DNA of 32,319 bases, taken from NCBI GenBank assembly GCA_021809365.1, contig JAKBAC010000022.1:1-32319 (forward strand), in the 5' to 3' direction. Numbering within the stretch: the first letter of the stretch is position 1; each line of letters opens with the position of its first letter. Of the stretch, positions 1 through 32,319 are shown piece by piece. Origin of the DNA: Planctomycetota bacterium. GTDB lineage: Bacteria > Planctomycetota > Phycisphaerae > WQYP01. The notes under the pieces were generated by a model. The model was given only the letters and a program-made list of their open reading frames with translations. It searched no databases and was not told the origin of the DNA. Made by a program: the position numbers and the translations under genes.

Positions 1-302
1 GCCATCTGCGGCGTCGCGTCGGCTCAAGGGGTTTACGAACCCGGTTCTCGCCGCCGACTCCTGGCATCTGGCCGGTTTGAGGCCAATCCACCCGTAATTA
101 CGGTTGGAACAGGGCACTAATCTGGCTGATTCTTCATCTGCGCCATTTGTTGCATGTTGTCTGGCTGATAAGTTCAATATGACTGGCGGTACAACAATCT
201 ACTAATCGTGGATCCGCATGCACCTGGACGGTCGGCAGGCACATATTACTTCTTGCCATGTCGGCGATTCATTCGGAAATATCAATGAAATCGGCGCGGA
301 TT
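1..302. other. Intergenic or partial gene end, no recognisable product
   Basis: No gene could be supported here. On the plus strand one frame is open from the window edge to a TAA at 118-120 and another to a TAA at 95-97. Either could be the last part of a gene that starts outside the window, but the residues match no family I recognise. A short hairpin (GGGTT, loop TACG, AACCC) lies near position 30. The remaining ~180 bases look non-coding. Confidence 0.3.
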
Positions 303-2117
303 CTATTGGTTTAGTTTTCTTACCGTCACACTGCTCAGATAGTACGGCCCCTGCCGAATGAGAAAATTGTAGTTCCATCGGTTGACAAATTGATCGTTAT
401 TAATTTTCCAGGTGATCGTGCTCCAATGTTTTCCTGGCGGAATGAGTTGTGCCGGGAGTGTCGTAAATCCCTTGGTGGATTCATAGGTAAGAATCATCTT
501 AGCCGGCACTTTGTTGGAAATGCGCCGCGCCTGCACACGAATTTCAATGGGGACGGTGGTATAGGAGAGAAAGTTGGGGTCCACGATAAAAATGTTGGCA
601 CCACGCATGTTGCCGGGCAGCAGACCATGGTTGTGTTTCGTGGCAAACTCGCTGATCCAGTGGCCAACTTGAAAATGCAGACCTTGGGCGACCGGCTTAC
701 GCCCCATGACAATCGACACCGACTTGGCATGGCTGTAATCGCCATTCCATGGAAATGGCCTGGTATTGTCAGACCGAGCCTGTTGCACAAGGTTTGCGGA
801 AACACCCGTGACCAAAATTGGAGCGGCGGTGAGGTGATAACTTGTTGCGGAGGTTGTTTTTCCGGTCAGCGGATCGGTAATTTCAACATTGCTTCCAAAG
901 CCGACTTCATTGGACGTTCCAATGGGTGCCCAGGTGCAAAGTACCGCGCCATGGTGCCCCTGAAATGTAAATCCGTAATCTTTCTTATTCAGCAGCACCC
1001 ATCCCAGATACTTCGGGTGCTCTCCCAATATTTTGATCATCTGTTGCATAACAGTGTAATTGACACGCGGATTTCCACGCGTTGCCGCCACGCCAATTCC
1101 CATCTCCCCGCCGGAAGCGTTGGCCCACGGCTTCTTGGGATGAGCCTGCGCTGCTGCGGTCAGCATCCCCATTTCATTGTGACCATCCAACCCACCGACA
1201 TCCCCGACGTCACGGCCCTGCCAGTATATACAATTGACGCCCTGGGCTATGCCCATGGCGTACGCTTTGACCATCGCATACCCCTGCTCCTTCACCGAAA
1301 CAAGGCCGATATTGCGTCCCGGCAGAATGAAGTTGATGGGACAGTTCGCGCGTGACGGATCCACTGCGGCAAGCATTTTTCGGATCGTCGCAATGATATG
1401 CAGGTACGCCGGTTCTGAACCATAGTTGATCGTGATTTCGTCCAATCTTTGATACCGGTTACCATATTTTTCCAAGAGTCCATCCATGGATTCATACGGA
1501 TACAACGTGATGTAATCAAAGTGATTCCTGGCTCCGGCCTGGATCACTCTTTTTAGAAAATTGACATTCGCTGAACTCGCGGTCAAACCAACCAGACAGG
1601 TGGGTTCCGCGGCGTGGGCTGCAATGTAGGCACTGACCATGATTTTGGCGTAATCCGCAACGGCAGAAGGCCGGTTCCCCTCATTGACCGTGTTATTCCA
1701 TACCTGCCAGTATTTAATCTTGCCATGGGCTTGCCCCACAACGTGCGTCACGTAGTTGGACCATTGGTTCAGATGCGCCACTGGAAATCCCCATCCTCGC
1801 TTCCCACTTTTATCCCAGCAGGCTCCCAGAAGCAGTCCACCAAATCGGATGTGTTGCGCAGACAGATACCGCATTTCTTTATCCATCACACCATACGTCC
1901 ATTTTCCCCGGCTTGGTTCGACTGAGCGCCATTCGGTGCCACCAACGGTATGCATCTCCAGGCAGCGAATCTCTTTCATTTGGGGAATGCAGCTTTTCCC
2001 ATAAAAGCCAAAGGGGCTGACTGTGGCCGGGGCCGAGGGCGTGGCCCCGACAACGGTGGCGACAGAAGCAACTACCAGCGACAGGCCGGCAATGATGGTG
2101 GTCAAAAGTCTGTTCAT
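303..2117 (-). CDS. Secreted clan-A glycosidase-like protein, catalytic residues apparently lost
   Basis: A 604-residue protein. The start is supported by AAGGA 8 nt upstream of the ATG and by a typical signal peptide (residues 1-25, cleavage near VVGA-TP). Residues 35-330 read like a (beta/alpha)8 glycosidase of the GH39/GH5 type: a GTEWRSVEPSRGKW-type strand/loop near 60-73 and an R/K-YWQVWN strand at 136-141. In active relatives that strand ends WNEP, with Glu as acid/base; here it is WNNTVN. The later strand that should carry the nucleophile (IW-x-T/S-E) reads INFILPGRNIG at 261-271 and has no Glu. The C-terminal ~170 residues look like beta-sandwich and may bind carbohydrate. It lies 15 bp behind the GH95-like gene, so the two are probably one operon. 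It may be a binding or scaffolding pseudoenzyme; fold assignment is inference from motifs. Confidence 0.72.
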   Translation of the reverse strand: MNRLLTTIIAGLSLVVASVATVVGATPSAPATVSPFGFYGKSCIPQMKEIRCLEMHTVGGTEWRSVEPSRGKWTYGVMDKEMRYLSAQHIRFGGLLLGACWDKSGKRGWGFPVAHLNQWSNYVTHVVGQAHGKIKYWQVWNNTVNEGNRPSAVADYAKIMVSAYIAAHAAEPTCLVGLTASSANVNFLKRVIQAGARNHFDYITLYPYESMDGLLEKYGNRYQRLDEITINYGSEPAYLHIIATIRKMLAAVDPSRANCPINFILPGRNIGLVSVKEQGYAMVKAYAMGIAQGVNCIYWQGRDVGDVGGLDGHNEMGMLTAAAQAHPKKPWANASGGEMGIGVAATRGNPRVNYTVMQQMIKILGEHPKYLGWVLLNKKDYGFTFQGHHGAVLCTWAPIGTSNEVGFGSNVEITDPLTGKTTSATSYHLTAAPILVTGVSANLVQQARSDNTRPFPWNGDYSHAKSVSIVMGRKPVAQGLHFQVGHWISEFATKHNHGLLPGNMRGANIFIVDPNFLSYTTVPIEIRVQARRISNKVPAKMILTYESTKGFTTLPAQLIPPGKHWSTITWKINNDQFVNRWNYNFLIRQGPYYLSSVTVRKLNQ

Positions 2118-2132
2118 TATGCTTATCCTTTT

Positions 2133-4532
2133 TCACATGGGAAATGGTTGCGGATTTCGGCATCCAGGTTTGGGCGATCCCCAATGGTTAGGTACGCCGG
2201 TTTGGCGCTTTACCGGAGCAATGGTCAAATCCGGAACCTTATCGCCGCAGTAGAGCACCGCGGCTTCGCCTTTCTTGAGGTCCAATTCCACCACGCCATC
2301 GGCAAGTTGCCGCATTACAACCCGCCGACCGGAATAAACCTTCACCGGTTCCGCCAAATCCGTGCGTACGCGGCACGGTTCGCCCAGCAGACTTTCCACC
2401 CGCACCCAGCGCGTTTTACCTTCCTTACGAACCGCGCTAACCAGAAATGCTCCCTCCGCCCTCATATTATGAATGGTAACTTCATTCCAAGTGTCCGGGA
2501 TCCCCGGGAACACGACAATCGTACCGCCCCAGCTCTGAAGCAAAAATTCCTGCAGCGCCACCGCCTCATACATACATGCGCCGATAGATCCCGATTCCGC
2601 GTAAAAGGTGTTCGCTTGCAGGCTGTCCAAGGCCAGATTCAGTTGATCCAGCGCATCATTGGGGCGCTGAGCGGCGACCAGAAGCGCCGCCGCACTCGCG
2701 TGTGACCATCCATTCAGCGACCCCATGTTGATGTAATGGTCCACCGAGCGCGTCATCAATGCCCGGTTTTCGCGCTGTCCCCAGTTCATCGTATGCAGAG
2801 GATATATCATCAGCAAATGCGAATAGTGCCGATGCCCCTTCGACAACGGCATCCCCGCGCCCACCCACAAAACCCCCGCCTCCTGCGGGTAATTCGTCAA
2901 GCGCTCAAGCACCTCCCGCCATTTGGGAATAAGCGGATCCTTAATCTTCAGCCGATGACATATTTTCAACAATGTCTGACAGCCCCAGCGAAACAATGCC
3001 AGATCATAATTGGTATCCGGCGAACTGCCGTATTCCGGCGAGAAGTCGATTGGCAAATGCAGCCTTCCATCCGGGCCGGTGAACATCAAGTGCAAAAATA
3101 AATTCGTGGCCCGGCGCAACAGCGGAAACAACTTTTTCCGCAGGCGCTGGTCATCCATGGTGCATCGATTCCATGAATAATAATCAAAGAGTACCCACAT
3201 CAGGTTGCCATTTTCGCCCCATGGAGAACGCAAATCAAAACTGGTGGTCCGCCCAAGAAATGCCGAATCCGCCTGCCAGGCCGTGCAATTTTTATTGTTG
3301 AAGTTTTTGACATTGCGAATCAGATTATGGTAATTCCGATCAAACATCCTGTACTGACTTTCTCCGAGTTCGAGGCGGTTCGATGCGCAAAATGGCCACA
3401 GGGAATCCACATTCCACCAGAATAGTGAATAGGGATTGCCCTTGTGATGATACCATGGACCTTCAATGTCAATAGCGGGACGGTCGGGCCGGGTTCCGGA
3501 GGCAAGTTTATAAATATCTATCCAGTAATCGCTTAGAACCCGGGCATCGGGAAGCGATACAAAACACGTTGGATAAAAGCGGTGCCACCATGTTCGCTGC
3601 GTCGCTACCAGCGCCGGAAGCCCCGTCGCCACCGCCTTTTTCACCCCCGCTACCGCTTCATCCGTAGCAATACTGAGTCGCGGCCACGGTTGCCCGCCCT
3701 TCACATACCGCCGATATCCGGCATTAAACGGGAGGGAGTTTCCAATACTGGCGAACAAGACACGGTGGCCCGGTGTGACCGTTATCTCCCGCCATGCCGT
3801 GGCATATTCTCCGCCCACCAGATGCTGCAGGCCTACGCCAAGCGGTTGAAGGCAGATATTCATCTCCCCGATTTTCTCAATTTTGGATGGTGGATCTGGC
3901 TTGTAGAAGGATGGATGGTATTTATTTGGAATTTTCGCCACACCGGGAACCCATTTCCACCGACACTCTTGCTCACCACCTTCTGTGTGCAGTTCGATAA
4001 CAATGGCCAGCTCCGTTGTATGCACAAAAGATCGCCAATGAATTTTCCCTTTGTCCGTCTCCAGTGTGCCCACCGCTTCAGCATCCCAAAGAACCACTCG
4101 CATGGTTCCGCCCGTCGGCTTGCCTACCGTTTCCAAAATAAAATGACCTATGGGCAACCTCTGCCGACAAAAGTAGGCGTTCGCTCCATCCGTGGTTCCC
4201 TGGTGATCCGCCACATCGCTGCGGCCCAGATCCCACCGCATGGGGCAATCTTTGTCGCTGTAAATCATCGCTCCAAGCAAGCCGTTACCGACAAACGCCC
4301 CCGCTTGATAGGCGCGCGGCAGCCGATCCCATACCAAATCCTGTTGCGCTAAAAACTCCTGCCAGTTCACCTGGTCATTCACCGCCGGCCCCGAACTGCT
4401 TGTGCCTTGCAGCTTCTGGGCTGCCCATGCGGCCCGACCGGATAGCGCCGCCGCTCCCGCCAACGCTCCAGCCGCCTGAAGAAATTGTCGCCGGGAACGG
4501 GAGGACGAAAATGCGCTTTTCTGATCTTCCAT
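2133..4532 (-). CDS. Tat-exported GH95-like glycoside hydrolase
   Basis: The protein is 799 residues from the ATG at 4532. This start has AAAGGAG about 9 nt upstream and gives a clean twin-arginine signal (SRSRRQFLQAAGALAGAAAL, ending at AWA). Upstream in-frame ATGs would add 51 unlikely residues. After the signal comes an N-terminal beta-sandwich with GNGLLGAMIYSDKDCPMRWDLGRSDV, the pattern seen in GH95 alpha-L-fucosidases/galactosidases and related (alpha/alpha)6 enzymes. A central helical barrel includes LFWWNVDSLWPF and the family-typical HRHYSHLLMIYPL. A C-terminal sandwich ends in KKGEAAVLYCGD. Length fits the family (about 750-850). It would cleave terminal sugars outside the cytoplasm; substrate cannot be told. 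It is first in an operon with the pseudo-glycosidase and divergent from the GH57-like gene. Confidence 0.82.
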   Translation of the reverse strand: MEDQKSAFSSSRSRRQFLQAAGALAGAAALSGRAAWAAQKLQGTSSSGPAVNDQVNWQEFLAQQDLVWDRLPRAYQAGAFVGNGLLGAMIYSDKDCPMRWDLGRSDVADHQGTTDGANAYFCRQRLPIGHFILETVGKPTGGTMRVVLWDAEAVGTLETDKGKIHWRSFVHTTELAIVIELHTEGGEQECRWKWVPGVAKIPNKYHPSFYKPDPPSKIEKIGEMNICLQPLGVGLQHLVGGEYATAWREITVTPGHRVLFASIGNSLPFNAGYRRYVKGGQPWPRLSIATDEAVAGVKKAVATGLPALVATQRTWWHRFYPTCFVSLPDARVLSDYWIDIYKLASGTRPDRPAIDIEGPWYHHKGNPYSLFWWNVDSLWPFCASNRLELGESQYRMFDRNYHNLIRNVKNFNNKNCTAWQADSAFLGRTTSFDLRSPWGENGNLMWVLFDYYSWNRCTMDDQRLRKKLFPLLRRATNLFLHLMFTGPDGRLHLPIDFSPEYGSSPDTNYDLALFRWGCQTLLKICHRLKIKDPLIPKWREVLERLTNYPQEAGVLWVGAGMPLSKGHRHYSHLLMIYPLHTMNWGQRENRALMTRSVDHYINMGSLNGWSHASAAALLVAAQRPNDALDQLNLALDSLQANTFYAESGSIGACMYEAVALQEFLLQSWGGTIVVFPGIPDTWNEVTIHNMRAEGAFLVSAVRKEGKTRWVRVESLLGEPCRVRTDLAEPVKVYSGRRVVMRQLADGVVELDLKKGEAAVLYCGDKVPDLTIAPVKRQTGVPNHWGSPKPGCRNPQPFPM

Positions 4533-4628
4533 AATGAGGACTCCTTTTATTTGCAACCGCTCACGGCTTTCGCTTTGCCACGCACACAATGGTACCGCGC
4601 ATGGATACTCGCGAACAAGCCTTTCCAC

Positions 4629-4634
4629 TATAAT
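4629..4634 (+). promoter_or_regulatory. Candidate -10 box (TATAAT) of the GH57-like gene
   Basis: A perfect TATAAT hexamer lies 40 bp upstream of the GH57-like ATG, in the 142-bp divergent gap between it and the GH95-like gene. I see no good -35 hexamer at 16-18 bp spacing, so this is only a candidate. Confidence 0.3.
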
Positions 4635-4674
4635 CCATGAACTTAGGCGCGGTGACTTACGCAGGGAATCTACA

Positions 4675-5841
4675 ATGGCTGACATTGTTTTATATCTTCA
4701 AATACATCAGCCGTATCGGCTGCGGCGGTACAGCCTTTTTGATTCAGATGGTGATTACTTTGACCACGCGGCCAATCGGCGCTATATCCGGCAGGTGTCC
4801 GAGCGCTGTTACATACCCGCAACACAGGTGCTACTGGAACTCGCCAGAAAATATGGAGAGCGATTTCGCGTGACGCTGGGGGTTACCGATACGGCTCTGG
4901 AGCAATTGGCCACGGATGCGCCTGCGGTGGTGGCGTTGTTGAAAGAACTGGCGGCCACCGGATCCGTGGAATTTCTCGGAGAACCATCCCATCACAGCCT
5001 GGCGTGCCTGTATTCACCCGAGGAATTCGGGCAACAGGCCAATCTGCACAGCGGTACCATTGAACGCCTTTTCGGCCAAAAGCCGGTGGTGTTTCGGAAT
5101 ACCAATCTGATTTATTCCAATGAAGTCGGACGGCTGGCGGCGGCATTAAATTTTCAGGCGGCCATCACCGAAGGGTGGGAGGGAGCGTTGGGAAATCTCA
5201 GCCCCAACCGCGTTTACAAAGCTCCGCGTGAACGGCTTAAACTTTTACTGCGGCATTACCGCTTAAGCGATGATGTGGCACTGCGCTTTTCCGCGCATGA
5301 CTGGGCAAAATGGCCATTGATGGCGGATACGTATGCACGCTGGCTGCATGGCACCGGCAAGGATGGAGAGTATTGCCTGCTGGGAATGGACTATGAAACC
5401 TTCGGCGAGCGCCATGCGGCGGCAAGCGGAATTTTCGACTTTTTGCGCGCATTACCCCGCTACGTGCTGGAAATGTCCGATCGCTTCACCACACCGGGGG
5501 AAATTGTCAAACGCCAGGAGCCGGTCTCGGAATTAAATGTCCCCCGCAACATCTGCTGGACCGACACGCAACGCGATCTGTCGCCCTGGCTGGGCAACGC
5601 CATGCAGGCCAACGCGCTGCAGGAACTTTATCGATTGGAACAACCCGTCAAGGCTTCGGCTGATTCGGCCCTGCTTGCAACGTGGCGGAAATTAAGTTCC
5701 AGCGACCACTTTCTGTATATGAACACACGATTTTTCGGTGACGGCAAGACCCCGAGTTTCAGCATCTACGAATCCCCCTATGATGCCTACATGAATTACA
5801 TGAGTGTGCTCGACAGCTTGGCAGCCCGCGTACAGGCATGA
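4675..5841 (+). CDS. GH57 alpha-amylase-like protein, nucleophile Glu replaced by Asn
   Basis: A 388-residue cytoplasmic protein. The ATG at 4675 has AGGG about 9 nt upstream, and the next residues match the usual GH57 N-terminus (MADIVLYLQIHQPYRLRRY). GH57 conserved regions are clear: region 1 HQP at 11-13, region 2 GSVEFLGE at 96-103, region 3 FRNTNLIYSNEVG at 140-152, and region 4 MDYETFGE at 238-245 with the acid/base Asp at 239. In archaeal alpha-amylase-type members region 3 reads FRNTELIY, and that Glu is the nucleophile; here it is Asn144. The GH57 literature describes alpha-amylase-like homologues that have lost one or both catalytic residues, so this is likely one of those. Length is normal. 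It may bind or remodel an alpha-glucan, or be non-catalytic. Confidence 0.85.
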   Translation: MADIVLYLQIHQPYRLRRYSLFDSDGDYFDHAANRRYIRQVSERCYIPATQVLLELARKYGERFRVTLGVTDTALEQLATDAPAVVALLKELAATGSVEFLGEPSHHSLACLYSPEEFGQQANLHSGTIERLFGQKPVVFRNTNLIYSNEVGRLAAALNFQAAITEGWEGALGNLSPNRVYKAPRERLKLLLRHYRLSDDVALRFSAHDWAKWPLMADTYARWLHGTGKDGEYCLLGMDYETFGERHAAASGIFDFLRALPRYVLEMSDRFTTPGEIVKRQEPVSELNVPRNICWTDTQRDLSPWLGNAMQANALQELYRLEQPVKASADSALLATWRKLSSSDHFLYMNTRFFGDGKTPSFSIYESPYDAYMNYMSVLDSLAARVQA

Positions 5842-5845
5842 CAGA

Positions 5846-5868
5846 GCGCCATGGGCGCGGCAATTTTT
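5846..5868 (+). terminator. Candidate terminator after the GH57-like gene
   Basis: A short GC stem (GCGCC, loop ATG, GGCGC) is followed within 6 nt by five Ts, 5 bp after the GH57-like stop codon. Stem and loop are both short, so it is a weak candidate. Confidence 0.3.
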
Positions 5869-5989
5869 CCAACGGTGGATGTGATTGGAAATTTTATATT
5901 TGAAAAATTAAGCTCGCCGTGGTGGCGGCAGCGGAGCATAAGAATTGAGAGCGGGAGATCATACGAGCAAATAGGATGGACATGCTGAC

Positions 5990-7306
5990 ATGGCGAACTT
6001 CCGGATTGCGATCATGGCACAACACACGACGGCAACTACAGCACGGCACCGCGGCTACCATACTTTGCTGACACCATATTTCGCGGCCATGGGATTGGCA
6101 GCCGGAGCTGCGTTTCTCCGGGCGCAAACGCCGATTGCGCCCTCGGATGTGCCGTCCGCACGGGCATCCGCGTTACTGTCGCAAGGCCTGGCGGAGTTAT
6201 CGTCGCATCAATATCTCCGGCGGCAACACGGCACAAAACTCATCCAAGCCGCCTTGACTATGCAACTGCGGGCGATCATCCATGCCGGCGGCCCGGAACG
6301 GGCGGCCCGGCTGATCAAAATACTCAAATTCAATATCAATCTTGATAACTGGACCGTGGCGGTGCTGAAGTTGCCACAGGCACGGCGTGCCGCGATGTTT
6401 GAATGGGGCATCCAACCGGAGGTTTTACCGCTGGTTGGTGCCGCATTCTCCGCCCGGCCCGACGTGCGGGCGTCATCCGCGGCCGGGCTGGCAAAAATTC
6501 CCGGTGCCAACAGCGACTGGATGCTCCGGCGACTCTTGGCGGATTCCCACCGTCTGGTTTATTTATCAACACTGGCGGCATTATGGGATCGCCAACCGTC
6601 GGCGCGGATAGTGGCCATTATTTTTCATCGGGCGGTGGGCGGCAACGTCAACTTCAACGGCCTGGTGACACGGAGAATCGTTCCATTCAATGGCCACAAG
6701 ATTGTGGTCGTGCGCTTTTCCAATTACTGGCAGCAGGTACAGGATGGCCAATATGCGGTGCAATTGCTTGTGCATTGGCATCCGACGGAATTGAAAACAT
6801 TGCTGGTGACGCTGACGCAAAAGTTTGCAGGCACATCCGACGCCAACAATATTCTGCAGCGGCAAAGCATGATGCAGGGACGGAATTTTATCGCTCTATT
6901 CAGACTCTACAAACCGGCTGCGGCGGCACCTTACCTGCTGAATCTGATTGGTCGGCCGGAAACCAACGAGATTAATTTTGTTTTCAACGGCCAGAACATT
7001 CATTGGGATAACCGGACGATTCCGCTGTATCTGCTGACGCTGCTGACCGGCCATAAGCCGCAGCATTATCATTTCTTCAAAACCGCGTTGTATGGAGGAA
7101 GCTGGCTGTTTAACACGCGGGCGCAGGAGCATGGCGCAATCAAGGAAATGCGGGAGTTCTGGAAGAAGCGCGGTGTAACACCCATTCCCGAAATTTCAAC
7201 TAGCGCAGCCCGGCCCGCAACCACAACCGCACCAGCCACTCGAGCGGCACCGGCGACTCTTCCGGCGGCCATTCCCGCCAGTCGGCCCATGCCACCTCAT
7301 GGATGA
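5990..7306 (+). CDS. Hypothetical exported protein with HEAT-like helical repeats
   Basis: The protein has 438 residues and no family that I recognise. The N-terminus has a basic stretch followed by a hydrophobic segment (about residues 28-46, FAAMGLAAGAAFLRAQ), consistent with an N-terminal anchor or signal peptide. Residues 60-230 are rich in short Ala/Leu helices such as RAAMFEWGIQPEVLPLVGAA and a DVRASSAAGLAKI stretch, which looks like HEAT/armadillo-type alpha-solenoid. The last ~40 residues are low-complexity Ala/Pro/Thr. AGGA lies 13 nt upstream of the ATG at 5990, rather distant; the ATG at 6014 is an alternative but has no ribosome-binding site. The gene converges on hyfF with a 28-bp gap. 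Function unknown. Confidence 0.6.
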   Translation: MANFRIAIMAQHTTATTARHRGYHTLLTPYFAAMGLAAGAAFLRAQTPIAPSDVPSARASALLSQGLAELSSHQYLRRQHGTKLIQAALTMQLRAIIHAGGPERAARLIKILKFNINLDNWTVAVLKLPQARRAAMFEWGIQPEVLPLVGAAFSARPDVRASSAAGLAKIPGANSDWMLRRLLADSHRLVYLSTLAALWDRQPSARIVAIIFHRAVGGNVNFNGLVTRRIVPFNGHKIVVVRFSNYWQQVQDGQYAVQLLVHWHPTELKTLLVTLTQKFAGTSDANNILQRQSMMQGRNFIALFRLYKPAAAAPYLLNLIGRPETNEINFVFNGQNIHWDNRTIPLYLLTLLTGHKPQHYHFFKTALYGGSWLFNTRAQEHGAIKEMREFWKKRGVTPIPEISTSAARPATTTAPATRAAPATLPAAIPASRPMPPHG

Positions 7307-7334
7307 AGCAGTCCCGGGCAAGTGGTCATCCTCA

Positions 7335-8765
7335 CTATGGCTTGGCCCCCAGATAGTGTCCGGCATTGTACAAAAGTATCCGCAGGGGTTCTGGCAGATA
7401 CAGCCCCAACAGCAATACCAGAACAAGTCCCGCGAGAACCGGCACTCCGGTCATCCACCCGTCCTGATAATGACTGCGCGCGGCGGCGGCGGGCGGGCGG
7501 CCAAACACCGCGGCCAGCACGATTCGCCCCATTCCCAGAAAAATCACCAGCATCAGGGATAAAATCCCCGCGCCGATCAGAAAATGGCCCGCGATAAACG
7601 CGCCGTATATGATCATAAACTCACTGACAAACGGGCCGAACGGGGGCGATCCGGTGATGGCCAGAAACGCCAGTAAAAATACCGTTCCCGAAAGCGGAAG
7701 CCGCCGCATGGCTCCCCGCACCTGGCTGGTGTTTTTACCGCCGAACGCGCGGTCCATATTACCGATTGAAAAAAACAGCGATCCCTTCGTCAGTCCACTG
7801 TTAATGACATGCAGCAGCGCACCGATCAAGGCGATTCCGCCGAGGCCCAGCCCCAGGGCCAAAATACCCATGTGTTCCACGCTCGAATAAGCCAGCATCC
7901 GCTTGAGGTCTTTCTGTCCGATGATAAAAATCGCGGCGACAAGCATGGATAGAAAACCCAAAATGATCAAGAGCCTGCTGGCGAAGGCCGCTTCCCCAGC
8001 CGCTTGGAGAATATGCTCGGATCGCACCACCATTAAAAACGCACTGCTGATCAGCGCTCCTGAGAATAAGGCCGAAACGCCCGCCGGGCTTTCACCATGC
8101 GCATCGGGCAGCCACGCGTGCATGGGCGCAAGCCCCATTTTTGTACCATAACCCACCAGCAGCAGAACAAATCCGGCCTTCATCCAGGTTTTGTCCATTA
8201 GCGGTGCCTGCCGGAGCAGGTCCGCGATGTTCAGAGAAGGAATCAATCCCTGCCGGACCGCCGCATAAGCCATAAAAAATGAACCCAGCAGGGCCAGGGC
8301 GATTCCCACCGAGCAGATCAAAAGGTATTTCCACGTGGCCTCAAGGGATTGCTGCGTCCGATTGAAATAAATCAAAGGCGCGGAACTGATGGTGCTGGAT
8401 TCCATCGCCACCCACATGAGACCGAGGTTGTCGGTGCAGATGACCAGTGTCATGGCCCCGAGAAACAAAAGCAGGCAGGTGCAGAAAACGCGATTGGCGT
8501 GATCCGCGCGATAGTGCAGATAATCCACCAGATAAAACGAGGCGAGCAAAAACAGGACACTGATAACCAGCAATACCACCCGGCCCGGCGGATCAATGCC
8601 CAGCCAACTGTTCGCCGGTAGATTTCCGTAACCCGCCAGCAGGCTGAGCACCAGGGCCAGATGGGCGATTGAAACCATCGGCAGCAGCCAGGGCCGCCAG
8701 TAATTCGATGGAATAAGGGCCGCACACATGGCGGCCAATGGAGCTAAACAAATCAGTATAAGCAT
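7335..8765 (-). CDS. hyfF: Hydrogenase-4 component F-like antiporter subunit (NuoL/MrpA superfamily)
   Basis: A 476-residue polytopic membrane protein with about 14 hydrophobic helices. The MESSTISSAPLIYF segment is typical of HyfF rather than NuoL/NuoN. The ion-channel core has a conserved Lys and His in GYGTKMGLAPMHAWLPDAHGE and a second Lys in GQKDLKRMLAYSSVEHMG. The C-terminal half has ITGSPPFGPFVSE. In hydrogenase-4/formate hydrogenlyase complexes this subunit is thought to couple electron transfer to proton or sodium translocation. It lies 48 bp downstream of hyfB. The upstream Shine-Dalgarno is weak (GGAAC). E. coli HyfF is somewhat longer (about 526). No hyfC, E, G, H or I lies next to it, so its redox partner is not visible. 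Confidence 0.85.
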   Translation of the reverse strand: MLILICLAPLAAMCAALIPSNYWRPWLLPMVSIAHLALVLSLLAGYGNLPANSWLGIDPPGRVVLLVISVLFLLASFYLVDYLHYRADHANRVFCTCLLLFLGAMTLVICTDNLGLMWVAMESSTISSAPLIYFNRTQQSLEATWKYLLICSVGIALALLGSFFMAYAAVRQGLIPSLNIADLLRQAPLMDKTWMKAGFVLLLVGYGTKMGLAPMHAWLPDAHGESPAGVSALFSGALISSAFLMVVRSEHILQAAGEAAFASRLLIILGFLSMLVAAIFIIGQKDLKRMLAYSSVEHMGILALGLGLGGIALIGALLHVINSGLTKGSLFFSIGNMDRAFGGKNTSQVRGAMRRLPLSGTVFLLAFLAITGSPPFGPFVSEFMIIYGAFIAGHFLIGAGILSLMLVIFLGMGRIVLAAVFGRPPAAAARSHYQDGWMTGVPVLAGLVLVLLLGLYLPEPLRILLYNAGHYLGAKP

Positions 8766-8813
8766 GTTCCGTATACTACCTTAAACTCTCCCGATATTTC
8801 TTTTGCCGCACCG

Positions 8814-10829
8814 CTAAAACAATCGCATCCACAGCGACTGCAATGGCAGCACAAAAATCAGCATCGCCAGCAGCATCAGCAGCATGAATAACAGATAACT
8901 CTGAATGCTGCCCTGCTGAAAAATTCGCCCATTGGCCAGGAGATTTTGCAGCCTCTGCCAACCCGGTGCCAGCAATTTGTTCAGCACCGGGTCATTGACA
9001 TGCGTATGCAATTCGCCGGGCTTGACAAAAACCCCCGTCAAATGAGGGTCATGCCGGCGCATGGGCAACAGTGGCCGCAATGTTCCAAGCAGAAATTGCG
9101 CAAACGATGAAGCGGTATACTGCATGCGGCTGGTAGGACGGGCGTATCCGCACGCCCAGGTGGGACTCACAACGCCCGCAGCCGCCCGCCGCATCAGCAG
9201 CCGTTGCAGCAGGATTCCACCAGCGGTGGCGGCAATCAGGCTGACGCTCATGATGGTGAGCATATTCAACGGAATCAGGCTGCCAATCGTCGGCATGGGC
9301 CGCAGTGTCCACGCCCCTATGACATGATCCAGAAGCGGTGCCGCAATCTGGGGAGCAATACCGATGGTCAGACAGCCGACCGCGAGAATCAGCATGGGCA
9401 GCCACATTGTCGGACCGCACTCATGGACGTGGCGAACCGCGGACCGCGTATTTCCCAGAAATACAGTTCCATACGCCTTCGTGAAGCACGCCCCCGCCAG
9501 CGCGCCGACCATGGCTAAAACCACGGCCGCCAGAGCCAGAATAGCCAGCGTACCGAGCGTATGCAGCAAACCGACATAAATGAATAATTCACTGATGAAT
9601 CCATTGAGCGGAGGCATTCCGCAGATCGCGACAGCTCCCAGCAGAAACAGTCCCGCCGTCACGGGCATGAATCTCGCCAGCCCCCCCATCGCATCTATTT
9701 CCCGCGTGCGCGCGGCGTGAATGACGCTGCCGGCGGAAAGAAAGAGCAATGACTTAAAAAGTCCATGGTTCCACACATGTAAAAGGCAGCCACCCAAACC
9801 CAGCACAATCCAGAGCGGTTGATGTTCGCACTGTCCGGCCAGCGCCAACCCCAGCCCCAGGAGAATAATGCCGATGTTTTCAACGCTGTGATAAGCCAGC
9901 AGTTTTTTCAGATCATGTTGACCGATCGCCCACAACACACCGAGAAAAGCGCTGGCACCTCCCAAACCCATCACAATAATCGCCCAACCCAGCGGACGAT
10001 CGGGAAGCAGCGGCAACACTCTTAGCAGTCCGAAAATCCCCATCTTGATTGTCACGCCGGAAAGCGTTGCCGAGACGTGGCTGGGCGAGTTGGCATGAGC
10101 CTCTGGCAACCAGAAGTGCAGCGGCATCATGCCGGCCTTAACGCCGAAGGCCACTATCGCCAGCAAAAATATAACCGTTTGCATTCCCATACCCGCCTGG
10201 CCCGCGGCCAGGGGACGTAACAGAAAACTGCCCGACATGATGCGTAGCAGTACAAATAGCACAATCAATAATAATGTGCTCACATGCGCCGCCACAGCAT
10301 AAACCCACGCCGCCTGTCTGCAGGCGGGCTTTTGATCTTCCGTGGCTATCAGAAAAAATGACCCCAGAGCCACGAGTTCCCACGAAATAATAAAGCAGAT
10401 GCTGTTCTCGCTGACCGTCAAAAGCGCCATGCCGGCGATCAGTATTCCATACCAGAATCGCAGTTTACGTCCGTTACGCGGATGACGGCTTTGCGCCCAA
10501 TAGCCCAGTCCATAAATGGAACTTAACCCGCCGATCAGAAAGATGGGCACCAGAAAAAAGGCGGCCAATGGATCAAGCGCCAGATTGGCGGCCATCGCGG
10601 GGGCCGGCCCCGGCATGGCCAACGAACCACCGACAGCCCCAAGCAACACCGCCAACGCGCCGGTTATTCCGCTTAATGCCGCCAGACACGCGAGCAAAAC
10701 TGACAAGCGTTGAGTGACGTTTCGGTATCGATCACCGGCCAAGCCGATCAAACCGCTGGCGATAAAGCCGCCGACACCCACCAATATCATGGTTAGCCAC
10801 ATGGTCGCCCCGGCACTCCAGTGCGACAT
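8814..10829 (-). CDS. hyfB: Hydrogenase-4 component B-like antiporter subunit
   Basis: A 671-residue integral membrane protein, nearly the same length as E. coli HyfB (672). Recognisable parts are the entry segment GLSSIYGLGYWAQSRH, the transmembrane run with SWELVALGSFFLIATED, the channel core GVKAGMMPLHFWLPEAHANSPSHVSATLSG with conserved Lys and His, a second Lys in GQHDLKKLLAYHSVENIG, and CGMPPLNGFISE. The C-terminal TM helices include the HyfB-like CGYARPTSRMQYTASSFAQ segment. The start is uncertain: the first ATG has AGGATGG about 15 nt upstream, and ATG at 10802 is an alternative. It probably forms a membrane pump arm with the adjacent HyfF. Confidence 0.86.
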   Translation of the reverse strand: MSHWSAGATMWLTMILVGVGGFIASGLIGLAGDRYRNVTQRLSVLLACLAALSGITGALAVLLGAVGGSLAMPGPAPAMAANLALDPLAAFFLVPIFLIGGLSSIYGLGYWAQSRHPRNGRKLRFWYGILIAGMALLTVSENSICFIISWELVALGSFFLIATEDQKPACRQAAWVYAVAAHVSTLLLIVLFVLLRIMSGSFLLRPLAAGQAGMGMQTVIFLLAIVAFGVKAGMMPLHFWLPEAHANSPSHVSATLSGVTIKMGIFGLLRVLPLLPDRPLGWAIIVMGLGGASAFLGVLWAIGQHDLKKLLAYHSVENIGIILLGLGLALAGQCEHQPLWIVLGLGGCLLHVWNHGLFKSLLFLSAGSVIHAARTREIDAMGGLARFMPVTAGLFLLGAVAICGMPPLNGFISELFIYVGLLHTLGTLAILALAAVVLAMVGALAGACFTKAYGTVFLGNTRSAVRHVHECGPTMWLPMLILAVGCLTIGIAPQIAAPLLDHVIGAWTLRPMPTIGSLIPLNMLTIMSVSLIAATAGGILLQRLLMRRAAAGVVSPTWACGYARPTSRMQYTASSFAQFLLGTLRPLLPMRRHDPHLTGVFVKPGELHTHVNDPVLNKLLAPGWQRLQNLLANGRIFQQGSIQSYLLFMLLMLLAMLIFVLPLQSLWMRLF

Positions 10830-11127
10830 AACACCCGCGCCATCCTGAGTTCACGGAAAAAAGGCCGCGCAGTTTCACGGCGTATCATTGGCCAACCCAC
10901 GGCATTGTAGCTGGTGCGGATCATAAGCAACCCTTCACCGATAATCACAAAATGCAGTATCGGATGAATACCCAGCGCTGTCAATGTCGGACATTTGCGT
11001 CGTGTTGTCAGGAGTGTGGCAATAAATCCGTACCACGGTGCTCTGGTGAAAGACGATTGCGCCGCCCGTAACGGGCGTAACGTTTCACGCACCCCGCGTG
11101 CCGGGCGGCGCAATACGGCCTGATGCT
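10830..11127. other. Intergenic region with fragments of dispersed repeats
   Basis: No gene is supported in these 298 bases between hyfB and the large glycosidase gene. They contain a 17-bp copy (11014-11030) of the left end of the 120-bp element found at 24645, with one mismatch. Next comes a 14-bp stretch ACCACGGTGCTCTG (11032-11045) identical to the end of the 77-bp hairpin repeats near 24.9 kb, and then the strong inverted repeat listed separately. Confidence 0.5.
11056..11114. repeat. Perfect 13-bp inverted repeat (hairpin)
   Basis: ATTGCGCCGCCCG at 11056-11068 is the exact reverse complement of 11102-11114, with a 33-nt GC-rich loop that contains its own partial repeats (CCCGTAACGGG). 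It lies 13 bp beyond the stop codon of the large glycosidase gene and about 230 bp upstream of hyfB. There is no T-run, so it is either a Rho-independent-like 3' structure or part of a palindromic mobile repeat. Confidence 0.55.
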
Positions 11128-14100
11128 CTATTTGGTCAGAATCAAATCTCCGACATTGCTGATAAATTTGGAACTCACGCCGCCATACCAGCCCATGTAG
11201 CAGTTGTGCCCATGCCCATTGTCATCGTTGAGAATCATGGCAAGTCCCAGATCATGTCCTACCGCAGGCTTGAACGGCGCCAGTCTGGACCATGGAATGG
11301 CCAGCACGTAAGTTATGTCGCCATTGGCCGGATTGAGGCGATGGGCGCTCACGATGATGCTTGGCACATTGCCGACGGGGGCTGCGCTATCCGCGGAGGA
11401 ATTGCAATACGCCTGCGGCCCCTTGGAGCCAACACCCATGCTGTAGTCGTAATAACCGGTCTTATGGGTGAAGGCGCGGTTCGGATCGATTAGAAATTGC
11501 AATCCATCGCCCGCCCATAGATTATCGCCGCTCTGGTGGTTATAAAACACCCGATCCGTCACCTTCACACCGACATAGAGATATTTTTTACTCCACAGGA
11601 ACCGTATTTCTCCGCTAAGGTCCTTGAGACCATGCCAATGCCGCGATTTGGAAAAGGAGACGAATTGGCTTGGCTTATCGATGTGTAGAACCGGGCTTTT
11701 GGCCCAGGCCGCCGCATCCAGTTTGCCGTTCAAGGGAATCGGATGCGAAACATAAGGCACGCCGACAAACCCCGCCATCAGACGATGAATAAGAAGGGTT
11801 TGGCCCGCCGAATTACGAATGGAGGCCTGTACGCGATAAATGGTTTGCGGCTCCAATCCCGTGATGGCCAGTTCAATTTGCTTGTGGCTGCCGGGCGGAA
11901 CAGTAATCCGCCCGCTATTTATAGCACCGAAGTAAGCTGTTACAGGAACGGGATGGGTGAAATGAAAATGGCCACCGACCATCGGATATTGTCGTTGAAT
12001 GGAGACATGCCACAGATACGTCTGTGCCGTAATATCATTGTTGCCGATCAGCAATTTCAACCCTGCGGAGGTGGGATTGGTCCTGGCTTGCGGAATCAGT
12101 CGGGCGGTGAGCTGCCCTTTTACCGGGACTCCAAAATACAATTCACCTGCACCATTATTCAGTGACACACTCATACGCGCCTGGCGGGCACTGGTTTGTG
12201 CCGGGGCGGTCAGCGTCCAAGTCGCTCCGGAGGCATGCTTGACCATCCAGAACGGCGGAGCCGTAACCGTCACATCATCCGGACTGACACCCGCAGCAAG
12301 ATTCAGCGCGATTGTGGTGGATCCGCCCTTAACGATGGGGGCCGGCTGCGCGGCCAGGGAAATGGCCGGCGCATCGAGCGTAGCGGGCAGCGTGGTGGCA
12401 CTGCCGGTATACAGCAGCATCAATGGATAAGCGGCGATGTTCAGGGTTATACCCTTGCCATGGGCATTCAGGCGTGTCATGCTTCCATCAATGTGTATCA
12501 CCTTTACCGCGTGAACGCCGGGCAACGGTAAAAATTCCGCCTGATGTCCCTTGGCTTTCCAGATGATCTGAAGACAACGGTTTTTGTCATCCTTGAAAAG
12601 GGTGTCAACAATTTGATCGGGATAATCTTTCATGTCAACGCATTTTTTAATGCAGATGCCATTGATGAGATTGTAATAGCTCACTGCGGTAAGCTTCGGA
12701 CAATAATTCCCGTACCGAATATGAAATACGTTGAAGCTGGCTCCGCCCATCGTCTTTCCACCGCCATTGGGATAGAGCAGATCGAACCATGATATATTCG
12801 CTCCGCCACTTCCGAAGAACAAAGCGAACTTGCGCACCATGGTCCGGGCGATTCGGCCTGTAGAAAGACCTTCGCTGTTGAGTCCTGTTTCCGTTGACCA
12901 GATCGGCTTGGCTGTGCCGGGGTATTTTTGGAAGAACTCATGATATATCTTAAATGTTTCCGGAATGCCGGCGGAACTCAAGTAATCATGGAAATCGTAG
13001 GCATCCTGATATTTCTGGAAGCCATTTCTGAAAAATATATCCATCGTGCCACAGGAGGTGCCGACAACTTGAATTTTCGGATCGGCCGCCTTAATGCCTT
13101 CATAGACCGCCTTATATCCGGCGATCATGCTGCGGGCCGCAGCATCGTTGGTGGGTCCAGGTTCGTTGCCCAGGCTGACCGCAAACGGGACGCCATAGTT
13201 CTTATACTTGTCCACAAATCGCTCTGCACCCATCCGCAGCGCCGTTGCGGTCCATTGCGGATCGTTGCCGTTGTTGGCTTCGCGATTGGGGACACCCATG
13301 AGTGCTCCCATGTGGTATTTTTTGCACAAGTCGATCAGCGGCGCCCAGGAATGATACGGCGGTGTAGGATCCCACCCGCTCCACAAGTCCGCGATACGGA
13401 TGCCCAGACGGTGTGTTAAAATAACATCTTCCGGGATACGCCCATCCCAGTTCCGCTGCGTAAATGGAACCGCGAACGGCGGATATTTATTGGCAACCGC
13501 CTTCGGCAAAACGGCGAACATCCAATGCGCCAGAAAAGGTTGGGCCACACCCGGCTCCGCAAGTGATGCGTGAATCTCGTAATACTTGCCCTCCTGAATT
13601 GGAACGCCGGTTAAATTTAGAGTGCCGGTGTATGTCCGTTGTCCTCCCGGCAATGGTTGCACCAATTCAATGCCCGCACCGGTATTCACAACCACGGGGC
13701 CGCTATTGGTGTGCAGTTGAACATGGATGGGCTTGGAATACGCCGCCCCCCAATAATCGGTAAGCACACAGGCAATCCGCCGCGCTGCGGGGGCCAGCGG
13801 ATGGGCCGTGTCCACTGTCAGCGTAAACTGCAACTTTTCTTTTGGAAAAAATAACCCGCCGATGGCCTTATCGGAAAACTTCACTGCGGTAACATCGCTG
13901 ATCGCGGACGGATTGATGGGCACGTACATGGCCTTCAGCGCGTCAATGCTAAATGTGCCAAAGGTCTTATTCATCCATGCGCTGAAGCGCGCCGCAACCG
14001 CACCCCGCGGAATCTCAACCAGCTTGGCGAACAGATGCCATGGGCGTTTGCCCGCACAAGATCCTACTTCCACAGTGCGCAAAACGTTCCCGGCGGCATC

Positions 14101-14463
14101 CAATATCTGCAGGGACAACTCACCGTTGTACGAGTCGTCCGGCGACACCACATTCGATTTCATCGCCGCCTGGACACTCCATTGCCCCGGCCTAACCGGA
14201 AACGAATTCAGCGTTACCGACAACGGGTTGAAATGTTCCGCCTGGGTTCTTTCAAGAGTCAAACAGGCCTTGCCTTGAAAAGCGCCCGCTTTGGAAATTG
14301 CCACATGTCCCTGAATCGCCCAAGTTGCCGGCGGCTTGGAAAGGTCTTCAAATCCTTCCGTATACGCTTGGACTTTTGCGGACGCAATTGCGGGGGCGGC
14401 ATTCACAGCCAGCAACAAGCCTGTCAACACAATTATGAAACAATAATTTACCAAGCGCATCAT
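11128..14463 (-). CDS. Large secreted clan-A glycoside hydrolase with C-terminal CBM9-like domain
   Basis: The protein has 1111 residues from the ATG at 14463, which has GGAG 9 nt upstream; an ATG five codons earlier lacks one. A signal peptide covers about 1-29. Residues 30-185 look like a carbohydrate-binding jelly roll (EGFEDLSKPPATWAIQG). A beta-sandwich follows to ~325. A (beta/alpha)8 barrel at ~335-620 has VSLGNEP with acid/base Glu434 and PIWSTETG with nucleophile Glu525, as in GH39/GH5-type retaining enzymes. Ig-like sandwiches follow. The C-terminal ~190 residues match CBM9/DOMON-like cellulose-binding domains (PLNGKLDAAAW, GDGLQFLIDP, AIPWSRLAPFKP). It should act on an external polysaccharide; substrate unknown. 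The gene for a small secreted protein lies 71 bp upstream on the same strand. Confidence 0.8.
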   Translation of the reverse strand: MMRLVNYCFIIVLTGLLLAVNAAPAIASAKVQAYTEGFEDLSKPPATWAIQGHVAISKAGAFQGKACLTLERTQAEHFNPLSVTLNSFPVRPGQWSVQAAMKSNVVSPDDSYNGELSLQILDAAGNVLRTVEVGSCAGKRPWHLFAKLVEIPRGAVAARFSAWMNKTFGTFSIDALKAMYVPINPSAISDVTAVKFSDKAIGGLFFPKEKLQFTLTVDTAHPLAPAARRIACVLTDYWGAAYSKPIHVQLHTNSGPVVVNTGAGIELVQPLPGGQRTYTGTLNLTGVPIQEGKYYEIHASLAEPGVAQPFLAHWMFAVLPKAVANKYPPFAVPFTQRNWDGRIPEDVILTHRLGIRIADLWSGWDPTPPYHSWAPLIDLCKKYHMGALMGVPNREANNGNDPQWTATALRMGAERFVDKYKNYGVPFAVSLGNEPGPTNDAAARSMIAGYKAVYEGIKAADPKIQVVGTSCGTMDIFFRNGFQKYQDAYDFHDYLSSAGIPETFKIYHEFFQKYPGTAKPIWSTETGLNSEGLSTGRIARTMVRKFALFFGSGGANISWFDLLYPNGGGKTMGGASFNVFHIRYGNYCPKLTAVSYYNLINGICIKKCVDMKDYPDQIVDTLFKDDKNRCLQIIWKAKGHQAEFLPLPGVHAVKVIHIDGSMTRLNAHGKGITLNIAAYPLMLLYTGSATTLPATLDAPAISLAAQPAPIVKGGSTTIALNLAAGVSPDDVTVTAPPFWMVKHASGATWTLTAPAQTSARQARMSVSLNNGAGELYFGVPVKGQLTARLIPQARTNPTSAGLKLLIGNNDITAQTYLWHVSIQRQYPMVGGHFHFTHPVPVTAYFGAINSGRITVPPGSHKQIELAITGLEPQTIYRVQASIRNSAGQTLLIHRLMAGFVGVPYVSHPIPLNGKLDAAAWAKSPVLHIDKPSQFVSFSKSRHWHGLKDLSGEIRFLWSKKYLYVGVKVTDRVFYNHQSGDNLWAGDGLQFLIDPNRAFTHKTGYYDYSMGVGSKGPQAYCNSSADSAAPVGNVPSIIVSAHRLNPANGDITYVLAIPWSRLAPFKPAVGHDLGLAMILNDDNGHGHNCYMGWYGGVSSKFISNVGDLILTK

Positions 14464-14534
14464 GAGCACCGTCTCCATTACGTCATTTTATTTACGCCAA
14501 CGCCGGCCAAAGTGAGAATTATCAAGGACAACCC

Positions 14535-15236
14535 TTATTTTACAACCTTCAGAACAACATTGTTGTAATCTTGATCGTCCACGTTGGTAGTACCCAGGAG
14601 AACAATTCTGCTGAAGGATGTTGTCGTGGTATCTGTAAACGCAAACTTCCCTCCGGCCCCTTTGTTCCAATCCTTGGAGGAGAACACCCAGTGCCCGTCC
14701 GCGGTCCGGGTAACCTCGAGATGCTCCATGCCGCCACCATCAAGGATGGATGGGATGGTAGCGTCAATGGGTTTGGGAGCCCAGTTCAAGGTGGCGGGGC
14801 TTACGAAGTTGGCAACCTTCCCCCATTGCACAGCCCACCCCGCAATGGTGCGACACACGACGAACACATAACCATTGCCGTTGGAATCCAGCAGTTGGAA
14901 CCCTGCCGAATCCGATCCCATATTGGCCCCACCCCAACCCCACCCCACATCCACGGAAAGAAGCAGTTTCTTCGGATTTTTAACCGCCTTAAATTTATAG
15001 GTCAACGTACCATTCGCCGGTGGATTGGCTGGATATCTGGCCACCCATCCCGGATTGTTTTTGGCGACTTTGTATTTGAAGATGTTCCAATTTCCAGCTG
15101 GCCGCCAGCCCAAGGCGGCGAAGGTCCGCTTGCTGCCAAAGTTCGTATGAACTATGGTCTTGGCATGACACAGCGCCGGCGCAACACTCAACGTCAGAAT
15201 AACCATCAGCGTCTTAGACAGATTCGACCTTTTCAT
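14535..15236 (-). CDS. Small secreted protein, LamG-like/jelly-roll fold suspected
   Basis: A 233-residue protein with a clear signal peptide (MKRSNLSKTLMVILTLSVAPALCHA) and an excellent ribosome-binding site (AGGAG 7 nt before the ATG). The mature part is rich in Gly, Asn, Trp and beta-prone segments: FKAVKNPKKLLLSVDVGWGWG, SAGFQLLDSNGNGYVF, GGGMEHLEVTRTADGHW and SFSRIVLLGTTN. This pattern resembles concanavalin-like (LamG/DUF1080-type) domains that bind or cleave sugars, but no catalytic residue can be named. There is no PEP-CTERM or sortase tail. It is followed after 71 bp by the large glycosidase gene, so the two may be co-expressed. Confidence 0.7.
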   Translation of the reverse strand: MKRSNLSKTLMVILTLSVAPALCHAKTIVHTNFGSKRTFAALGWRPAGNWNIFKYKVAKNNPGWVARYPANPPANGTLTYKFKAVKNPKKLLLSVDVGWGWGGANMGSDSAGFQLLDSNGNGYVFVVCRTIAGWAVQWGKVANFVSPATLNWAPKPIDATIPSILDGGGMEHLEVTRTADGHWVFSSKDWNKGAGGKFAFTDTTTTSFSRIVLLGTTNVDDQDYNNVVLKVVK

Positions 15237-15394
15237 TTGTTATCTCCTAATAAAAGTGGAGGCGTAAAACACAGCGCCTCTATTATTAACTATTTATGTT
15301 AGGGCCCAAGCCGTAGCTGTCAAGCCAATGATACGGTCCCCATGGCATATGGCACAGGCCTTGAGACCTGCCAGCCGCATTTTAATGTCTCCCC

Positions 15395-16663
15395 CTATTC
15401 ATTGCCACGAATCGCCAGGCCGAAAACTGCGGTGATCAGGCATGCACAAACGAGTGCTGCCAGCAATATGTTCAAATTAAGCGTTCGACCCGCGGCGGGT
15501 GAATGTTGCGCGGATACGGATTGATCCACGCCGGATGATGGGGCGGGTTTCCACCAGGTACCCTGTTGGGCCGCACCGGAAAGCGTTTTGATGTCCGAGA
15601 TCACATTGGCAAAAAAGATCACGAAAGAGGCGTGATGAGGCAAATCGGTCCAGGCGGAATTCACCTGGCCGGCCAGCCACAACCAGGTTACATGCGTCAA
15701 CGGATCATCCCGCTCCGCCAGCCAGGGGTGCCCATTCACCGCCATCAACGAATGCCAAGATCCTCCAAGTCGGGCTTTTATGAGCTTGTATACCTGCACG
15801 GTGGAAGGGTTCACCGATCGCAGCACAGCCTCGCGGCTGACAATCATCGGCGATTGCGGGCGTGAAAATGTAATTTGTCCACCGGGTGTAAGATCGGGGC
15901 CTGGTGTGTCACCCAGAAGGATGATCGCGCTATTTGCTATTCCGTGCAGGCTGGCCGGACTGAAATGGCGATTATGAATAATCCAGATGCCGGGGGCTGA
16001 AATTTCCGCATGCAAATTTATGTTGGGAATAGCCGACAGCAGCCGCAGGAACGCGCGCGGCGGCGTGCCGATGAAATGTGCCGCGACCTGGCGGCTTCCG
16101 GTGGAACGCGACAAACTGGTGCGTGCCAGAACATGGCCGGACTGTATCAGTGTGACGGTGACCATCTGGGCGGCGGGCACAGGCGCAATGTCGATTCCGC
16201 GGACCAACATTTTTGGCGCTACTGTTCTACGGATATGCTGATGATTCGCCGTGACCAACAACGTACTACCAGTTTTGACATCGGGTGGCTTTGCCTTGAT
16301 GAAAACGTCCAAAACATTGGAACTACCAGGTAATAAGCGACCGATGGCGGAAATGGCCATGGCGGGGCGGAGCGTTGCCGGTGCCAGGCGTTCATGCCAC
16401 TGTGGCGAACTTAACGCCATTGCGGACAGCACGGCTGCAATCAGAATCAGCACCCACGGCCAATCGGGGCGATGCCGGATTACGCCTTTGCCGCGGGTAG
16501 TCTGCTCCGGCCAGAATTCAAGAATGGTAAAAATGTGTTCCGGAGTTCCGGCTTTGCGCAACAGAAACCATCCACCGATGGCAACCATCGGTGTGAATAC
16601 CAGAAGCGCGGGATGCAGAAAAATCAAATTCATAAGTCCATCCGTGACCGCGGGTGTATCCAT
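15395..16663 (-). CDS. BatA-like membrane protein (aerotolerance-regulator N-terminal domain)
   Basis: The protein has 422 residues. The ATG at 16663 is chosen because GGAGGA lies 10 nt upstream; the longer reading frame runs into the 120-bp mobile element and is artificial. The N-terminus has the double-transmembrane module of the BatA family: a first helix with FLHPALLVFTPMVAIGGWFLLRK and a second with WPWVLILIAAVLSAMALSSPQWHE. A long periplasmic region follows, with an ILLGDTPGPDLTPGG segment reminiscent of the degraded von Willebrand A/gatekeeper region found in such proteins. A single C-terminal helix (about 395-415, LNLNILLAALVCACLITAVF) ends it. BatA-type proteins are frequent in planctomycetes, but their molecular role is poorly known. 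No MoxR-type ATPase or DUF58 gene lies beside it, although these are its usual neighbours. Confidence 0.65.
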   Translation of the reverse strand: MDTPAVTDGLMNLIFLHPALLVFTPMVAIGGWFLLRKAGTPEHIFTILEFWPEQTTRGKGVIRHRPDWPWVLILIAAVLSAMALSSPQWHERLAPATLRPAMAISAIGRLLPGSSNVLDVFIKAKPPDVKTGSTLLVTANHQHIRRTVAPKMLVRGIDIAPVPAAQMVTVTLIQSGHVLARTSLSRSTGSRQVAAHFIGTPPRAFLRLLSAIPNINLHAEISAPGIWIIHNRHFSPASLHGIANSAIILLGDTPGPDLTPGGQITFSRPQSPMIVSREAVLRSVNPSTVQVYKLIKARLGGSWHSLMAVNGHPWLAERDDPLTHVTWLWLAGQVNSAWTDLPHHASFVIFFANVISDIKTLSGAAQQGTWWKPAPSSGVDQSVSAQHSPAAGRTLNLNILLAALVCACLITAVFGLAIRGNE

Positions 16664-17083
16664 GATACGGGATTCCTCCGCAGCGAGCATCATTGGCGCT
16701 GAAGGGCGTGATTCATGGGTGTGCCAATACATCCGAACCAGTGTACCGGGGCACCCCATCCCCTTTTAGCCGCGTGTGCTTGCACCGCGTGTTTTGCGCG
16801 GAAAATCCACGGGTGCCCGGAAATATTGCCACGCCCTGATTCATTACCGCGTCGTGGATTGCTGTTGCGCGCAAAGCGCAGAGGAAGCCACCGGCGGGGA
16901 ACCGGGGGCTTCAGGCGGAAGAGAAATGGGTAATGCGTTTTGGAAAGCGAACGCAGAAGAAGTGTAGCGACAGCGTATGAGCGTGGTATGTGCATAGCGT
17001 AAATATTGCTTGAAAGTTTGGTTAGCGTTGCGCAAAGGCCAAAGTGGGCGGGATGGTACGAAACAATTATCCCGCGTGCCAGT
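16664..17083. other. Intergenic region carrying the first copy of the 120-bp element
   Basis: No gene is supported in these 420 bases between the deacetylase stop and the BatA-like start. They hold the 120-bp inverted-repeat element with its duplications (16709-16844). Beyond that is a GC-rich hairpin region near 16871-16914 (GAAGCC...GGCTTC) in which CATTACC at 16842 and GGTAATG at 16928 are inverted repeats. The last ~150 bases show nothing recognisable. Confidence 0.5.
16717..16836 (+). mobile_element. MITE-like non-coding element, copy A (120 bp)
   Basis: The element begins GGGTGTGCCAATAC and ends ATATTGCCACGCCC; read inward, the two ends are imperfect inverted repeats (GGGYGTGGCAATAY). 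An identical 8-bp sequence, TGATTCAT, sits directly outside both ends (16709-16716 and 16837-16844), the hallmark of a target-site duplication. It encodes no transposase. The body is about 94% identical to the copy at 24645-24763 in the same orientation. An unseen full-length insertion sequence would be needed to move it. Families that make 8-bp duplications include ISL3, IS256, IS6 and IS1595, and I cannot choose among them. Confidence 0.85.
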
Positions 17084-17827
17084 TCATTGTGTCGCGGCGA
17101 GATTTTTAAATGAGATCAGGTTGATGGTCTTGCGCTCAAGGGCGTTGCGGATTTCCGGATCGCATAAGGTTCGGACTTCAAGCAGGCGTTCATCACGGTA
17201 GGTGGAGTCCAAGGCGGTATCCAGGCCGGGGTGGCAGCTTAATTCGGTGATTCCGGGCTGGAGCTGGTCTAAAAGCCGCAGCAGATTGACTACGGAAATA
17301 TATTCCGGCTGCATTTGCAGATGCTGATCCTGGCCATAAAACGCGCCCAGAAACCGAACGGCGTCACTGTCACCACGCAGCACGACGCCCAAATTGTCCG
17401 CAACCTCGCGCATGATGGTCTTCACGGCCAGGCGCTGATGGACATGCTGGTGGGAATCCAGATGCGTTGGATCTTGGCCGGTCCATTGCCTGAACGCGGT
17501 AAGCTGTCGCTGAATTTCATCCTTGACGGCGGAAGAATCTTCCAGCGGCACCACGACTTTTGTTTGCACCCATTGGTCGGCGCGGAGGGCCCATTCTCCA
17601 AGTTCCAGATGGAGGCCGAGGCTCAATTCCGGATCATCGGCGGCGTATTGCGCGGCTTGAGCCGCCGCCGGCGCGAGCACCATGAGACTGGCACTGGTCA
17701 GCACACCATGCCTGCGGCACTGAATAATGCCGCGGTTGGTTGCGTCGCTGTATCCAAAATCATCAGCGTTAATGATGAGCTGTCTGGGGGCCGCACCATG
17801 CGGCGCGGCGACCGGGGACTTCAACAT
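17084..17827 (-). CDS. ChbG/HpnK (YdjC) family carbohydrate deacetylase
   Basis: The protein has 247 residues from the ATG at 17827. This start overlaps the upstream glycosyltransferase stop by 7 nt and places the family motif at the usual position (RQLIINADDFGYS at 16-27, with metal-binding Asp). Further family motifs are GLHLELGEW, the HLDSHQHVHQ metal-binding histidines, and ITELSCHPG near the C-terminus. These enzymes remove N-acetyl groups from small amino sugars, chito-oligosaccharides or the glucosamine-hopanoid intermediate. It is the last gene of the six-gene operon, where it could deacetylate the operon's own product. HpnK would normally sit among hopanoid genes, and none is present here. 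Confidence 0.85.
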   Translation of the reverse strand: MLKSPVAAPHGAAPRQLIINADDFGYSDATNRGIIQCRRHGVLTSASLMVLAPAAAQAAQYAADDPELSLGLHLELGEWALRADQWVQTKVVVPLEDSSAVKDEIQRQLTAFRQWTGQDPTHLDSHQHVHQRLAVKTIMREVADNLGVVLRGDSDAVRFLGAFYGQDQHLQMQPEYISVVNLLRLLDQLQPGITELSCHPGLDTALDSTYRDERLLEVRTLCDPEIRNALERKTINLISFKNLAATQ

Positions 17828-18990
17828 CCGATTTGATCCATGACATTTTTTAATACTTTTTCCGCCGCAAAATATTGTTCCGCGATTTCCCGTGCCGCCC
17901 GGCAATGGCCCACATAATTCGATTCAATCGCATCAACGGCGCTTAGGATATCATCCATGGTCTGAAAAGAAAATAGCCCCTGCCCGGTGGGCAGATGATT
18001 GCTGAATCCCGTTTCCTGATTAATCACCGGCCTTCCCGCCGCCAGATAACAGGCGCTGCGATCGCTGAACCAGCCGCTCTTGAGGCGAATATTCTGATCC
18101 TTGGCCACGGAAAATTCACCACGTGATTGCCGGATGTACTGGTTGTAGCGCTGCATGTCCCGCGAGATATGTACCGGATCCACCAGGTGCCAGCTATTGG
18201 ATTCCAGCAGTGTCCGCGTCGCGGCATCCACACCGGCGGCCAATTCAAATGCAACGCGCCGGTGTTGTGGCAAATCAAGACATTTCAGAAATTCACGATC
18301 CTTGGACCAGTAATAGGTTTCACCCTGATAGACAATATCGCGGCCCGTATTTTTCCATGTCGCGATGGTGTTGTACGCCGCATCGGACCGCGGCGGCAGC
18401 GGTTCCCACATATCCAGCAGCACGGGTTGGCGCGTGGGCCGCCATGTGTAACGGCCGACGGGCAGGCGGCAATCGGGGAAACCGAGATTTTCGCCATAGG
18501 TAAAGTGGTGCGTATATGAATCAAGCACCGCGATGGCAGCGCTGTTACCCTGCGCGATTTGAATTTGTGTCACCACCGGATCAGTTTCCAGATATACCCG
18601 CACGGGGCACCGTCGATGCTCCTGGCGCAATTCCTGCGCTCCGGTGACATTGATCATCACATCCGCAGTCTGATACAACTCGGCGATTTGGGCTTCGGAC
18701 ATGCCATAGCATTTTCCGCCTTCATAATGTCCGCGAAAGGCCCAGCGATCGGCCAGCCCGTGCGCCTGGAGAATCGGCGCGACGGCATTGATATTCGCGT
18801 CGGCATCGGGTGAACTGTCGCGCAAATTGGGATTGTAAATCCAGCGTGCCGAATCCTCCACATAATAGGGGTCATAACCGAGCTTGCGCAGGCCCAGCAT
18901 AAAATGCAGAAACTGATAGGTAACGCCGGCGAGCGGATACCAGAATAGAATTCCAAAGATGATGATTCTGGGTTTGGATTTTTCAGGCAA
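17821..18990 (-). CDS. Glycosyltransferase (GT4/GT-B type), TTG start
   Basis: The reading frame continues upstream, but the likely start is TTG at 18990, with AAGGAG 7 nt before it; this gives 389 residues beginning LPEKSKPRIIIFGILFWYPLAGVTYQFLHFMLGL. It overlaps the upstream acyltransferase stop by 8 nt. A Rossmann-like N-terminal half (RIIIFGILFWYPLAG) and a C-terminal half with KSGWFSDRSACYLAAGRPVINQETGF, the nucleotide-sugar site of GT-B enzymes, suggest a glycosyltransferase. The classic EX7E motif appears only loosely. The last ~60 residues resemble the usual GT4 tail (a loop over LFSFQTMDDILSAVDAI). Acceptor and donor are unknown. Position in the operon indicates glycan assembly in the cytoplasm. 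Confidence 0.75.
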   Translation of the reverse strand: MPEKSKPRIIIFGILFWYPLAGVTYQFLHFMLGLRKLGYDPYYVEDSARWIYNPNLRDSSPDADANINAVAPILQAHGLADRWAFRGHYEGGKCYGMSEAQIAELYQTADVMINVTGAQELRQEHRRCPVRVYLETDPVVTQIQIAQGNSAAIAVLDSYTHHFTYGENLGFPDCRLPVGRYTWRPTRQPVLLDMWEPLPPRSDAAYNTIATWKNTGRDIVYQGETYYWSKDREFLKCLDLPQHRRVAFELAAGVDAATRTLLESNSWHLVDPVHISRDMQRYNQYIRQSRGEFSVAKDQNIRLKSGWFSDRSACYLAAGRPVINQETGFSNHLPTGQGLFSFQTMDDILSAVDAIESNYVGHCRAAREIAEQYFAAEKVLKNVMDQIGC

Positions 18991-19576
18991 CGTCCATCTC
19001 CTTGTCCCGCAAGGTGCGAATGACACGGGCGGGATTTCCCGCGGCAATGCAGAAGTCCGGAATATCCTGATCCACCACCGATCGCGCGCCGATGATGCTC
19101 CCATCGCCGATGCGCACGCCGGGTAATATACAGCAGTCAAAACCTATCCATACGTTATTGCCGATGGTAACCGGGCGTGGCCGCACCGGAGCGAAAATCC
19201 CGGAATGGCGGTTGGCGGCGAATGTTTCCAAAAGTCGCCGCCGCGATGGTACGTCAATCGGTGCGCGAAAATTATCCATAATGACAACATTCCATGATAG
19301 CAGGCAATGCGTTCCGATTGTGACCTGTTGATCGCTGATCAGCCAGAGGCCATTGAGCAGCGTATACGCTCCCACCTGAAATATGGCATCAGGGCCCATA
19401 TCAAACATGCAACCGATATAAGCTGCGCTGTTGGTGCCCAATATCATCCCCAACTCCCGGCGGCTGCGATAGAGGCGAAAGCTGTACGTGGTTTCAACAT
19501 GAGCGCCATCACACACTTGCACATTTTCCGGAATGGTTCCGCCGTACCAATCGCCGGCAATTTGATGCGCCGTCAT
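18983..19576 (-). CDS. Hexapeptide-repeat acyltransferase (second of a tandem pair)
   Basis: A 197-residue left-handed beta-helix protein. Hexad patterns are seen throughout, most clearly in TIGTHCLLSWNVVIMDN and in the C-terminal coil TIGNNVWIGFDCCILPGVRIGDGSIIGARSVVDQDIPD, followed by the typical AAGNPARVIR end of CatB/WcaF/LacA-type O- or N-acetyltransferases. Asp/Asn at MDN lies where such enzymes normally carry the catalytic His (usually DH), so the site may differ. Its ATG overlaps the preceding acyltransferase stop as ATGA. It shares architecture with that gene, suggesting an old tandem duplication. It probably acetylates a sugar of the operon's glycan using acetyl-CoA. Confidence 0.83.
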   Translation of the reverse strand: MTAHQIAGDWYGGTIPENVQVCDGAHVETTYSFRLYRSRRELGMILGTNSAAYIGCMFDMGPDAIFQVGAYTLLNGLWLISDQQVTIGTHCLLSWNVVIMDNFRAPIDVPSRRRLLETFAANRHSGIFAPVRPRPVTIGNNVWIGFDCCILPGVRIGDGSIIGARSVVDQDIPDFCIAAGNPARVIRTLRDKEMDVA

Positions 19577-20145
19577 AGCGTCTCCACCACGCGTGCGGGA
19601 TTGCCAAGCACTCTGGTGCCCGCGGGAACATCATGGGTAACCACGCTGCCGGGGCCGATCCAGGCTCCCCGACCGATATGCACGCCCTTGAAAACCGTGG
19701 CATTCGGGCCGATCCACACATCATCTTCTATCACCACGCCGAGGGTTTGCACCGGCGGACGGGGGATTCCATGCCCAGCCGGTGAACACGCGACGGCGTC
19801 GGCGATGCGCAGGGCCGGAGCAATGGGATGAAAATCACTGTCGGCAATGACGGCGTTCCATCCAATAAGCACATAATTACCAATGGAAATGGATAACTCG
19901 CACATCAGCACCGCACTGGTAAAGCAACAAAAATTGCCGATGGTCATGCGTCCGGTCGGACCAACGGAAAACTGCACGCCATCCATTGTGGCGTTATCAC
20001 CAATGACCAGAGCGTCGGCGAATTGCCCACGAAAGCGGCGGAACGCCGCGCTGCCGATGATGCGTGTGTTGGTTCCCGCCCGCACGCCCGTGGGCAACGG
20101 TCCACCATCCCATATTGCGGTTGCACCTTCGAATTCGGTACTCAA
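19573..20145 (-). CDS. Hexapeptide-repeat acyltransferase (first of a tandem pair), TTG start
   Basis: A 190-residue protein starting with TTG at 20145, with GGGAGG close upstream and TTGA overlap with the ABC exporter stop. Left-handed beta-helix hexads run from about residue 30 (TRIIGSAAFRRF) to the end. The segment IGNYVLIGWNAVIADSDFHPI contains an Asp-x-x-His near the place of the catalytic His in CatB-like acetyltransferases. The C-terminal coil is VVIEDDVWIGPNATVFKGVHIG and the end is PAGTRVLGNPARVV. It is likely an O- or N-acetyltransferase for the glycan made by the operon, paired with the next gene. Confidence 0.83.
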   Translation of the reverse strand: MSTEFEGATAIWDGGPLPTGVRAGTNTRIIGSAAFRRFRGQFADALVIGDNATMDGVQFSVGPTGRMTIGNFCCFTSAVLMCELSISIGNYVLIGWNAVIADSDFHPIAPALRIADAVACSPAGHGIPRPPVQTLGVVIEDDVWIGPNATVFKGVHIGRGAWIGPGSVVTHDVPAGTRVLGNPARVVETL

Positions 20146-22004
20146 GTGGCCTCCCCGGCTGGACGATGCGGCTCGCTCTGCAATTCATAGAGGTGGCGAT
20201 AAAGTCCTTCCTTCTCCATGAGTTGATCGTGCGTGCCGATCTCAAGGAGTTGGCCGTCCCGCAATACAACAATCTGATCCACATGGCGGACGGTATGCAG
20301 ATGGTGCGCGATGATAATCGTGGTGCGGCCCGCCATCAGTCGCTTGAGCGTGGCCAGCAGATCCGATTCCGTCTGTGCGTCCAGACCGGTGGTAGGCTCA
20401 TCAAGCACAATGATCCGCGCATCTTTCAGGAACGCCCGCGCCAGCGAGATCCTCTGCCGCTGCCCGCCGGAAAGCATGACGCCACGCTCGCCGATCGGCG
20501 TATTAAAACCTTTCGGCAAAGCCTGTATAAAATCCCAGGCCCCGGCAGCGCGGGTGGCGGCGTGAATTTGTTCAAGAGTCGCATCCGGACGGGAATATGC
20601 GATATTTTCCTGAATGCTGACATCAAAAAGCACCGGCTCCTGCGGAACAATGGCGATCTGCCGGCGCAGGGACTCCAAGGTTATATCGCGTAAAGCGACC
20701 CCATCGAGCAAAATCCGCCCATCCACGGGGTCATAGAAACGGACAATCAGACTGGCGAGAGTTGTTTTGCCCGCCCCGGACGGCCCGACCATGGCCACCG
20801 ACGATCCGGCCGGGATATTCAATTGCACATCACGCAGTACCTGTTGATCCGCGCGGTAACCAAAACTGACATGATCGAATTCAATGTGTCCGGCCACGGG
20901 CGTTTTTATTGCGTGCGCCGATGGCAAATCGCACAGGGTGGATTTTTTATCGAGAATCTCAAAGACTCTGTGCGCCCCGGCCACCGAACCTTGAATGGAA
21001 GACGCGGTGTATGAAAGCGTTTCCAGCGGCTTAAATAAAAGTGCCGTATACCCAACCATCAGCACAATATCACCCGGCGATAATTCCCCATGCAGCACCC
21101 GCCGCGCGGTCATCCAAATCACCACGGCCGTGCCACATGCGAATAATACCGCCACTCCGCTTTGACTGGCGGTTTGTAGGACCGTCAGGCGCAGATTGGC
21201 TTTCAGGCTTTCCCTGGCCTGATTGGCAAAACGATTGGATTCATGCTTTTCCCGGCCAAACGCCTGCACCGCGCGAATGCCGCCGAGGGTTTGTTCCACA
21301 CGGGTGCTCACGCGGCTTTCATTTTCATGGACGCGGGTGGATAACTCTGTCGTCGGTTTTTCCAAGCCGCGCACCAGCACCAGCAGCAGACAGCCGATCA
21401 CCAGCGCCACCACGGCAATGCTCCAGTCCTGCCCGACCATTACCACCGCAATGCCCACCAGTGTGACCGCGGACGCGATGCCCGGGACCAGTCCTTCATT
21501 AAACAGCGATTGCACCGAATAGGTATCCCATGTAATGCGATACAGGGAATCCCCCACCGTCGTCGCATCATGAAAACTCAATGGCAGGTGTTGAATATGT
21601 TCAAAGACCCGGCATCGCAATTTGAATACCATGCGCAAGCCCGATGAGATCAACAACCAGGTACTTAGCACGCTGATGGCCGCGCCGCCCAGACTGATCA
21701 GCAGTAGCGCAATACATAACAATATGATCAGCCCCAGTTTATTGTCACCAAGCGGCGTGATCTGGGCCACGAATTTCTGGGCGACGACCAGAAATTCCGG
21801 GGGCGATTTGGTTGTGGCGACGGTATTCATGATAAATTTCAGCGGCCAGGGCTGCAAAAGCCCCAGCACCGATCCGAACAGCATCAGAGCCATGCCCAAT
21901 CCACTATTCCACAGTTCACCTGCCATACACAGCGCCAGTAATCGGGCCGCGGTCCGAAAAGCACCTGGGCGAGTGGCGGGGGCGGAATTTGCGGGTTGGT
22001 TCAT
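20142..22004 (-). CDS. ABC exporter half-transporter (MsbA/PglK-like, fused permease and ATPase)
   Basis: The protein has 620 residues. The ATG at 22004 overlaps the upstream stop as ATGA and has AGGGA 7 nt before it, so it is preferred over an ATG seven codons earlier. The N-terminal ~340 residues form a six-helix type I exporter domain. The nucleotide-binding domain has Walker A GPSGAGKTT at 407-415, a Q-loop (IVPQEP), signature LSGGQ at 511-515, Walker B IIVLDEP at 531-537 and an H-loop (IIAHHLHTV). Half-size exporters homodimerise and flip lipids, lipid-linked sugars or peptides. Between a membrane glycosyltransferase and sugar-modifying enzymes, the likely cargo is a glycolipid or lipid-linked glycan; that is inference. 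Confidence 0.88.
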   Translation of the reverse strand: MNQPANSAPATRPGAFRTAARLLALCMAGELWNSGLGMALMLFGSVLGLLQPWPLKFIMNTVATTKSPPEFLVVAQKFVAQITPLGDNKLGLIILLCIALLLISLGGAAISVLSTWLLISSGLRMVFKLRCRVFEHIQHLPLSFHDATTVGDSLYRITWDTYSVQSLFNEGLVPGIASAVTLVGIAVVMVGQDWSIAVVALVIGCLLLVLVRGLEKPTTELSTRVHENESRVSTRVEQTLGGIRAVQAFGREKHESNRFANQARESLKANLRLTVLQTASQSGVAVLFACGTAVVIWMTARRVLHGELSPGDIVLMVGYTALLFKPLETLSYTASSIQGSVAGAHRVFEILDKKSTLCDLPSAHAIKTPVAGHIEFDHVSFGYRADQQVLRDVQLNIPAGSSVAMVGPSGAGKTTLASLIVRFYDPVDGRILLDGVALRDITLESLRRQIAIVPQEPVLFDVSIQENIAYSRPDATLEQIHAATRAAGAWDFIQALPKGFNTPIGERGVMLSGGQRQRISLARAFLKDARIIVLDEPTTGLDAQTESDLLATLKRLMAGRTTIIIAHHLHTVRHVDQIVVLRDGQLLEIGTHDQLMEKEGLYRHLYELQSEPHRPAGEAT

Positions 22005-24544
22005 GACTGTTCCCTGACTTCCCATTCACTGGGCCGTGGGTGGTGAATATACTTGAACACCACCGCCAGGGCCGCACCGGCGTCCATGGATACGCGAAGC
22101 GTCAGCAGACCCGCGACAATCAGCATCGGAATTGCGCCGGGCCAACTGCGGGCGAATAGATCAAACAGGCCCAGCCCAACCAATAAAAACAGAACGACCT
22201 GGATCACGCGGGGAAATGTCGGCCAGGATCGCAGGCGTACCAATTGCCGTCCGCCGCCATGCTCTTCAATGGCCATCCTCATTTGCAGGCCGCCGAAGGT
22301 GCCGCTGCGGCAGAATAAATCCCAGCGGTCAAAATCCCCGCCGCGCTGCACGCACAGCCCTTCTTGTTTGAGAAACAATTCCAAATCCCTCAGGCGGTCT
22401 TCCATACTGCGCCACTGTTCGCTCCACAGGACGAATTCGCGCGGCACAGGCATATCCAGTCCGCTGGGAAAACGCATTCGCCACGGTGTAAGGCCGCGCG
22501 ACAGCCGCCCGCGCAAGCGAGCCACCGGCTGAATCATGTAGCACCACATGGTCAGCATCCGCAGTTTGAATATGGCTCGCCGGGTGCGCGGAATTTCATC
22601 AAATCGGCAATACGATGCGCCGATAATCGCCTGCGTGATTGTAGCCGCCAGCATCGCCAGCAGCATGGCTCCAAGCACCACCGGATGCCAGTAAAAGCCC
22701 ACCATCAGCATGACGCTCAATGCCAGAACGCCCAGATACCATTCCGGTGTCATCGCCAATGACATCAAAATTCCCGGCGATCCATGATAGACCGACTGGA
22801 ATAGCGCGCTACCCCATGAACCATGATAAATTCTCCGGCGGCCCCAGTTGAGGAATTGCCAAAGTCCGCGGCCATAAAGCCGCCCATGCCATGCAATATG
22901 GCCAAAGGCGTTGTACTTCTCCGGCCATTTGCGCTCCAGCATGGCTTCGGCCTTGCCATAATTGATCTGTTGTCGCCAATACGCCCGCAGTGAATTGCGG
23001 CGTTTATGCCAGACCACCGCCGCCGGGCTGAAACCCAATCGCCAGCCATGTGCCTGCAGACGCCAACACGCATCGACATCATCCCCGGCGATGCGGAACT
23101 GCGGATCGAATCCTCCCACCGATCGCAACACCCGCGTAAGAAAGGCCAAATTGCAGCCCGGAATGTGTTCCGCCTCAGTATCGCTTAGCAGCACCTGAAT
23201 CGGCCCGCCGGGAGAATGCGCCACGGCATCCGCAATATCCGCATCGCCTGGCGGGGCGATGTTGGGGCCACCCACCGCGGCGAATTTTCCGCTACGAAAA
23301 GTCTCAACCAGATATTGCAGCCAGTAGGCCGTTGGACAGGCATCATCGTCCAGGTAGACGATAATGTCGCCCGTGGCCGCCTCCAGTCCCAGATTGCGGG
23401 CATTGCTTAATCCCTTGTTGACCGACTGTACCAGTTTCACCGGATATTCCCGCACGATTTCCGGCAAGGCATCGGTGGAACCATCATCAACCACAATGAC
23501 TTCATAGTCCGGATAGCGCAATTGGCCCACACCCTCAAGGCAGAAGCGAATCGTGCGGCTGCCGTTATAGCTGCAAATAACAACCGACACCTTCGGCCAT
23601 TTGGACTCGGGACTGAAAGGGGCCTTGGAAAACGCTTCCGCCGCCGCCGCCAGTGACGGCTTGGGTTCCCGTTCCCGTGTGGTCAGGCCGAAGGCCCAAC
23701 CGGTAATATCATTGCCGCCGCGATACCATTCATCGGTCCATGCAAACAGAAAAGTCCCCGCGCAGCCGCTCTTGAACAGGCAGCGAATCTGCCAGCCCAG
23801 CGTGACCGCCTGCTCACATTCCCCCTTGGATATGCTGTCCAGACCTATTTCCGCCAGTAACAGCGGCTTATCACCGGCGATGTTATGCAAGCGGCTGATG
23901 TAGCTGCGAAGTTGCTCCTTGGATTCCAGATACACGTTCATTGCCATGAAATCCAGAAATGGCAGGTACAGATATTCCGTGGTGGGATAATTCACATAGG
24001 TAACCAGGGCACCGGGGTCTGCTTCCTTGGCCACCGTGTAGAGCCGTTTAAGAAAGCGCTCAATTCGCCGATGGCCATACCAGCGGACAATGGGGGCCGG
24101 AATTTCATTGCCGATGGCAAAGGCCAGCACCGCTGGATGTCCGGCACATGCTTCCACATTTCCGCGGACTTTTTCAACGATGGATTCGCGCATGCGCGGA
24201 TTATCCAGAAATGCCAGGTGCTGTTCCCATGGCAAGCCCACCAGCACAAATAGTCCATATCGCTGCGCCGTATCCAATAACCACCGGGGTGGCGCGGTGT
24301 AAACGCGCACCGCGTTGATACCATTTTCCGCCATCATGGCAAAATCAATATCCACCTGTTGGCGGGTGTGATATTCCGAGCCGTCCGACTCGGGCTTAAA
24401 TGGACCGTACGTGACGCCCTTGATAAAAAAGGGTTCGTCACCGAGATATAGAAATTTTCCATGAACCGCTAACCGCAGCGCGGAAGCCGGGGAATAAATC
24501 ACCGGTGACGGCGTTACTATTAAAGGGTTTGCGGTTTGCGTCAT
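22001..24544 (-). CDS. Bifunctional membrane protein: clan-A glycoside hydrolase fused to GT2 glycosyltransferase
   Basis: An 847-residue protein; the ATG at 24544 has GGAG 10 nt upstream. Residues 25-305 form a (beta/alpha)8 glycosidase like GH2/GH5 catalytic domains: FFIKGVTYGPF, NGINAVRVYTAPP, acid/base Glu147 in AFAIGNE and nucleophile Glu232 in LLLAEIG. Residues 318-545 form a GT2 (GT-A) domain with VSVVICSYNG, VVDDGSTD (351-358), LDDDA (398-402), GCNLAFL and AGDDVD (487-491). Two hydrophobic regions follow (about 605-650 and 780-820), separated by a soluble region. Both active sites look intact. There is no signal peptide, so the GH domain should be cytoplasmic. It may trim, transglycosylate or control the length of the chain made by the GT2 domain. 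First gene of the six-gene operon. Confidence 0.88.
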   Translation of the reverse strand: MTQTANPLIVTPSPVIYSPASALRLAVHGKFLYLGDEPFFIKGVTYGPFKPESDGSEYHTRQQVDIDFAMMAENGINAVRVYTAPPRWLLDTAQRYGLFVLVGLPWEQHLAFLDNPRMRESIVEKVRGNVEACAGHPAVLAFAIGNEIPAPIVRWYGHRRIERFLKRLYTVAKEADPGALVTYVNYPTTEYLYLPFLDFMAMNVYLESKEQLRSYISRLHNIAGDKPLLLAEIGLDSISKGECEQAVTLGWQIRCLFKSGCAGTFLFAWTDEWYRGGNDITGWAFGLTTREREPKPSLAAAAEAFSKAPFSPESKWPKVSVVICSYNGSRTIRFCLEGVGQLRYPDYEVIVVDDGSTDALPEIVREYPVKLVQSVNKGLSNARNLGLEAATGDIIVYLDDDACPTAYWLQYLVETFRSGKFAAVGGPNIAPPGDADIADAVAHSPGGPIQVLLSDTEAEHIPGCNLAFLTRVLRSVGGFDPQFRIAGDDVDACWRLQAHGWRLGFSPAAVVWHKRRNSLRAYWRQQINYGKAEAMLERKWPEKYNAFGHIAWHGRLYGRGLWQFLNWGRRRIYHGSWGSALFQSVYHGSPGILMSLAMTPEWYLGVLALSVMLMVGFYWHPVVLGAMLLAMLAATITQAIIGASYCRFDEIPRTRRAIFKLRMLTMWCYMIQPVARLRGRLSRGLTPWRMRFPSGLDMPVPREFVLWSEQWRSMEDRLRDLELFLKQEGLCVQRGGDFDRWDLFCRSGTFGGLQMRMAIEEHGGGRQLVRLRSWPTFPRVIQVVLFLLVGLGLFDLFARSWPGAIPMLIVAGLLTLRVSMDAGAALAVVFKYIHHPRPSEWEVREQS

Positions 24545-24644
24545 TTTCCAATTACTCCAATCTCCATCCCGTCAACGTCCAAAGTCGGCATTATATCCAT
24601 ATTTTCAGATCAGAGCATTCCCGGCGACGTGCAAAAAGAAAGAG

Positions 24645-24763
24645 GGGTGTGGCAATACATCCGGGCAGTGTACCGGGGCACCCCATCCCCTTTTAGCCGC
24701 GTGTGCTTGCACCGCGTGTTTTGCGCGGAAAATCCACGGGTGCCTGGCAATATTGCCACGCCC
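24645..24763 (+). mobile_element. MITE-like non-coding element, copy B (119 bp)
   Basis: Same element and orientation as at 16717-16836, from GGGTGTGGCAATAC to TATTGCCACGCCC. The internal ~80 bp, from GTGTACCGGGG onward, differs at only two or three positions. The inverted ends extend imperfectly over about 22 bp. The flanking octamers are AGAAAGAG (24637-24644) and AGAAAAAG (24764-24771), 7 of 8 identical, which is best read as a slightly mutated target-site duplication. It encodes nothing. It lies ~100 bp upstream of the start of the six-gene glycan operon. Confidence 0.82.
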
Positions 24764-24830
24764 AGAAAAAGGCTGGTGCGTGACACTTCACGCGAATATG
24801 GTTGTATTGCTCCACGAGCACAATACTCCC

Positions 24831-24907
24831 GGAGCGCCGTCACGGCAATGCGGTGCCGTGGGGTTTCGCAGGGAGCGTAACGGCACCGGGTTATCACCAC
24901 GGTGCTC
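24831..24907. repeat. 77-bp hairpin repeat, unit 1
   Basis: The unit starts GGAGCGCCGT and ends ACCACGGTGCTC. It is internally palindromic: the outer arms GAGCGCCGT and ACGGTGCTC pair with one mismatch, and the inner arms GGTGCCGT and ACGGCACC pair exactly. Unit 2 is the same length with about five substitutions. Confidence 0.75.
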
Positions 24908-24921
24908 GGGGGATCGTGCTC

Positions 24922-24998
24922 GGAGCACCGTCATGGCAATGCGGTGCCGTTGGGTTTCGCAGGGAGCGTAACGGCACCTGATTATCACCACGGTGCTC
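24922..24998. repeat. 77-bp hairpin repeat, unit 2
   Basis: A direct repeat of unit 1 after a 14-bp spacer. The outer arms GAGCACCGT (24923-24931) and ACGGTGCTC (24990-24998) are perfect, and the inner arms GGTGCCGT/ACGGCACC are conserved. Relative to unit 1, one change (gcg to gca) restores arm pairing. This looks like a REP/BIME-type palindromic element. Confidence 0.75.
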
Positions 24999-25117
24999 TG
25001 TGGGGAGACTATTACGGGGTCCGCAGGCCGCGAAAAGTGCCACGCATCCAAATAAGGCCCATGCGCTTGCGCAACGGCCAGATAATCAGACGCCCCAATA
25101 ACCGTTCAACCATAGGA

Positions 25118-25522
25118 TCATTTGCCTACGGGCATGAACAGTGCAATGAGTTTGATGGTTTTCCAGTGACCATGTTCTTTGACCTGAATCATGGTTGGCA
25201 GCAGCACATTATCCTGCACATTTTCCTTCCCCTTCACTCGGATCGTCAGGCCGACATACGGTGCCAGCGGTTTGGGATTCACATCCAACGTCCAGGCGTG
25301 GTGTCCCACTAAGATGCCGGCTGGTGCGCCTGACAGCAGACATTTTCTACCGCAGACCTTACCGTGGCCCCGCCCCGTGGCCCCCGCCGAGGAATAGCAG
25401 TTCAAGTCCAGTAGCTGACCCGTTACGGTGACGGGCTTGAGTGCCGCCGCCGCGAAGGCGCTGACGGACATGGCACTGACCGCCAATAGCCCGACAATAC
25501 TTGATACGATTGTGCGATTCAT
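25118..25522 (-). CDS. Small secreted protein with conserved C-x14-C-x3-C motif
   Basis: The protein has 134 residues; the ATG at 25522 has GGAG 7 nt upstream and gives a standard signal peptide (MNRTIVSSIVGLLAVSAMSVSAFA). The mature protein starts with VTVTGQLLDLNCY and carries CYSSAGATGRGHGKVCGRKC, then LLSGAPAGILVG. I recall a family of small periplasmic proteins with the same layout (VTGxxxDxxCY, GxGHxxC, C, G-x-P-x-G), found in planctomycetes and acidobacteria without a settled function. The Cys/His arrangement suggests metal binding or disulfides. It stands alone, with repeats on both sides. Confidence 0.7.
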   Translation of the reverse strand: MNRTIVSSIVGLLAVSAMSVSAFAAAALKPVTVTGQLLDLNCYSSAGATGRGHGKVCGRKCLLSGAPAGILVGHHAWTLDVNPKPLAPYVGLTIRVKGKENVQDNVLLPTMIQVKEHGHWKTIKLIALFMPVGK

Positions 25523-25992
25523 AACGCAACTCCAAAAAAAACAACACTGTTGCGGCCCGCCGGTGACCACCACCAGCTTGACCGGAACATTTCACCAGAA
25601 TGAAAGTCTCATCCACCCTGCCCGACTTTTCGCGGCACACGCCGTCAAGCCGCCATATTATAGCACCCCCGCCCGCCACCTGGCGCAAATCTCGTCGGGT
25701 ACTCTGTCACGACAAACTCATATATTTACATAGCTCTACGTGCCCTGTGCCCCCCGTCATGTTCTCCCACGGCGGACATGCCTCACGGCGGCTCAATGCC
25801 GCCGGCTATGTGCCACGTTGCTCGTGTTGTTCGTTGTTCAGGCCGCGGAAATATTTCAGGGCACCCGTGGCGGCGACTGTTGCCGCAGAGCAGAGAACAG
25901 TAGAAAGTTGAGCAGTGACATTTATTGCCACGCCCGTTGCTCGATGTTTAACATCGTCCCTTGGTTTTCCACCGTAACCATTGATCCATGGC
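25523..25992. other. Intergenic region with repeat fragments
   Basis: No gene is supported in these 470 bases downstream of ftsK. They hold a 13-bp copy of the right end of the 120-bp element (TATTGCCACGCCC, 25923-25935), with no matching left end nearby. A 12-bp GGGCACCCGTGG (25859-25870) is the reverse complement of part of the element body. A 26-bp motif at 25888-25913 (GAGCAGAGAACAG...GTTGAGC) recurs on the other strand at 28976 and 29064. A hairpin GATGTT/AACATC near 25945 could mark the end of the ftsK transcript but has no T-run. Confidence 0.45.
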
Positions 25993-28449
25993 TCAATCCT
26001 CCTCCAAATCCGTATCCATCATGGGCGTGGCCCGGTCAACCGCCGGGACGGGCTGGGACGCTTTGATGGATTCCCAATCTTCCATGGTGATCATGACTTC
26101 GCTGGCCTGACTGCCCTTATACGCACCCACAATTCCGGCCGCGCGCATCTGGTCAATGAGCCGACTGGCCCGGGAATACCCGATTGTCAGGCGGCGCTGC
26201 AGCAGACTCACGGAGCCGCGGCGCGTTTCAATGATGCACTTAACCGCTTCATCAAACAGCGGATCTTTTTCCGCGTCGGTGAGGCTGGTCGGTGCGCCGA
26301 TCTGCATGAGTTCCGGATGGAACTCCGGCTGCGCAATTTCCTTGAGAAATGAGCAGATACCCTTAATCTCGGCATCTTCCACAAACGCTCCCTGCCCCCG
26401 CAATAGCGCGCCGCCATTGGGTTTGAGCACCAGCATGTCGCCCTGGCCCAGAAGCAGTTCGCCGCCGGATTGATCCAGCATGATGCGCGAATCCAGCCGC
26501 GAGCGGACCTGAAAGCAGATTCTTCCGGGCATATTGGACTTGATTAAACCGGTGACCACCTGCGCTTCGGGCCGCTGGGTGGCCAATATAAGGTGGATGC
26601 CGACGGCACGGGCTTTCTGGGCGATACGGACAATATGCCCTTCCACTTCCTTGCTGGTCATCATCAGATCCGCCAACTCATCAATGATGATGACAATGTA
26701 GGGGAGGTGGAATGGGATGCGGGCTTCTTCCTCCGGATTGCTGGGTTGGAAGCGCTCAATAATCTGTTCGCGCGACAATTGGTTGAACTGCTTGATGTGC
26801 CGCACGCCCGCTTCGGAGAGTGTTTCATAACGCTCATCCATTTTTTGTGTGGCCCATTCCAGCACGCTTTCAGCCTTGGCCATATCGTCGATGATGGGAG
26901 CCATGAGATGGGGAATCTGCCGGTAGTCCTGCATTTCCACCATTTTGGGATCCACCATGATCATCTTGACGTGATCGGGCCGCTGCGTGAGCAGCAAGGT
27001 CATGATAATGGAATTGATGCACACGGATTTGCCCGACCCGGTGGTGCCCGCGATCAGCAGGTGGGGCATTTTGGCTAAATCCTCCACCAGCGGATTACCC
27101 GAGGCGTCTTTTCCCAGGCACATGGGAAGCGCCATTTTAGATATGTCTTCATGTGCCAGTTGCATGAGTTCCTTGAGGCGGACTTTTTCCTTGTCCATGT
27201 TGGGAACTTCAATGCCCATGGTGGATTTGCCGGGGATATTATCAATGCAGCGGACGGGCGGGCTTTTCAGCGCCCGGGCAATATCTTTGAATAACGCGCC
27301 CACCTGCGAGCTTTTGATGCCGGGAGCCAATTCTACTTCATACATGGTCACCACCGGGCCGGTATCGATCGCCACAACCTTGCCATCAATGTTGAAACTG
27401 TTCAGGCACGCCTCCAGCACTTTGGCGTTCTGCCGGACGGCTTCTTCCTGTCCTTCCGTATTAGCGGGTTCCGCATCTTCCAGCAGATCCAATCCCGGCA
27501 GGCGATAGTTTCCCAGGTCCTGCTTCTGTACCGGCGGAGTCTTAAAAGGCAAAAGCATTTCCGCGACCACAGGTTTGGGCCGACGGACCACGACGGGCGC
27601 GGGTTCTTCAGCAGGCTCTGAAATCACGGGTGATGGGCTGTCGCTGTTTGTTTGCGCATCTGCGCCGGCGGGCGACACGGCATCGGCCTTTTGAGTTGCC
27701 GGCCCAAGAGACGACGGTGCCGGTGCGAACTTGGACAGCGTGGGGCGCAGGTTTGCTTTTCCCCGCGCGGCTTTTTCGGGCTTGCGGGAAAAGATTGCCT
27801 TGATCAGGGATCCCAGCATTCCCACCAATCCCGTCGCCGCGACGGAGGCGGCCTCACCCGCAGTATCGACTATTTTTTCATGCGGTACTTTTTTCCAGGC
27901 GCGCACAATCCACAACAAGAGCGCCATGACCAGCTCATCCGCCGCCAGAAGCAGCCCGACAATCAGACCTATCAGTAAAATAAGCGTGGAGCCGACACGC
28001 GATACGTGCAACTTGAGAAAGTGTCCCACGGCGGCCCCCAGAATTCCGCCCGGTCCCGCGGGCAGATTGTGTCCCCAACCCAGCAGATTGGCCAAACCGC
28101 TGGCCACCACCAGCAGCAGCGCCCCGCCTATGAGGCGAAAGGCCATTTGTGTGAGATTACCGCCCACACTCCACACCACCAGGAATGCCGCGAGCATCGC
28201 CAGGGCCACCCACGCTCCCGGCCCCAGATTATTCATAAACAGATACGCGATTGTGGCACCGATCGGACCGCACCAGTTCTGTACCGGCACCGCTTGCGTG
28301 TGATACACCGGCGAGCTTGCCAGCATGGTGGGATCCGAGGGATGAAAAGAGGCCACCGCCAGCGTCAGAAACAGCCAGATCGCCCATCCCAGCGGAACAA
28401 GGCATAAACGGAGCACACGATAATGTCGCGGCGCGGATTGCGTTGCCAT
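25993..28449 (-). CDS. ftsK: DNA translocase FtsK/SpoIIIE
   Basis: The protein has 818 residues. The ATG at 28449 (MATQSAPRHYRV) has GAGG 6 nt upstream; the longer frame adds 21 residues that lack support. The N-terminus carries the FtsK four-helix membrane domain (about 10-180). A Pro/Ala-rich linker (about 225-305) follows, then the motor: Walker A GTTGSGKS at 468-475, Walker B IVIIIDELADL with Asp590/Glu591, and AQKARAVGIHLILATQRP. The gamma winged helix (about 735-800, GSVSLLQRRLTIGYSRASRLIDQMRAAGIVG) reads polarity sequences and activates XerCD recombination. It moves chromosome ends through the division septum. Length fits short-linker FtsK proteins. Confidence 0.95.
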   Translation of the reverse strand: MATQSAPRHYRVLRLCLVPLGWAIWLFLTLAVASFHPSDPTMLASSPVYHTQAVPVQNWCGPIGATIAYLFMNNLGPGAWVALAMLAAFLVVWSVGGNLTQMAFRLIGGALLLVVASGLANLLGWGHNLPAGPGGILGAAVGHFLKLHVSRVGSTLILLIGLIVGLLLAADELVMALLLWIVRAWKKVPHEKIVDTAGEAASVAATGLVGMLGSLIKAIFSRKPEKAARGKANLRPTLSKFAPAPSSLGPATQKADAVSPAGADAQTNSDSPSPVISEPAEEPAPVVVRRPKPVVAEMLLPFKTPPVQKQDLGNYRLPGLDLLEDAEPANTEGQEEAVRQNAKVLEACLNSFNIDGKVVAIDTGPVVTMYEVELAPGIKSSQVGALFKDIARALKSPPVRCIDNIPGKSTMGIEVPNMDKEKVRLKELMQLAHEDISKMALPMCLGKDASGNPLVEDLAKMPHLLIAGTTGSGKSVCINSIIMTLLLTQRPDHVKMIMVDPKMVEMQDYRQIPHLMAPIIDDMAKAESVLEWATQKMDERYETLSEAGVRHIKQFNQLSREQIIERFQPSNPEEEARIPFHLPYIVIIIDELADLMMTSKEVEGHIVRIAQKARAVGIHLILATQRPEAQVVTGLIKSNMPGRICFQVRSRLDSRIMLDQSGGELLLGQGDMLVLKPNGGALLRGQGAFVEDAEIKGICSFLKEIAQPEFHPELMQIGAPTSLTDAEKDPLFDEAVKCIIETRRGSVSLLQRRLTIGYSRASRLIDQMRAAGIVGAYKGSQASEVMITMEDWESIKASQPVPAVDRATPMMDTDLEED

Positions 28450-28499
28450 GATCAACCTCGACTTCCAATGTCTTCCAGCCTGTTTTGCAACAAGCCCCT

Positions 28500-28613
28500 T
28501 CACCCCCGCCATCCAACGCGGGGTTCAACATATATTCTACCGTGAATCATGGCGTAAACCAGCCTGATGCAAGCATAGCGGGCCACCCACAGGAACGCAT
28601 GGGTGTCCAGCAT
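28500..28613 (-). pseudogene. Remnant of a PIN-domain (VapC-type) toxin
   Basis: A frame starting at ATG 28613, 5 nt after the antitoxin-like stop codon, reads MLDTHAFLWVARYA..., the unmistakable beginning of a VapC/PIN ribonuclease (usual form LLDTHxLLWW, where Asp is the first metal ligand). After about 12 residues the similarity stops, and a stop codon follows at residue 38. Normal toxins are about 125-140 residues with three more acidic ligands, all absent here. It is the 5' stub of a deleted toxin gene. Confidence 0.6.
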
Positions 28614-28618
28614 GACTC

Positions 28619-28840
28619 TCAAGACTCAAAGCTCTCCAATATCTCACGGGGAAGCGGAGCATTGAAGTCGTCGGCGACTTCAATTAGGCCCTTGGCTGAT
28701 CCCAACTTACGTTTGCAGTGCGGACGATGCAGAGGGGTTAACCGCGCCACCGGTTTTCCCGCGCGCGAAATGACCACATCTTCGCCGACTGCCATCCGCC
28801 GCAAAAGGCGTGAGAGATGCGTCTTGGCCTGATGACAAGT
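28619..28840 (-). pseudogene. Phd/YefM-type antitoxin, 5' end lost
   Basis: The last ~73 residues read H-Q-AKTHLSRLLRRMAVGEDVVISRAGKPVARLTPL and end ADDFNAPLPREILESFES, which is typical of Phd/YefM antitoxins partnered with PIN toxins. The usual N-terminus (M-x(3-6)-VNxHEAKTHLS) is missing: just upstream of HQAKTHLS the frame runs into low-complexity repeat DNA that encodes nothing antitoxin-like, and no ATG/GTG start with a ribosome-binding site is evident at the right place. The frame stays open to 28981, but that extension is repeat sequence. With the toxin stub next to it, this is a decayed toxin-antitoxin locus. Confidence 0.62.
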
Positions 28841-29295
28841 GCCCCGTTGTTCGTCGCTCGTTACTCGTTGAGCGCAGCGTTTCGTTGAAGCGCGTCGTTC
28901 CCTCGTCTTATCTTTGTGTCGTTGTGTCGTTGTGTCGTTGTGGTAAATACCGTCGTCGTCGTCGCCGCAGCGACAGCTCAATTCTCTACTGCTCGCCTGC
29001 TCTACGTTCCTCCGCTCCCGGCAAACGACAGCAATTCTCCAGGCCAGCCTTATGTGCTCTACCGCTCAACTCTCTGCTGTTCTCCTGCTCCAGCCGCCGC
29101 AGCGGCTACCCCTCCGTTACCTCGTGGTTAATTCCGTCGCCGTCGTCGTCCCCTTTGCGCTCTTACGCCGCTTTGCGGTTACCTCCCCGTCTCTTAGTGT
29201 TTTAGTGTCGTTGTGGTGAATATCGTCGTCATATCCTCCGCTCACCTCCGCTACCTCGTGGTAAATATGGTGCTGCTCTCTGGCCTGGTAGCGCC
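28841..29295. repeat. Mosaic of low-complexity and short dispersed repeats
   Basis: About 450 non-coding bases. They include three tandem GTGTCGTT octamers (28916-28939). GTGTCGTTGTGG plus an AATA-x-CGTCGTC tail appears at 28932-28957 and again at 29205-29230 (24 of 26 bases). CTCCG-T/C-TACCTCGTGG-T-T/A-AAT appears at 29112-29132 and 29246-29266. Two 27-bp copies of a GCTCAAYTCTCTRCTG motif lie at 28976-29002 and 29064-29090. On the minus strand the text looks like the ACCACAACGACAC... / ACCACGAGGTAAC... strings seen between genes in many environmental bacteria. Reading frames across it are fortuitous. Confidence 0.6.
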
Positions 29296-29315
29296 CGGAC
29301 AATAACTGTCCGCAT
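29296..29315. repeat. 20-bp palindromic repeat, left copy
   Basis: CGGACAATAACTGTCCGCAT occurs here and, identically, at 31634-31653. The core CGGACA-ATAAC-TGTCCG is an inverted repeat with a 5-nt centre, suitable for a dimeric DNA-binding protein or a recombination site. The two copies lie in direct orientation on either side of the methyltransferase and TetR genes. Confidence 0.7.
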
Positions 29316-29467
29316 GGGGTGGTAAACATATCCGTATTGAACGTTCGGGTGTTCCGAATGCCGACTTGTTTTAGTGAAGGGAAATGTATGCAGTCGATGC
29401 CGATACCGGCCTGCCTACGGACAGCGGAATTTGCACGGTCCCTTATCAAATAAACATTGAGGAAACA

Positions 29468-29572
29468 ATGAACGCCGAAAACAACATGATAGATCTCACG
29501 CTCGAACAGATAGCTGCTTGGACGGACGGTAGCGCCAAGGGCAAGGACCAGTCTATTGCGTCGCGCGGTTAA
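29468..29572 (+). CDS. Short ORF, possible MurF/LpxD-like N-terminal fragment
   Basis: A 34-codon frame with a good ribosome-binding site (GAGGAAACA before the ATG). The product contains MIDLTLEQIAAWTDGSAKG, which resembles the first ~20 residues of MurF or LpxD (LTLxEIAxxTGG), then ends. It overlaps the methyltransferase stop codon by 4 nt (convergent). It could be a broken gene start or a chance match; alternatively it is a real small peptide. The sequence upstream to the 20-bp palindrome (29316-29467) holds nothing else I recognise. Confidence 0.3.
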   Translation: MNAENNMIDLTLEQIAAWTDGSAKGKDQSIASRG

Positions 29573-30225
29573 TGATTGGCATGTCCGGCAACCACAAATT
29601 GCAGGCTACCTATGCCCACCGGTCCGCTTTGGATACAGTGTAAGCCTTCTTCGCTGAACAGGGCGATAAGTTCCGATAGTTCGACGCTCCCGTGGCGCGG
29701 CCGACGAAAGTGGTCCAGTAAACTCGGGTGCTTCAAGCTGCTGACGCCGAAATCAACCGCCAGTATGCGCCCACCGGGCTTAAGGACTCGCCCTGCTTCC
29801 CGGGCGCATTGCCGCCGCGAGCCTCGCGGCAGATGGTGAAGCATGATTGTGGTCAATACCGTGTTGAACTGCCCGTCAGCAAACGGCAGGTCTTGAGCAA
29901 ACGCCTTCAGGAACGTAACATCGGTGTTCGCCCTCGCGGCTTTCCGGTAAGCACGAGAGAGCATTTCCGGTGATGCGTCGATTCCGTATACGCGGCCGGT
30001 TGTGCCGACTCGGCGCTTGGCCGCAAGCGCCAGAGTCCCGGTGCCACAACCAACATCCAGAATACTTTGTCCGGGTTCCAGGCCCGCCAATTCAAGAATT
30101 TGCTCCCGCAGAGCCCCCTCCCGCCCCAGAGTCACCAGCCAGAGCAGCCAGTCATATCGCGTCGCACCATGGAACACTAGTCCGCCACCTGCCGGTGGTT
30201 TGTTCGGAACTGTCAGATTCACCAT
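29569..30225 (-). CDS. Class I SAM-dependent methyltransferase (UbiE-like)
   Basis: A 218-residue Rossmann methyltransferase. The ATG at 30225 has AAGGA 7 nt upstream. Motif I is ILDVGCGTGTLAL (Asp57, Gly59, Gly61), motif II ends GIDASPEML, then DLPFADGQFNTVLTTIMLHHL (post-II/III) and RVLKPGGRILAVDFG. This is the layout of UbiE/arsenite- and small-molecule methyltransferases, but no substrate can be assigned; the Cys triad of ArsM is absent. It is divergent from a TetR regulator across 261 bp with a palindrome close to its start, so it is probably that regulator's target. Confidence 0.87.
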   Translation of the reverse strand: MVNLTVPNKPPAGGGLVFHGATRYDWLLWLVTLGREGALREQILELAGLEPGQSILDVGCGTGTLALAAKRRVGTTGRVYGIDASPEMLSRAYRKAARANTDVTFLKAFAQDLPFADGQFNTVLTTIMLHHLPRGSRRQCAREAGRVLKPGGRILAVDFGVSSLKHPSLLDHFRRPRHGSVELSELIALFSEEGLHCIQSGPVGIGSLQFVVAGHANH

Positions 30226-30257
30226 ATCCGTATCCTTTCATCCGTATTCGTATACCT

Positions 30258-30273
30258 CGTCCGTTAATGGACG
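30258..30273. promoter_or_regulatory. Candidate TetR operator (16-bp palindrome)
   Basis: CGTCCGTTAATGGACG is palindromic except for one base pair, with a TTAA centre. It lies 33 bp upstream of the methyltransferase ATG, where a bound repressor would block its promoter. The size and symmetry fit TetR-family operators. Confidence 0.45.
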
Positions 30274-30365
30274 ATATGTATTTTAATGGACACTGCGCCC
30301 GTAGTCAAGCCGGCTGGGTTCCAATGGGGGGCGATTTGTTTCGGTTGTGCCGCTATTACAACGCC

Positions 30366-30385
30366 GCGCGGAAAAAATTCCGCGC
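30366..30385. repeat. 20-bp perfect-arm inverted repeat
   Basis: GCGCGGAA and TTCCGCGC (8-bp arms) flank AAAA. It lies about 100 bp before the TetR ATG. It may be a second operator or an RNA hairpin in the TetR leader. Confidence 0.4.
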
Positions 30386-30486
30386 CTGCCGGGGCGGCGG
30401 TTGTGTGGTAGGGATGGATGTTCCATAATACGCTCAATTGCCCGGCGCGGAGCAGCCGCGCAGCGTAACGCCGTAGGGTTTTTAAG

Positions 30487-31179
30487 ATGTCGAAGATATC
30501 AAAAGACCGCCGCATCGCCCGAACCCGTTCTTCGCTTAACCATGCGCTGCTTTCGTTGATTCTGGAAAAGGGATACGAGGCGATTACCGTTGAGGATTTA
30601 TGCGCCCGGGCCAATATCGGCAGGTCAACATTTTATATGCACTTTTCCGATAAAGATGATCTCCACCGCAGCGGTCTGGAGCACTTGCGGGCCGTGCTTG
30701 AGACGGGCCGCGACTCCAGCGCTAATCCGGAGGACGGCCATGGTTTTCTCAAATTCAGCCTCCCTATGTTCGAGCATGCCCGTGAGCACATAAATATGTA
30801 CAAAGCTTTGGCGGGTAATCGCGGCGGTGCTGCGGCATTGGATGCAATCCGCTCCATGTTGTCAGACATGGTGCGTGCCGAACTTTCCGCCGACATGGGG
30901 CGCTTCGGTACAGCCGATATACCCCGGAATCTTATGATTCAATATATTGTAGGTGCCTATATGGCAATTCTAACAAGCTGGCTGGATGAAGGCGCAAAGC
31001 TGCCCCCCACACGGATAGATGCGGTATTTCGCTCTCTGGTGTTGCACGGCATTGCCTCGGGAACGCCGGCCCTGTTGCCAAACACTATGAGAAATCCGTC
31101 TCCACAGACCCCGGCGCGTCAAGGGAACCGGCACAAATCCCTCGCTATTTCAGTGAAGAAGAGCAACGCACACGCTTGA
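30487..31179 (+). CDS. TetR/AcrR family transcriptional regulator
   Basis: A 230-residue protein. The N-terminal helix-turn-helix domain spans residues 10-58, with RTRSSLNHALLSLILEKGYEAITVEDLCARANIGRSTFYMHF, the canonical TetR pattern with recognition helix IGRSTFYMHF. The ligand domain (about 65-200) resembles the TetR_C_33-type fold (YIVGAYMAILTSWLDEGAKLPP). The last ~30 residues are basic and low in complexity. The ribosome-binding site is weak. It probably represses itself and the divergent methyltransferase through the intergenic palindromes; ligand unknown. Confidence 0.9.
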   Translation: MSKISKDRRIARTRSSLNHALLSLILEKGYEAITVEDLCARANIGRSTFYMHFSDKDDLHRSGLEHLRAVLETGRDSSANPEDGHGFLKFSLPMFEHAREHINMYKALAGNRGGAAALDAIRSMLSDMVRAELSADMGRFGTADIPRNLMIQYIVGAYMAILTSWLDEGAKLPPTRIDAVFRSLVLHGIASGTPALLPNTMRNPSPQTPARQGNRHKSLAISVKKSNAHA

Positions 31180-31726
31180 TAGCATCCCAAAATTGCCAAA
31201 TGTGCAATCATTTTTCTTGCAAAATGCCAAGTTGCGCTCGGTAGTCCCTTATTGCGCCTGTTTTTCACGGAAATTGCATGGCTAAGAGCGTTTTTCACAG
31301 CGATACCGGTGCCCGCACCGAATGCCCATGCGCGGATGTCCCCATCCTCGGTGCCTTTACAGAGCCACTGGCGGGGTTCGCTCGTCTCGAAAGTTAACAG
31401 CGACAGCCGCCCATTAGATGCGGGGTTTACGGCGGGCCGCGGCCCTGCGGATCGGGTTGTTGCACCTTTGCGTGGCCTTCCGGGCGGTAGTGCCCACAGG
31501 CTTCGCCCGACAGGTTTATCGAATTTACACAGGGCGCTGACGCCTGCCTGCCGCGACGAGAACTTAGGGGTTGGCCGGTAACGCAGGCGTCCCGCTTGCC
31601 TGGTGCCGACAAATTTGTGAAGTATCCGCCGAGCGGACAATAACTGTCCGCATCACGAGGTAGCATGAAATCTGACCGGTGCAGCCTCGGTGGTGGCACC
31701 AAAAGGAAATTTTAGAAAGGGAAGTT
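31180..31726. other. Intergenic region, no gene supported
   Basis: Frames open on both strands across these 547 bases have no recognisable product and no ribosome-binding site. Structure seen: an inverted repeat GACGCCTGC (31539-31547) / GCAGGCGTC (31583-31591); the right copy of the 20-bp palindrome (31634-31653); and a 16-codon frame at 31665-31715 (MKSDRCSLGGGTKRKF) preceded by GAGG, which might be a leader peptide for the phosphatase gene 12 nt further on, though this is speculative. Confidence 0.4.
31634..31653. repeat. 20-bp palindromic repeat, right copy
   Basis: Identical to 29296-29315 (CGGACAATAACTGTCCGCAT), 2.34 kb away in the same orientation. Here the palindrome extends by one pair (GCGGACA...TGTCCGC). 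It lies 74 bp before the phosphatase start codon. Confidence 0.7.
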
Positions 31727-32182
31727 ATGAAAATCCATGTTTTCACCCGTCAGGAAATCGAAACCGGCATTCAGATGAAGCCCGCGTATGCCGTCGTTTC
31801 AATCCGCAATTCGGGCGAGCCGCGGGCCAAAGTCAAAAAGCAGCCTGGACTGCGGGATGTACTGTACCTTTCGTTCAGCGGTATCGACCCAGCGCACGGC
31901 ACCCGACTGCAGCGAAGAATCAAATATTTTACGCCGGCCCAGGCGGATAAGATTTGCGAATTCGTCCAGCAGCACAAGGCCGATGTCGGTGCCTTCGTAG
32001 TTCACTGTGAAAAGGGCACATCCCGCAGCCCCGCGGTAGCCGCCGCGATCAGCGAAGCGCTGGGGCTGGACGCGAAGCGATTCTGGCGAAAGTACACACC
32101 GAGCGACTATATCTTCAAAGTGCTATCAGAGGCCTTCGCACGTTCTGCCGCAGCGCAATGCAAAAAGAATAAAACGATATAG
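31727..32182 (+). CDS. Dual-specificity/tyrosine phosphatase-like protein
   Basis: The protein has 151 residues. The ATG at 31727 has AAAGGGAAG upstream and is preferred over a frame extension of 16 codons. The P-loop VVHCEKGTSRSPAVAAAI (92-109) is the Cys-x5-Arg signature of cysteine phosphatases (Cys94, Arg100), and Asp54 in SFSGIDP lies where the general acid is expected. Such short proteins are found on plasmids, phages and islands and are often described as dual-specificity-phosphatase-like. The substrate could be a phosphoprotein or phosphorylated nucleotide/sugar. It has no visible operon partner in the window. Confidence 0.8.
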   Translation: MKIHVFTRQEIETGIQMKPAYAVVSIRNSGEPRAKVKKQPGLRDVLYLSFSGIDPAHGTRLQRRIKYFTPAQADKICEFVQQHKADVGAFVVHCEKGTSRSPAVAAAISEALGLDAKRFWRKYTPSDYIFKVLSEAFARSAAAQCKKNKTI

Positions 32183-32319
32183 CCTTGTTTTTATACTTAG
32201 GCATCGCGAAGAAATAACGTGAGCAATTATGGCGCAGGAATTTTGACCGCCGGCAAGGCGCTCGCGAGGCGCATATCCGCATGGATTCTGTAACGAGCGG
32301 GCAACGCCGCCGGCGGCCA
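32183..32319. other. Window end, nothing recognised
   Basis: 137 bases after the phosphatase gene. A GC-rich stretch with GCCGGC repeats lies at the edge. No coding frame or structure could be supported. Confidence 0.4.

Follow-up and report, generated by a model that had tools for sequence, protein, structure and literature searches.

Two nearly identical, gene-free sequences of about 120 bp occur in the window, i.e. the whole 32,319-nucleotide stretch of a Planctomycetota contig analysed here, and they raise the question of what they are and which enzyme placed them there. We regard it as very likely that both are non-autonomous MITEs moved in trans by the ISKra4-type transposase of a full-length element residing elsewhere.

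The first copy (A, 120 bp) occupies positions 16717..16836 and the second (B, 119 bp) positions 24645..24763, both on the + strand, and each was delimited by direct reading, alignment, a repeat scan, and a flank test. The two copies differ at 6 of 120 aligned columns and form the longest direct repeat of the window (101 nt ungapped at 97% in the repeat scan). By direct reading and the flank test, A is bracketed by two copies of TGATTCAT (16709..16716 and 16837..16844) that agree at 8 of 8 positions, and B by AGAAAGAG (24637..24644) and AGAAAAAG (24764..24771), which agree at 7 of 8. The terminal repeats of A (left, 16717..16738, + strand; right, 16815..16836, − strand) and of B (left, 24645..24666, + strand; right, 24742..24763, − strand) resemble the end of an IS found in a related genome, G008; the right end of A is the best match (21 of 22 positions), the right end of B shares 19 of 22, and the left ends are weaker, with 15 (A) and 18 (B) of 22. 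In size (about 70–300 bp for MITEs), terminal inverted repeats, and lack of coding capacity, A and B are typical MITEs; any ORF of 80 aa or more overlapping them is a frame entering from outside, and the likely start of the BatA-like gene, at 16663, lies outside A. The near-identical pair, the inverted ends without an internal gene, and the 8-bp duplications reported in the initial annotation were all borne out. Each copy lies in front of a gene, on its promoter side; the distances to the likely start codons are 53 and 100 bp, and the copies may change the expression of the adjoining genes.

Further traces are present in the window. A degraded or partial relative with a different interior (copy C, 25841..25935, − strand) has one exact GGGCGTGGCAATA end, and at its opposite end 33 nt are 88% complementary to the right end of A; its flanks, GTTGTTCA and GTTGCTCG, match at only 6 of 8 positions and sit in a locally repetitive stretch. 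Two weak traces are a sequence that may be a left end of the subfamily of A and B in truncated form (11012..11035, + strand; 22 bp at 91% to copies in genomes G027 and G024) and a lone end-like sequence for which no partner end was found (5853..5874, + strand; 5 mismatches in 22). No transposase was detected in the window: a tblastn search with ORF2 of the candidate parental element (see below) gave a single 11-residue hit (E 0.40), and 19 selected ORFs of the 112 listed had no Pfam match to transposase families. The earlier statement that the parent transposase is absent from the window holds for these searches.

The ends are abundant in related genomes. In the Planctomycetota MAG G001, 127 matches to the 22-bp end were found, compared with 2 in the control, and the next highest numbers were 113 (G017), 101 (G027), 64 (G023), and 60 (G024). 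Allowing up to 3 mismatches, all 28 genomes of the family contain the end at least once and 22 contain it at least four times (control, 0–2 matches per genome). In a class-wide draw of 298 genomes with up to 2 mismatches, the end was present in 27 of the 28 family genomes and in 13 of the 270 others, with 2 control matches over all 298. At least five interior types share these ends. Full-length copies in G027, G024, and G008 are 77–91% identical to the window copies, and full-length relatives of the window subfamily are flanked on each side by TTCGTCGG in G023 and by GTGCAACG in G008. One G001 locus (L098) contains a pair of ends 4.2 kb apart. The right end had one match each among viral contigs (L007) and in a MAG of Proteobacteria (L003); neither had a partner end around it, and both were taken as chance.

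The target duplications were assessed in 53 delimited elements, which were drawn from a non-random source, namely the best matches plus ends without a partner among the first 100 of the 127 G001 places. Excluded were pairs outside 85–400 bp, pairs whose end mismatches totalled more than 9, elements that came within 20 bp of the end of a locus, the poorer of overlapping pairs, and entries duplicated in both sequence and flanks. The 53 do not include the G023 copy L068, probably because its end mismatches exceed 9, and one ancestral site is counted twice (L067 and L069). The flanking octamers were equal at 7 or 8 positions in 30 of the 53 elements, compared with 3 of 2756 control cross-pairings at 7 of 8 and none at 8 of 8. 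Perfect direct flank repeats of 7, 8, and 9 bp were found in 2, 19, and 2 elements, respectively, giving a peak at exactly 8. Against the MITE reading, 20 of the 53 elements have flanks agreeing at fewer than 6 of 8 positions; a one-base shift of one boundary, a freedom without counterpart in the control, brings four of these to 7 or 8, and 10 of the other 16 fall in a length class of 172–185 bp, in which the boundaries may be incorrect or old.

Element-free sites were also sought, with 10 candidates scored per genome, and were found in at least one relative for 3 of 14 G001 insertions. For A and B, no element-free counterpart was found in relatives via the neighbouring genes, because the DNA beside the conserved genes differs: the adjacent glycosyltransferase gene is conserved over nearly its whole length in 11 genomes (at least 79% identity) and the YdjC gene is likewise conserved in relatives, but beyond these two genes the A and B sites, occupied or empty, could not be aligned. 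The protein adjoining an insertion common to G027, G023, and G024 had, besides itself, only matches of 36–45% identity elsewhere. For the G008 insertion, relatives aligned to the joined flanks on one side only, except for one match in G004 that extends 11 nt beyond the junction. The further copies with differing 8-bp duplications and the element-free sites, both of which the initial annotation had proposed to look for in related genomes, support its claim that A and B arrived by transposition.

A full-length IS with the same ends, another proposed check, was found in genomes other than that of the window. The only copy found with both ends (G014, locus L201, 301–1866) is 1566 bp long, has perfect 22-bp ends, and is bracketed by a duplication of TTTTTGAA. 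Its end differs by one base from GGGCGTGGCAATTTTTCCGGGC, a frequent form among the G001 ends, and the sole visible end of the G008 copy, the first 109 bp of which are missing in the alignment, is exactly GGGCGTGGCAATTTTTCCGGGC. Copies or remnants of the transposase with at least 68% identity were identified in seven genomes (G014, G008, G007, G016, G018, G011, and G025), and in all seven the same end, with 0–3 mismatches, lies just beyond the transposase gene. The IS contains two overlapping ORFs. In G014, G008, and two copies from G007, the second ORF is shifted by +1 (or −2) against the frame of the first. ORF1 alone matched no family model, and ORF2 alone matched NCBIfam ISKra4 (NF033572), from profile position 61–62 on. 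The initial annotation had left the family unnamed, and ISKra4 can now be given as the best model, although the score (E 2.5e-42, 145.5 bits) and that of a second match (E 1.1e-45, 156.6 bits) are below the curated cut-off of 205. An ISKra4-type element of 1815 bp in G012, the ends of which differ, was set aside.

No close copy of this transposase was found in the five genomes richest in ends (G001, G017, G027, G023, and G024), where the best matches either cover most of the gene at 42% identity or less, or reach 53% within 66 residues; G027 has no match at E 1e-10, and the 42% relative in G001 lacks these ends. The link to the parent in these genomes is made by the shared ends only. The window MITEs, too, have no interior DNA in common with the IS, and because only about 22 bp are shared, mobilization in trans is what we infer. 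Both facts would also fit true MITEs whose mover belongs to a different transposase family, one with 8-bp duplications and similar ends beginning in GGG, the ISKra4-type ends being convergent, and 8-bp duplications are made by other IS families as well. This explanation is unlikely, however, given the near or exact identity of the G014 and G008 IS ends to GGGCGTGGCAATTTTTCCGGGC and the presence of such an end beside the ISKra4-type transposase gene or its remnants in seven genomes.

Two further explanations appear far less probable still. That the repeats are functional non-coding elements under selection (an RNA, a terminator, or a protein-binding hairpin), with coincidental octamers, might be suggested by the stable fold of B as DNA (z = −2.85; 1 of 200 shuffles folds equally well) and by the 77–91% identity to the full-length copies noted above. 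Yet Rfam gave no match at gathering score anywhere in the window, scans of the A and B regions found no terminator-like or promoter-like site, and none of 36 predicted pairs showed pair-keeping changes on both sides among six aligned copies. The functional-RNA reading was rejected on the Rfam result, the uncompensated pairs, and the 8-bp duplications, which lie at different genomic sites with their peak at 8; we give it hardly any credence. Equally negligible is the possibility that A and B are repeats of the REP/REPIN type moved by a RAYT tyrosine transposase. An interior 28-bp stretch, TTTTAGCCGCGTGTGCTTGCACCGCGYG, does have 23 matches in 8 of the 28 genomes, 4 within window-type MITEs and 19 elsewhere, 12 of the latter in close pairs of opposite orientation. 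Nevertheless, it reaches at most 7 matches per genome, the interiors of the remaining MITEs group apart from the window type, and REP/RAYT movement is not known to make 8-bp duplications; the duplications and the low number of matches argue against a REP/REPIN assignment for the whole element. The stretch may be a REP-like passenger.

Under the preferred reading of MITEs moved by an ISKra4-type element, the DDE transposase would be made by a full-length element at another place in the cell; it would bind the ~22-bp ends, move the MITE, and join it to a target whose strands are cut 8 nt apart, and repair would leave the duplication. The interior of the MITE would be carried along passively, as the same ends enclose at least five interior types. 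More tentatively, and with less than even confidence, we propose that one ISKra4-type (prokaryotic Mutator-like) lineage with a +1 change of frame conserved at GCTTTTTCCCCCGG cross-mobilized at least five unrelated interiors across one Planctomycetota family and was then lost or reduced where the MITEs are most numerous, i.e. a burst that outlived its parent. If confirmed, the system would offer many sequenced insertions with clean duplications, as well as some empty sites; it would also supply a candidate for the parental IS and a putative programmed frameshift whose direction is unusual.

This kind of element is already known; what is new is a parent of the ISKra4 type with frames in a +1 arrangement. 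Titles and opening abstract lines of the literature on ISKra4 and MITEs, including PMC9208149, contain no report of MITEs tied to this family, and none was found in the search of the miniature inverted-repeat literature on Planctomycetes (including PMC3733652 and PMC9208149); no literature joining MITEs, insertion sequences, and Phycisphaerae was found. The main text of a review of prokaryotic MITEs (PMC10969869) contains neither 'ISKra4' nor 'Planctomycet'. Type I bacterial MITEs, as outlined there, have ends common to a known IS, and the window elements resemble them in being short, gene-free, and probably trans-mobilized, with terminal inverted repeats and duplications of fixed length, but differ in their Planctomycetota host and ISKra4-type ends. 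The type II MITEs described in Anabaena sp. 90 are similarly multi-copy and gene-free with inverted ends, some lying within genes, but show no likeness to the IS ends of their own genome (PMC3542288), whereas the ends of the window type are shared with an IS found in other genomes. The GTAG/CGTC-tagged REPs, described in Planctomycetes among other phyla, also belong to this phylum and are likewise small, dispersed, and of inverted symmetry; however, they are palindromes of 20–40 bp that are tied to RAYTs or lack a transposase (PMC3733652), whereas the window elements have 22-bp ends and 8-bp duplications. The parental IS is most similar to the ISKra4 family (p-MULT 4), which is described as comprising the ISAzba1, ISMich2, and ISKra4 groups (PMC3942029): its transposase matches NF033572 best, albeit at 145.5 against a curated cut-off of 205, and it has two overlapping frames, as in the ISMich2 group, but the frame relation given for ISMich2 is −1 (PMC3942029), whereas that of the parental IS is +1 or −2.

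Copies A (16717–16836) and B (24645–24763) differ at 6 of 120 aligned columns and form the longest direct repeat reported by a repeat scan across the window. Copy A lies between two TGATTCAT octamers, and copy B lies between AGAAAGAG and AGAAAAAG. The initial annotation had described two copies at these positions, with a perfect duplication around A and an octamer pair around B; direct reading and alignment bear this out, and both the observation and its interpretation as MITEs were judged to be right. A, B, and their relatives form a MITE family, which is an established type of element. A partial relative, copy C, is located on the minus strand (25841–25935). The octamers flanking it agree at 6 of 8 positions within locally repetitive DNA, which makes a duplication of its own doubtful. 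Other repeats in the window are a unit in two adjoining copies (83 nt, 92%) beside copy B (24830–25003), CGGACAATAACTGTCCGCAT at 29296–29324 and 31634–31662, degenerate GTCGTTGTG or CGTCGTC-rich repeats (28900–29260), and a 60-bp segment (30328–30387; 73% to a 173-bp element of locus L110) that is possibly an old remnant.

The right-end pattern, when scanned over the species collection, matched six stretches, five of which belong to one MAG, Planctomycetota bacterium ZJ5.bin40 (G001). The glycosyltransferase adjoining copy B has nearly full-length counterparts (79–82% identity) in 11 of the 28 genomes searched from the G001 family, and for 9 of those genomes the counterpart shares its contig with the nearest YdjC relative; the window is taken to be another member of this family. 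The further copies that the initial annotation proposed to seek in relatives were found: the 22-bp end GGGCGTGGCAATNTTTCCGGGC has 127 matches in G001 (≤3 mismatches) versus 2 for the reversed-pattern control. Each of the 28 family genomes contains between 1 and 127 matches, with at least 4 in 22 genomes; the 1–3 matches in the other 6 are not clearly over the control of 0–2. In a class-wide draw of 298 genomes using a slightly wider end pattern (≤2 mismatches), 40 genomes contained a match, comprising 27 of the 28 family members and 13 of the 270 others (tallied by hand), and the control yielded 2 matches over all 298.

In total, 53 elements, including A and B, were delimited from the fetched loci. 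Their flanking octamers are identical at 8 of 8 positions in 19 elements, at 7 in 11, at 6 in 3, and at fewer in 20, whereas the cross-pairing control (left flank of one element and right flank of another; n = 2756) gave 7 of 8 in three cases and 8 of 8 in none. Perfect direct repeats abutting the ends are 7, 8, and 9 nt long in 2, 19, and 2 elements, respectively, and none of 4–6 or 10–12 nt was found among the 53. Differing 8-bp duplications, as expected from the initial annotation, are confirmed by the 19 perfect and 11 near-perfect pairs. Four of the 20 elements with poor flanks reach 7 or 8 of 8 after a one-base shift of one boundary, and 10 of the remaining 16 are 172–185 bp long. A 119-bp element found in both G007 (L075 1406–1524) and G021 (L086 1501–1619) has the same immediate flanks and non-matching octamers; it may be an ancient insertion, common to both genomes, that overlaps a reading frame.

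To look for empty sites, the two flanks of each of 14 G001 insertions were joined and compared with the family genomes, scoring 10 candidates per genome; for 3 of the 14 a relative aligned across the junction. At the AAAGTGCC site, G021 is clean: it has a single octamer and lacks the element (91.5% identity across 118 columns; the one gap adjoins the octamer). In G027, ~270 bp of other DNA occupies this site instead. For CCGTGGAC, the alignment runs without interruption in G021, G023, G024, and G027, with differing octamer letters, and G022 and G025 show small deletions. For CTGTCGGC, G023, G024, and G027 align with gaps of up to ~15 nt.

Clustering of the interiors by blastn (E 1e-4, ≥30 nt, single linkage) yielded groups of 20 (mainly 172–185 bp), 19 (127–129 bp; mean pairwise identity 91%, range 63–98%), 7 (mostly 119 bp), 5 (the window type), and 2 elements; the interior of copy C found no partner among the other interiors and remained a singleton. 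The feature common to these groups is the ends, not the interiors. Relatives of the window-type interior (at least 99 of 120 bp, 78–87% identity) were found in 5 of the 28 genomes, namely G027, G023, and G024, whose copies occupy one shared site, G008, and G017, whose copy is without the right end; 5 further genomes gave short matches only. An interior stretch, TTTTAGCCGCGTGTGCTTGCACCGCGYG (16764–16791 and 24691–24718), also occurs at G001:C172:24099–24186, G023:C515, and G025:C318. Outside window-type MITEs lie 19 of its 23 matches, 12 of them as close pairs in opposite orientation, and it may be a REP-like repeat carried by the MITE.

Both copies lie upstream of genes whose starts were read by eye. 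The distance is 53 bp for copy A, whose neighbour is a BatA-like gene (just over the Pfam cut-off, E 1.2e-5) that probably begins at 16663, with GGAGGA ahead of it, and 100 bp for copy B, whose neighbour is the glycosyltransferase gene beginning at 24544. The glycosyltransferase has a TATAAT on the minus strand (24590–24595), also present in the G027 relative, and promoter and terminator scans gave no site at A or at B. These distances are consistent with the 50–100 and 100–250 bp from genes favoured by ISKra4 and ISLre2 elements according to PMC9208149, although two insertions prove nothing.

A full-length IS with the same ends, which the initial annotation had suggested looking for, is present in G014 (L201 301–1866) as a 1566-bp unit whose two 22-bp ends are identical and point towards each other, with a perfect TTTTTGAA octamer on either side. 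It contains ORF1 (411–674; 87 aa), which by itself had no NCBIfam or Pfam hit, and ORF2 (640–1839; 399 aa), which matched the ISKra4 family transposase profile NF033572 below its cut-off of 205 (E 2.5e-42, 145.5 bits, profile positions 61–422), as did the G008 copy (E 1.1e-45, 156.6 bits). Distant matches in plasmid records include many annotated ISKra4-family transposases (22–35% identity among the matches listed). ISKra4 is probably the parental family of these MITEs, and the literature searches made found no earlier report of MITEs in this lineage or with an ISKra4-type parent. A second ISKra4-type element, 1815 bp long with different ends (GGGTGTGGCAAAA), was seen in G012 (L218 612–2426).

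At E 1e-10, 20 of the 28 family genomes give transposase matches, most of which are remote or partial. Copies or remnants with at least 68% identity were found in seven (G014, G008, G007, G016, G018, G011, and G025), all with the same end (0–3 mismatches) just past the gene. No close copy was found in the five genomes richest in ends (G001, G017, G027, G023, and G024), which counts against a simple parent picture; absence from these draft genomes is, however, weak evidence because long repeats may break assemblies. In G016, 13 of the 34 listed ends lie ≤410 bp from the first base of a contig, as would be expected where a long repeat breaks the assembly.

In the G014, G008, and G007 copies, the open frame of ORF2 overlaps ORF1 and is offset from it by +1 (equivalently −2). 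The region around the overlap, at L201 600–680 and likewise in L287, L289, and L237 (minus strand), contains GGCGCAAGCCGCTTTTTCCCCCGGTGGA, identical in four aligned copies, two of them from G007, one of which is otherwise broken. GGCGCAAGCCGCTTTTTCCCCCGGTGGA reads GCT TTT TCC CCC in the ORF1 frame and CTT TTT CCC CCG in the ORF2 frame, so that a tRNA on TTT could conceivably step one base forward onto another TTT; the overlap is a candidate programmed frameshift. According to PMC3942029, a −1 shift connects the two ORFs of the ISMich2 group; the candidate parental IS resembles this group in layout but differs from the direction printed there, its ORF2 frame lying at +1 (or −2).
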